This document shows, in pieces, positions 1 through 47,648 of a stretch of 47,648 nt of DNA. Under the pieces are notes generated by a model. It had not been told where the DNA came from. It searched no databases and saw nothing but the letters and a program-made list of their open reading frames with translations. Where the stretch lies: assembly GCA_017512805.1 (NCBI GenBank), contig JAFWES010000001.1, forward strand, positions 1-47,648, given 5' to 3'. This DNA comes from Clostridia bacterium. GTDB taxonomy: Bacteria; Bacillota; Clostridia; Christensenellales; Aristaeellaceae. Positions within the stretch are counted from its first letter, which is position 1. Each line of letters begins with the position of its first letter. Both the position numbers and the translations under genes were made by a program.

Positions 1-139
1 AACCGACCGGGATTGGTCGATCCTCTTGCTTACTACCTGAGAAATACTTGAAACCATGTTTCGATGTAGCGCCGTATACCAGACCGGTACGTACGGTGCA
101 ATGGGAGGGGCGAGGGTTAACGCCCTCCCTCTACCCTAT
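1..139 (+). mobile_element. 3' end of a group II intron (domains V and VI), truncated by the window edge
   Basis: Bases 69-99 fold as a group II intron domain V. The basal stem 69-76/92-99 contains a CGC triad at 70-72 with a G.U wobble. A two-base CG bulge lies at 90-91 and a short distal stem pairs 77-80 with 86-89. Bases 103-129 form a domain VI-like hairpin, and A133 is a candidate branch point 6-7 nt before a terminal AT at 138-139. The reverse transcriptase would lie upstream, outside the window. The intron is on the plus strand, opposite to the next gene, and ends about 9 nt from that gene's stop codon, so it may have replaced the native gene end or terminator. The domain V match is seen directly; the exact 3' boundary is inferred. 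Confidence 0.75.
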
Positions 140-148
140 TAGAAGGGA

Positions 149-1564
149 TTATTCCAGCAGCTGCTGTACATAGGCCGCGGTGCCTTCCGGCAGCGCGTTG
201 ATCAGCTTTGGCAGGACGACGGTCATGCCCTCAATCATAAGGGTAAATGACAGGGAGCTCAGAGCCTCCTGCGCTTCCTCCCCGTCGGACATCAGGGTCT
301 CCATGGCGACAGTCTGCACCCCGTCCGCGGAAGCGAAGAGGGACAGTTCCCCGCCCTGACCGCTGGTTCCGGTCAGTTTCAGGGGATACAGAGCATCGCC
401 GTTTTCATCGTCCACCAGCAGGTCGACGGTGAAGGATGTGCCGCCTTCCGCGGCGGGGGCGGCATCGATCAGCGCCCGGATGAAGGTGGAGGGCAGACGG
501 ACGCCGACGACGGCGCTGTCCAAGTTTTCGGTTCGGACCACATTCGCGAAGAGGGACTGGCCTTCGTTGGCCGGAATATCCAGGATCAGGGTCAGGCTGT
601 GGGCTCCCGCAGCGGACAGGTACGCCTGGGCGGGAGTGTCTTCATCCACGCTGCGGCGGAGGCCCAACCGGGTGCAGGCGTTTTCCGTTCCGAAAAAGAG
701 ATAAAGATTGGTGCTGCTGGGCAGCTGGTTTTCCTCGGCCGCGGTCTGCTGCATATCGGCGGTGATCAGCCGCTCGCCGTCCTCATTTTCATAGAGGGTG
801 GCAGAAAGATCATCATACTGGGAGGGATCCAGGTTCGCCAGCTCCTCCCTTTTCTTCTGGATGAAGGAGAGGGGGTTGGAGGATTCACCCGCGGCGGCGT
901 AGAGGCTCTGATATTCCTCCGCGGAGAAGAAGCCTTCCGCCGCGTCCAGAATGGCCGTCATCAGCTCCGGATAGGTGATATCCACGGCGGCCTTCCGGCT
1001 GAACAGGAATTCCTCCTCGAGGAAGTATTCTCCGGATTCAAATTCTCCGGCCTTTTCAGCGATCTTCGCCACCGCGCCGTCGACGGCCTGGCGCAGATCC
1101 GCAACCGCTTTTTCCTGATCCAGGTTCAATCCCTCCATCAGCGTCTGGGGCTGACCGAAGGTGCTGGCCATATCGGCATTCAGCTGCTCCACCGTTTCGG
1201 GACTGACGGTAATCCGGGTATTCCCCAGCAGATTGGAAGCGGCGGTCAGGCCGTTCTCATCCTTGGTGAAGCCCAGGCTCAGGATGTTTTCTTCCTTGCT
1301 GTTCAGCTCCAGCTGCATGCCGCCTTTGGCCGCGATCCCGCGGACGCCGATGGTGTTCATGACATCCGCAGCGATGGTGAGGCCTTCCGTGAGGGCGGAG
1401 AGATCCTCCTGGCCGCTCAGGATCCCCACCGCCTGGGTCAGGGTGGCCGCGTCCGTTTCGGCGGTCACGTCAAAATAGACGGGAGACGACAGATTTTCGG
1501 TTATGAGTCCGCCCATGTTCATCAGCATGATCAGGGCCATCAGAACGGAAAGAATACTGTTCAT
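149..1564 (-). CDS. Secreted or membrane-anchored protein of unknown function, 471 aa
   Basis: I do not recognise the family. The N-terminus has a hydrophobic stretch (about residues 3-20) with little positive charge, suggesting a signal peptide or anchor. The remainder is acidic, rich in Ala, Glu and Leu, and looks extracytoplasmic, with no catalytic motif that I can name. The start at 1564 is supported by a GGAGGA ribosome site 3-4 nt upstream. It is the last gene of a minus-strand cluster after an ECF sigma gene and its probable anti-sigma partner, separated from the latter by about 125 bp, so it may be a regulon member. The stop codon lies within 10 nt of a group II intron end, so C-terminal truncation by the insertion cannot be excluded. 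Confidence 0.7.
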   Translation of the reverse strand: MNSILSVLMALIMLMNMGGLITENLSSPVYFDVTAETDAATLTQAVGILSGQEDLSALTEGLTIAADVMNTIGVRGIAAKGGMQLELNSKEENILSLGFTKDENGLTAASNLLGNTRITVSPETVEQLNADMASTFGQPQTLMEGLNLDQEKAVADLRQAVDGAVAKIAEKAGEFESGEYFLEEEFLFSRKAAVDITYPELMTAILDAAEGFFSAEEYQSLYAAAGESSNPLSFIQKKREELANLDPSQYDDLSATLYENEDGERLITADMQQTAAEENQLPSSTNLYLFFGTENACTRLGLRRSVDEDTPAQAYLSAAGAHSLTLILDIPANEGQSLFANVVRTENLDSAVVGVRLPSTFIRALIDAAPAAEGGTSFTVDLLVDDENGDALYPLKLTGTSGQGGELSLFASADGVQTVAMETLMSDGEEAQEALSSLSFTLMIEGMTVVLPKLINALPEGTAAYVQQLLE

Positions 1565-1688
1565 ATGTCCTCCTTTTTTCGGCGATCATTCGGTTCAGAT
1601 TTGGCTATTCAGCCTCCGAACGAAGCACTTTCTGACAAAATATAACATCTTTATTACGGAAATGCAAGGAAACTGAAAGAAATCGCCC

Positions 1689-2573
1689 TTATTTTGAGAC
1701 CCCTCTTTTCTTTGTCCGGAGAATCAGGCCGCAGGCGGCCAGCAGGAGAGACAGGCCGATCAGAACGAAGCCGGCGATTTGGAGGGGCCTGGCTTCCGCG
1801 CTCATGGGGGCGTCCTCCGCCTCTTCATATTCGGCTGCGCGGTTCTCCGCGCTTTCGACGGCTGTTTCTGCAGCGAAGGATTCCATGACTATGGGGGCGT
1901 CCTCCGCCTCTTCATATTCGGCTGCGCGGTTCTCCGCGCTTTCGACGGCTGTTTCCGCGGCAACGGCTTCCATGACCATGGGGGCGTCCTCCGCTTCTTC
2001 ATATTCGGCCGCGCGGTCCGTCATGGTTCCGACCGGTTCCCCGGCGGCTTGATCCAGGGAAACTTTCGCGCCTTCCTCCGTTTTCCGCGCTGCCATCATC
2101 AGGGGAAATGCCCTGTCATATTCAGAACTGTCTTCCGTTTCCTGCGGGCCGGCTCCTGCGGAAAGGGCGGAATCCCCGCGATCGTCTGATAGCGAGCTGT
2201 CATCCTCCTTGGCGACCTGCACGGAAAAAGCGGTCGGAGCGGAACTGTTCCGCGCGCGCGTCAGGGAGACGGAATCCCAGCCCAGCATTGCGCTTCCCAG
2301 CAGGAACGCGAACGCCGCGGCGACGCTCAGCCCAAGGCGCCAGGAGCGTTGGCGCGGGGCGGGGCCGGTCTGGACCCTGTCGGACGGCCCCTGGGCCCCC
2401 GGGTCAGGGATGGGCGTTTCCGCCTGTTCCTTCGCGGCGGCGGATTCCTTCCGGAGAGCCTCCCGCCAGGAGGCGCGGAAGCTTTCCGGCACGCTGGGGG
2501 TTTCTGCCGCCATGGCGTCCAGCATATCCTGGAGAGCGCTCATGCTGGAGGTCAGGATTTTCTTTTCAGCCAT
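1689..2573 (-). CDS. Probable anti-sigma factor, two-pass membrane protein with acidic repeats, 294 aa
   Basis: A cytoplasmic N-terminal part is followed by a membrane segment (about residues 78-98), a long acidic extracytoplasmic region and a second membrane segment (about 266-287) with a basic tail. The outer region contains three repeats beginning RAAEYEEAEDAP. I see no HxxxCxxC zinc anti-sigma motif, so the anti-sigma call rests on position and topology. I chose the ATG at 2573: it follows AAGGAGGT by 7 nt and overlaps the sigma stop by 8 bp (ATGGCTGA). An upstream ATG at 2591 would place the ribosome site inside codons 2-4 and is less likely. The overlap implies translational coupling with the sigma factor. 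Confidence 0.65.
   Translation of the reverse strand: MAEKKILTSSMSALQDMLDAMAAETPSVPESFRASWREALRKESAAAKEQAETPIPDPGAQGPSDRVQTGPAPRQRSWRLGLSVAAAFAFLLGSAMLGWDSVSLTRARNSSAPTAFSVQVAKEDDSSLSDDRGDSALSAGAGPQETEDSSEYDRAFPLMMAARKTEEGAKVSLDQAAGEPVGTMTDRAAEYEEAEDAPMVMEAVAAETAVESAENRAAEYEEAEDAPIVMESFAAETAVESAENRAAEYEEAEDAPMSAEARPLQIAGFVLIGLSLLLAACGLILRTKKRGVSK
1804..2018. repeat. In-gene tandem repeat, 87-bp period, about 2.5 copies
   Basis: Units start at 1804, 1891 and 1978. The first two are nearly identical over 87 bp (29 codons); the third matches for about 40 bp. They encode the RAAEYEEAEDAP repeats of the putative anti-sigma protein. The reading frame is kept and the few differences are single-base changes, so the duplication looks recent. 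Confidence 0.9.
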
Positions 2574-3210
2574 GATCGACACCTCCTTCACCGTTTTTCT
2601 CCCGCCGTTTTTTCCTTTGGCGTCCGCCAGCGCCGCTCCGGGGCGAGGTTCCCCGGATTTCTTCGGGGGAATCCGATTCGTTCCCCTCCGCCAGCAAATC
2701 CCGCAGACGGAGCCGCGCGCGGTTGACCCGGCTTTTTACGGTGCCTTCGCTGACCTGAAGCATTTCCGCCGCTTCCTCATAGGACCTGCCTTCCAGCTGC
2801 GTCAGCACCAACGCGTCCCGCTGCTCTTCCGGCAGCTGGGCCAAGGCCGCCCGCAGCCGGGCCTGTTCCTCCTTTTTCAGGATTTGCTCCTCGGTTCCGG
2901 GGGCGGGATCCGGGGGATCAAAGCCTTCATCCGTCAGGGGCTCCAGGGGGAGGGCCTCCTGCCGTTTTTCCTTTCGCAGAAAATCCAGTGCGCTGTTGGC
3001 GGCGATCCGGTAACACCAGCTTTCGAAGGCGCAGTCAAAACGGAAGGTGCCAAGGCTTCGCCAGATTTTCAGGATCGCCTCCTGCGCGCAGTCGGAGGCG
3101 CTTTCCCGGTGACCGGTATAATGCCAGCACACCCGCCAGATCAGGCTTTCCACCGCCTGCATCAGGCTTTCGAAAGCTTCAGGGTCCCCCTGGCGTGCCC
3201 GGCGGAGCAT
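2566..3210 (-). CDS. RNA polymerase ECF-type sigma factor, 214 aa
   Basis: Region 2 is clear (ADCAQEAILKIW-like core, then FESWCYRIAANSALDFLRK). After a linker, region 4 reads LPEEQRDALVLTQLEGRSYE and EGTVKSRVNRARLRLRD, the usual helix-turn-helix. A basic tail of about 35 residues follows region 4, longer than in most ECF factors. It should direct RNA polymerase to a small regulon and be held by the downstream membrane protein, whose start it overlaps. The ATG at 3210 lies 20 nt from the best AAGGAGGTG, though a nearer GAGGAG exists, so the start is slightly uncertain. A tiny ORF and an inverted repeat lie just upstream. Confidence 0.93.
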   Translation of the reverse strand: MLRRARQGDPEAFESLMQAVESLIWRVCWHYTGHRESASDCAQEAILKIWRSLGTFRFDCAFESWCYRIAANSALDFLRKEKRQEALPLEPLTDEGFDPPDPAPGTEEQILKKEEQARLRAALAQLPEEQRDALVLTQLEGRSYEEAAEMLQVSEGTVKSRVNRARLRLRDLLAEGNESDSPEEIRGTSPRSGAGGRQRKKRREKNGEGGVDHG

Positions 3211-3251
3211 CAGCTCGTCCGTGGCTCCTCACCTCCTTACGCAATATAAGA

Positions 3252-3296
3252 TCACAGGTCACGATTCAGCCGCTTCGCTTTCTGAGGTATTCCCAT
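3252..3296 (-). CDS. Possible 14-aa leader peptide upstream of the ECF sigma gene
   Basis: An ATG at 3296 preceded by GGAGGTG (3305-3311) opens a 14-codon frame that is rich in Lys and Arg and ends in TGA at 3252-3254. The sigma ribosome site begins about 14 nt later. The ribosome site is stronger than chance would suggest, but a frame this short is weak evidence. It could act as an upstream ORF controlling sigma translation, or be meaningless. Confidence 0.3.
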   Translation of the reverse strand: MGIPQKAKRLNRDL

Positions 3297-3340
3297 TCGT
3301 GAAACACCTCCGCGCCGCGCCTGCAGGACTGAATCGTGAC
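3258..3340. repeat. 12-bp perfect inverted repeat in the sigma leader
   Basis: GTCACGATTCAG at 3258-3269 is the exact reverse complement of 3329-3340. The arms are 59 bp apart and enclose the possible leader ORF and its ribosome site. In the minus-strand transcript they could pair and hide that site, or they could be a two-part protein site. Function is inferred. Confidence 0.6.
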
Positions 3341-3376
3341 GATCACCGCATCAACCGCGCAGGTCGAAAGGGTCTG

Positions 3377-5239
3377 TTACCTGCTGGCGCTTCTGTGCAG
3401 CAGCGTCAGCAGGTACACGAATTCTTCCCTGTAGGCATCTCCGGAGACGTCCGCGCAATCCCTGGCCAGCGCCAGGGCGCCCTCCCAGGACGCGTCCCCG
3501 CGCCATGGGCTTTCCCGCAGCAGCATGGCGCACTCAGCCACGGCGGCCGCCCATTTCATATTGTCGCTGAGGGCCGGCGTCGGATCCGCGCGGAAGGGGA
3601 ACTCCTCCAGGACGCTGGTTTCCTCCCCGGGGGCCTTGTAACGAATCGCCAGGGTCAGCCAGTCGCTGTTCGTGTCCGCGACCTCAGGGACCGCGGAGGC
3701 GGCCGGGGACCCATACCGTCCGGCTGGCAGGCCGGGATCGAAGGCGCTGCCCACGGGGACGATTTCATACAGGGCGGTGACCCGGTGGCCGGAACCCACT
3801 TCGCCCCCATCCTTCGCGTCATCCGCGAAATCCCGGGCGTCCATCAGCCGATCCTCGTATCCGATCAGCCGGTAGGACGAAACCTTGGCGGGATTGAAAT
3901 CCAGCTGCAGCTTCACGTCCCTTGCCACTTCCTCCAGGATGCCGCCGCTCTCGGCGACCAGGGCCCGCCGGGCCTCATAAATGGTATCCAGATAATAATA
4001 ATTCCCATCGCCGTAATCCGCAAGGGCTTCCAGCTTGTTATCCTTGTAATTTCCGTATCCCACCCCCAGCATGGTCAGGCGGATACCGGCCTGTTTCTTT
4101 TCCATGACCAGCCGGGCCAGGTCTCCTTCGCTGGTCAGCCCCACGTTAAAATCTCCGTCCGTGGCCATGAGAATCCGGTTGGCGCTGCCCTCCGAGGCGA
4201 ATTCCTCCGCCAGATGATAGGCGGTCTGGATGCCGGCGGCGCTGTTGGTGCTCCCCCCGGCTTCCAGGGAGGAGATTACCTCCATGATCCGGACCTTATC
4301 CGCCGCGGGAACGCCCCGCAGAAGTACCTCGTCCCGGGAGGCATAGGTGACCAGGGATACGGTGTCCGAAGGATCCAGTTCCTCCAGCAGCAGCATGAAC
4401 GCCCGCTTCACCAGATCCAGCCGGTCGGCCCCAAACATGGAGCCGGATACGTCAATGAGGAAAACCAGGTTCTGGGGAGAGCGGTCCTCCCGGCGGATTT
4501 CCTTCGCCTGCAGGCCCACCTGCAGCAGCAGGGTTTCCGGATTCCACGGGCAGGGCGCCATTTCCAGGGAAACGCCGAAGGGGTGTCCATCCTCCGGATG
4601 GGGATAGTCGTAACGGAAATAATTGATCATTTCCTCCACGCGAACCGCGTCCGGCGGGACATTTTTCCCCTGCAGAATCAGGGATCGGATCTGGGCATAG
4701 GAAGCGGTGTCCACGTCCGCCGCGAACGTGGACAGGGGGGATCCGGCCGCGCTGACGAATCCGTTTTCAGTGAAGAAGCCGTATTCGTTGGTGTTCCATT
4801 CCGCCTCCGGCGCCCAGACGGAGGAGACGGAAGCGGCGGTCATTGAAAAGCCGGCGGCGGGGACCGAAAAGGAGGCGTCATAGAATCCGCCGTCAACGAC
4901 TTCTTCTTCATAGAGGGCTGCTTTTCCGCGCTGAGGCTCCAGGGCGATCGCCTCCTCGGAGAAGAGCAGCGCCAGGGTCTGCCGATCTCCCATGCCGGTG
5001 GCCAGAAGCCCGTTGCATTGTTGAAAGCGGAGCAGGGCGCTTTCCGTCTCCGCGTCAAAGGCGCCGGTGGGCTCCCGGTCCAGATAGCCCAGCGCCCGGA
5101 GCTGGTCCTGCATTTCGGTGACCGTTTCGCCCGTGTCTCCGACCTGCCAGATTTTCTCTTCCCGGGCCAGCGCGCTTCCTCCTGCGGCCAGGAGGATCAT
5201 CAGGGCCAGGACCAGGGCCGTCAGTCGATTCAGCTTCAT
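3377..5239 (-). CDS. YfbK-like von Willebrand factor A protein with peptidoglycan-binding domain, 620 aa
   Basis: A signal peptide (about residues 1-25) is followed by a peptidoglycan-binding-like domain (about 30-95; GDTGETVTEMQDQLRALGYL). Next comes the YfbK N-terminal motif (PLSTFAADVDTASYA and VRVEEMINYFRYDYP) and a von Willebrand A domain with an intact metal site, FLIDVSGSM (DxSxS), near 270. The C-terminal part fits the domain that usually follows in this family. It is probably exported and binds cell wall while presenting a metal-dependent adhesion surface. The start is supported by AAAGGAG 8-10 nt upstream, and a small hairpin (5259-5279) sits just before that site. It is first in the minus-strand cluster leading to the ECF sigma gene. 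Confidence 0.88.
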   Translation of the reverse strand: MKLNRLTALVLALMILLAAGGSALAREEKIWQVGDTGETVTEMQDQLRALGYLDREPTGAFDAETESALLRFQQCNGLLATGMGDRQTLALLFSEEAIALEPQRGKAALYEEEVVDGGFYDASFSVPAAGFSMTAASVSSVWAPEAEWNTNEYGFFTENGFVSAAGSPLSTFAADVDTASYAQIRSLILQGKNVPPDAVRVEEMINYFRYDYPHPEDGHPFGVSLEMAPCPWNPETLLLQVGLQAKEIRREDRSPQNLVFLIDVSGSMFGADRLDLVKRAFMLLLEELDPSDTVSLVTYASRDEVLLRGVPAADKVRIMEVISSLEAGGSTNSAAGIQTAYHLAEEFASEGSANRILMATDGDFNVGLTSEGDLARLVMEKKQAGIRLTMLGVGYGNYKDNKLEALADYGDGNYYYLDTIYEARRALVAESGGILEEVARDVKLQLDFNPAKVSSYRLIGYEDRLMDARDFADDAKDGGEVGSGHRVTALYEIVPVGSAFDPGLPAGRYGSPAASAVPEVADTNSDWLTLAIRYKAPGEETSVLEEFPFRADPTPALSDNMKWAAAVAECAMLLRESPWRGDASWEGALALARDCADVSGDAYREEFVYLLTLLHRSASR

Positions 5240-5258
5240 GAGTTCATTCTCCTTTCCC

Positions 5259-5279
5259 AGGGGGCTGTCGGCGCCCCCT
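5259..5279 (-). other. Hairpin in the leader of the von Willebrand protein gene
   Basis: AGGGGGC at 5259-5265 pairs with GCCCCCT at 5273-5279. It lies about 10 nt upstream of the ribosome site, with no T-run, so it is more likely a leader structure than a terminator. Confidence 0.4.
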
Positions 5280-5375
5280 CAACAGGAAAGACGTCCGGTC
5301 CGGGCTGAAAGTTCCGTTTCGAAGCGGCATTCCGTTCGGATGTCCCGATGCGGCGGAGCCGCCGCGGCCGCGGAA

Positions 5376-5417
5376 GAAAAAAACGACCGTGCCCGGCGTC
5401 GGGCACAGTCGTTTTTC
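5376..5417. terminator. Strong bidirectional-looking terminator after rpiB
   Basis: CGACCGTGCCC (5384-5394) pairs with GGGCACAGTCG (5401-5411), with one mismatch. It is flanked by A6-7 on one side and T5 on the other. It ends the minus-strand transcript of the transporter/rpiB operon. Confidence 0.85.
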
Positions 5418-5451
5418 CGTTGGCGGCGCGGCCTTGCGCCGCTGCAGAAGA

Positions 5452-5925
5452 TCATGGGGCGGTTTTTTCCGCCTCGGCCAGTTTGCCGGTCTGTTCGATC
5501 TCCGTGATCATATCGACCCGGGTGCCGTGGCGGCCGCCCAGGAACTCGGCGTTCAGCCACTCCTCCACGATCATCTTCGCCAGCTCCACCCCGATCACCC
5601 GGGCGCCGAAGGCGATGATATTGGTGTTGTTGTGCTGCTTGGACAGCTTCGCCGTATAGGGCTCTGAGCAGACGCAGGCCCGGATGCCGGGCACCTTGTT
5701 GGCGGCCAGACTGATGCCCACCCCTGTGCCGCAGATCAGGACTCCGCCGTCCACCTCGCCGTCCGCCACCAGCCGGGCGACCCTGTAGCCGCTGACCGGA
5801 TAAGGGAAGGAGGTGCGCTCTCCGGTGCCCACATCGATGACTTCGATGCCTTTTTCTTCCAGGAACGCCTTGATTTCGAGCTTCATATCCACCGCGACAT
5901 GATCGTTTCCAATGGCCAGTTTCAT
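5452..5925 (-). CDS. rpiB: Ribose-5-phosphate isomerase B (RpiB/LacAB family), 157 aa
   Basis: RpiB interconverts ribose 5-phosphate and ribulose 5-phosphate in the cytoplasm. Visible family motifs are GNDHVAVDMK (Asp8, His9), LICGTGVGISLAANKVPGIRA with the catalytic Cys65, and KLSKQHNNTNIIAFGARV. Length is normal. The usual GxDHAG is GNDHV here, and some family members act on other sugar phosphates, so the substrate is not certain. It is the last gene of the operon after the ATPase of an AfuABC/FbpABC-type importer, with a 61-bp gap, and ends in a strong terminator. This pairing suggests that the imported compound may be a sugar phosphate. Confidence 0.9.
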   Translation of the reverse strand: MKLAIGNDHVAVDMKLEIKAFLEEKGIEVIDVGTGERTSFPYPVSGYRVARLVADGEVDGGVLICGTGVGISLAANKVPGIRACVCSEPYTAKLSKQHNNTNIIAFGARVIGVELAKMIVEEWLNAEFLGGRHGTRVDMITEIEQTGKLAEAEKTAP

Positions 5926-5986
5926 GGGTATTTCCTTTCTGTCATCATTCGGAAACAGGAAGGCGGGCTTCCTGTCTTCTGTTTAT

Positions 5987-7075
5987 TTACAGGAGATGCG
6001 CACAGGCGGGGTCGAAGGAAATCCTGGCTTCATCGCCGACGCTGAAGATTTTCTTGTTCACCGGGCAGTTGTCGGTGATCTTCACCAGTTCATCGCCCAC
6101 CCGGACGTGATAGTTCTGGTAGCTGCCCATGAAGCAGCTGAGCTCCACTCTGCAGGGCAGGAGGCCTTCGTCGCCGATCTGGACGGCCTCGGGCCGCAGG
6201 ACGATTTCGCAGGCTTCGCCCACCTTGCGGCGCTGTTCCGTTCGGACGGCCACCTTGCCGGCGGGCAGATCCACGATGGCGCCGGTGCTTTCGTTGCCGG
6301 CCACCTTTCCGTGCAGGAAATTGCATTCGCCGATAAAGTCGGCCACAAATTCGCTGTTGGGCCGGTAGTAGATTTCCATGGGGCTGCCCATCTGCGCAAT
6401 GACTCCGCTCTTCATGAGGATTACGTTGTCAGAGATCGCCATGGCCTCGCTCTGGTCGTGGGTGACGTAGACCGCTGTGATTCCCAGGGTTTGCTGGATC
6501 CGGCGGATCTCCGTGCGCATCTGCACCCGCAGCTTGGCATCCAGGTTGGACAGCGGCTCGTCGAAGAGCAGGACACCGGGCTCCACCACCAGGGCTCTGG
6601 CCAGGGCGACCCGCTGCTGCTGACCGCCGGAGAGCTGGTTGGTCATGCGCTGCTCCATGCCGGAGAGCTCCACCAGCTTCAGGATGCGTTCCACCCGCTG
6701 TTTGATCTCGTCCTTGGGGACCTTCCGGAGCTTCAGCCCGTAGGCCACGTTATCAAAGACATTGTAGTGGGGAAAAAGGGCGTAGCTCTGGAACACCATG
6801 GCGGTGTCCCGCTTATTGGGGGTCAGGGCATTGATGGGTTCCCCGCCCAGGTAAATCTCCCCTTCGTCCGGGCTTTCAAAGCCCGCGATCATCCGCAGGG
6901 TTGTGGTCTTTCCGCAGCCGCTGGGCCCCAGGAGGGTCACGAAGCTGCCGGGCTCAATGGTCAGATCCACGTTGTTGACGGCGTAAAAATCCTTTTTTGT
7001 TTTTGGATCCTGATAGATCTTGGAAATATGATCCAGGCGCACGCCCTTGGGCTGCTTCATCTTCAGTTCACTCAT
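5987..7075 (-). CDS. ABC transporter ATP-binding protein, FbpC/AfuC type, 362 aa
   Basis: A complete importer ATPase: Walker A GPSGCGKTT (50-58), Q-loop FQSYALF, signature LSGGQQQR (148-155), Walker B VLLFDEP (168-174), switch His in THD (about 206) and a C-terminal TOBE-like part from about 285. It powers the fused permease encoded upstream, whose stop lies 1 nt before this start. The start at 7075 has GGAGGA 8 nt upstream, overlapping the end of the permease gene. Family members move ferric iron, polyamines, thiamine, phosphonates or hexose phosphates; the ATPase alone does not tell which. Confidence 0.93.
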   Translation of the reverse strand: MSELKMKQPKGVRLDHISKIYQDPKTKKDFYAVNNVDLTIEPGSFVTLLGPSGCGKTTTLRMIAGFESPDEGEIYLGGEPINALTPNKRDTAMVFQSYALFPHYNVFDNVAYGLKLRKVPKDEIKQRVERILKLVELSGMEQRMTNQLSGGQQQRVALARALVVEPGVLLFDEPLSNLDAKLRVQMRTEIRRIQQTLGITAVYVTHDQSEAMAISDNVILMKSGVIAQMGSPMEIYYRPNSEFVADFIGECNFLHGKVAGNESTGAIVDLPAGKVAVRTEQRRKVGEACEIVLRPEAVQIGDEGLLPCRVELSCFMGSYQNYHVRVGDELVKITDNCPVNKKIFSVGDEARISFDPACAHLL

Positions 7076-7076
7076 C

Positions 7077-8792
7077 TCAGTTCTCCTCCTTCTGTTGTTT
7101 GCTGGTGCCGAAGAACCTGATAAACAGATTCATCAGCAGAACCGCGCCGTAGGTGATCAGGATCAGGATGGTGGCGAAGGCGCAGGCGATGCTGAAGGAG
7201 CCCTTCTCTGCGAATTCGTTGATCTGCACCGTGATCAGCAGGTAACTGGGGGTCACCAGCAGGATGATGGCGGAAATGGCCGTAATGGACCGGACAAAGG
7301 CGGTCACCAGACCGGAGAGGAAAGAATCCTTGATCAGAGGGAGGGTGACCGAAGTAAAGACCTTCAGACTGTTGGCTCCCATGTCGTAGGCGGATTCCTC
7401 GATGTTTTTGTCGATTTGCCGCAGGGCGGAAATGCCGCTGCGGGTTCCGGTGGGCAGGGAGCGAACCACGAAGACGATGACCAGAATGAGCCCCGTCCCG
7501 TACAGGCCGGAAAGCAGCCCCGTATGAAAGAGCCCGTTGGCGAAGCCCCGGATGTATCCCACGCCCAGCACCGTCCCGGGGACGGCCATGGCCAGGATGG
7601 AGACCGCCTCGATAAATCCCTTGGCTTTGAATTTCCGCTTCACCACCAGATAGGAGATGATCATGCTCAGCAGGGCGGTAATCGGGGCGGCAATCAGGGA
7701 CAGCACGAAAGAATCCCGGAAGGCCTGCAGCCCGCGGTAGCGGGTAAAGACCTGCTGGAACCACTTGAAGGTCAGCGGCGTAAACTTGTAGCCCCAAGTG
7801 GGGAAGAGGGCCCCGATGGGGACGCAGATATACATCATGATCACGAAGAGGGCCATCAGGGCGCACAGCACCGTCAGGGGGATCGTGACGCTCCGGTCCT
7901 CGATCAGCATCCGGCCCCGGCTGGCCTTGCCGGTCAGGGTGGCGGCCGTCTTCCGCTCCAGATAGTATTTCTGGAAGACGAACATGGCCAGGGTAATACA
8001 CAGCAGAACCACGGCCATGGCGGCGGCGCCTTCCTTATCCATGGCGCCGGTGATCTGGAGATAGATGGTGGTGGCCAGGGTGTCGTAGCTGCCTCCGATG
8101 ATCATGGGGTTGGCGAAGTCGGCGATGGATTCGATAAAGGTCACCAGGAAGGCGTTCCCCAGGCCGGGGAGCAGCAGAGGCAGGGTGACGGAGGTAAAGA
8201 CCTTCATGCGGCTGGCCCCCATGTCCCGGGAGGCTTCCTCCAGGGAAGGGTCGATGTTCTTCAGAAGGCCTTTGAGCATCATGTAGCACACCGGGAAAAA
8301 GGTCAGGGTCTGAACGACCACGATTCCCCAGTAGCCGTAGACATCGTTGTCATAGATGCCCAGCAGGAAGCGGGTAATCAGCCCGCTGCGGCCGAAGAGC
8401 ATGATCATGCTCAGGCTCAGCACAAAGGGCGGAGAGACGACAGGCAGCATGGAAACCAGCTTGAACAGGGCGCCGACTCCCCTGCGCATGCGCACGTATA
8501 CCTCCACGTAGGCGAAGAGCAGCCCGATCAGGGTGGACAGAAGGCCTACCACCAGGCCCACCTTCAAGGTATTGGCAATAGCCCGGCGAAAGGTCCACAT
8601 TCCGAAGATCCGCTGAAAGGTGTCCAGGGAAAAACCGTTGGTGCCGTACAGGCTGTCGATCAAAAGGATCGCCAGCGGATAGAGAATAAACAGCGTCAGA
8701 AAAGTGACCAGCAAGACGATGGTGGTCATCATAATCGGGTCTGCCATCAGTTTTTTGCGGTCCAGCTCCGCACTCTGACCCTTTTTTGCCAC
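7077..8792 (-). CDS. ABC transporter permease with two fused membrane domains, FbpB/AfuB type, 571 aa
   Basis: Two BPD_transp_1 halves lie in one chain, about 12 membrane segments in all. Each half has the ATPase-coupling EAA loop: EASRDMGASRMKVFTSVTLP and ESAYDMGANSLKVFTSVTLP. The fused permease forms the channel alone, as in FbpB and AfuB. The start codon is GTG (8790-8792), preceded by a G-rich ribosome site about 8 nt away. It lies between the binding-protein gene and the ATPase gene; a perfect 13-bp hairpin separates it from the former. Confidence 0.93.
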   Translation of the reverse strand: MAKKGQSAELDRKKLMADPIMMTTIVLLVTFLTLFILYPLAILLIDSLYGTNGFSLDTFQRIFGMWTFRRAIANTLKVGLVVGLLSTLIGLLFAYVEVYVRMRRGVGALFKLVSMLPVVSPPFVLSLSMIMLFGRSGLITRFLLGIYDNDVYGYWGIVVVQTLTFFPVCYMMLKGLLKNIDPSLEEASRDMGASRMKVFTSVTLPLLLPGLGNAFLVTFIESIADFANPMIIGGSYDTLATTIYLQITGAMDKEGAAAMAVVLLCITLAMFVFQKYYLERKTAATLTGKASRGRMLIEDRSVTIPLTVLCALMALFVIMMYICVPIGALFPTWGYKFTPLTFKWFQQVFTRYRGLQAFRDSFVLSLIAAPITALLSMIISYLVVKRKFKAKGFIEAVSILAMAVPGTVLGVGYIRGFANGLFHTGLLSGLYGTGLILVIVFVVRSLPTGTRSGISALRQIDKNIEESAYDMGANSLKVFTSVTLPLIKDSFLSGLVTAFVRSITAISAIILLVTPSYLLITVQINEFAEKGSFSIACAFATILILITYGAVLLMNLFIRFFGTSKQQKEEN

Positions 8793-8830
8793 CTGCGGTC
8801 CCCCCTTTCAATCATGATCCCTGTGATAAT

Positions 8831-8860
8831 CATTCCCCGCTCCGGCAGGAGCGGGGAATG
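8831..8860 (-). other. Intercistronic hairpin between binding-protein and permease genes
   Basis: A perfect 13-bp stem (8831-8843 with 8848-8860) closes on a 4-nt loop. No T-run follows on either strand, so it is more likely an mRNA-protecting processing structure than a full terminator. It would favour the binding-protein message. Confidence 0.75.
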
Positions 8861-8895
8861 GAGCCGCACAATATACGGTTGAAAACGGATTTGCC

Positions 8896-9990
8896 TTACT
8901 CGGTCTTGAAGCGGTCGTCGGCAGCATCGCCCAGGGCGTTGATGACGTCTTCCACGTTCTGCGTGGTTTCTTTCACGGCCTTGGCAAAGTCATACCCGTC
9001 CCATACCGCGTCGAGGCTCAGGCCGAACTGGGCCGCCGCTTCGGGCTGCTGGGCGTTGTCAATGACCAGGAACTGATAGGAACCGGTATCATCCGCCAGT
9101 TCCATGCACGCGGGGCTCAGGGCGAATTCCATGAACAGCTTCGCGGCGTTGGGATGCTTGGCGCCCTTGAAGATGGCCACCGGCCCGATTTCGCAGGCGG
9201 TGCCGTCAGAGGGAACCACCAGGCCGACGTTTTCGTATCCGTTGTCCAGAATCTGGGTGATGCCGTCATGCAGAAAGCCGATGCCGATGACGCACTGGCC
9301 GGTGCCCACGTTCTTGGAGGGGCCGGAGCCGGACTTGGTGTACTGCTGAATGTTCTTGTCCAGGGCCACCAGGTAGGCGATGCCTTCGTCATGACCCTTC
9401 ATCTGGAGCATCAGGTTGCAGGCCAGCTTGGGCGTGCCGGCGGTATTGTAGTTGGAGAACCAGATCAGGCCCTTGTATTCTTCCTTCAGCAGGTCATCCC
9501 AGCTCTGGGGCGCTTCCAGACCCAGGCGGGCCAGCTCGTCGGTGTTGACCATGAAGCCCAGGATGCCGGTGTAAATGCCGTACCAGTAGCCGTTGGGATC
9601 CTTGTACAGATCGCTCAACAGGTGGGACGCATTGGCGGGGACATAGCTGTTATCCAGGAAGCCCTTGGCGGCCAGCGCGTCGTAGGGATTGTTGGTGCCG
9701 CCGAACCAGACGTCAGCGGAGGGGTTGCCGTTTTCTTCCTCGATCTTGGTGGGCACTTCACCGGTGCTCAGCCGCTGGAAAGAGGTTTTGATACCGTAGA
9801 GCTTTTCGAACGCCTGGCAGGCGGCGGCCAGGTAGGGCTCCTCGCAGGAACCGTAGACCACCAGTTCGCCCTCGGCCTTGGCGGCTTCCACCAGCGCGGC
9901 GTCAGCGCCGACCGGATCTTCCGCTCCCGCGAAGGACGCGCAGGACAGCAGCATCACTGCACAGAGCAACAGAGCCAGAAACTTCTTCAT
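8896..9990 (-). CDS. ABC substrate-binding protein, FbpA/AfuA superfamily, 364 aa
   Basis: A signal peptide precedes a mature type 2 periplasmic-binding fold. LLSC (14-17) could be a lipobox but is not canonical. The family motifs WFGGTNNPY, GIYTGILGFMVNT and QYTKSGSGPSKN are present. His241 and Asp242 (GFLHDGITQ) and Glu267 (ACEIG) sit where, from memory, hexose-phosphate-binding AfuA has sugar-contacting His, Asp and Glu. I do not see the adjacent Tyr-Tyr iron site of FbpA. Substrate is therefore more likely an organic phosphate or sugar phosphate than iron, but this is inference. The start at 9990 has AGGAGGT 7 nt upstream; the frame stays open further upstream but without signal-peptide character. 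Confidence 0.9.
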   Translation of the reverse strand: MKKFLALLLCAVMLLSCASFAGAEDPVGADAALVEAAKAEGELVVYGSCEEPYLAAACQAFEKLYGIKTSFQRLSTGEVPTKIEEENGNPSADVWFGGTNNPYDALAAKGFLDNSYVPANASHLLSDLYKDPNGYWYGIYTGILGFMVNTDELARLGLEAPQSWDDLLKEEYKGLIWFSNYNTAGTPKLACNLMLQMKGHDEGIAYLVALDKNIQQYTKSGSGPSKNVGTGQCVIGIGFLHDGITQILDNGYENVGLVVPSDGTACEIGPVAIFKGAKHPNAAKLFMEFALSPACMELADDTGSYQFLVIDNAQQPEAAAQFGLSLDAVWDGYDFAKAVKETTQNVEDVINALGDAADDRFKTE

Positions 9991-10068
9991 AAGAATACCT
10001 CCTTGCATATGGTCATATTTTTCAGGACGATGCTTCGTCCGGAAAGACACCTTTTCGTTCCGGAAAGC

Positions 10069-10097
10069 ACTATACCACATTTTCCATCTTTTGTCTA
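10069..10097 (-). promoter_or_regulatory. Promoter of the AfuABC-like operon
   Basis: On the minus strand, TAGACA (10092-10097) and TATAGT (10069-10074) are 17 bp apart. Transcription would begin near 10062, giving a leader of about 70 nt. That leader holds a GGACGA/TCGTCC hairpin (10024-10040) and an overlapping CCGGAA/TTCCGG pair (10039-10063), which could be an operator or an alternative structure. Confidence 0.75.
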
Positions 10098-10156
10098 TGT
10101 TTTTTTTTTCCCCTGCGGCTCGGCAAATAAGCGAAGCAATCATAAAGAAGAAAGGA

Positions 10157-12778
10157 TTACAGCAGCCCCTCCAGGGTTTCATACAGCAAATCAGGCTGAA
10201 CGGGTTTGGACAGATGGGCATTGAGCCCGGCCTGCAGGCTCCGCTGAACATCCTCGTTGAAGGCGTTGGCCGTGAGGGCGATGATGGGGATGGACCGGGC
10301 GTCCGGGCGGTCCAGGGCGCGGATGCGGCGGGTGGCCTCCAGACCGTCCATTTCCGGCATGCGCATATCCATGAGAATGGCGTCGTAATAGCCGGGTTCA
10401 TGTCGTTCAAAGGCTTCCAGAGCTTCCTTTCCGTTGACGGCCAGATCCGCTTCCATGCCCCGGGCGGCCAGAACCATCGTCATGATCTCCGCGTTGATGG
10501 GCACATCCTCCGCCAACAGGATCCGCCGGCCCTGCAGCTCCGCTTTGGGTTTGGAGGTTTCCTGGGCAAGGGTCTTACGGGCGGAGCGGAACTCCTCCAG
10601 AACGGATTGAGCAAAGAGTGGCTTGGGCAGGAACCGGTCCACGCCGGCGTCGGTAGCTTCCTCCAGAATATCGTCCCAGTTATAGGCCGTCAGGATGATG
10701 ATGGCGGACTCCCGGCCGACAATGGCGCGGATCTGCCGGGCCGTTTCCACGCCATCCATCTCCGGCATCTGCCAGTCCAGAAGGATCAGGTTGTAGCTTT
10801 CCCGGCGCATATGCCGCAGGCGCACCATTTCCACGGCTTCCGAGCCGGAGAGGGCAATCTCGGAGGCAATGCCTGCCTTTTCCAGCACCAGCCTGGCGTG
10901 CTCCGCCGCGATGGGATCGTCATCCACCACCAGAACGGTCATGTCTGCCGTCTCAATCTCCGCGTCCGGTTCTCCGCCCTCCGTGTCGGCGTCGGAAAGG
11001 GTGACGGTGACCGTGAAGGTGGAGCCTTTGCCCTTCTCGCTTTCCACTTCGATGGTCCCGTTCATCATCTCTACGATCCGTTTTGTGATGGCCAGGCCCA
11101 GGCCGGAGCTGCCGTAGCGGGTGGTAGTGGTTGCGTCCTCCTGGGCAAAGGGATCGAACAGGCGGGGAAGGAAGTCGGGGCTCATGCCGATGCCGGTATC
11201 GGAGATGATAAAGCGCAGGGTGGACTTGCCTGCGTACTGGGCGACCCGTTCCAGGGAAAAGGTCACTGCCCCGCCCGGAGGGGTGAACTTAACGGCGTTT
11301 CCGAGGATGTTGATCAAAACCTGCCTGAGCTTCTTGCTGTCGCCGATGTAGCATTCATCCAGATGCCCGACGACCCGGCAATCGTACCTCAGCCCTTTTT
11401 CGGCGCACTGACCGGAGATCACGTTATTGACCATCTCCAACATCTTCGGAAAGGAGAATTCCTCGTTCTGAAGGCTCATGCGGCCGGATTCGATCCGGGA
11501 CATATCCAGAATGTCGTTGATGAGATCCAGCAGGTGATCCGCGGAGGTTCCGATCTTGGAAAGGTATTCCCTGGCCTTGTCGGAAACCTCCGGATCGTTC
11601 ATGGCGATATTGTTCAGGCCGATGATGGCGTTCATGGGGGTTCGGATCTCGTGGGACATATTCGAAAGGAAGGCGGATTTGGCCCGGCTGGCGTCCTCTG
11701 CGGCGGCCAGCGCCTCAGCCAGGTTTTCCTGAAGGGAGAGCCGGCGCTCCAGCTCCGCCTGGCGGACCCGGCTTTCGGCGTCGGCGGTCTCCTTTTCCAG
11801 CTGCAGCTGAGCGGTGCGTCGGGTCTGAAGCATAATGAAGGCAAACATGGCCATCATCACCAGGACGGTCAGGCTGAACTGGAGGATACTTTTTTGGACG
11901 ATATCCTGGGATATGGATGAAATCCGCTCGCCGATGACGGATTCCCGGATCAGGTAGGTCAGCTGCCAGTCGGTTCCGGAGACCGGGATATAGGCCAGGG
12001 TTTCGCGGATGTCATGATAGGTAAAGGAAACCACGCCGCGGCGGCCGCCGGTAAAATCCTCGGCAAACCGGTCGTAGGAATAGCCGCTTTCGTAGGCGAC
12101 GGTCCGCATGGTCTCCAGCAGATTCCCCGAATCGGACAGGGTTCCCAGAACTGAATTGGTCAGGGCAATGCCCCCCGAGGTATACAGGTTTGCAAAGGTG
12201 GTGTTGCCCGTATTGGTATTCATGGATGCGCCGGAGAGCATCACCTCCATATCGATCTGCATAAAGCAGGCGGAAAACCGCCTGTCCAGGAAGGCGATAT
12301 CCACAGGCACGGCGACGATCACCTTTTTTTCCGGCATGTCCAGATTCAGGATGGTAATCACCGGTTCGGACAGATGAAGGTAATCAAAATGGTAGTCGGC
12401 GATGTTATCCTGCGTGCCGGTGGAAGTGTAGATCAGACCGTCGGTATCCACGAAGGCGAAGCGCTCCAGGTTGTACAGGGACTTGATCCGGAACTGGTAC
12501 TGCTCCAGAGGAGCTTTGCCGGAAAGATCCTCGGGCTCCATGAGCTCCAGCGCGACCTGAGTATCCCGGATCAGCTGGCGCAGGTTGCTTTCCAGCACCT
12601 GCTCCCGGCGGCCGGCCAGCTCGTCCAGGTACAGCAGGCTGACGCTTCGGACGGCCGCTTCCGTATCCTGACTGGCGCTGCGGCCCATCCACAGGGTGCC
12701 CAGCACGAGAATCGCCGCCAGTATGAGCCCTCCGATGATCGCCGCCAAAGTGACGCCGCTGGTTTTCCGTTTCTTCAT
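10157..12778 (-). CDS. Hybrid sensor histidine kinase with two receiver domains, 873 aa
   Basis: Membrane segments at about 8-31 and 298-320 enclose an extracytoplasmic sensor region of about 265 residues (Cache-like by layout). A coiled linker, HisKA with phospho-acceptor His in FLSNMSHEIRTPMN (about 375), HATPase with DTGIGM and GSSGLGLAI, and two receivers follow. Receiver 1 has VVDDDP and ILLDWQMP; receiver 2 has LAEDVP and ILMDMRMP. No phosphotransfer domain or DNA-binding output is seen in it or beside it, so the phosphate must go to an unlinked regulator. It sits upstream of the AfuABC-like operon, which has its own promoter, and may sense the same nutrient. The leader carries a dispersed repeat element. 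Confidence 0.93.
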   Translation of the reverse strand: MKKRKTSGVTLAAIIGGLILAAILVLGTLWMGRSASQDTEAAVRSVSLLYLDELAGRREQVLESNLRQLIRDTQVALELMEPEDLSGKAPLEQYQFRIKSLYNLERFAFVDTDGLIYTSTGTQDNIADYHFDYLHLSEPVITILNLDMPEKKVIVAVPVDIAFLDRRFSACFMQIDMEVMLSGASMNTNTGNTTFANLYTSGGIALTNSVLGTLSDSGNLLETMRTVAYESGYSYDRFAEDFTGGRRGVVSFTYHDIRETLAYIPVSGTDWQLTYLIRESVIGERISSISQDIVQKSILQFSLTVLVMMAMFAFIMLQTRRTAQLQLEKETADAESRVRQAELERRLSLQENLAEALAAAEDASRAKSAFLSNMSHEIRTPMNAIIGLNNIAMNDPEVSDKAREYLSKIGTSADHLLDLINDILDMSRIESGRMSLQNEEFSFPKMLEMVNNVISGQCAEKGLRYDCRVVGHLDECYIGDSKKLRQVLINILGNAVKFTPPGGAVTFSLERVAQYAGKSTLRFIISDTGIGMSPDFLPRLFDPFAQEDATTTTRYGSSGLGLAITKRIVEMMNGTIEVESEKGKGSTFTVTVTLSDADTEGGEPDAEIETADMTVLVVDDDPIAAEHARLVLEKAGIASEIALSGSEAVEMVRLRHMRRESYNLILLDWQMPEMDGVETARQIRAIVGRESAIIILTAYNWDDILEEATDAGVDRFLPKPLFAQSVLEEFRSARKTLAQETSKPKAELQGRRILLAEDVPINAEIMTMVLAARGMEADLAVNGKEALEAFERHEPGYYDAILMDMRMPEMDGLEATRRIRALDRPDARSIPIIALTANAFNEDVQRSLQAGLNAHLSKPVQPDLLYETLEGLL

Positions 12779-12796
12779 GTCCCTTTCCGCCTCCCC

Positions 12797-12945
12797 ACTA
12801 ACCCGAGTTCCGTTTCTGACTTTTCGGCCACGGATGACGATTTTGCAGCCACGTCCGAATAGCGGCTGTGGGCAAAATATGTCTCTTCACGATGGCGAGT
12901 CATTCGCCGCTTTATTCTGACTGACCGCCGTCCTGCGGACGGCAT
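12797..12945 (-). repeat. Dispersed hairpin repeat, copy 1 (in the kinase leader)
   Basis: Read on the minus strand, this element begins with a GCCGTCC/GGACGGC hairpin. Then follow a CAGTCAGAAT-like block, AGACATATTTTGCCCAC, an imperfect hairpin ending GCAAAA, and AAAGTCAGAAACG before a GGGGAGG stretch. The same ordered blocks occur at 23281-23427 on the plus strand. It lies between the predicted kinase promoter and start codon, so it is probably transcribed as leader RNA. Confidence 0.8.
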
Positions 12946-13006
12946 ACTCTGCCTCCATATCAAATACCGGCCCGGCCGGAACGATCCATTTTTAAAAACC
13001 GCTTCC

Positions 13007-13035
13007 ATCATACTATGAAACGGCCGAAAACGCAA
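13007..13035 (-). promoter_or_regulatory. Probable promoter of the histidine kinase gene
   Basis: Minus-strand TTGCGT (13030-13035) and TATGAT (13007-13012) are 17 bp apart. This implies a leader of about 220 nt that contains the dispersed repeat. It is the main control signal I see in the 421-bp gap between the kinase and hsp20 genes; the rest of that gap holds the repeat and the hsp20 terminator. Confidence 0.55.
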
Positions 13036-13147
13036 ACATTCCTTCGAAATCTTCCGTTCGGCGGGCAGGTGATCGGGCTGGGCGGATGAGCCGCTGAAAT
13101 ACGGTATTTGCATCCTCGTCCCGCGAAAAACCAGGCGGATTGAAAAT

Positions 13148-13179
13148 AAAAAAAAACCGGGCGGGGCGTTTCGCCCGGT
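13148..13179 (-). terminator. Intrinsic terminator of the hsp20 gene
   Basis: ACCGGGCG (13156-13163) pairs with CGCCCGGT (13172-13179). On the minus strand the hairpin is followed by a run of eight T residues, giving a standard intrinsic terminator. Confidence 0.9.
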
Positions 13180-13199
13180 CCGGTTTTGAAGATCCAGAC

Positions 13200-13664
13200 T
13201 TATCCTTCGATCAGGATCGTCTTCTTTTCTTCGGCCTTCTTTGCTTCCTTCTTGGGGACGCTGAGCTTCAGCACCCCATCCTCAAAGTGGGCCTTCACAT
13301 CCTCTTCGGTCACATGGCTGCCGACGTAGAAGCTGCGGCTCATGCTGCCGGAATAGCGCTCCCGGCGCAGGACGCGGCCTTTCTCGTCCGTATCCTTCTT
13401 TTCCTCCGCCTTGTTGGCGGAGACGGTCAGGTTTCCGTTCTGCAGCTCCAGGTTGATGTCCTCCTTGCGGAAGCCGGGGAGATCCATCTCCATCTCATAG
13501 CCGGTTTCGGTTTCCCGGACATCCGTTTTCATCATATGGGGCGCGGGTTTGCCGCCGAACATCTGGTCGGCCCACCGCATTCCGCGGCCGAAGTCCCGGT
13601 CAAAGCCGTCGAACATGTCCATCAGGTTTTCGGTAAACAGGGTAGGAAGATATGTACTCATCAT
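13200..13664 (-). CDS. Small heat-shock protein, Hsp20/alpha-crystallin family, 154 aa
   Basis: An ATP-independent holdase that binds unfolding proteins in the cytoplasm. A short variable N-terminus precedes the alpha-crystallin domain (about 43-145), with YEMEMDLPGFRKEDINLEL, ERYSGSMSRSFYV and FEDGVLKLSVPKKE, followed by a Lys/Glu-rich tail. Length is typical. Two ATGs in tandem (13664 and 13661) follow GGAGG; the first is used here. Two perfect CtsR boxes overlap its promoter, so the gene should be repressed until heat or protein stress. Confidence 0.96.
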   Translation of the reverse strand: MMSTYLPTLFTENLMDMFDGFDRDFGRGMRWADQMFGGKPAPHMMKTDVRETETGYEMEMDLPGFRKEDINLELQNGNLTVSANKAEEKKDTDEKGRVLRRERYSGSMSRSFYVGSHVTEEDVKAHFEDGVLKLSVPKKEAKKAEEKKTILIEG

Positions 13665-13766
13665 TCAGAACCTCCATTTCGTTCATGCGATGTTTTGTTT
13701 ATGATCGTTCTTTGGATATCCGGTGGATGATGCGCCATCCTCCCGGTTCCCCTCGGAACAATTATA

Positions 13767-13794
13767 ATTATACTCAAAAGTCAAAGATAGTCAA
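13767..13794 (-). promoter_or_regulatory. hsp20 promoter
   Basis: Minus-strand TTGACT (13789-13794) and TATAAT (13767-13772) are 16 bp apart. The -35 box lies inside the first CtsR box, so a bound repressor would block polymerase. The leader is about 95-100 nt. Confidence 0.75.
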
Positions 13795-13795
13795 A
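13779..13795. promoter_or_regulatory. CtsR operator 1
   Basis: AGTCAAAGATAGTCAAA fits the CtsR heptad direct-repeat consensus (RGTCAAA-nAn-RGTCAAA) at every defined position. CtsR represses class III heat-shock genes in Firmicutes. The box overlaps the hsp20 -35 region. Confidence 0.92.
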
Positions 13796-13804
13796 TTTCT
13801 CAAA

Positions 13805-13821
13805 GGTCAAAGAAAGTCAAA
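13805..13821. promoter_or_regulatory. CtsR operator 2
   Basis: GGTCAAAGAAAGTCAAA is a second perfect CtsR box, 26 bp from the first (start to start), upstream of the hsp20 promoter. Tandem boxes suggest cooperative, tight repression. Confidence 0.92.
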
Positions 13822-13921
13822 AACCATTAGAATCGGGGTCATTCTGGGCTTTTTCTTCAAAAATCGAAAGAATTCTCATTATTTCTTTCTATTTCTGTAA
13901 ATTTCATAAACCGGAGGTTCA

Positions 13922-14080
13922 CTGTTAGGGAACAAGAAACGAGCTGTCAGGAAACTGAAAAGGACCGGTCAGGAAATAGGGAATGACCTGTCAGAAAAAC
14001 CGGAACGGTCTGCCGGGAATCCCGGGAGAGTTCTGCCGGAACGGGGAAACCCCTGCCCTGGAAACGGGAAAACCCCTGTA
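13922..14080. repeat. Phased array of about eight degenerate direct repeats, 22-bp period
   Basis: Units with consensus CTGTCAGGAAA start at 13922, 13944, 13966, 13988, 14010, 14033, 14053 and 14076. The first four steps are exactly 22 bp, the last three 23, 20 and 23. The first four units are the best conserved; later units drift to CTGCCGGGAA. The array ends at the -35 box of the plus-strand promoter at 14081. Two helical turns per step would place a bound protein on one face of DNA. It fills most of the space between hsp20 and the next gene. Confidence 0.75.
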
Positions 14081-14109
14081 TTGACAAACCGTACGCGGAA
14101 TGTTAGAAT
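14081..14109 (+). promoter_or_regulatory. Strong promoter of the 5'-nucleotidase C-domain gene
   Basis: TTGACA (14081-14086) and TAGAAT (14104-14109) are exactly 17 bp apart, directly after the 22-bp repeat array. The leader of about 170 nt to the start at 14285 shows nothing I can name. Confidence 0.85.
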
Positions 14110-14284
14110 ACGCCCCGTCAGCACAAGCTGATAACGGTTCGCATAAGCGGGCTCTCCGGCTTTCAGATGGAAACAGATTTCATGCCCGGTATCATGAAGG
14201 TGCCGATGATCCTCCCAAGAGGGTTATCGCGCCTTTTATTGTATCCGGCGCCGCGCGAAACGGATCGAAGAGGAGAGAATAAGA

Positions 14285-15157
14285 ATGAATAAGATGAAGA
14301 AAATGCTGAGCCTGGCTGTGGCCCTGTGCATGTTTTGCGGCATCGCGGCGAGCGCGTCCGCTTCCACCTTTACCGACGCTCACGGCAATGTGATCGAACT
14401 GGACGAAGCCCTGGAAGCGTATACGAATGTGACGCTGGCCGGCGCGGATGATGCCGCCCGCAAGGGGGAAACCAACCTGGGGGATCTGTGGACGGATGCC
14501 CTGCGCTGGTTTGCCGTCTCCGGCGCCATCAACGAGTATTGGGAAGAAGACGATGTAACCGCCGGCAATACCGCGATTGCGGTGGACGCGGACCGGGTTG
14601 TGGCCCTGTGGAACGGCGGCAACCTGCGGGCTGACGTGGCGGAAGGAAAGTTCGGCGCGGAGCAGCTGGCGGAAGTGCTGCCCTATCCGAACAAAGTGGC
14701 TGTGGTTTACATGACCGGCGCGCAGCTGGCGGAGGCCCTTGAAGCGGCCTCTCAGGGACTGCCCTACAGCGAAGAGAGCGCCGACGCCTGCGCTTCCTTC
14801 ATGCAGGTATCCGGCCTGAAGTACACCGTGGATACGAAGGTTGCCTACGACCGGGGCGAAGCCTACGGCGACAAGGGAATCTGGTTCAAGGCCGCTTCCC
14901 TGGGCCGGGTCCATGTGGAAGAGGTGAACGGGCAGCCCTTTGATTCCGAAGCTGTCTATGCGGTGATCACCAGCAACGCCAACTTCAACGGAATGGATTC
15001 TTCCTATATTTTCCCTGCCGCCGCCGAAGCGAACGAGAAGAGCACCATCACCACCGCGGTGGTTCGCGACGTCATCTGGCTGTATATCGCCGCCGAGCTG
15101 AACAACATCATCGGCGACAGCTATGCCCAGGCCCAGGGCCGCGTGACCGTCCAATAA
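14285..15157 (+). CDS. Secreted stand-alone 5'-nucleotidase C-terminal domain protein, 290 aa
   Basis: A signal peptide (about 1-27, ending ASASAS) is followed by one domain resembling the C-terminal, substrate-binding half of UshA/CD73-type 5'-nucleotidases. Visible landmarks are ETNLGDLWTDALRW, LWNGGNLRADV, LPYPNKVAVVYMTGAQLAEA and FMQVSGLKYTVD. The N-terminal metallophosphoesterase domain with its metal ligands is absent, so hydrolysis is not expected from this chain alone. It may bind nucleotides or ligands at the cell surface, or pair with a separately encoded phosphatase. It has its own strong promoter, an upstream repeat array and an intrinsic terminator, so it is monocistronic. Confidence 0.82.
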   Translation: MNKMKKMLSLAVALCMFCGIAASASASTFTDAHGNVIELDEALEAYTNVTLAGADDAARKGETNLGDLWTDALRWFAVSGAINEYWEEDDVTAGNTAIAVDADRVVALWNGGNLRADVAEGKFGAEQLAEVLPYPNKVAVVYMTGAQLAEALEAASQGLPYSEESADACASFMQVSGLKYTVDTKVAYDRGEAYGDKGIWFKAASLGRVHVEEVNGQPFDSEAVYAVITSNANFNGMDSSYIFPAAAEANEKSTITTAVVRDVIWLYIAAELNNIIGDSYAQAQGRVTVQ

Positions 15158-15253
15158 TCCACAGGGCGATCGAACACAAAGGGATGCCGCACCCGGCATT
15201 CCTCTTATCCGGGCGGAACAGTGGCAGCTGTCCCAGCGGACGGAGCAAGAAGA

Positions 15254-15287
15254 ACAGCAAGCTGCCTGCAGACTTGCTGTTTTTTTG
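15254..15287 (+). terminator. Intrinsic terminator after the 5'-nucleotidase C-domain gene
   Basis: ACAGCAAG (15254-15261) pairs with CTTGCTGT (15273-15280), followed by seven T residues. Confidence 0.9.
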
Positions 15288-15327
15288 AACTGTGAGCGGC
15301 CGGGCCGAGGCGGCCGTTTCAACCGTA

Positions 15328-15406
15328 CAGGATATGCTTTGATGATTGGAGAGGAACCTGATCCGCACAGGATGCGCTTTTTTGATGATTGGAGAGGAAC
15401 CTGATC
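15328..15406 (+). repeat. Tandem duplication of the moxR ribosome-binding region
   Basis: Two copies (15328-15363 and 15368-15406) share an almost identical block running from CAGGAT through TTTGATGATTGGAGAGGAAC to CTGATC. Each contains GGAGAGG. Only the second copy is positioned to serve the moxR start, so the first may be a decoy or standby ribosome site. Confidence 0.9.
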
Positions 15407-15408
15407 AG

Positions 15409-16365
15409 ATGCAAACTCAGCTGGAATCCGTATTGCGGGAAGTGGAAAAGGTCATCGTCGGCAAGCGGGCCGTGATTGAGAAAATCCTGATGGCCCTGCT
15501 GGCGGAAGGCCATGTGCTGCTGGAGGATGTGCCGGGAGTGGGCAAGACGACCCTGGCCGTGGCGCTGAGCCGGGCGATGGATCTTCGGTTTCAGCGCGTG
15601 CAGTTTACGCCGGATGTGCTGCCCTCCGACCTGACGGGGTTTTCCATGTACGACAAACGCAGCGGGGATTTTCTGTACCGTTCCGGGGCGCTGATCCGTG
15701 CCAATCTCCTGCTGGGGGATGAAATCAACCGGGCGCCGAGCAAAACCCAGTCCGCCCTTCTGGAGGCCATGGAGGAGCGGCAGGTGACGGTGGACGGGGA
15801 AACCCATCCGCTGGAAAATCCCTTCATGGTGATTGCCACCGAAAACAACGTGGGCACGGCCGGGACGCAGTCCCTGCCCTTCGCGGAGCTGGACCGGTTT
15901 CTGGTGCGGCTGTCGCTGGGCTATCCGGATTACGAGGCGCAGATGACCATGCTGCGGGACCGCCGGACAGAGAACCCGCTGGACAGCGTGGCCTGTGTCA
16001 TGGCCAGGGACGAGCTCATTGCCATGCAGCGGGAGACGAGAAACGTCACCGTCCGGGATGCGATCCTGGACTACATTACCCGGCTGAGCATGGCCTCCCG
16101 GGAGCATAAGGCGGTTCAGGTGGGGATCAGCCCCCGGGGCGCCCTGTTTCTCAGCAGGATGTCCGCGGCCAGAGCCTGTCTGGAGGGGCGGGACTACGTG
16201 ACGGGCGGGGACGTACAGGCGGTGCTGAAGGATGTATGCGCGCACCGAGTCCTGCTGAAGGAAAACGTACGGGAAGCCGGCGTGGAACAGGTGCTGGACG
16301 AGCTGGTCAAGACAACGGACAACCCGGACCGGCGCCACCTCTTTCAAGGGATGAAAAACGCATGA
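15409..16365 (+). CDS. MoxR-family AAA+ ATPase, 318 aa
   Basis: MoxR ATPases act as chaperones in maturing metal-site or von Willebrand-type protein complexes. Walker A is EDVPGVGKTT (39-48) and Walker B LLLGDEINR (100-108); then come sensor FMVIATENN and the family phrase SLPFAELDRF. Length is normal. I chose ATG 15409 (MQTQLESVLREVEKV) because the preceding GGAGAGG is 11 nt away; ATGs at 15385 and further upstream lie on or before that site. It heads a five-gene operon in which every junction is an ATGA overlap. The next gene is DUF58-like, the usual partner of MoxR. Confidence 0.93.
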   Translation: MQTQLESVLREVEKVIVGKRAVIEKILMALLAEGHVLLEDVPGVGKTTLAVALSRAMDLRFQRVQFTPDVLPSDLTGFSMYDKRSGDFLYRSGALIRANLLLGDEINRAPSKTQSALLEAMEERQVTVDGETHPLENPFMVIATENNVGTAGTQSLPFAELDRFLVRLSLGYPDYEAQMTMLRDRRTENPLDSVACVMARDELIAMQRETRNVTVRDAILDYITRLSMASREHKAVQVGISPRGALFLSRMSAARACLEGRDYVTGGDVQAVLKDVCAHRVLLKENVREAGVEQVLDELVKTTDNPDRRHLFQGMKNA

Positions 16366-17867
16366 GGAAGCGATGGATCGGCTACGCGGTCTGGCTGCTG
16401 CTGACCGCCTGCCTGTATTTTTTTGAGAATAACACGGGGACAAGGGCCATTCTCCTGTGCGCCCTGCTGTTTCCGCTGGTTCCTTCTCTGAGAATGGCCC
16501 TCTTTACGGCCGACGAACCGCCCCGGGAAGAGAAACGGACACCGCGGACGGCACGGCGCTTCCGCCTTCTGGAAGAGGAAGAGCCGGGAGACGTGCGGCC
16601 GTATCAGCCGGGGGATCCTGTCCGCCGGATTCACTGGAAGCTTTCCGCCCGGAGGGATGAGCTGCTGGTCAGGGGGACGGAAAGGGAACAGAACCCCTTC
16701 GAGGCGGAACAGACGGTGACGGCGGAGGCATCCGGGAGGCGAAAGACCCCGCGGAGCCTGCCGGTCCGCCTCTGCGCCGGAATCCTGGCCTGCAGCGTCG
16801 GGTCGCTGATCCTGATTCCGGAGGCGCGAAACAGCGCCATGGCCCTGTGCAACGGGATTTTCCGCGCCAGCGAGGCCGTAAACGCGTATGCCTACGATCC
16901 TTTTCCGGTTCCGGAAGGGCAAAGCGTCCTGTTGGCCGCGGCGCTGCTTGCCGCCGCGCTGACGGCGCTGATCGCCCTGATGATTCTGCTCCGCAGCAAA
17001 AAGATGGCGATGGGCCTGACGGGGGCCTTAACCCTGTTTCAGGTTTACTTCGGGCTGCCCTTTCCGGCCTGGGCCAATCTTTCCGTTTACGGTCTGCTGG
17101 CGCTTTGGATGATCCGGGGGCCCGGGGGGGAAAAAAGCCTGCGGCGCTTTATCGCCGCGATCCTCCTGGTGACCTTGTTTACGGCGCTGCTGGCTCCCGG
17201 CACGGACGCGGGCACGGAAGCGGCCTCCGAGACGGTGCGGGACCGGTTGAACCGCTTGGCGCAGCGGATCGCGGGGGAGGTTTCGGAGCAGCCGGAGGGC
17301 GAAACGGAAACCCGGCACGTGCACACGCGGTCGCTTCAGACGGGGAACGGGGAAGCCCGGACGGACCGGGAGTACCGCCTGGTCATGCTGGAGGAGGAGC
17401 AGATCTCCATACCCCGCTTCGTCAACTGGCTGAGGACGGCCTTCCTCTTTCTGCTGATGGTGGCCGTGACGGTTCTTCCCTTTGCCCCGTTCCTGCTCCT
17501 GAACGCGCGGAAAAGGAAAGCAAGGGAAGCAAGAAGGGCTTTTGCGTCGGAACAGGTCAATGAAGCCGTGTGCGCCATTTTCCGGCAGATACTCACCTGG
17601 CTGAGGGAAACCGGCGTCGACGGGGGAAACCTGCTGTATCGGGAGTGGGCGGATACCCTTCCGGAGGACATGCCGGAGGGGTATGCAGCCCGTTTCGGCG
17701 AGTGCGCAATGGATTTTGAGGAAGCGGTCTACAGTGATCATGACCTGCCGGAGGAAAAGCGCCAGCTGGCGCTGGCTTTACTGAAGGAAACGGAAACCGC
17801 CCGTTTCCGGACCGCGGACTGGAGGCAGCGCCTCCGCATCAGATATTGGGTGTGTTTATGCGAATGA
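16362..17867 (+). CDS. Membrane protein with DUF58 motif and DUF4129-like C-terminus, 501 aa
   Basis: Two membrane segments (about 5-45) lead to a cytoplasmic loop with the DUF58 signature VRPYQPGDPVRRIHWKLSAR (77-96). The von Willebrand-like part that normally follows is absent. Instead there are about five more membrane segments (about 128-282 and 355-382) and a C-terminal region (about 390-495) resembling DUF4129, including FEEAVYSDHDL. In many genomes the order is moxR, DUF58 protein, then a transglutaminase-like membrane protein ending in DUF4129. This gene looks like a fusion of the two that lacks the transglutaminase core. The start overlaps the moxR stop (ATGA). Confidence 0.75.
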   Translation: MRKRWIGYAVWLLLTACLYFFENNTGTRAILLCALLFPLVPSLRMALFTADEPPREEKRTPRTARRFRLLEEEEPGDVRPYQPGDPVRRIHWKLSARRDELLVRGTEREQNPFEAEQTVTAEASGRRKTPRSLPVRLCAGILACSVGSLILIPEARNSAMALCNGIFRASEAVNAYAYDPFPVPEGQSVLLAAALLAAALTALIALMILLRSKKMAMGLTGALTLFQVYFGLPFPAWANLSVYGLLALWMIRGPGGEKSLRRFIAAILLVTLFTALLAPGTDAGTEAASETVRDRLNRLAQRIAGEVSEQPEGETETRHVHTRSLQTGNGEARTDREYRLVMLEEEQISIPRFVNWLRTAFLFLLMVAVTVLPFAPFLLLNARKRKAREARRAFASEQVNEAVCAIFRQILTWLRETGVDGGNLLYREWADTLPEDMPEGYAARFGECAMDFEEAVYSDHDLPEEKRQLALALLKETETARFRTADWRQRLRIRYWVCLCE

Positions 17868-18898
17868 GATTCAGAAAAACAGGACGGGTTCCGCTTCTTT
17901 TCCTTCTGCTGGCTTTTTGCCTGCTGCTGACAGGCTGCCGGACCAGGACGACGGGAAGCGGTTCCGTCCCGCGAACCGCGGAGACCGAAAACGGGGACGC
18001 CGCCCGGCAGGCGGCTTCGGATTCCGTCCCGGAGGAGCCGACGGACGATCCGGAAACGGAGATCCCTCCGGAAAAGATGGAAGCGGCGGGGGAGCGGACA
18101 AAGGAAAATCCGGACGCGTATCGAAAAGAATACGATGAGAACGCGCCGGCGGAAATCGTCGCCGGAACGGACCGGGCCGTCCACGCGGAAGGGGAGGGCA
18201 GGGGATTCTCCGCTCCGGGAGAGGAAGCGGCGGAAAAAGTGTCCAGGCTGAACGACGCCGCCGAGGAAGCGGCCACCCAGAAGGTGGCGGCGGAGGAGGC
18301 GGATCGGATGGGCGTTTCCGAAGACGCGGAGGAAGCCGATTCCGCCATGACCTATTTTACGGTCCTGCTGGCGGAGCGGACGGGAAGCCTCTTTGAGTGT
18401 CAGCGCCTGAACGCGTATTGGGAAACCGCCGGGGATTACGTGACGGTCTACAAAACATCCCCGGAGCACAGCCTCCTTCTCGACGCCGGCGTGTATGACG
18501 TTTCCGCCCGGCTGCTGGAAGAAAACCTGCGCGTGGACGACGGCTGGATCAGCCGCAAAAACCCCGGCGTGATTGTGAAGACGGTGGACGGCGGCGTCCT
18601 GGGCGCCGGCATTTCCTCCGCGGAGGAAGCGCGGCGGGTCCATTCGGGACTGATCAGCCGGGAGGGCTGGGCGGCGATGGACGCGGTACGGAACGGACGG
18701 ATCCTCCTCCTGTCGGAGGAGCTGCTGGAGGCGCCGCATCTGCGGGTGTTCGTTTTGCTGGCCATCGCGAAGACCGCTTATCCCGAGCTGATGAAAGAGG
18801 CGGAGCTGGGAAAGGCGCTGGAGATGCTGACGGAGGAAGCGACCGGGAGCATTCCCGCGGGGATCTATTTTTACAATGGGCAGGGGGAGACACGATGA
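17864..18898 (+). CDS. Lipoprotein with partial BtuF-like binding fold, 344 aa
   Basis: The lipobox LLLTGC ends the signal peptide near residue 25. A low-complexity Glu/Ala-rich linker covers about 26-160. From about 163 the chain resembles the second lobe of siderophore/cobalamin-type binding proteins: ISRKNPGVIVKTV, EGWAAMDAVRNGRILLLSEE and AIAKTAYPELMKEAE. The first lobe seems degenerate or missing, so ligand binding is uncertain. ATG 17864 gives an ATGA overlap with the upstream stop, as at every other junction of this operon; ATG 17858 is an alternative. The downstream ECF S component raises the idea of a cofactor-uptake role. Confidence 0.65.
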   Translation: MRFRKTGRVPLLFLLLAFCLLLTGCRTRTTGSGSVPRTAETENGDAARQAASDSVPEEPTDDPETEIPPEKMEAAGERTKENPDAYRKEYDENAPAEIVAGTDRAVHAEGEGRGFSAPGEEAAEKVSRLNDAAEEAATQKVAAEEADRMGVSEDAEEADSAMTYFTVLLAERTGSLFECQRLNAYWETAGDYVTVYKTSPEHSLLLDAGVYDVSARLLEENLRVDDGWISRKNPGVIVKTVDGGVLGAGISSAEEARRVHSGLISREGWAAMDAVRNGRILLLSEELLEAPHLRVFVLLAIAKTAYPELMKEAELGKALEMLTEEATGSIPAGIYFYNGQGETR

Positions 18899-19317
18899 AC
18901 ATACTTGTCATTGACGGCCAGGGCGGCAGGCTGGGGCGCAAGCTGGTGGAAAATATCCGGAAAAACTGCCCCGAGGCGGACATCACCGCCATCGGGACGA
19001 ACAGCATGGCGACGGAAAACATGATGAATTCAGGCTGCGCCAATCATCTGGCCACCGGGGAAAACGCGGTGATCGTGGCCTGCAGAACGGCGCGGATCAT
19101 CGTGGGGCCCTTCGGTATTGCCACGGCGGACGCCATGCTGGGGGAAATCTCCCCGGCCATGGCCAATGCCGTCGCGTCCAGCCCGGCCTATCGGGTGCTG
19201 GTGCCGATGAATCTGTGCAATACGTATATCGCGGGGGTTGCGTCGGGCTCCGGGGCCATCCTGGAGGATGCGGTGAACCACATCCGGCAGTACATGGAAA
19301 AGGAGCGCGGCAAATGA
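18895..19317 (+). CDS. DUF3842 family protein, 140 aa
   Basis: MNILVIDGQGGRLGRKLVE at the N-terminus, a Gly-rich turn of nucleotide-binding style, matches my memory of DUF3842, as do TNSMATENMMNSGC, VACRTARIIVGPFGI and LCNTYIAGV. It is small, soluble and cytoplasmic, with no established biochemical role that I know of. The start overlaps the lipoprotein stop (ATGA) and a G-rich ribosome site precedes it. In this operon it directly precedes an ECF transporter S component, also with an ATGA overlap, so a role linked to that substrate is possible. Confidence 0.85.
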   Translation: MNILVIDGQGGRLGRKLVENIRKNCPEADITAIGTNSMATENMMNSGCANHLATGENAVIVACRTARIIVGPFGIATADAMLGEISPAMANAVASSPAYRVLVPMNLCNTYIAGVASGSGAILEDAVNHIRQYMEKERGK

Positions 19318-19850
19318 CATCCCTTCAGATCCGAAAACTGACGTACGCGGCGCTCTACCTGGCCATTGCCATGGTGCTCCCCTTTATCACGGGGCAGATT
19401 CCGGAGATCGGGTCCATGCTGAGCCCCATGCATATTCCCGTGCTGCTTTGCGGTTTTATGTGCGGATGGCCCTGGGGCATGACGGTCGGGCTGATCGCGC
19501 CGCTGCTCCGCTCGGTCACCTTCGGGATGCCCGCGATGTTCCCGTCGGCGGTGGCGATGGCCTTCGAGCTGGCTGCCTACGGCTGCGTGTCCGGGCTCAT
19601 GTACCGGCTGCTGCCGAAAAAGAAGGGGACCGTCTATGCCGCTTTGATCATCGCCATGATCGCCGGGCGCATTGTCTGGGGCATCGCGCGGTTGATTCTC
19701 GCGGGGCTGTCCGGCAGCAGCTTTACCTGGGCTCTCTTCCTGGCCGGGGCTATTACAAACGCGATCCCGGGGATTATTCTGCATCTTGCGCTGATTCCTC
19801 TTCTGGTCATCGCTATGGAGCGGGCGGGGCTGTCCCTGAACAGAAGGTAG
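19314..19850 (+). CDS. ECF transporter S component, 178 aa
   Basis: Five to six hydrophobic segments with the ECF S-component pattern: an N-terminal IRKLTYAALYLAIAMVLPF helix carrying small residues, then MLSPMHIPVLLCGFMCGWPW and AVAMAFELAAYG. S components bind a vitamin or similar ligand in the membrane and use a shared EcfAA'T energising module, which is not in the window. Substrate cannot be read from sequence. The start is set by AAGGAG 9 nt upstream and by the ATGA overlap with the DUF3842 gene. It ends the moxR operon. Confidence 0.88.
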   Translation: MTSLQIRKLTYAALYLAIAMVLPFITGQIPEIGSMLSPMHIPVLLCGFMCGWPWGMTVGLIAPLLRSVTFGMPAMFPSAVAMAFELAAYGCVSGLMYRLLPKKKGTVYAALIIAMIAGRIVWGIARLILAGLSGSSFTWALFLAGAITNAIPGIILHLALIPLLVIAMERAGLSLNRR

Positions 19851-19927
19851 CGTTTCATTCACCCGAACCGCTGCGCGGAACAGGAAAACGGAGTATCATG
19901 GCCTAAACAGTCGGGGGAGGAAACGAG

Positions 19928-20425
19928 ATGGGAAAGACCTGGATCCGGATGCTGACCACGGGGCTGACCCTGGGGATCATGGTGCTGATTTTCTGTTTTT
20001 CCTCCCAGCCGGCTGAAAAATCCGACGCTGCCAGCGGGATCATCGCGGAAAAGACGGCGGACGTGCTGCGGCCCGACTGGCGGAAAATGAAAGCCAGAGA
20101 GCGAAAAGCCTATTACGACGAAATCAATTATGTTGTTCGGAAATGCGCCCATTATACGGAGTTTACGCTGCTGGGCTTCAGCCTGCGGATGTGCCTGGAA
20201 AGCTGGCTGGAGAAAAAGAGGGGCCTGGGCCCCGCGGCCTGGGCAGGCGCGGCGCTGTACGCAGCGCTGGACGAAAGCCACCAGATGCTGGTGGACGGGC
20301 GGAGCGCCCAGATCCGGGATGTGATGATTGACAGCGGCGGCGTTCTGACAGGGGTGCTTCTGGCGGGGCTGACGATCCGGATGATCGGAAAACATATCCA
20401 CTTTGAACAGGAGGAACACGCATGA
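19928..20425 (+). CDS. VanZ family membrane protein, 165 aa
   Basis: The pattern is typical for VanZ-like proteins: an N-terminal membrane helix ending FCFSSQPAEKS, then VRKCAHYTEFTLLGFSL, YAALDESHQMLVDGRSAQIR and DVMIDSGGVLTGVLLA. Four membrane helices are expected. Some relatives give low-level teicoplanin resistance, but most have no known role. A GGAGG ribosome site precedes ATG 19928, and the stop overlaps the next start (ATGA), so it is co-translated with the SDR gene. Confidence 0.9.
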   Translation: MGKTWIRMLTTGLTLGIMVLIFCFSSQPAEKSDAASGIIAEKTADVLRPDWRKMKARERKAYYDEINYVVRKCAHYTEFTLLGFSLRMCLESWLEKKRGLGPAAWAGAALYAALDESHQMLVDGRSAQIRDVMIDSGGVLTGVLLAGLTIRMIGKHIHFEQEEHA

Positions 20426-21444
20426 AAGCATTATTCATCGGGGGAACGGGAACCATCAGCATGGCGATCACGCGCCGCCTTGCCCGGGATCCGGGCTGGG
20501 AGCTCTGGCTGCTGAACCGGGGAAACCGGACAGAGCAGCTGCCGGAGGGCGTCCGTCAGATCGTCTGCGATATCCGCCAGGAGGCGGAAACCGCGGAAAA
20601 GCTGGCGGGCCTGGAATTTGACTGCGTCTGTGACTTTATCGCCTTTCATCCCGCCGATGTGGAGCGGGATATCCGCCTTTTTGAAGGAAAAACCAGGCAG
20701 TATATCTTTATCAGCTCGGCTTCGGCTTATCACAAGCCCGCGGCGGATTATGTGATCACGGAAGGAACGACCCTGGCCAATCCTCACTGGGCCTATTCCC
20801 GAAACAAGATCGCCTGCGAGGACATCCTGATGACCCGCTGCCGGGAAACCGGCTTCCCGGTCACGATCGTCCGCCCCAGCCATACATACGACGAGCGGAA
20901 TATCCCGCTGGGCGTTCACGGACAGAAGGGATTCTGGCAGGTGATCCGCCGGATGATGGACGGAAAACCCGTGATCATCCAGGGGGACGGCACCTCTTTG
21001 TGGCACCTGACCTTCAATACGGACTTCGCCGTCGGCTTTACCGCGCTGATGGGAAACCGGCATGCCATCGGGGAAGCCTTCCAGATTACCGGGGACGAGG
21101 TTCTCACCTGGAACCAGATCTATCAGACCATTGCCGACGCCCTCGGGGTTCCCCTCCGGGCGGTGCATGTGTCCTCTGAGTTCCTGGCCCAGGTGGGCGT
21201 CCGTTACGGATACGATTTTGAAGGAAGCCTGCTGGGGGATAAGGCGGTTTCCGTGGTGTTTGACAACAGAAAGCTGAAGCGGCTGGCCCCGGATATGACC
21301 ACCCGGACGCCTTTCCACAGAGGGGTTCGGATCGCGCTGGATTATCTTCTCAGCCATCCGGAGCTGCAGGTCGAGGATCCCGAATTCGACGCCTTCTGCG
21401 ACCGGGTCATCGCCGCGATGGAAAAAGCAAAGGAATGGATTTGA
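20422..21444 (+). CDS. NAD-dependent epimerase/dehydratase family protein (extended SDR), 340 aa
   Basis: A Rossmann fold with the dinucleotide loop GGTGTIS (7-13), acidic residues CDI near 50, the active-site Ser block FISSASAY (97-103) and the catalytic YSRNK (Tyr125, Lys129). The following TIVRPSHTYDERN and WHLTFNTDFAVG resemble sugar-nucleotide or RNA-binding NAD-dependent epimerase-like proteins. The exact substrate is unknown. The start overlaps the VanZ stop (ATGA) and a GGAGG lies about 8 nt upstream. Confidence 0.88.
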   Translation: MKALFIGGTGTISMAITRRLARDPGWELWLLNRGNRTEQLPEGVRQIVCDIRQEAETAEKLAGLEFDCVCDFIAFHPADVERDIRLFEGKTRQYIFISSASAYHKPAADYVITEGTTLANPHWAYSRNKIACEDILMTRCRETGFPVTIVRPSHTYDERNIPLGVHGQKGFWQVIRRMMDGKPVIIQGDGTSLWHLTFNTDFAVGFTALMGNRHAIGEAFQITGDEVLTWNQIYQTIADALGVPLRAVHVSSEFLAQVGVRYGYDFEGSLLGDKAVSVVFDNRKLKRLAPDMTTRTPFHRGVRIALDYLLSHPELQVEDPEFDAFCDRVIAAMEKAKEWI

Positions 21445-21488
21445 GGTTTTATTCAGGCCAAAAGCCAGGAACGGACAGAAAAGAGAAG

Positions 21489-21524
21489 CGCCCGGAGCCG
21501 CGATCTTGACGGCCCGGGCGTTTT
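21489..21524 (+). terminator. Terminator after the SDR gene
   Basis: CGCCCGG (21489-21495) pairs with CCGGGCG (21514-21520), followed by TTTT. The long loop and short T-run make it moderate in strength. Confidence 0.65.
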
Positions 21525-21551
21525 ATGTATGTGTCAGCGATACGCCGTCTA

Positions 21552-21580
21552 TTGAAAGTACATCCGTCCTGTGGTAAAGT
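21552..21580 (+). promoter_or_regulatory. Promoter of the carboxylesterase gene
   Basis: TTGAAA (21552-21557) and TAAAGT (21575-21580) are 17 bp apart, about 65 bp before the start codon. Confidence 0.65.
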
Positions 21581-21648
21581 GAAAAAAAAGGAAGGAACGC
21601 GCACGGATGTGAGCGCGTCAATCGGGCAGGAAAAGAAAGGAGAAGCGG

Positions 21649-23217
21649 ATGAAACATCAGTTCAGACGGAACGGGGAAAATGCGGTGGTCAGGACCGACA
21701 AGGGGCTGGTCCGAGGGTATGAATACGATGGCCTGGTTCTTTTCAAGGGCATCCCCTACGCGCAGGCGAAGCGCTTTCACGCGCCGGAGGAGACGGCCCC
21801 CTGGGAAGGGGTGCTGGACGCGTGCAGCTACGGATACGTCTGCCCGCTGATGACCAACGATCAGCCCAGGGGCGAGCTCTACGTGCCGCACCGCTTCTGG
21901 CCGATGGATGAAAACTGTCAGAACCTGAATATCTGGACGCCGGGGCTGGACGATGAGAAGCGGCCGGTGCTGGTCTGGCTGCACGGGGGCGGATACTCCG
22001 CCGGGTCCGCCATCGAGCACATCGCCTACGACGGGGCGAACATGAGCCGGGAAGGGAACGCGGTGGTGGTTTCCATCAACCACAGGCTGAACCTGCTGGG
22101 GTATTTTGATCTTTCCGATTTCGGAGAGGAGTACGAGAATTCGGGGAACGCCGGGGGGGACGACATCATCGCGGCGCTGCGGTGGATCCGGAAGAACATC
22201 GCCGCCTTCGGGGGAGACCCGGAGAACGTGACGGTATTCGGCCAGTCCGGCGGAGGCGCGAAGGTGACCACCCTGCTGCAGAGCCCGGAAGCGGACGGGC
22301 TTTTCGCGAAGGGAATCATCATGAGCGGGGTCATCGGCCCGGTGCTGGCGGACGCCGCCGGCAGCGGGAAGGAGATGGCGGAGGCCATTCTGGCGGAGAT
22401 GGGACTGACGACCATCCGGGAGCTGGAGACGGCGGATTACGCGGCGATGGCGCGGGCGTATCTGAAGATCCGACCGAAGCTGGCGGCGGAAGGGAAATAC
22501 ACGGGATGCTGCCCGCACCCCAACGCCCACTATGTCGGGGAACCGGTGACCCACGGCTTCCGAAAGGAGAGCAGCGGGATTCCGCTGATGATCGGGAGCG
22601 TGTTCGGGGAATTCACATCCTTCCAGCCCATGCCCGGGGAATGGAAAACGATGAGCGAAGCGCAGCAGCGCGGCGCGGTGACGGCCGCATGGGGCGGGGA
22701 GGCGGCGGAGGCCCTGATCCCCCTGTTCCTGGAGGCGTATCCGGAGCGGCGGATTACGGATCTGCTGAAGCTGGACTATATTTTCCGGATGCCGGAAATC
22801 CGATACATTGCGGAAAGAAGCAAGCTGAACGAAAAGACCTGGAGCTATCTGTTCAACATGGATCAGCCCATCGACGGGGGCAATACCCCGTGGCACTGCA
22901 GCGACATTCCCTACGTATTCCGGAACATCGACCTGGTGGAATATCCCCACGGGGACGGGGCGGACGAAGGGCTGGCGGAACGGATCCAGGAGGAAGCCTT
23001 CCGGGCGGTCATCTCCTTCGCTGCGAAGGGGGACCCGAATGGTGCGGGCCTGCCGGAATGGAAAGCCAGCGAGCCCGGGAAGGAGCGAACCCTGATCCTG
23101 GACGGAAAGACCCGGGTGCAGGAGAACCACGACCACCGCCTGATGGACGCTTTGGCGGGATACCTGGAGGCCATCGAGGAAAGGGCCCGGCAGAACCGGG
23201 GAAACATCCAGCATTAA
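21649..23217 (+). CDS. Type-B carboxylesterase, 522 aa
   Basis: An alpha/beta hydrolase of the carboxylesterase/cholinesterase family that cleaves carboxylic esters. The oxyanion-hole motif is WLHGGGYSAG (His112-Gly115). The nucleophile elbow is FGQSGGGAK with Ser200, replacing the commoner GESAGG but seen in other bacterial members. The catalytic acid is probably Glu near 320 (GEFTSF) and His near 416 (PWHCSDIPYVF). There is no signal peptide, so it is cytoplasmic. Length is typical. It has its own promoter and an AAAGGAG ribosome site, and a dispersed hairpin repeat follows its stop. Confidence 0.92.
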   Translation: MKHQFRRNGENAVVRTDKGLVRGYEYDGLVLFKGIPYAQAKRFHAPEETAPWEGVLDACSYGYVCPLMTNDQPRGELYVPHRFWPMDENCQNLNIWTPGLDDEKRPVLVWLHGGGYSAGSAIEHIAYDGANMSREGNAVVVSINHRLNLLGYFDLSDFGEEYENSGNAGGDDIIAALRWIRKNIAAFGGDPENVTVFGQSGGGAKVTTLLQSPEADGLFAKGIIMSGVIGPVLADAAGSGKEMAEAILAEMGLTTIRELETADYAAMARAYLKIRPKLAAEGKYTGCCPHPNAHYVGEPVTHGFRKESSGIPLMIGSVFGEFTSFQPMPGEWKTMSEAQQRGAVTAAWGGEAAEALIPLFLEAYPERRITDLLKLDYIFRMPEIRYIAERSKLNEKTWSYLFNMDQPIDGGNTPWHCSDIPYVFRNIDLVEYPHGDGADEGLAERIQEEAFRAVISFAAKGDPNGAGLPEWKASEPGKERTLILDGKTRVQENHDHRLMDALAGYLEAIEERARQNRGNIQH

Positions 23218-23280
23218 ACAGGCGGAAGAGGAGAATCCTTCCTGAGTGATTTTACCCTGTGGGAGGGGGAGAAAAAGACT

Positions 23281-23427
23281 GCCGCCCGCAGGACGGCAGT
23301 CAGTCGGAATCCGTACAAGCGCTTTCAGCAGGGAGACATATTTTGCCCACGGCCGCATCGCGGCCGTGGGCAAAACAGTTTTCCGTGTCCGGAAAGTCAG
23401 AAACGAAACCCGGTTCAGCGGGGAGGG
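23281..23427 (+). repeat. Dispersed hairpin repeat, copy 2
   Basis: This copy shares ordered blocks with 12797-12945 (minus strand): a GCCGCCC/GGACGGC hairpin, CAGTCGGAAT, GGAGACATATTTTGCCCAC, a hairpin ending GCAAAA, AAAGTCAGAAACGAAACC and GGGGAGG. It lies between two convergent genes and overlaps the 3' end of the minus-strand exporter gene. No coding potential is visible. Confidence 0.8.
23341..23375. terminator. Perfect 16-bp hairpin, probable bidirectional terminator
   Basis: TTTTGCCCACGGCCGC (23341-23356) pairs perfectly with 23360-23375 across a 3-nt ATC loop. The outer A/T runs let it act on both strands, between the convergent esterase and exporter genes. It is the central part of the dispersed repeat. 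Confidence 0.7.
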
Positions 23428-23864
23428 GTTTGCTTTTGCCGATGGAGGATGCGGTCGGAGAGGCTGCCCAGGATCAGGCCCAGGGCGGTCATGGCGATGA
23501 CGATCATGGCCCGGACCCCCTGGGCGGCCCCTTGAGCCATCTGCCCCTGGCCGAGGCTGGCCATCATCCGGTACAGCCCCAGGCCGGGAACCACCGGCAC
23601 GATGGCGGACATCAGGAACACGGTATTGATGACCCGCGTTTTCCGGGCGCAGAAATGCCCCAGAACGGAGCCCAGGAGCGTGCCGAAAAAGACGGCCGAA
23701 TACTCCGAAAAGCCGGCCAGGGTCAGCAGCAGGTACACCATGTACACGAGGGAGGCAATCCCCCCTGCGGGGATCAGGGTGCGGCGGGGAACCCGGGTCA
23801 GTACGGCGAAGCCCACCGTACCGAAGAATGCCCCGGCCAGACCAATCAGCGTTTGTTCAATCAT
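23415..23864 (-). CDS. Threonine/serine exporter ThrE, small subunit (ThrE_2/DUF3815-like), 149 aa
   Basis: Four to five membrane helices with the ThrE_2 pattern: GAFFGTVGFAVLTRVPRR, PAGGIASLVYM, FFGTLLGSVLGHFCARKTR and SAIVPVVPGLGLYRMM. In Corynebacterium ThrE both halves are one protein; in Firmicutes they are often split as here. It is probably part of an amino-acid (Thr/Ser) export complex with the gene just upstream, whose stop lies 1 nt before this start. Confidence 0.9.
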   Translation of the reverse strand: MIEQTLIGLAGAFFGTVGFAVLTRVPRRTLIPAGGIASLVYMVYLLLTLAGFSEYSAVFFGTLLGSVLGHFCARKTRVINTVFLMSAIVPVVPGLGLYRMMASLGQGQMAQGAAQGVRAMIVIAMTALGLILGSLSDRILHRQKQTPPR

Positions 23865-23865
23865 G

Positions 23866-24744
23866 TCAGAGCCCCCCTTCGCTTACGATCCGGAGCACGG
23901 CCTGGGCCAGCAGGGCGCCGCCGGCGATCATGAAGGCGGTCATCAGCGCGGACACCCCATGGGACACGCCGGAGACCATATCCCCGCGAAAGCCGTCCTG
24001 CACGGCATTGGTCATGGCCACCCCGGGCACCAGGGGCATCAGGGCGCCGGCGACGACCGCCTCCGTCCCCAGGCCGGGCAGCCAGCGGGCGGCCAGCGCC
24101 GGCAGCAGCGCCGTCAGAAAGCCGCCCACGATATCGGAAACAATCCAGGAATCGTGGAAGCGGCTGAACAGCATGCAGGCTCCTTCGGTCAGGGCGGCCA
24201 CCAGGGCGCCGACCAGCGCCTCCCGGGCGCCCCCCTGGAACAGCAGGGTAAATCCGGCGGCACAGACCCCGGCCGCCAGGAGAAAGCTCCAGCAGTTTTT
24301 TTCCCGCCGCAGCGCCGCGATTTCCCGCAGGCTGCGGCAGGCTTCCGCCGGGCCGGTGAGACCGGCGGCCACCGCCCGGGAGATATGATTGGTCTGATCC
24401 ACGACGGTGAGATCGGTATCCTGCTTATGGACCCGTCGGACGCTGGTTTCCAGCTTTCCCTCCGCCGTGCGGTAGCTGATGAACAGCCCGCTGGGGACGG
24501 CGAAGCTTTCCACTTCCCGCAGACGGAAGCCCTCGCCCATGCGGCGGACGGTTTCTTCCGCCCGGAAGGTTTCGCCTCCGTGCTCAAGGATCAGCTGCGC
24601 GGCCAGCTGCAGCGCCTCCATCTCCTGATCGTTCCAGTCTGTTTTCCCCTGGGGTCGCGGATGCTCCCGGTTCATGGGATTGATTTGACTTCCCTCCGCG
24701 AGGGACGCTTTTTCCGTTTGTGAGCGCGGATGATCGTGGTTCAT
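23866..24744 (-). CDS. Threonine/serine exporter ThrE, large subunit (ThrE_1/DUF1212-like), 292 aa
   Basis: The ThrE_1 cytoplasmic head is clear (LILEHGGETFRAEETVRRMG, FAVPSGLFISYRT). Five membrane helices follow, with DSWIVSDIVGGFLTALLPAL and GALMPLVPGVAMTNAVQD, the latter holding the PGVAMTNA family motif. The start is uncertain. The open frame runs to 24819, but a good promoter lies at 24791-24819, leaving ATG 24744 (used here) or ATG 24675 as practical starts. Each follows a GAGGGA-type ribosome site, and the two start regions are tandem duplicates. Starting at 24675 would give 269 aa, nearer the family length. Confidence 0.85.
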   Translation of the reverse strand: MNHDHPRSQTEKASLAEGSQINPMNREHPRPQGKTDWNDQEMEALQLAAQLILEHGGETFRAEETVRRMGEGFRLREVESFAVPSGLFISYRTAEGKLETSVRRVHKQDTDLTVVDQTNHISRAVAAGLTGPAEACRSLREIAALRREKNCWSFLLAAGVCAAGFTLLFQGGAREALVGALVAALTEGACMLFSRFHDSWIVSDIVGGFLTALLPALAARWLPGLGTEAVVAGALMPLVPGVAMTNAVQDGFRGDMVSGVSHGVSALMTAFMIAGGALLAQAVLRIVSEGGL

Positions 24745-24765
24745 GAAAATGGTCTGACCTCCCTC
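24643..24765 (-). repeat. Tandem duplication of the ThrE_1 start region
   Basis: Two units of about 69 bp (24697-24765 and 24643-24696) each hold a GAGGGA ribosome site, an ATG-AAC start and codons for N-[HR]-[DE]-H-P-R. Peptide versions are EGGQTIFMNHDHPRSQ and EGSQINPMNREHPRPQ. Confidence 0.8.
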
Positions 24766-24790
24766 CTGTGGCTCACCGCTGCCGGAGTCC

Positions 24791-24819
24791 ATCTTATCAG
24801 CCGCGAAGGCCCCTGTCAA
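24791..24819 (-). promoter_or_regulatory. Promoter of the ThrE genes
   Basis: Minus-strand TTGACA (24814-24819) and TAAGAT (24791-24796) are exactly 17 bp apart. It excludes the upstream TTG and ATG codons as starts. Confidence 0.75.
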
Positions 24820-24857
24820 ACGGATCGGGATTCCCCCAAATATTGATCAAAAAACTG

Positions 24858-24886
24858 TTGACAGAGGGATCGGATTATGCTATATT
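24858..24886 (+). promoter_or_regulatory. Promoter of the Opp-type ABC operon
   Basis: TTGACA (24858-24863) and TATATT (24881-24886) are exactly 17 bp apart. A leader of about 138 nt follows before the start at 25031, with no riboswitch that I can recognise. The divergent ThrE promoter lies 39 bp away. Confidence 0.88.
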
Positions 24887-25030
24887 CTCTCACGAAGATG
24901 TGCGCAAAAGAATCCTTAAGTCCCAGATTGCACATGAAGTGGATCGTTTCTGCTTCTGCGGTTCGGGTTTCAAACGGGGATGTTTTGCCGCGAATGCGGC
25001 TGAACAATATTTTTAAAGGAGGCACTTTGT

Positions 25031-26815
25031 ATGAAGAAGATTCTGGCAATCCTTCTGGCCGCTGTGATGCTGCTGGGCGCCGCGAGCGCCTTTGCGGAAG
25101 CGCAGGACCTGCCCCGCAACGAGACCGTCTATTTCGGCGGCCAGCAGTGGGGCTCCGTTGTCGGATGCAATCCCCTGAGCTCCGATAACAACAACGCGAT
25201 GGCGATCGCGGCCAACCCCCGCGGATCCCGGACCATCATGTTCGAAACCCTGTATATGTACAACATGCTGGACGGCAAGCTGTATCCCCTGCTGGCCGAC
25301 GGCGACTACACCTGGAATGAAGACATGACCGAGTGCACCGTGAAGATCAAGTCCGCGGCTGCCTGGTCTGACTACACTCCCGTGACCGCGAAGGATGTGG
25401 CGGCGACCTGGAACGTTTCCAAGGCCATCACCAACAATACCTACACCAGCTACGCGGCATACATCGAGGATGTCGTGGCTGTGGATGACGCCACCGTCGT
25501 GATCAAGTGCGTCAAGACCGCGGACGGCAAGCCCGCGAACCCCCTGCAGGTGCTGCAGTTCCTGAGCGGCGTGTATATCTGCCAGGAAGCCTGGCTGAAC
25601 GCTGTGTGCGAGCGGAACAACAATGATCCCCAGGCCATCATGGCTGATAAGGGCGAAGACGTTGTGTACTCCGGCCCCTACGGCTCCTACTTCGCGAACG
25701 ACCAGCTGGTCGCTTTCGTCCGCAACGAGGACTACTGGGGACAGGATGCCTCCATGTGGGGCAAGCTGCCTGTGCCGAAGTACATCGGCCACGGCATCTA
25801 CGCTGACAACGACGCGGCTCTGCTCGCCTTCAAGGCCGGCGACATCGACTGCAACCAGCAGTTCATCGCCAACGTGCAGAACCTGTGGCTGGAAGACAAG
25901 CTGCCGATTTCCACCTACATGACCGAGGCTCCCTACGGCCTGTGCGCCACCATGCCCACCGCGTGGTACAACATGGAGACTCCCGCCCTGCAGGTGAAGG
26001 AAATCCGCAAGGCCATCGCCATGGCGGTGGACTATGACAACATCATCGCCAACGCGATGACCAACCAGAGCCCCTCCTTCGCGGATGTTCCGCGGTCTCT
26101 GATGAACCCCACCGACGGCGAGCAGGCCATGTATGACCATGACGCCGTGAAGGATCTGCAGTGGGTCGGCAACGACATCGAAGGCGCCAAGGCCCTGCTG
26201 GATGCTGCCGGCATCGTGGATACCGACGGAGACGGATGGCGTGAACTGAACGGCGAAAAGATCTCCCTGAACGCGTGCTGCCCGAACGGCTGGACCGACT
26301 GGCAGGCCGCCATGCAGATCGTTTCCGAAGCCGGCAAGAACATCGGCCTGGATATCGAGACCTACTATCCCGAATGGTCCGTGTATCAGACCGTGTTCAC
26401 CAAGGCTTCCCAGACCGAGTATGACATCTTCATGTACAGCCCGCCCGGAGCGCAGCCCGCTTCTCCCTGGGCCCGTGTCCGCGCTTTCATGAGCTCTGAC
26501 TTCCTGGGCGCCGACAACAACTGGAACGGCAACTGGGGTCACTGGTCCAACGAGCGCGCCGATGAAATCATCGCCGCCATCCCGCTGACTTCTGATCCTG
26601 AGGAGCTGAAGGCCCTGTACACCGAGGCGACCAAGCTCTATCTGGACGAAGTTCCCAGCTTCTCCCTGATGTATCGTCCGGAGCAGTTCCACGCGGTGAA
26701 CGAGTCCGTGTGGACCGGCTATCCGGTCGCTGGCGACGGCAACAACATCCCGCCGGCCAACCTGACTGACGGCTACGGCATTGCGGCCCTGTATTATCTC
26801 CGCAACGTCGACTGA
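25031..26815 (+). CDS. ABC transporter substrate-binding protein, peptide/nickel (SBP_bac_5) family, 594 aa
   Basis: An exported solute receptor for an Opp/Dpp-type importer. The signal peptide (about 1-22, ending SAFAEA) has no lipobox cysteine, which is unusual for a Gram-positive binding protein that needs tethering. The SBP_bac_5 pattern is visible: TIMFETLYMYNMLDGKLYPL, WSDYTPVTAKDVAATWNVSK, VKEIRKAIAMAVDYDNII and AKALLDAAGIVDTDGDGWRE. AAAGGAGG lies upstream of the start. Ligand could be peptide or oligosaccharide; the many Trp and Tyr residues fit the latter but do not prove it. Confidence 0.9.
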   Translation: MKKILAILLAAVMLLGAASAFAEAQDLPRNETVYFGGQQWGSVVGCNPLSSDNNNAMAIAANPRGSRTIMFETLYMYNMLDGKLYPLLADGDYTWNEDMTECTVKIKSAAAWSDYTPVTAKDVAATWNVSKAITNNTYTSYAAYIEDVVAVDDATVVIKCVKTADGKPANPLQVLQFLSGVYICQEAWLNAVCERNNNDPQAIMADKGEDVVYSGPYGSYFANDQLVAFVRNEDYWGQDASMWGKLPVPKYIGHGIYADNDAALLAFKAGDIDCNQQFIANVQNLWLEDKLPISTYMTEAPYGLCATMPTAWYNMETPALQVKEIRKAIAMAVDYDNIIANAMTNQSPSFADVPRSLMNPTDGEQAMYDHDAVKDLQWVGNDIEGAKALLDAAGIVDTDGDGWRELNGEKISLNACCPNGWTDWQAAMQIVSEAGKNIGLDIETYYPEWSVYQTVFTKASQTEYDIFMYSPPGAQPASPWARVRAFMSSDFLGADNNWNGNWGHWSNERADEIIAAIPLTSDPEELKALYTEATKLYLDEVPSFSLMYRPEQFHAVNESVWTGYPVAGDGNNIPPANLTDGYGIAALYYLRNVD

Positions 26816-26832
26816 TTAACCTGGAAAAGAAA

Positions 26833-26873
26833 GCGGCCATGACCCCAAAAATGGCGGGTTATGGCCGCCTTTT
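26833..26873 (+). terminator. Intercistronic hairpin/partial terminator after the binding-protein gene
   Basis: GCGGCCAT (26833-26840) pairs with ATGGCCGC (26861-26868), followed by CTTTT. The T-run is short, so read-through to the permease genes is expected and binding-protein mRNA should be in excess. Confidence 0.7.
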
Positions 26874-26894
26874 CCGTAAGAAGGGGGAGTACGG

Positions 26895-28103
26895 ATGAGC
26901 AAGGGTACCAAGAAATACTTTAAAAAGAAGATCATATGGTTCCTGATCACGCTCGTTGTCGCGGTGCTGCTGAACTTCTTCCTGCCCCGGCTGATGCGCG
27001 GCCCGGGGACGCCCATGCGCTTCGATCCCGACATCATTAACGCGGTGAACGAAAAGTACGGATATTCCCGCGGCGTTGGTGTAACTGAGCAGGAAGGAAA
27101 AACCTATATCGACGCGGATCAGTGGAACGTATACTACGAACAGGAAGGCAAGGCCCTTGGCAAATACAAGGACCGCAACGACGTTTCCATCATCGCCCTG
27201 GTAAACAAAAACATCTCCAGCGAAGCCATGAAAACGGACGAAGGCCTTCGGGCCTGGTGCGCCAGCTATGACGCCATCGAAAAGGACCTGGGCCGAGACG
27301 GCGGCATGCTGGGTGAGCTGTGGCACTTTATCGAGCACATCTTCGACGGCACCTTCGGAAAGAGCACCAGTACCACCCGTTATCCCAATACGGTGGCTTC
27401 CATCATTTCCGAAGGAATTGTCTGGACCATCTGCCTGCAGATCCCCGCGATTCTGCTGGGCTGGATCCTGGGCAACGTGCTTGGCGCGGTGGCCGCTTAC
27501 AAACGAAAGTTCTGGGATAAGGCGGTCATGCCGGCTTCCCTTTTCATCAGCGCGATTCCGGCCTTCGGCAGCGCCGTGATCCTGCTGGTTATTTTCGGCG
27601 TGAATCTGAAGTGGTTCCCCGTCAACCGGGCCTATGACACCGGTATGATTCCCGCCTTTACCTGGAAGTTTATCAGCAACGTGCTCTGGCACTATCAGCT
27701 TCCGTTCTGGTCCATCGTGCTGATCGCCATCGGCGGCCAGGCCGTCGGCATGCGGTCCATGTCCATCTATGAGCTGAACGCGGACTATGTCAAGTATTCC
27801 CGATTCCTGGGCATCAAGGACGGCAAGATTGTGCGCTACGTGTTCCGCAACGCCATGCTGCCCCAGGTGACCGGCCTGGCCATGTCCATCGGTACCTCCA
27901 TCGGCGGCGCGCTGGTGGCGGAGACCATCTTCAGCTATCCCGGCCTGGGCATGAAAATGTACACGGCCATCAGCGAGAACGACTACAATACGGTATCCGG
28001 TACCGCCCTGATCATCACGATTATGGTGCTGATCGCCGCGTTCCTGCTGGATATCATTTACGCGTTTATCGATCCGCGGGTTAAGGCCGCGCAGTTTGAT
28101 TAA
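26895..28103 (+). CDS. ABC transporter permease, OppB/DppB type, 402 aa
   Basis: A first membrane helix (about 15-33) is followed by an extracytoplasmic region of about 125 residues, longer than in classic OppB. Five more helices then follow from about 168. The EAA coupling loop is MSIYELNADYVKYSRFLGIK with RNAMLPQVTGLAM after it. The C-terminus (IIYAFIDPRVKA) is typical of OppB. GGGGGAG precedes the start. It forms a heterodimeric channel with the next gene product. Confidence 0.92.
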   Translation: MSKGTKKYFKKKIIWFLITLVVAVLLNFFLPRLMRGPGTPMRFDPDIINAVNEKYGYSRGVGVTEQEGKTYIDADQWNVYYEQEGKALGKYKDRNDVSIIALVNKNISSEAMKTDEGLRAWCASYDAIEKDLGRDGGMLGELWHFIEHIFDGTFGKSTSTTRYPNTVASIISEGIVWTICLQIPAILLGWILGNVLGAVAAYKRKFWDKAVMPASLFISAIPAFGSAVILLVIFGVNLKWFPVNRAYDTGMIPAFTWKFISNVLWHYQLPFWSIVLIAIGGQAVGMRSMSIYELNADYVKYSRFLGIKDGKIVRYVFRNAMLPQVTGLAMSIGTSIGGALVAETIFSYPGLGMKMYTAISENDYNTVSGTALIITIMVLIAAFLLDIIYAFIDPRVKAAQFD

Positions 28104-28116
28104 GGAGGGATGAAAA

Positions 28117-30213
28117 ATGAAGAGTGAAACCAAAGAATATCTTCGTACCTCCCGGCCCTATCTGAGCGTGATCATCGGCGGCGTCATCGGCGCTATCCTC
28201 GGAGCCGTAACGAACAACTGGCTGGGGCTTCTGATCGGCCAGTTCTTCGGCGCTATCGCGGCAGTGCTGTTCTCCCGTTCCCGGGAATATGTGCTCAGCG
28301 GCATTCTGGGCAGCTGCTCGGCGCTGCTGGCCATCGTCTTTCTCGTCATTTTCTCGGCGGGAGGCATCGCCCGCAACGCGGTCATCGCCATGATCTTCGG
28401 GGTCGTGGTGGTGGGATTCTGCGGCGGCGTCATCGCGTGCTTCTGCAAAAACAGCCACACGATCGCCAATGTATTCCATTCTCCCCGCTTCCTGGTCGGG
28501 TTTATCATCATTTGCTTCATCGTCCTGACCTCGATCCTCTATCCGATGATCGATACCCGGGATCCCATGTACTCCTACGGAGACATGTTCCTGAAGCCCG
28601 GCACCTACTTCTCCATTTATGACGCCAACGTGGCAGCCTACAGCTCCACGACCAACCATCGGATCCTGAATCCGAACGCCACCGGCAACCGGGAAGAGAA
28701 CTTCCTGCCCACCTCCCAGCTGGAGGTCGTTACCCAGTACCTGGCCCGGAAATGGGCCTGGGAACAGGGATACACGGTTCGGTCCGACTATTATGTCAAA
28801 ACCGACGGGACCCAGGGCGACGCCCGGAACCTGGAAAAGGATCTGACGGACCGGATCGCCGGCTTAGAGGTCCAGATCGCCGAAAAGCAGACGGACCTGG
28901 AGTCCAAGCAGGCGGAGCTGGCCTCTGACGCGGAGATGCCGGAAGCCAAGCGGAACCGGTACAACCAGCTCATTGCCCAGCGGCAGGCCGAGATTGAGGC
29001 GATTCAGGGAAGCATCGATTCCCTGCGGGCCCGTTTCGACGCCGGCATGATCATCCTGGACAGCGAGGCGCTGCGGCTCTGGTCCGAGGAGACCGGGCTG
29101 GAGGCGACCTCTGAGAACCGCGCCGCGATCCTGGCCCTGTGGGGACAGAACTACGACAAGATCGTCGCGGCAGCCTCCGGCGCGGAGCTGGCGGCCCTGG
29201 TCACCGCCGAGCAGAGCGCGGAAGCCGCGGAAACCGTGGAGACGGAAGAGGGCGAAATCGAAGTGGCCCCGCTGGCCCCGCTTTCCGAACGCTACGCGGC
29301 GTTTAACAACGGCACCGACTTTATCACCAACGAGAACGGGCTGGGCTTCCCCCAGGCGGACGCCCGCAGCTTCGTGCGGATCGGCCGGGCCATGAACATC
29401 GACCCCAACGGATCCATGTCCTATACCCAGACCAACAGCACCGGCAACGTGGAGCCCATCGTGCAGGATGTCCGGCTGACGGACTACACCTCGGTCAGTG
29501 AAGTCGCGAACACCGTCACCTTCCCTCTGGGCGTGGACAACAACGGCCGCGACATGCTGCTGCTGCTGATTACAGCCAGCGGAAAGTCCCTGCTGATCGG
29601 CCTGCTGGCCGGCACCATCGCGACCCTGCTGGGGCTGCTGGTCGGTCTGCTGGCCGGCTACGTAGGCGGCATGGTCGATGATATCCTGACCTTCATTATG
29701 AATATCTTCACGGTCATTCCCGGATTCGTGCTGATGATCATCATCTATAACATGGTGGATAAATCCCAGCGCGGCATCGTGATGTGCGGTCTGATCATCG
29801 GACTGACCAGCTGGGTCTGGACGGCCCGTTCCGTCCGCTCCCAGGTCATCTCCCTGCGCAACCGCGATCACGTGAACCTCTCCAAGCTCAGCGGCCACAG
29901 CCTGTTCCGGATCATTCTGACAGATATCCTGCCCTATATCGCCTCCTATGTCGTGATGGCGTTTATCCTGCAGGTTTCCTCCGGTATCCTGGCAGAAGCG
30001 CAGCTGTCCATCCTGGGCCTCGGGCCGAGCATGACGGACGGATCCACCCTGGGCCTGATGATGAACTGGGCGAAACTCTTCGGCGCCTACACCTCCAGCA
30101 ATGCCTGGTGGGCGTATTTCCCGGTTATCGGGACCATCGCGCTGATCTCTTTCTCCCTGAACCTGATGAATACCGGTCTCGACCAGGTGTTCAACCCGAC
30201 CCTGCGTGATTAA
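28117..30213 (+). CDS. ABC transporter permease, OppC type with large N-terminal extension and coiled coil, 698 aa
   Basis: Normal OppC proteins have about 300 residues; this has more than twice that. Four membrane helices (about 12-110) precede the usual first OppC helix (about 125-147, ending YPMIDTRDP). An extracytoplasmic insert of about 310 residues (150-465) follows, with a predicted coiled coil at about 238-309 rich in Glu, Gln, Lys and Ala. The transport core (about 465-698) is normal: [16 protein letters not shown], then the coupling loop [17 protein letters not shown] and [14 protein letters not shown]. The frame is intact. The start follows GGAGGG by 7 nt. Confidence 0.9.
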
Positions 30214-30227
30214 GGAGGTGGAAAATC

Positions 30228-31244
30228 ATGGCAAAGAAAATGCTTGAGGTCAATCAGCTGACCACCAAATATATCACCCGTCAGGGCGAGGACGTCTATT
30301 CCGTGGACCATGTTTCCCTTGATATCGAGGAAGGAAAGAGCCTGGGCATCGCCGGCGAGTCCGGATGCGGCAAGTCCACCCTGGCCCTGAGCCTGATGGG
30401 GTACTACTTCCCGCCCCTGCATTACACCAGCGGCAGCATCGTGGTGGACGGCAAGGATATCACCGGGCTGGATCCCGATGTGGTCCGCAAAACGGTGCTT
30501 GGAACGGATATCGCCTATATTCCGCAGGCGGCCATGAACGCGCTGAATCCCACCCGGAAAGTGGGCAAGTTTATCGAGGACGTCATCAAGGCCCACGAGC
30601 TGCCCATGGACAAAAAGCAGATCCGCGAAATGGCGGAACAGCGGTTTGCCCGGCTGGGCCTGCCGGTGGAAGCCCTGGACAAGTACTCCGTGGAGCTCTC
30701 CGGCGGAATGCGTCAGCGCGTCGTGATCGCCGTATCCACGATCCTCAACCCCAAGGTGCTGATCGCCGACGAACCCTCCTCCGCGCTGGACGTGACCAGC
30801 CAGAAGATGGTCATCAAGATGATGAAGGACATGCTGGCTTCCGGGCTGGTCAAGAGCATGATCTTCATCACCCACGAGCTGCCCCTGCTGTATAACGTCA
30901 CCGACGACATCATGGTCATGTACGCCGGGCAGATCGTCGAGAGAGGCTCCGCCCATGAGATGGTGTTCGACCCGGTGCATCCCTACAGCCGCGGCCTGAT
31001 GCGCTCCATCCTGGTGCCGGAGGAAGGCACCCGCGACGTGAAGCTGACCGCAATTCCCGGCACACCGCCGAACCTGAAGCATCCGCCGGCCGGCTGCCGT
31101 TTCGCGGAGCGCTGCCGGTACGCCACCAACGCCTGCCGGTACAACGCGATGCCCATCCTGGAGTTCGCCCCCGGAAGGACCTATCGCTGCGGACATTCCG
31201 TAGAACATCTGAGGGAGGTGTACGCAAGTGAAGACGAAGAATGA
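30228..31244 (+). CDS. ABC transporter ATP-binding protein, OppD type, 338 aa
   Basis: Walker [10 protein letters not shown] (43-51), Q-loop [12 protein letters not shown], signature LSGGMRQRV (157-165), Walker [13 protein letters not shown] (178-189) and the switch His in [10 protein letters not shown]. The C-terminal oligopeptide-type domain has [14 protein letters not shown], whose cysteines in relatives can bind an iron-sulfur cluster. It drives the permease pair with the OppF-like partner, whose start overlaps this gene by 17 bp. Confidence 0.94.
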
Positions 31245-32160
31245 GACCGGTATCCTCAAGGATAGCGTTCCGGTCGGTCAGAAAACGGACGCCCAGATGC
31301 AGGATGACCGCGAAAGCGTCTCCTTCGGCAGCAATCGGAACAAGGATTTTTCCAAGGAGCCTCTGTGCCTGAGCGGTAAGGGGGTGACCCGGGTCTTTCA
31401 CACCGGCAAGGTGACCACCGTGGCGGTGGACCACGTCAATTTTGAGTTCCATAAGGGCGAGCTGATCTCCATCGTGGGGGAATCCGGATCCGGAAAGACC
31501 ACGCTGAGCAAAATGCTGCTGGGACTGCTGGAACCGACGGAAGGGGAGATCTTCTTTCACGGCCAGCCCCGGGATATCTCTTCCGGCGCGAAGAAGCGGG
31601 AATACTGGAAGGGCATTCAGGCCATCTTCCAGGATCCCTTCTCCAGCTATAACCAGTTCCACAAAATCGACGCGGTGCTGGACGACTGCATCAACATGCG
31701 CGGCGGCAAGAACCTGTCCAAGGAGGAAAGGTTCAACATGAAGGTGGAAGCCTGCGGCTTCGTGAACCTGAAATACGCCGAGCTGACCAACAAATATCCC
31801 TTCGAGCTTTCCGGCGGCCAGATGCAGCGGCTGATGATCGCCCGCATCTTCCTGCTCAAGCCCGAAATCCTGCTCGCGGACGAGCCCACCTCCATGATCG
31901 ACGCCTGCTCCCGGGCCACAATCCTGGACATGCTGCTGAAGCTGCGGGATGAGACGGGGATGACGGTCATTTTCATTACCCATGACATCGGCCTGGCCTA
32001 TTATATCTCCGACTCCGTGTACATCATGGAGCACGGAAAGTTTGTGGAATGCGGCAAGCCGGACAAGGTGATGCTCACACCGGAGGCGCCGTATACCAAA
32101 CGGTTGATTTCCGATGTGCCGAAGATCCATGAACCCTGGGATCTTTCCACCGTGGGATAA
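31228..32160 (+). CDS. ABC transporter ATP-binding protein, OppF type, 310 aa
   Basis: About 45 polar residues precede the ATPase core. Walker [10 protein letters not shown] (84-92), Q-loop [15 protein letters not shown], signature LSGGQMQRL (194-202), Walker B ILLADEP (213-219) and switch His in [11 protein letters not shown]. The D-loop is SMIDA instead of the common SALD. The Cys-rich C-terminal tail of classic OppF is missing, so it is a short form. The start is GTG with GGGAGGTG upstream. It ends the operon before a strong terminator. Confidence 0.92.
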
Positions 32161-32181
32161 GGACTGAAGCAAAACGAAACG

Positions 32182-32212
32182 AAAAGGGGCCGCGGATTTG
32201 CGGCCCCTTTTT
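32182..32212 (+). terminator. Strong intrinsic terminator of the Opp operon
   Basis: AAAAGGGGCCGC (32182-32193) pairs perfectly with 32200-32211 across a 6-nt loop and ends in T5. Confidence 0.92.
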
Positions 32213-32273
32213 GCGCGGGCTCACAGCGGAAGCCCAAAGCGCCCAGGCGGCGATGCGGTGACACCGTTCCCCG

Positions 32274-32296
32274 AGGCGTCCCCCTTCGGGACGCCT
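32274..32296. other. Hairpin downstream of the DUF4317 gene
   Basis: AGGCGTCCC (32274-32282) pairs perfectly with 32288-32296 across a 5-nt loop. No T-run follows, so it may protect the mRNA end or be a weak terminator for the minus-strand gene. Confidence 0.5.
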
Positions 32297-32314
32297 TCCG
32301 GCTTCGCGCTTTGA

Positions 32315-33475
32315 TTACACCTTTGTGAATACCGGTTGCCCGTTGACGGAGATATCGCCCTCCACGGGGATCAGGAGGTAGCTCCTTCCGTCGATCACGC
32401 GGGTTTCCAGCAGATCCGCCTGGCCGGGATCCATTTTGATGGATACGCCGGGCAGATCCACCTTGAACTGCTTCGGGGTCACCAGGTTCACGGCGGGCAG
32501 CACCGCACCGGCGCCGAAGGTGGCGTCAAAGCCCTCCCCGAAGGCGGAGGCCCGCTCCTCCGATACGCCCGCGTCGGTCAGCACTTTGGCCACGTCCTGC
32601 CGGGAAAGCATCAGGGGCTCCGCTTCCTTGTCCTTCTGCTGTTCGGCGATCATCTCGCTCACCGTTTCGTGCATCTCCTGCACCACTTCCAGGGAGCATT
32701 CCGCCCCCAGACTCTGGGCCAGCAGGGCCTGGAAGCTGTCCGTCTGCTCGGCGGCGGGCATGACGGCCTCCACGTCGAAGGCGGCTTTCAGGAAGGCTTC
32801 ATGGGCATCGGCGCTGTCCTTGCTGAAGAAGAGGATCGTATTCACATCCGCCGCGCCGCCCTCGTACAGCGGGAAGAGGAAGCCCATGACCGGCGCCGCC
32901 GCCAGCCATTCAGGCATTCTTTCACTGAACACCTGATCCGTCGGAACATACCGCAGGGCTGATTTTTCCTGCTTCACGGGACAGACGGCGCAGAGAATAT
33001 AGCTGAAGGCCCGGTCGGAACGATCGGAATCGATCTCTCCGTTGACGTCCCTCCGGCGCACGTCCAGATCGTCATGCATCAGGAGGATCAGCCAGTTGTC
33101 CGCGTGCTGGGCCTCCTCTACGGACTGCATATCCGGATGCTCTGCCTGGATCCCGGCCACCAGCCGCTGAAAGAGCGCCTGCACAGTGGGCTCGTCCCGC
33201 AGGGCGGTATCCCGCGCCCGAAGCAGCAGGTCGTCGCTCTCGGCGGGGAAGCCGATGGGGGTCAGGGTCTGGCCGATCTGGCCGGAGAGCACCTTTTTAA
33301 ACAGGCCCATATATTTTTCATTCTCCTGCTCATACAGGGTGGAGACGGGCAGGGTAAAGCGGGTAATCGGATGGCCCAGATAGTCCACATAGCATCCGCA
33401 GATCAGGGAGGGATTCCGTTTTTCGGGGTTCAGGCGGCGTTTGATTTCCGCCAGGTCGTGCTGGTTCATTCGCAT
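32315..33475 (-). CDS. DUF4317 family protein, 386 aa
   Basis: The N-terminus (NQHDLAEIKRRLNPEKRNPS then ICGCYVD) and EKYMGLFKKVLSGQIGQTL agree with my memory of DUF4317, a family found mainly in Clostridia. There is no signal peptide or membrane helix, so it is cytoplasmic. Function is not known to me. The C-terminal part (VNLVTPKQFKVDLPGVSIKM, then a short beta-rich end) looks like a separate small domain. AAAGGATG precedes ATG 33475; a second ATG two codons later is possible. It is monocistronic with its own promoter. Confidence 0.82.
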   Translation of the reverse strand: MRMNQHDLAEIKRRLNPEKRNPSLICGCYVDYLGHPITRFTLPVSTLYEQENEKYMGLFKKVLSGQIGQTLTPIGFPAESDDLLLRARDTALRDEPTVQALFQRLVAGIQAEHPDMQSVEEAQHADNWLILLMHDDLDVRRRDVNGEIDSDRSDRAFSYILCAVCPVKQEKSALRYVPTDQVFSERMPEWLAAAPVMGFLFPLYEGGAADVNTILFFSKDSADAHEAFLKAAFDVEAVMPAAEQTDSFQALLAQSLGAECSLEVVQEMHETVSEMIAEQQKDKEAEPLMLSRQDVAKVLTDAGVSEERASAFGEGFDATFGAGAVLPAVNLVTPKQFKVDLPGVSIKMDPGQADLLETRVIDGRSYLLIPVEGDISVNGQPVFTKV

Positions 33476-33506
33476 TCGTCATCCTTTCTGTAAAATCAAC
33501 CGGGGT

Positions 33507-33535
33507 ATTGTACCCCGATTCGGCCCGGAATGCAA
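33507..33535 (-). promoter_or_regulatory. Promoter of the DUF4317 gene, with palindrome over the -10 box
   Basis: Minus-strand TTGCAT (33530-33535) and TACAAT (33507-33512) are 17 bp apart. The -10 box lies inside a GGGGT/ACCCC palindrome (33502-33515), a possible operator. The rest of the 309-bp gap to rpoD holds a GC-rich imperfect hairpin at about 33579-33604; I could not place an rpoD promoter with confidence. Confidence 0.65.
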
Positions 33536-33784
33536 GCTTCCCTCCGGGCGGCCTGTGGCACGTTACTGCTCAGCCCCGCTCCCGGGGATGCCGTCCCGGG
33601 GGAGAGGCGCGGCGGAGCCTTTCCGTCGGTTCGCTCCCGCCCAGGAGCTGCGAAAAATAGTTCGGTCATGTTTTCATTCAAGGCAGGAAAACAGGTCGGA
33701 TATACCGAAATGTACATGTGAGTCATCAGAGACCCTGGAGCCGTTTCGTTTCAGGCAACGTAGAGACAGAGAAGGAGCAATCGC

Positions 33785-34912
33785 TTGAACGCAGAACAAC
33801 ATTCGCCCCTGGAGGAACTGGTTGGAAAGCTGTATCAGAAGGGCCGGGCTCAGGGATCCCTGCAGTACGAAGAGATCACGGAGCTCATGGGGGATGTCCA
33901 TTTGGACTCCGACCAGCTGGAGCGGCTTTTTTCCGCACTGGAAGAGATGGGGATTACGGTGGGCGCTTCCTCCGCGAACGCTCCCGGAAAGGGCATGGAA
34001 GCAACGGCGGAGGGGACGGCGGAGGAAGCGGATTTCGAACCGGATGAAGCGGATCTGCTTCTGGCGGAGCAGGATGAGCTGCAGGATTCCGTGAAGCTGT
34101 ACCTTCGGGAAATCGGCGCCCACGCGGTTCTGACCCCGGAGGAGGAATACGAGATCGCCAGGCGCGCCGCCCAGGGGGATCCCTCGGCCAATGAAACGCT
34201 GATTCTGTGCAACCTGAGGCTTGTCGTGTCCATCGCCAAGAAATATCTGGGGCACGGGCTTTCCTTTCAGGATCTGATTCAGAACGGGAATCTGGGGCTG
34301 ATGAAGGCGGTGGAGAAGTTTGAGTACGACAAAGGATTCAAATTCTCGACCTATGCCACTTGGTGGATCAAACAGTCCATTACCCGCTCCCTGGCGGACA
34401 GCGGAAGGACCATCCGGCTTCCCGTTCATATGGTGGAGGGGATCAACCGGGTCAAAAAGGCGCAGCGGGAACTGTTCCAGGAGCTGAACCGGGAGGCCAC
34501 GCCGGAGGAGGTCGCGCAGCGGATGGGCCTTTCCGTCCGGGCGGTCATCCACTATATGAGCGCCGGCACCGACGCGGTCTCCATGGATAAGCCGGTGGGG
34601 GATGAAGAAGATACCACCCTGGGGGATTTCATCGAGGACAAGAGCATGCCGAACCCGGAGGAGGCCGTGGGGGAGAGCATGATCCGGGAAAAGATCAACG
34701 AGGTCATGACAAAGCTGCTTTCGGAACGGGAGCGGTATGTGCTGACCATGCGCTACGGGCTCAACGGCGAGGAGGAGCACACCCTGGAGGAGGTTGGCCA
34801 GATTCTCGGGGTGACCCGGGAGCGGGTCCGGCAAATCGAATCAAAGGCTATCCGGCGGCTCGCTACCAATCCGCAGTCGAAGGAACTGAAGGACGCGCTC
34901 TTTGTCCAGTAA
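33785..34912 (+). CDS. rpoD: Primary RNA polymerase sigma factor RpoD/SigA, 375 aa
   Basis: The housekeeping sigma factor. Region 1.1-like residues 7-57 precede an acidic linker, region 1.2 (DSVKLYLREIGAHAVLTPEE), region 2 (NLRLVVSIAKKYLGHGLSFQ and YATWWIKQSITRSLADS), region 3 and region 4 with GVTRERVRQIESKAIRRL. Length matches Firmicute SigA. The start codon is TTG at 33785 with AAGGAG 8 nt upstream; the reading begins MNAEQHSPLEELV. dnaG, its usual upstream neighbour, is absent. A repeat array follows the stop. Confidence 0.96.
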   Translation: MNAEQHSPLEELVGKLYQKGRAQGSLQYEEITELMGDVHLDSDQLERLFSALEEMGITVGASSANAPGKGMEATAEGTAEEADFEPDEADLLLAEQDELQDSVKLYLREIGAHAVLTPEEEYEIARRAAQGDPSANETLILCNLRLVVSIAKKYLGHGLSFQDLIQNGNLGLMKAVEKFEYDKGFKFSTYATWWIKQSITRSLADSGRTIRLPVHMVEGINRVKKAQRELFQELNREATPEEVAQRMGLSVRAVIHYMSAGTDAVSMDKPVGDEEDTTLGDFIEDKSMPNPEEAVGESMIREKINEVMTKLLSERERYVLTMRYGLNGEEEHTLEEVGQILGVTRERVRQIESKAIRRLATNPQSKELKDALFVQ

Positions 34913-34930
34913 TCATATGCATTTTTTCGG

Positions 34931-35071
34931 TCGGAAAAGCATACCGGCGAAAAAGCATACCGGCGGAAAAGCAATTTTTGAGGTCGGAAAAGCATACCGG
35001 CGAAAAAGCATTTCAGCGTTCTGAAAAGCATACCGGCTAAAACGCATTTTTGCGGTCGGAAAAACATACCG
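34931..35071. repeat. Degenerate tandem array after rpoD, about 36-bp superunit
   Basis: The core GAAAAGCATACCGGC and variants recur with GCAT-type centres at 34939, 34955, 34971, 34992, 35008, 35028, 35044 and 35064. Steps alternate 16 and about 20 bp, making a 36-37 bp superunit that starts GGTCGGAAAAGCATACCGG. The array fills most of the rpoD-rhomboid gap. There is no unique spacer pattern, so it is not CRISPR. Confidence 0.85.
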
Positions 35072-35114
35072 TTTGATATCATATCGCGATCCGATCAGCA
35101 GGGGAGGGACCGGG

Positions 35115-35696
35115 ATGAAAAAGAAACTGCGGGTCACGTTCAATTCGCCGCTGGTACTGGGCTTTGCGATGGCCTGCGCTGCCGTGACGCTCCTGGGATC
35201 GCTGACGGGACAATCCAGCACGGCGCTGCTGTTCTCAACCCATACCGCCTCGCTGTCGGATCCGCTGATGTATCTGCGGCTGTTCACGCATGTGCTGGGG
35301 CATTCGGGTCTGGCACATCTGGTGAGCAATATGGCCTATATTCTGCTTCTCGGGCCGGCGATGGAGGAAAAGTACGGATGGAAGAACCTGCTGATGGTGA
35401 TTCTGGTTACGGCGTTTGTGACAGGGTTGGTGCACAACCTGCTGTTCCCCAGGACCATTCTGCTCGGCGCCAGCGGGGTCGTCTTTGCCTTTATCCTCCT
35501 GACATCCTTCACGGAGTTCAGGGAGGGTGAAATCCCGCTGACCTTTATTCTTGTTGCGGCCATTTATCTTGGCCAGCAGCTCTGGGACGGGCTGACCGTG
35601 CGCGACAATGTCTCCAACCTGTCCCATATCATCGGCGGCCTGGTTGGCTCAGGCGCGGGATACCTGCTGAACATAAAGAAGGTCAGAAGGCTCTGA
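35115..35696 (+). CDS. Rhomboid-family intramembrane serine protease, 193 aa
   Basis: Six membrane helices. The rhomboid motif set is complete: HSGLAHLVSNM (His67 and Asn72), the nucleophile in GASGVVFAF (Ser120) and the catalytic His171 in NLSHIIGGLVG. It cleaves membrane-protein substrates within the bilayer; substrate is unknown. ATG 35115 follows GGGAGGG by 7 nt. A strong terminator follows. Confidence 0.93.
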   Translation: MKKKLRVTFNSPLVLGFAMACAAVTLLGSLTGQSSTALLFSTHTASLSDPLMYLRLFTHVLGHSGLAHLVSNMAYILLLGPAMEEKYGWKNLLMVILVTAFVTGLVHNLLFPRTILLGASGVVFAFILLTSFTEFREGEIPLTFILVAAIYLGQQLWDGLTVRDNVSNLSHIIGGLVGSGAGYLLNIKKVRRL

Positions 35697-35754
35697 GCCC
35701 GGAACCGCATATCAGGCAGCGGTGCAGGCAAGGAACAGTCGAATAACGGAACGG

Positions 35755-35784
35755 GCCGCTCCCGGCGAGGGGAGCGGCTTTTTT
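35755..35784 (+). terminator. Strong intrinsic terminator after the rhomboid gene
   Basis: GCCGCTCCC (35755-35763) pairs with GGGAGCGGC (35770-35778), followed by six T residues. Confidence 0.92.
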
Positions 35785-35907
35785 GTGCTTATATGCTGGA
35801 AAGCAGTACGGATTTGCTTTGTTCTGCATGGCGGTTTCAATCAGCGAGTAAAGGACCGTATTACCGATTGCTGGAAGACTATGGGATAACACAAAGGCTT
35901 CATTTGT

Positions 35908-36306
35908 TCATTGTAGGATGATGCATTTTTCGGGATCGTTGGAAAGCCGCCTGTCGTGCGTCAAAAATGACATATTTTCGCTTTTCGCCTGTGCAAGCAG
36001 AAGACGGTCAAAAGGATCCTTGTGACCGTGCACATCAGGAGGAAAGGTTCGGGCAGCCAGAACGTGCTTATCGCGCAGTTCAAGAGGAACGAAACCGGCA
36101 GCCTTGCAGCTTTCAGAAAAGATATCTGCCGAGAGATCCATGCGATCAGGATGAGCGGAATGCTTTAACAGCACTTCCCATACGGAGACAACGCTGTAGT
36201 AGATGGTATTGTCCGGATCTGTGATGAACTGCTTTGCTTTCGGTGTCAGCCGGGGAGAATCGAGTAATGCCCAGATGGCCATATGCGTGTCCAGGAGGAT
36301 ATTCAT
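35908..36306 (-). CDS. PIN-domain ribonuclease toxin, VapC type, 132 aa
   Basis: The PIN fold has its acidic metal ligands: Asp6 in LLDTHMAIWAL, Glu44 in VSVWEVLLK, Asp97/Asp100 in GHKDPFDRLLLAQA and Asp118 in FLTHDRRL. VapC-type toxins cut specific RNAs when free. Its start overlaps the antitoxin stop (ATGA), with AGGAGG 6 nt upstream, the standard antitoxin-first order. Confidence 0.93.
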   Translation of the reverse strand: MNILLDTHMAIWALLDSPRLTPKAKQFITDPDNTIYYSVVSVWEVLLKHSAHPDRMDLSADIFSESCKAAGFVPLELRDKHVLAARTFPPDVHGHKDPFDRLLLAQAKSENMSFLTHDRRLSNDPEKCIILQ

Positions 36307-36545
36307 AAGCTGCCTCCTGTAAGCAATGCCGCAATTTCTTCATCGTATGCATCGAAATCTTCCGGATCGTGAAATTTCCCTTTTGCGATGCCGATGCGGT
36401 CAGACACCGATGTTTCCGGGTAAAGCGTCATAAGGGCTACCGGCTTTCCATTCCTGGCGATCGTGATGGCGCTCTCCCGCTTGGTTTCCAACAGGCGGAG
36501 CAGCTTTGAAAAATCTGTTTTTGCTTCGAGAACATTCACTTGCAT
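36303..36545 (-). CDS. Antitoxin, Phd/YefM type, 80 aa
   Basis: The N-terminal Phd/YefM DNA-binding fold (VNVLEAKTDFSKLLRLLE and AITIARNGKPVALM) is followed by a short C-terminal tail that would wrap the toxin. It should neutralise the PIN toxin and repress the operon. ATG 36545 follows GGAGGTG by 6-7 nt. The promoter and repeats just upstream fit autoregulation. Confidence 0.93.
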   Translation of the reverse strand: MQVNVLEAKTDFSKLLRLLETKRESAITIARNGKPVALMTLYPETSVSDRIGIAKGKFHDPEDFDAYDEEIAALLTGGSL

Positions 36546-36560
36546 GATGACACCTCCTTT

Positions 36561-36624
36561 AAGACCAAGGAGACCAAGCTGGCCAACCTGACTATAGTAT
36601 AGAGGATTTGCGCTGAAAATGCAA
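36561..36624 (-). promoter_or_regulatory. Promoter and likely operator of the toxin-antitoxin pair
   Basis: Minus-strand TTGCAT (36619-36624) and TATACT (36596-36601) are 17 bp apart. A CTATA-N-TATAG palindrome (36592-36602) covers the -10 box, and AGACCAAG occurs twice at 36562-36578. These are plausible sites for the autorepressor. Confidence 0.7.
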
Positions 36625-36793
36625 GCGAAACAGAGGATGACAGCACGGCTATCGCACGAAGTACAAAAGTGTTACGACTGTACAGAGTCCTGCGGCGCCA
36701 GAATCAATTCCAATGCTTTCAACGGCAATTCCGGATCCCTGGCACACATCTATTTAACTCGTGCGGCGGCCATGTATGGTTGAAATTCGGAAG

Positions 36794-36822
36794 TTGTTTT
36801 TTCAGACAGAGTATATTATAAT
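36794..36822 (+). promoter_or_regulatory. Promoter of the giant surface-protein gene
   Basis: TTGTTT (36794-36799) and TATAAT (36817-36822) are 17 bp apart, about 60 bp before the start codon. In the 338-bp gap between antitoxin and surface gene I see nothing else beyond this and the toxin-antitoxin promoter. Confidence 0.7.
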
Positions 36823-36883
36823 ACAATTGTTGAGTCGCCGGAACACATCTGAGCTGTGATTATCAGAGGGAGGCTGTCATATC

Positions 36884-39800
36884 ATGCGGAACGATGTACC
36901 CTTCAGGAAGGTCTGTCGTGTATTTGCGATGATCCTTGCGATGATTTATGTTTTTACCGCCGGGGCCCTGGCGGATACGCTGGCCCTTCCATCCGCGCTG
37001 AAAGTGATCGATGCGGAGGCGTTCTATGGGGACACCTCCCTGGATGAGGTGACGCTGCCGGACCGTATAGAGGAGATCCGGGACAGGGCGTTTGCCGGCA
37101 GCTCGGTCAGGAAGATCAACCTTCCGGATTCGCTGAGATTGATCGCGGATGACGCGTTCAGCGGCACCTCCATCGAGGAGCTGATGGTTGAGGCGGGCGA
37201 TACCTACGCGTACCGGTGGGCGTACGATCATGATTATGCCCCGCCGGTCATCACCGCGCAGCCCGTGTCCGTGTTTTCGGGGCTGGATGAGACGGCGGTG
37301 TTCAGCCTTACGGCCATCGTCTCCGAAGCGGACTATGACTGGCAGTATTCCGACGACGGGGAGGAGTGGACCTCCGCAGGCGTGAACACCCCATCCTATG
37401 CTTTTACCGTCACGATGGAAAACAAGGACCGGCGCTATCGCTGCGTTGTTTCCCACGGAACGAAAAGCGTGATTTCGGATACCGTCCGGGTGGAGAACGC
37501 GCTTCCCACGGAGCTGTCCCTGAGCGAGACGGGGATCCTCACCTTCCGCATTACCGAAACAAAACCGCATACCGTCATGCTGGGCGTATACGGATCGCAG
37601 CCGGCCCATACGTCGTTCTTCCCGCTGATTCCGAAGGCGTTCGCGGAGGGGGACGATCTGCTGGCCGTTATTCCGGTGATGATCGGGGCGAATGAAACAG
37701 AATATTCCATCAATATCAGCAACTTCTTTACCTCGACCGGGGATTACCGCGTGGAAGCCAAGGCGGTCGGGTCCGCGGAGGAGAAAGATGCCCGGGATAT
37801 GGGCGTGGGCAGCGTTGTTTCTTCCAACACGGTTTATTTCACCCGCCCGGATACCTCCCTGGAAACGCCGGCGGGGATTTCCTGGGGAACCGGAATGGCT
37901 TACGGGCGGGCGTATTGGAACGAGGTGGCGGACGCCGCGTCCTATCAGGTGATGCTGTACAGCGGGAACGACATCGTAGCCTCCCGCAACATCAATACCA
38001 CTTATTTCGATTTCAGCTCGGGATGGGTGGACTTCGCAAATGTGACGGCGGGACAGTATACCTTCACGGTGACGGCGCTGTCGGCGGATATTACGCAGGT
38101 CTCCAACTCGGCCGAATCCGCGCATTCCGCGCTCCTGGCGGAGCCGGATCAGTCCAGCGCGGTTTCGATCGTCACGCAGCCCGCGTCCAGATATGCGGCG
38201 CAGGGGTCGGAAGCGAGCATCTCCGTCGCCGTGAACGGGATCGGGGTGACCTGCCAGTGGTTTGTGGATGAGGAGGCTGTCGGCCTCGAGGACGATTTTT
38301 CCATCGACCTGGATACGTCCGTCCTCGGGACGCAGGACGTATACTGCGTTGTCACCGACGCGTTCGGGAATACAGAGCGTTCGGCGACGGCCACGGTCAC
38401 GGTTCTCGACGACAGGCCGGTCGAACATATCATCTCCGCTCAGCCGCAGGACGCGGAGGTGGATCCGGACGGACACGCGGTGATTTTCACGGTGGGGCAC
38501 AGCCTTCCGTCCTATTACCGAATCGAGTATACCTGGTATTACAGCTATGATGAGGGAGCAGACTGGGAGGTTTTCGGCGGGAACCGGAGCCGGGTCAGCT
38601 GCGATGCGTATCCGAGCAACAACGGACTGCGCATTCGGTGCTCGGTGAAGGCGACTTCTCCGACGGGCGCCGTGATCTGCGAGGAGATGTCGGAGACCGC
38701 GGCGCTCACCGTCCGGAAAAAGGATATCGCCATCACCACGGATCTGGATTCTTATTACTGGACCGCCGGCGAACGCTATGCTTTCATCGGCGCGGAGGCC
38801 GACGAATCGCTGAATGCGCAGCTGACATACCAGTGGTATGTGGACGGTCAGCCATGGCCCGGCGCGACGATGAACATGTTCGATCTCTCGTTGATCACGG
38901 AGGATTCGGAGATTTACTGCGTGCTCACCGCGGGGACGGCGGCTGAAACCTCGCGGACAGCCACGGTTCATGTGGGGACGAACCCCGCGACGGAGGTCAG
39001 GATCATCGTTCAGAGCGGGAACACAGAGCATCTGGCGGCAGGAGACTCGGTGCGGCTCCGGGCGGCCCTGAGCCCGGCGAAGTGCACCTCCGCCGTCGAA
39101 TGGTCATCCGACGAACCGGGCGTGGCGGCCGTGGATCAGTACGGCCATGTGACCGCCGTTGGCTTTGGGGAGGCGGTCATCACCGCCAGCGCCGAAGGCT
39201 GTTCCGACTGGGTTACGGTGCATGTGGACAGCTATAAGGTGACCTATGACCCGATGGGCGGGCGGTTCCCGGACGGGGAGACGTCGAGCCGGCTGGAGAG
39301 GGTGGCCATCGGTCAGAATGCCTCGCTGCCGCAGGTGTTCAAGCAGGGGGATACCTTCCGCGGATGGGAACTGAACGGCGAAATCGTGACCAGCCTGATT
39401 CCCGCGTCCGATGTTACGCTTTACGCCGCGTGGGAGAACTCCGTTCAGCAGGAAGATGACGACGTGGAGATCGCGCAGGATATGGAGCCGCGCCAGTACG
39501 CGAAGATCGGCGAATACGCGAAGTTCGAGGTCGTCACCAACGGGGCGAAGGTTCGCAGCTATGAGTGGCAGGTCAGCACGGATGAAGGCGGGACCTGGAG
39601 CAGGTACGATGACGGGGTGGCCGACGGCCGGAAGACCAGCCTGGAAGTGCTGGCGGCGGCGGAAAACAACGGATGGCAGTTCAGGGTTGTGATCACCGGA
39701 TACAGGAACGGCACGGTGGTGACGTCCACTGCCAGCACGCTGGCCACGGGGACGACGGATACACCTCCGCAGACGGAAAGCTTCCGCTTCACGCTGCAGC

Positions 39801-42538
39801 CCGTGGACGCGGTTTGCGGCGAGGGCGAAACGGTCAGCTTCACGGTGTCCGTGAATGCGGACGACGCGGTCTATCAGTGGCAGAAGGACGGGCAGGATAT
39901 CCCCGGCGCGGCGGAGGCGGTTTATACGATCAGCGCCGCGGAGCTGGAGGACGCCGGTTCGTATGCGTGCGTGGTCACGGCCGGCGGAAGTACGAAGCGT
40001 TCGGAGGGCGCAGCGCTGACGGTGAATCAGACGCTGATCCATATCACGCGGCAGCCTGAGGGCAAAGAGATCGCGGAGGGCGCGGACGAAACGTTGTCGA
40101 TCGTGGCGACGCCTGTCGGCGTGACATACGCGTGGGAGGAAGCCTCCGCCTCCGGGGACGAATGGGAACAGCTGGGGGCAGGATCGGAGCTGAGCCTGAG
40201 CTGGCTGCCGGCGGGGACGCATACGATCCGCGCGGTTGTTTCGAAGGAAGGATTCGCATCCGTTATTTCTAACGAGGTGACGGTTGCGGTGCAGATGGCG
40301 CGCTATACCGTGACATATGATGCGAATCAGGGGCATTTTGAGAGCGATAACGGATCAACCGTCACCGTTTCTGGTGTTCGCGGAACCTATACGATCGATG
40401 TAGAGATTCCCGTCAGGGAGGGATATGAGTTCACGGGCTGGATGATCGGGGACGAACCGGTTGAAGGGGATACCATTACCGTGAACGGAGACGTGACGCT
40501 GTTGGCAGGCTGGAGGGAGATCAGGTATACGGTGACCTATGACGCCGGCCTCGGTTTCTTTGAAAACGATCAGCGCACGATGACCGTGGAGAACGTGAAG
40601 GGGACATATGCCCTGATTGATGACGAGCCGGCGAGAGAAGGATACTCCTTCGGCGGATGGATGCTGAACGGGCAGATCGTCACGGGAACGATCGAGGTGA
40701 CGGAAGATATCACGCTGCAGGCTGAATGGGCGGAGAATCCCAGCCCGGACATCACGCAGGATCTCGCCCCGGATTATTACCCCAGCATAGACGGACAGGG
40801 ATTCAGGGTAGACGCAGAGGGCATCGATCTCCATTATCAGTGGCAGACCAAAATGCCGGGCGGTGACTGGACAGATGTCCCGGACAATGACAGCAATCTT
40901 TACACGCCGTTCCTGAACGCCTCACATGACGGCATGCAGATCAGATGTGTGATTACAGATGAAGGATATGCTCCGCCAACGACGACCAATTCGGCAACGG
41001 CGACATTCCATTGGGTCATTCACGCCACGTCTGTCAGAATTGAGGAAGTCGACGTTCCGAATAATCCGGTTATCGGCGACCAGTTGACGCTTCGGGCTGT
41101 TGTTGAGCCGGAAGGATATACCGATCAGATTATCTGGACGAGCGATCATACAGATATCGCAACGGTCAGCGACGGCACTGTCACCATAAACGGCCTGGGC
41201 GAGGCGGATATCAGCGCTTCTGCGAACGGGATGGCGGCCAGCTATCATCTGACGGTCAACCATGTTGTCGTGACGCTGAACGCGAATGGCGGGGCGTTCA
41301 GCGATGGTTCGGAAACCATTTTGAAGAGAGCAGAGGTCGGCGCTTATGTGCCGTCGGATGAGCCTGCAAAAAAGGGATTCAGTTTTATGGGCTGGAGCGA
41401 GACAGAGGATGGGCAGGTTATCTCAGAACTGAATATTACCGAGTCAGTCACGCTATATGCTGTCTGGGAAGAAGAGTCTGCAGGGGAGCTGACAATTCAG
41501 ACGCAGCCCGCTCATGTTCTGGCTAAATATAATGGAAGCGTAACGTTTGCGGTGGAAGCCGGACTTCAGAAAAATGGCAGTTTATTGATTCCGGAAGGGA
41601 TATCTTATCAGTGGCAGAAGTACAGTCAATCCGAAGGAACTTGGGGCGATATCCCTGGCGCAACCGGAGATAGTTATACAGTTTCCGGCGTGAAAGATTC
41701 AGACAACAGGGCAAAATATCGTGTGATTGTATCATATCAGTCGGATACACTATTTTCTGATGAGGCGGTCCTGTTTGTCTTAAATGGCTCTTCCTATTCT
41801 GAGACGATGATAGTTCAGGTCGGTGAGGTTGTGAATCTGTATAATTATGTATCCGGTTACCCTCGTCCGACAATTGAGATTTATGAGGAAGGGCCAAATT
41901 ATCAGACACCGGTGAGCCATGGGAGCGATTACACCTTCATTGCTGATGCAGAGCAGGATGGACACGGGTTTTTCTGCCAGGTAACACTGGACGATGTGAG
42001 CGTACAAACGCAGACGATGACTTTATCGGTGCAGCAGCCTTCATTGACTCCTTATAGTGTGATAATCACGGCAGGACAGGAGGAATATGAAATTGATCCT
42101 TCAATGTCGGGGTCAATTTATATTAGTATAGATAGTAGCGTATATAAAGATGAATACGAACAGTATTACGGGGATGAAAATAATAATCTGTATTATGTCT
42201 GGGAAAAGAGTACAAATGAATCAGATTGGATGATTATAGAAGATCACTATGGAGATTATGAAATCGATAACTATTCTTTGACAACATATGAAGAATGGAT
42301 AGATACAGCAACACCAGGTGAAGTATATTACTACCGTCTCGTCGTAAATGGTGTGCTGTCGGAACCGGTGACGATCAGATTTACTGAAAGCGAATATCAT
42401 GATGAAATTTGTCCTGAATGTGGAGGTATGGGTGGAGAGCATGCTCCTGGGTGTCCTCTCGGACCAGGAGGTGGGGAAGGAGGGGATCCTTACGATACCA
42501 ACGATCCCGACAATCCAGACTATCAATACAATCCCTGA
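36884..42538 (+). CDS. Giant secreted multidomain surface protein with LRR, Ig-like, Big_2 and InlB-type repeats, 1884 aa
   Basis: A signal peptide (about 1-31) is followed by BspA-type leucine-rich repeats (about 32-110) and Ig-like domains. A fibronectin-like domain lies near 324-420, Big_2 domains at about 700-782 and 1379-1460, an I-set-like Ig domain at about 965-1049, and four InlB/Flg_new-type modules with GW or GWxxxxx cores at about 783-852, 1139-1212, 1212-1282 and 1460-1532. The C-terminal 350 residues are acidic and Tyr-rich and end in a Cys/Gly-rich tail (CPECGG). No LPXTG, SLH or membrane anchor is seen. Likely role is adhesion. From about 41480 the DNA becomes AT-rich, unlike the rest of the gene. 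Confidence 0.85.
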   Translation: MRNDVPFRKVCRVFAMILAMIYVFTAGALADTLALPSALKVIDAEAFYGDTSLDEVTLPDRIEEIRDRAFAGSSVRKINLPDSLRLIADDAFSGTSIEELMVEAGDTYAYRWAYDHDYAPPVITAQPVSVFSGLDETAVFSLTAIVSEADYDWQYSDDGEEWTSAGVNTPSYAFTVTMENKDRRYRCVVSHGTKSVISDTVRVENALPTELSLSETGILTFRITETKPHTVMLGVYGSQPAHTSFFPLIPKAFAEGDDLLAVIPVMIGANETEYSINISNFFTSTGDYRVEAKAVGSAEEKDARDMGVGSVVSSNTVYFTRPDTSLETPAGISWGTGMAYGRAYWNEVADAASYQVMLYSGNDIVASRNINTTYFDFSSGWVDFANVTAGQYTFTVTALSADITQVSNSAESAHSALLAEPDQSSAVSIVTQPASRYAAQGSEASISVAVNGIGVTCQWFVDEEAVGLEDDFSIDLDTSVLGTQDVYCVVTDAFGNTERSATATVTVLDDRPVEHIISAQPQDAEVDPDGHAVIFTVGHSLPSYYRIEYTWYYSYDEGADWEVFGGNRSRVSCDAYPSNNGLRIRCSVKATSPTGAVICEEMSETAALTVRKKDIAITTDLDSYYWTAGERYAFIGAEADESLNAQLTYQWYVDGQPWPGATMNMFDLSLITEDSEIYCVLTAGTAAETSRTATVHVGTNPATEVRIIVQSGNTEHLAAGDSVRLRAALSPAKCTSAVEWSSDEPGVAAVDQYGHVTAVGFGEAVITASAEGCSDWVTVHVDSYKVTYDPMGGRFPDGETSSRLERVAIGQNASLPQVFKQGDTFRGWELNGEIVTSLIPASDVTLYAAWENSVQQEDDDVEIAQDMEPRQYAKIGEYAKFEVVTNGAKVRSYEWQVSTDEGGTWSRYDDGVADGRKTSLEVLAAAENNGWQFRVVITGYRNGTVVTSTASTLATGTTDTPPQTESFRFTLQPVDAVCGEGETVSFTVSVNADDAVYQWQKDGQDIPGAAEAVYTISAAELEDAGSYACVVTAGGSTKRSEGAALTVNQTLIHITRQPEGKEIAEGADETLSIVATPVGVTYAWEEASASGDEWEQLGAGSELSLSWLPAGTHTIRAVVSKEGFASVISNEVTVAVQMARYTVTYDANQGHFESDNGSTVTVSGVRGTYTIDVEIPVREGYEFTGWMIGDEPVEGDTITVNGDVTLLAGWREIRYTVTYDAGLGFFENDQRTMTVENVKGTYALIDDEPAREGYSFGGWMLNGQIVTGTIEVTEDITLQAEWAENPSPDITQDLAPDYYPSIDGQGFRVDAEGIDLHYQWQTKMPGGDWTDVPDNDSNLYTPFLNASHDGMQIRCVITDEGYAPPTTTNSATATFHWVIHATSVRIEEVDVPNNPVIGDQLTLRAVVEPEGYTDQIIWTSDHTDIATVSDGTVTINGLGEADISASANGMAASYHLTVNHVVVTLNANGGAFSDGSETILKRAEVGAYVPSDEPAKKGFSFMGWSETEDGQVISELNITESVTLYAVWEEESAGELTIQTQPAHVLAKYNGSVTFAVEAGLQKNGSLLIPEGISYQWQKYSQSEGTWGDIPGATGDSYTVSGVKDSDNRAKYRVIVSYQSDTLFSDEAVLFVLNGSSYSETMIVQVGEVVNLYNYVSGYPRPTIEIYEEGPNYQTPVSHGSDYTFIADAEQDGHGFFCQVTLDDVSVQTQTMTLSVQQPSLTPYSVIITAGQEEYEIDPSMSGSIYISIDSSVYKDEYEQYYGDENNNLYYVWEKSTNESDWMIIEDHYGDYEIDNYSLTTYEEWIDTATPGEVYYYRLVVNGVLSEPVTIRFTESEYHDEICPECGGMGGEHAPGCPLGPGGGEGGDPYDTNDPDNPDYQYNP

Positions 42539-42690
42539 ATGTAACCATAATATATAGCCTGCGTAGGGGGCATGTACCGCCCTTACGGACAGAGATCAGA
42601 TGTGGCGCCGAGTTCACCGGTCAGTTTACCAAGGTAAGGACTGTAAGCTCGCTGTAAAAGAACAGAGCAAAGCGAAAACAAACAGAACAG

Positions 42691-42724
42691 AAAAACAGCA
42701 CCCGCCCGTGCATACGGGCGGGTG
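42691..42724 (-). terminator. Terminator of the HepT/MntA genes
   Basis: CACCCGCCCGT (42699-42709) pairs perfectly with 42714-42724 across a 4-nt loop. On the minus strand it is followed by CTGTTTTT, giving an intrinsic terminator for the toxin-antitoxin transcript. Confidence 0.75.
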
Positions 42725-42840
42725 CGTGCATGATGCGGCAGAAGAATGCTAATTCTTCACAGATTTCGCACTAATGCGGTTTCCTCTGCACCTCACGCAA
42801 GTCAAACATTGAGAAATGTCAGTAATTCTTCGAACGTCTT

Positions 42841-42877
42841 CCAGCTCTTTCGGTAGGAAAAGAGCTGGGGCTGTTTT
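42841..42877 (+). terminator. Possible plus-strand terminator after the surface gene
   Basis: CCAGCTCTTT (42841-42850) pairs with AAAGAGCTGG (42859-42868), followed after 5 nt by TTTT. It could end the long surface-gene transcript. The 355-bp gap otherwise holds only the minus-strand terminator. Confidence 0.5.
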
Positions 42878-42893
42878 CAAAGCTGAAAGCAGA

Positions 42894-43262
42894 TTATGAT
42901 GGATCCTTATCGTCCATGCCTGCGACCTCAGCCTCACAATACTTCTTCAGGGCTGGAATATCATCATGAACTATTTCCCAGGCTGTCTGTTTGTCTACCG
43001 ATCCATAGTTATGCGCAATAATATTTCTTAAGGCACGAATCTGGCGCCACGGCATCCCGGTATGCTCCAGACGGTATGATTCCGACAGAAGCCCCGCAAG
43101 TTCCCCGATCTGCATCAGACACATTGCAACAGCGTTCTGGTAGATGAAGCTTTCGTCAAAAAGACTTTTGTCATCTCCGAAATGAGCTACAGTAGCTTCA
43201 ATCTGAAGACAGTAATCCAGCATGTGCAGCAGTAAGCTTTGATCCCTTTTACTGGCGTTCAT
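42894..43262 (-). CDS. HEPN-domain toxin, HepT (DUF86) type, 122 aa
   Basis: The HEPN ribonuclease motif Rx4HxY is intact: Arg79, His84 and Tyr86 in ALRNIIAHNYG. HepT-type toxins are held inactive by a MntA-type nucleotidyltransferase that modifies the Tyr. I chose ATG 43262 (MNASKRDQS); it overlaps the MntA gene by 14 bp and has GAGGAG about 11 nt upstream. A longer open frame to 43358 would run into the partner gene without domain support. Confidence 0.9.
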   Translation of the reverse strand: MNASKRDQSLLLHMLDYCLQIEATVAHFGDDKSLFDESFIYQNAVAMCLMQIGELAGLLSESYRLEHTGMPWRQIRALRNIIAHNYGSVDKQTAWEIVHDDIPALKKYCEAEVAGMDDKDPS

Positions 43263-43545
43263 ATAACAGTTTCTCCTCATTTTGAATCGAAGACAGAAAG
43301 GAATCATCCAGGGCGGTCGTTGACAGTAAATCCACAGAAGTACCCAAGGCATCCTCAAGATCAGTCAGAAGGAACGCCATCTGCAATCCATGAACTCGGC
43401 CTTTATCAATCCGAAGATCAATATCGCTATGAGCTGTGTTATCGCCTCTGGCATAAGAACCAAAAAGCGTCATTCGATCAACACCATACCGCGCAGCGAT
43501 TGGTGAAACAATTTGCCGTATTTCAGAAACGCTGTACACGCTCAT
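43249..43545 (-). CDS. Minimal nucleotidyltransferase antitoxin, MntA type, 98 aa
   Basis: The polymerase-beta-like core has GSYARGDNTAHSDIDL, giving the GSx10DxD metal site (Gly29-Ser30, Asp41, Asp43). It lies directly upstream of the HEPN toxin in the usual antitoxin-first order. The start is not settled: ATG 43545 is only 2 nt from AAGGAGG; GTG 43539 has better spacing (8 nt), and TTG 43557 is also possible. Confidence 0.9.
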   Translation of the reverse strand: MSVYSVSEIRQIVSPIAARYGVDRMTLFGSYARGDNTAHSDIDLRIDKGRVHGLQMAFLLTDLEDALGTSVDLLSTTALDDSFLSSIQNEEKLLYERQ

Positions 43546-43681
43546 GCCCTCCTTCAAACTTCTTCCTGAAAGATTTTAACATGATCTGCCTGTCTGCGCA
43601 AGCGCTTTACGGTTTCATTACTCAGCATAACAGCATAAAGCTACGACTCACGGTAAACAGATGGATCAGTTTTACAGAATA

Positions 43682-43836
43682 GACACACCTGAACAAGTGT
43701 ACATAAAGCATACGAGGGAACGCCCGTGAAATCAAGGGATTCCGCGGGCATTCCGGCATCTGGAGGGGAAGGAACGTGGGAAAAAGGGCGGAAAACGGAA
43801 AACGATGGACACACACGGAAAGGTGTACATTATGCA
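43682..43836. repeat. Two spaced copies of a 29-bp repeat upstream of the S10 operon
   Basis: GACACAC, 8 variable bases, then GTGTACAT and NANGCA occur at 43682-43710 and 43808-43836, about 22 of 29 matching. The intervening and following plus strand (43700-43900) is markedly purine-rich with many GGGAA/GGAA blocks. No gene is seen in 43546-43924. Confidence 0.55.
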
Positions 43837-43924
43837 AGGCGGGAAATGCGGGAATAGAAGGGGCGGAGGCCAAGAAAAAACCCGAAAACCGCAAAATTTT
43901 TTTCGAAATACCAGGTTTCCCCTA

Positions 43925-43953
43925 TTGATTTCCTCCGCTTCACAGTGTATAAT
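43925..43953 (+). promoter_or_regulatory. Promoter of the S10 ribosomal operon
   Basis: TTGATT (43925-43930) and TATAAT (43948-43953) are 17 bp apart. Transcription should begin near 43960. The operon has its own promoter here rather than following tuf or fusA. Confidence 0.8.
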
Positions 43954-43959
43954 AACCGC

Positions 43960-44130
43960 TGTTGTCTGTGTAGGGATGAAGGGGTAAGTTGCCGCCGGGC
44001 CAGGCGGGTAATTATCCTGGACCAGCCCGCCAATCGGGCGACGGACTCGAACGCCAGAGCCGGCCGAGCACCTGCGAGCGACGCCGGGACAGGGCGAAAA
44101 ACAAGAACGAAATCAAGGAGGTTAACAGGT
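43960..44130 (+). promoter_or_regulatory. Long GC-rich leader of the S10 operon with competing hairpins
   Basis: About 170 nt of leader precede rpsJ. GGCGGG (44003-44008) can pair with CCCGCC (44026-44031), while GCCCG (44025-44029) can pair with CGGGC (44035-44039). The two pairings exclude each other. Such switches in ribosomal leaders often bind an operon product such as L4; this is inference and I could not match a named family. Confidence 0.45.
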
Positions 44131-44439
44131 ATGGCCAGCCAGAAAATTCGTATCAAGCTGAAGAGCTACGAGCACAAACTGATCGATCAGAGTGCCGAGC
44201 GGATCGTTGAGACCGCCAAGCGCACAGGTGCCCGTGTCTCCGGACCTATCCCGCTGCCCACCGAGCGCGAGGTCGTGACCATCCTCCGCGCGGTCCACAA
44301 GTACAAGGACAGCCGCGAGCAGTTCGAGCGCCGGACGCACAAGCGTCTGATCGACATCAATAACCCGAATCCCAAAACGGTGGACGCCATGATGAAGCTG
44401 GATCTTCCTGCTGGTGTCGAAATCGAAATGAAGCTGTAA
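44131..44439 (+). CDS. rpsJ: 30S ribosomal protein S10, 102 aa
   Basis: S10 of the small subunit head, also the NusE antitermination factor. [27 protein letters not shown] and the R-THKRLIDI segment are diagnostic. Length is standard. AAGGAGG lies 9 nt before ATG 44131. First gene of the S10 operon. Confidence 0.99.
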
Positions 44440-44455
44440 GCGGGAGGAAACGAAG

Positions 44456-45097
44456 ATGAAGAAAGCGATCGTGGGTAAAAAGATCGGTATGACGCAGGTC
44501 TTCGCGGAAGACGGCCGTCTGATCCCGGTCACCGTGATTGAAGCGGGTCCCTGCACGGTGGTGCAGACCAAGAATCAGGAAAGCGACGGTTATGACGCGG
44601 TGCAGGTCGGTTTCGGCGACCTGACCGAGAACCGGGCCAAGAAGCTGCTGAACCGGCCTGAGCTGGGTCATTTCAAGAAGGCCGGCGTGGACGCCAAGCG
44701 TCATCTGCGGGAATTCCGCTTTGACGACTGCAGCGGCTACAAGGTCGGGGATGTGCTCAAGTGCGATCAGTTCGCCAGCGGCGACAAGATCGACATCACC
44801 GGCATCAGCAAGGGCCACGGCTACACCGGCGCCATCCAGCGCTGGAATCAGCACACCGGCCCCATGGCTCACGGCTCCAAGTATCACAGGGGCGTGGGTT
44901 CCCTGAGCGCCAACTCCGACCCCAGCCGGGTGTTCAAAAACAAGCACATGGCCGGCCAGTACGGTGTGGAGCGCGTAACGGTGCTGAATCTGGAAGTTGT
45001 TCAGGTGGACGCGGAGCGGAACCTGCTGCTGGTGAAGGGCGCTGTGCCCGGCCCCAACGAAGGCCTGCTGCTGATCCGTGACACCGTGAAGGCGTAA
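44456..45097 (+). CDS. rplC: 50S ribosomal protein L3, 213 aa
   Basis: L3 binds 23S rRNA early in assembly near the peptidyl-transferase centre. Landmarks are [16 protein letters not shown] at the N-terminus and the central [20 protein letters not shown] loop. It follows rpsJ by 16 bp, with GGGAGG as ribosome site. Length is normal. Confidence 0.99.
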
Positions 45098-45119
45098 CCG
45101 GAAGGAAGGAGTTAGAACA

Positions 45120-45743
45120 ATGGCTAAGACTGCTCTGTATAATATGGAAGGAGCAACCATCGGCGAGGTGGAGCTGAGCGACGAGATCTTCGCCGCTCCC
45201 ATCAACGAAGCCGCAATGCACCTGGTGGTCCGCTCTTACCTGGCAGCCCAGCGCCAGGGCACCCAGAGCGCCCTGACCCGCGGACAGGTCCGCGGCGGCG
45301 GCCGGAAAATCTACCGTCAGAAGGGCACCGGCAATGCCCGGCACCATGGCAACCGCGCTCCCCAGTTCAAACATGGCGGCGTGGTGTTTGCACCGAAGCC
45401 CCGGGATTATGTGATCGCCGTGAATAAGAAGGTTCGCCGCCTGGCCTTTAAGAGCGCCATGACCGCGAAGCTGAACGAGGGCGGAATCATCGTGGTGGAC
45501 GCCCTGAACCTGAAGGAAGCCAAGACGAAGCTGATGGCCCAGGCCCTGAAAAATCTGAAGGCCGACAAAAAAGCCCTCGTCGTGCTTCCCGAGAAGGACG
45601 AGAACGTGGTCCGCGCTACCGCCAACCTGGCTGAAGCGAAGACCACCTACGTCAACACCCTGAATGTGTATGACATCCTGAACGCGGACAAGGTGATTCT
45701 GACCAAGGCCGCCAAGGAATCCGTCGAGGAGGTGTACGCGTAA
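45120..45743 (+). CDS. rplD: 50S ribosomal protein L4, 207 aa
   Basis: L4 lines the exit tunnel and in some bacteria represses its own operon. The conserved tunnel loop is visible as GQVRGGGRKIYRQKGTGNAR, then FKHGGVVFAPKPRDY. GGAAGGAG precedes the start. The stop shares one base with the rplW start, so translation is coupled. Confidence 0.99.
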   Translation: MAKTALYNMEGATIGEVELSDEIFAAPINEAAMHLVVRSYLAAQRQGTQSALTRGQVRGGGRKIYRQKGTGNARHHGNRAPQFKHGGVVFAPKPRDYVIAVNKKVRRLAFKSAMTAKLNEGGIIVVDALNLKEAKTKLMAQALKNLKADKKALVVLPEKDENVVRATANLAEAKTTYVNTLNVYDILNADKVILTKAAKESVEEVYA

Positions 45744-46045
45744 TGAAGAACGCCTATGATATTATCAAGCGGCCCATCCTCACCGAAAAGGCGTACGAGG
45801 GCTTCGCGGACAAGCGCTATATCTTCGAAGTGGATATTCACGCCAACAAGGCCGAGATCAAGGAAGCGGTCGAAACCGTTTTCGCGGACGACGGCGTGAA
45901 GGTGGACAAGGTAAACACCCTGCGGACCATCGGCAAGATGAAGCGCCAGGGACGTACCCAGGGCAGGACGCCCGAAACCAAGAAGGCCTATGTGACCCTG
46001 AAGAAGGACTCGAAGCCCATCAAGTTCTTCGAAGGCATGGCCTAA
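45743..46045 (+). CDS. rplW: 50S ribosomal protein L23, 100 aa
   Basis: L23 sits at the exit tunnel mouth and docks trigger factor and SRP. DIIKRPILTEKAYEG and the basic KMKRQGRTQGRTPETKKAYV loop are typical. TAATG overlap with rplD. Confidence 0.99.
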   Translation: MKNAYDIIKRPILTEKAYEGFADKRYIFEVDIHANKAEIKEAVETVFADDGVKVDKVNTLRTIGKMKRQGRTQGRTPETKKAYVTLKKDSKPIKFFEGMA

Positions 46046-46069
46046 TTACAGCAGGGAGGAGACGAAAAC

Positions 46070-46903
46070 ATGGCTATTCGAGTTTACAAGCCGACTTCGC
46101 CCGCCCGGCGCTTCATGTCGGTTCTGACCTATGAGGAAATCACGAAGAAGCAGCCTGAGAAGAGCCTCACGGAGTACCTGAAGAAGAACGCCGGCCGTAA
46201 CAACCAGGGCAAGATCACCGTCCGGCATCAGGGCGGCGGCAACAAAGTTAAGTACCGCATCATCGATTTCAAGCGGGACAAGATCGACATTCCCGCCAAG
46301 GTGAATGCCATCGAGTATGACCCGAACCGCAGCGCATTTATCGCCCTGCTGTTCTACGCTAACGGCGAGAAGCGCTACATTCTGGCCCCGCTGGGCCTGA
46401 AGGTCGGCGATACCGTGATCTCCAGCGACAGCGCGGATATCAAGCCCGGCAATGCGCTGCCGATCAGCAACATCCCCGTCGGTACCCTGATCCACAATCT
46501 GGAGATCAAGCCCGGCCGCGGCGGACAGCTGGTTCGCAGCGCCGGCATGAGCGCCCAGCTGATGGCGAAGGAAAACGGCTATGCGCAGGTCCGCCTGCCC
46601 AGCGGTGAAATGCGGAAGCTGCCGCTGAACGCCAGAGCCACCATCGGAACCGTGGGCAACACGGATCATGAGAACGTCCGTCTGGGCAAGGCAGGCCGTG
46701 TCCGTCACATGGGCGTGCGGCCCACCGTCCGCGGCGTGGTTATGAACCCGAACGATCACCCCCATGGCGGCGGCGAAGGCAAGAGCCCCGTGGGTATGCC
46801 CGCTCCTGTGACCCCGTGGGGCAAGCCGGCCCTGGGTTACAAGACCCGGAAGCATAAGAAGTATTCCAACAAGATGATCGTCAAGCGCGCCGGCAAGAAG
46901 TAA
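46070..46903 (+). CDS. rplB: 50S ribosomal protein L2, 277 aa
   Basis: L2 supports subunit joining and peptidyl transfer. [20 protein letters not shown], the [18 protein letters not shown] block and the C-terminal [19 protein letters not shown] with the key His are all present. Length is standard. GGGAGGAG precedes the start. Confidence 0.99.
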
Positions 46904-46927
46904 GCGGAAGGAGGCTATGGAGAATAA

Positions 46928-47206
46928 ATGAGCCGTTCCATTAAGAAAGGCCCCTATGTAGAGGCCGCGCTGATGAAGCGCATTCAGGAAATGAACAATT
47001 CCGGAAAGAAAGCGGTCGTAAAGACCTGGAGCCGCGCAAGCACCATCTTCCCGGATTTTGTGGGACACACCGTGGCCGTACATGACGGCCGGAAACATGT
47101 TCCGGTTTATGTGACGGAGGACATGGTGGGTCATAAGCTGGGCGAGTTCGCCCCCACCCGCACCTTCCGCGGCCATGCCGGCGACAAGGGAAGCAATCGG
47201 AAATAA
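46928..47206 (+). CDS. rpsS: 30S ribosomal protein S19, 92 aa
   Basis: S19 forms part of the small-subunit head with S13. [37 protein letters not shown] and [14 protein letters not shown] are diagnostic. GGAAGGAGG lies upstream of ATG 46928. Confidence 0.99.
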
Positions 47207-47225
47207 GGAGAGGAGTTGAAACAAC

Positions 47226-47609
47226 ATGGCTACCCGTAGCAAGGAGAAAGCGGCGGCCCGCAAGGCGAATGCCGATCGTCGGCCGCAGGCTCACGCCAAG
47301 TACGTTCGCATCTCTCCCCGGAAGGTGAAGATCGTGATCGATCTGATCCGCGGTAAGGACGTGGACGAAGCTCTGGCCATTCTGCAGTACACCCCCAAGG
47401 CCGCGAGCCCCGTGGTGATGAAGCTGATCAACAGCGCCATCGCCAATGCGGTGAACAACCAGGAGTTGAACCGCCAGAACCTTTACGTCGCAGAGGTGTA
47501 TGCCAATCCCGGCCCCACCCTGAAGCGGTACGTTGCCCGCAGCCGCGGCAGCGCGTCTCCCATGCTCAAGCGCACCAGCCATATCAGCGTGGTGCTTGAC
47601 CAGAAGTAA
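47226..47609 (+). CDS. rplV: 50S ribosomal protein L22, 127 aa
   Basis: L22 lines the exit tunnel opposite L4. [20 protein letters not shown] and the C-terminal hairpin [20 protein letters not shown] followed by [10 protein letters not shown] fit the family, with a somewhat longer basic N-terminus (about 20 residues). Stop at 47607-47609. Confidence 0.99.
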
Positions 47610-47627
47610 GGCGAAGGAGGATTCAAC

Positions 47628-47648
47628 ATGGGTCACAAGGTAAATCCC
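47628..47648 (+). CDS. rpsC: 30S ribosomal protein S3, first 7 codons only
   Basis: ATG 47628 with AAGGAGG 7-8 nt upstream begins MGHKVNP, the usual S3 start (MGxKVNP), in the expected position after rplV. The gene runs out of the window. Confidence 0.93.

Follow-up and report, generated by a model that had tools for sequence, protein, structure and literature searches.

A structured leader RNA behind an apparently species-private 22-bp repeat array is a candidate attenuator of an orphan ECF transporter operon in Clostridia

In the 47,648-nucleotide stretch of a Clostridia draft genome analysed here (the window), a stand-alone 5'-nucleotidase C-terminal-domain gene is preceded by an array of direct repeats, a promoter and a structured leader RNA (Table 1); the leader RNA, unlike the array, is the conserved control element. 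The leader apparently belongs to an uncatalogued RNA family of Clostridia that lies mostly before one orphan transporter gene, encoding the S component of an ECF transporter. We consider it rather probable that this RNA is an attenuator or riboswitch candidate of a nickel-pincer nucleotide (NPN) regulon, whose ligand we infer. The original prediction, made from the letters of the DNA, had singled out the repeat array as phased sites feeding into a strong promoter between two genes: the phasing, the promoter and the flanking genes stood, whereas the phasing is not kept in relatives and the leader RNA had been missed.

Table 1. Positions, in the window, of the repeat array, the promoter, the leader RNA with its hairpins and the genes that follow
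Feature	Coordinates	Strand	Basis
Repeat array, eight direct repeats, 22-bp-stepped	13922..14080	+	periodicity, seen in source genome only
Promoter TTGACA-17-TAGAAT, TG before second hexamer	14081..14109	+	sequence
Structured leader RNA (attenuator, riboswitch candidate)	14114..14243	+	matched over its full length by models R1 and R2
Hairpin P1, GUCAGC-ACAA-GCUGAU	14117..14132	+	covariation, fold
Hairpin P2, GGUUCGC-AUAA-GCGGGCU	14136..14153	+	covariation, fold
Hairpin P3, CGGUAUC-AUGAA-GGUGCCG, antiterminator-like, nearly invariant	14187..14205	+	alignment, covariation
Intrinsic terminator, stem 14199-14214 / 14219-14233, CCAA loop, then TTTTATTGT	14199..14242	+	fold
Stand-alone 5'-nucleotidase C-terminal-domain protein, 290 aa	14285..15157	+	PF02872, E 7e-26
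MoxR-type AAA ATPase, DUF58 protein, third ORF	15346..18898	+	ORF list, domain matches
DUF3842 protein	18895..19317	+	PF12953, E 8e-44
ECF-transporter S component	19317..19850	+	PF12822, E 3.5e-18

The strong promoter announced directly after the array is indeed there (TTGACA at 14081-14086, a 17-bp spacer, TAGAAT at 14104-14109), and a promoter of the form TTGA[C/T], 17-19 nt and TAnnnT closely precedes 61 of 68 orthologous leaders. The ~130 nt directly after the -10 box are common to eleven orthologues of the genus. Four hairpins emerge from an alignment of 39 leaders: P1 and P2, both with C-NNAA-G loops, P3 and an apical P4. This alignment was drawn from 46 leaders that a text pattern had picked out, without L052, L061, L081, L083, L088, L099 and L121 for their length, odd ends or near identity to other copies. 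In it, 19 of the 27 pairs change on both sides and yet still pair, a number reached by none of 500 shuffles; 94% of the cells pair, which no shuffle equals, while the slid controls collapse. In the 73 sequences fitted to the model, one of them probably a false match, the pairs with changes on both sides rise to 24 of 27. These 73 matches come from 73 sources, L101 contributing two (the probable false match, on the minus strand, is one of them) and L161 none; a further alignment holds 66 matches from 67 sources, L044, L078, L101, L133, L135 and L140 having been removed beforehand. Two models serve below: R1, the covariance model of the leader, and R2, a broader one built on 66 sequences. The leader of the window scores 104.7 bits with R1 and E 1.8e-14 with R2, its own sequence being in the training of both, and the fold of 14114-14255 has a z of -4.34.

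The base of the terminator, in the window, uses the 3' arm of P3 (GGUGCC...GCGCC-UUUUAUUGU). In 64 of 66 leaders one arm of P3 is taken up, in the free fold, by pairing with downstream sequence; P3 itself forms in the other 2. Imposing P3 on the fold carries a mean cost of 6.6 kcal/mol. With shuffled downstream sequence a P3 arm is recruited in 295 of 1320 folds (22%). Besides, all 66 leaders carry at least five U in eight nucleotides near their end. Judged from these computed folds, the layout of P3 and terminator is that of usual transcription attenuation with the terminator as the default. The transcript started at the promoter would begin with the structured RNA, and the leader would control, by transcription attenuation, an operon formed of the nucleotidase-domain, MoxR, DUF58, ORF, DUF3842 and ECF S genes. 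As P3 and the terminator share an arm, anything stabilising P3 would let the polymerase read through; and, the terminator being the default fold, a ligand stabilising P3 would switch the genes on. A leader peptide was also considered, the sequence AUGAAGG resembling a start, but was rejected: the AUG is not kept and, by inspection, the length differences between leaders are not divisible by three.

The putative operon follows the leader on the same strand, in the order nucleotidase-domain protein, MoxR, DUF58, a further ORF, DUF3842 and ECF S. The stand-alone 5'-nucleotidase C-domain gene of the original prediction is confirmed by its Pfam match (E 7e-26); its product has a signal-like N-terminus, by eye, and is probably secreted, and its 10 orthologues in the genus are 70-85% identical. 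The MoxR, DUF58 and third reading frames probably belong to the same operon, as judged from the sequence. PDB sequence searches turned up nothing stronger than RibU (E 0.002) for the ECF S component and ytfG (E 0.11) for DUF3842, both of them weak. Farther upstream in the window, on the minus strand, 10157-12778 encodes a hybrid histidine kinase with receiver domain matches, which adjoins a solute-binding protein gene (8896-10410).

The relatives examined were the best 80 of 93 found in a public collection, mostly metagenome-assembled Clostridia of rumen and gut and partly the same genomes. R1 (E <= 6e-4) recognises the leader in 68 of these 80 named loci, 38 of which had supplied training sequences. 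Within the genus it finds the RNA in 27 of 45 genomes, where the sites precede the nucleotidase-domain gene, DUF3842 genes or the ECF S gene. Two weaker matches of the genus, near E 1e-4, lie before other reading frames (L150 and L152), and that of L152 looks like chance. In L150 a TTGACA promoter is followed by a 358-aa protein without Pfam family, and a protein similar by eye comes after ECF S in L153. Across the order R1 detects 9 of 396 genomes: four are in the genus (G000, G018, G019 and G064), and among the five outside it only G165 is convincing.

The ECF S family itself is found Clostridia-wide, in 207 of 391 genomes of the class at E <= 1e-3, a count that includes distant S components. 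A lax R1 search of 57 further ECF S loci found the RNA in 30 (E < 0.07), nearly always directly before the ECF S gene, and before DUF3842 in L160; the core shared by these RNAs reads nAUACC-AUGAA-GGUnUn. DUF3842 lies within the fetched stretch of 25 of these 57 loci, and directly upstream of ECF S on the same strand in 19. The nucleotidase-domain protein, on the other hand, has no match in the 57 ECF S loci or in the R2 loci, the window's own excepted, and thus appears as an addition made at the level of the genus.

The R2 scan, blind to genes, gave 44 sites in 42 of 391 Clostridia genomes, against 207 genomes with some ECF S match, the R2 filters being stricter. By their coordinates, 33 of the 44 sites lie within ~200 nt upstream of an ECF S gene, 12 of them being training sequences and 21 not; one more is the window, and the last 10, none of which was in the training, lie elsewhere. 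Five of these 10 head operons with larE, larB or larC, genes of the NPN pathway, in as many genomes: the order is E-B-C in G484 and G567, larC follows in G782, larE and farther down the same strand larC in G499, and in G586 one strand carries the RNA, a solute-binding protein, two ATPases, two permeases, LarE, LarB and LarC. All the scanned LarE, LarB and LarC pass the curated cut-offs, except one LarB clipped by the end of its stretch. The ABC transporter proteins behind R2 sites are all below cut-off, with peptide (Opp) and nickel families about equal; the G586 binding protein scores best with the oligopeptide model, followed by NikA, and the permeases and ATPases of G586 give a mixed picture.

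Of the other sites, one precedes a NikA-like gene (G461), another a FecCD/BtuC-type permease (G708). G780 has two: the first is followed by a gene that, by eye, probably encodes a methyltransferase and by a NikB-like gene, the second by a pair of small membrane proteins (by eye), a pair which precedes larE or larC in G499 and G782. In G477 (L255:1469-1592, E 8e-5) the site has no recognisable protein target; two tRNA genes lie ~0.2 kb downstream on the same strand. With 33 of the 44 sites before the ECF S gene and 5 of the 10 others heading lar operons, the target-gene set is coherent across distant lineages. The two small membrane proteins (MACF... and MTLLTTVFAAIICT...) come after the RNA in L236, L241 and L253, before larE in L236 and before larC in L241; neither has a Pfam match, and the first (MACF...) has no NCBIfam match.

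According to two reports (PMC7583248, PMC11770544), nicotinic acid adenine dinucleotide is the compound from which LarB, LarE and LarC build the nickel-pincer nucleotide. Import of the cofactor or of a precursor by the ECF S component would be expected to stand in for synthesis. We compared both genes in 172 genomes (G433-G604, which we took as the class part of 181), counting LarC as present at ~1e-79 or better and ECF S at E <= 1e-25: 12 genomes have both, 59 ECF S only, 57 LarC only and 44 neither, so that ECF S and LarC tend to exclude one another (Fisher p 1.3e-7, odds ratio 0.16, kinship ignored). Moreover, ECF S is found in 18 of the 23 genomes with a strong LarA and no LarC, compared with 6 of the 28 that have both LarA and LarC. 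Six genomes with weak LarC matches, G482 and G602 among them, had first been counted as lacking it; counted as present, they shift the four classes to 15, 56, 60 and 41 (odds ratio 0.18, p 5e-7, kinship again ignored), and the proportions with ECF S to 16 of 21 for LarA only and 8 of 30 for LarA and LarC. A shuffle within families agrees (12 genomes with both for 17.7 expected), a test which omits most double-negative genomes and is biased toward avoidance. The ECF S gene of G483 and of G602 stands directly before larA, whose product is over the cut-off; R2 finds no RNA at these two loci, and G602 is also one of the weak LarC genomes.

These data could be assembled into a scheme in which the RNA is a riboswitch for the NPN cofactor, or its nucleoside or a precursor, and controls synthesis through larEBC, accompanied in one genome by an Opp/Nik-type transporter, as well as salvage by ECF S. 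The ECF S component would import an NPN-related compound, with DUF3842 as its intracellular handler and, in this genus, the secreted nucleotidase-domain protein as a further helper; LarA-positive, LarC-negative bacteria would then live on imported cofactor. Taken as a whole this scheme is rather unlikely, and we hold the salvage idea only tentatively for three reasons. First, a LarA match at E <= 1e-8 is missing from 34 of the 71 genomes with ECF S, and one at 1e-30 from 47 of them, so that supplying LarA with imported NPN can explain only part of the picture. Second, larC, a LarA-like protein and ECF S are all present in the source species. Third, the tests of avoidance are not corrected for kinship. 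Against the regulon itself, a ligand that stabilises P3 would turn the genes on, whereas a product usually switches its supply genes off.

The same leaders can be read without a small ligand. An RNA-binding antiterminator protein might recognise the repeated C-NNAA-G hairpins, i.e. P1, P2 and the terminator, in which case the leader would not be a direct riboswitch. The recurrence of one loop in three hairpins of a single leader fits such a protein, as does the weakening or loss of P2 in some leaders, expected for modular protein sites; the almost invariant sequence of P3, however, fits better with the core of an aptamer, and no gene for such a protein was identified beside the leader. We regard it as possible but somewhat doubtful. 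ANTAR-type antitermination sites are tandem hexaloops with A1 and G4; judged by eye, the C-NNAA-G loops of the leaders do not seem to agree with this consensus.

Plain Ni2+ or Co2+ as the ligand, which would make the leader a nickel-supply switch, seems unlikely to us. Genes for Nik/Opp-type solute-binding proteins or permeases do follow the RNA in G461, G780 and G586, and the nickel model is the best match in G461 and G780, the oligopeptide one being preferred for the binding protein of G586; but most sites stand before a vitamin-type ECF S gene (PF12822) or lar genes, and similarity to the NiCo riboswitch is absent at E <= 1. This riboswitch (Rfam RF02683) occurs in Clostridia with nickel-related genes and has an architecture different from that of the leader. 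The leader resembles it in host class and in nickel-related genes, but not in model match: its model gave nothing at E <= 1 in 17 loci, nor at E <= 5 in 13900-14300.

The leader as a candidate riboswitch of the NPN regulon shares with transcription-attenuating riboswitches its 5' position, a conserved structure, mutually exclusive antiterminator and terminator, and a narrow set of related targets. It differs from them in being built of small hairpins with alike C-NNAA-G loops, in having a candidate ligand only, and in the absence of an Rfam match: no family of Rfam 15 (4227 families) matches it at gathering or relaxed thresholds, and a scan of 20 of the 57 ECF S loci at curated thresholds found nothing either. 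The guanidine-II riboswitch consists of two small tandem hairpins with like tetraloops, ACGR. The tandem arrangement and the likeness of the tetraloops recall the leader, whose loops are however of NNAA type, whose genes are others and which has no Rfam match.

In lactobacilli the lar operon has a protein regulator and a nickel transporter. No literature tying lar genes to a leader RNA was found, and no paper on DUF3842, in searches where subscription journals were mostly not covered, so that absence from the literature is weak evidence of novelty. No link between a riboswitch and lactate racemase was found in PMC5640608. A large list of candidate RNAs from human microbiomes has been published (PMC8040213), and the leader may be one of the unnamed candidates in it. 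If the NPN regulon is true, the leader would represent an RNA class missing from Rfam 15 and give access to the NPN cofactor at the RNA level; it would also predict what a widespread orphan ECF S component transports and what DUF3842 does. It would finally raise a testable question, whether gut and rumen bacteria with LarA and without LarC obtain their NPN cofactor from others.

The 22-bp repeats that had first drawn attention to this region are a real, diverged tandem array. The units start where they had been placed (13922, 13944, 13966, 13988, 14010, 14033, 14053 and 14076), with the same steps of 22, 22, 22, 22, 23, 20 and 23 bp. At lag 22 the identity amounts to 0.59 for 13922-14080 and to 0.67 for its first 110 bp; none of 2000 dinucleotide shuffles is as periodic, whichever lag between 10 and 59 is taken (between 10 and 49 in the case of the 110 bp), and the array is therefore not due to chance. 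Among 9508 overlapping 110-bp windows of the 47.6 kb, at lags 10-44, higher periodicity is found only in a 36-bp array near 34951. The copies are however diverged, with 61-74% identity to the first one, and weaken toward the promoter, where the last three hardly keep more than CTG and a purine-rich tail; Tandem Repeats Finder, at score 30, does not report the array. The mean pairwise identity of the first five units is 0.75 in the first 11 bp and 0.43 in the last 11 bp, with a permutation p of 0.056 for the better-kept first half.

The motif search proposed with the original prediction did not reveal a second array in the 3.07-Mb draft of the source genome, which is 88% complete. A degenerate two-unit pattern, allowing up to two mismatches, matched 19 times: 4 of the matches chain into the array and 15 are scattered single pairs with two mismatches each, the reversed pattern giving 4. 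At the DNA level, a search of the 45 genomes of the genus found the full array in the source genome and no long match in the other 44, the matches outside the array being short, from E 0.0014 upward. The 10 other orthologues of the genus have, by reading, different DNA upstream, without the array. Out of the 68 leader-bearing loci 67 had enough upstream DNA for a test of periodicity, and none of them shows an array of 21-23 bp: the best reaches 0.42, to be compared with 0.66 in the window. The conservation of phasing in relatives, whose absence the prediction had named as part of its refutation, is thus found neither in the 10 orthologues of the genus nor before the 67 leaders, and the array appears species-private.

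What this array does is another matter; a local operator and a minisatellite in decay are both conceivable. The second possibility, a functionless tandem duplication in decay, one of several having arisen independently upstream of this promoter, comes close to an even chance in our opinion, while staying below it. Indeed, L078 carries a perfect 24-bp tandem repeat (2610-2686, 3.2 copies) directly before the orthologous promoter and L058 has GGATTC-type repeats farther upstream of it, both unrelated to the window array, so that 2 of 67 orthologous loci show clear repeats of their own; a third, L103, known by its score only, is just over 0.5 (0.51 at lag 27). This suggests that repeats may arise independently at this place, and the window has other tandem arrays. 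On the other side, purely neutral decay would be expected to affect the whole unit alike, whereas the first half seems the better preserved, without reaching significance.

That same half-unit bias (0.75 versus 0.43) is expected if the array forms cooperative sites for a species-specific DNA-binding regulator of the operon, acting on top of the RNA control. Steps of 22 bp hold the same helical face and the array abuts the -35 box, which also speaks for such sites; but the permutation p of the half-unit is only 0.056, the spacing slips to 23, 20 and 23 precisely where the promoter is closest, the genome offers the 15 scattered two-unit matches in place of a second array, the relatives lack the array and no candidate regulator was found. 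This regulator is quite plausible, even if we lean against it.

That a PhoB/PhoP response regulator binds the array as PHO boxes is very improbable, and this reading was set aside: PHO boxes are CTGTCA-type repeats with an 11-bp unit, and CTGTCA does recur in the array before a gene with a 5'-nucleotidase domain, but at 22-bp steps (lag 11 is outside the top 12 lags), none of the 11 PstC matches of this 88%-complete genome is over the cut-off, the PhoU matches lie in open frames of ~600 aa, as we would expect of Na/phosphate cotransporters, and the conserved operon points elsewhere. As to iterons, the scanned neighbours (the Hsp20 and 5'-nucleotidase C-domain genes) include no replication-initiator gene.

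Other tandem arrays seen in the window include one of 36 bp at 34951-35071 (3.3 copies), its most periodic stretch, and one of 87 bp at 1803-2017 (2.5 copies, 92% match), which overlaps a long minus-strand ORF. The gene on the other side of the 22-bp array is, in agreement with the original prediction, the Hsp20 gene (13200-13664, minus strand). Upstream of it, two CTCAAAGGTCAAAGAAAGTCAAA-type repeats, 91% alike and 26 bp apart, occupy 13773-13821; they resemble CtsR sites, as had been assumed before.
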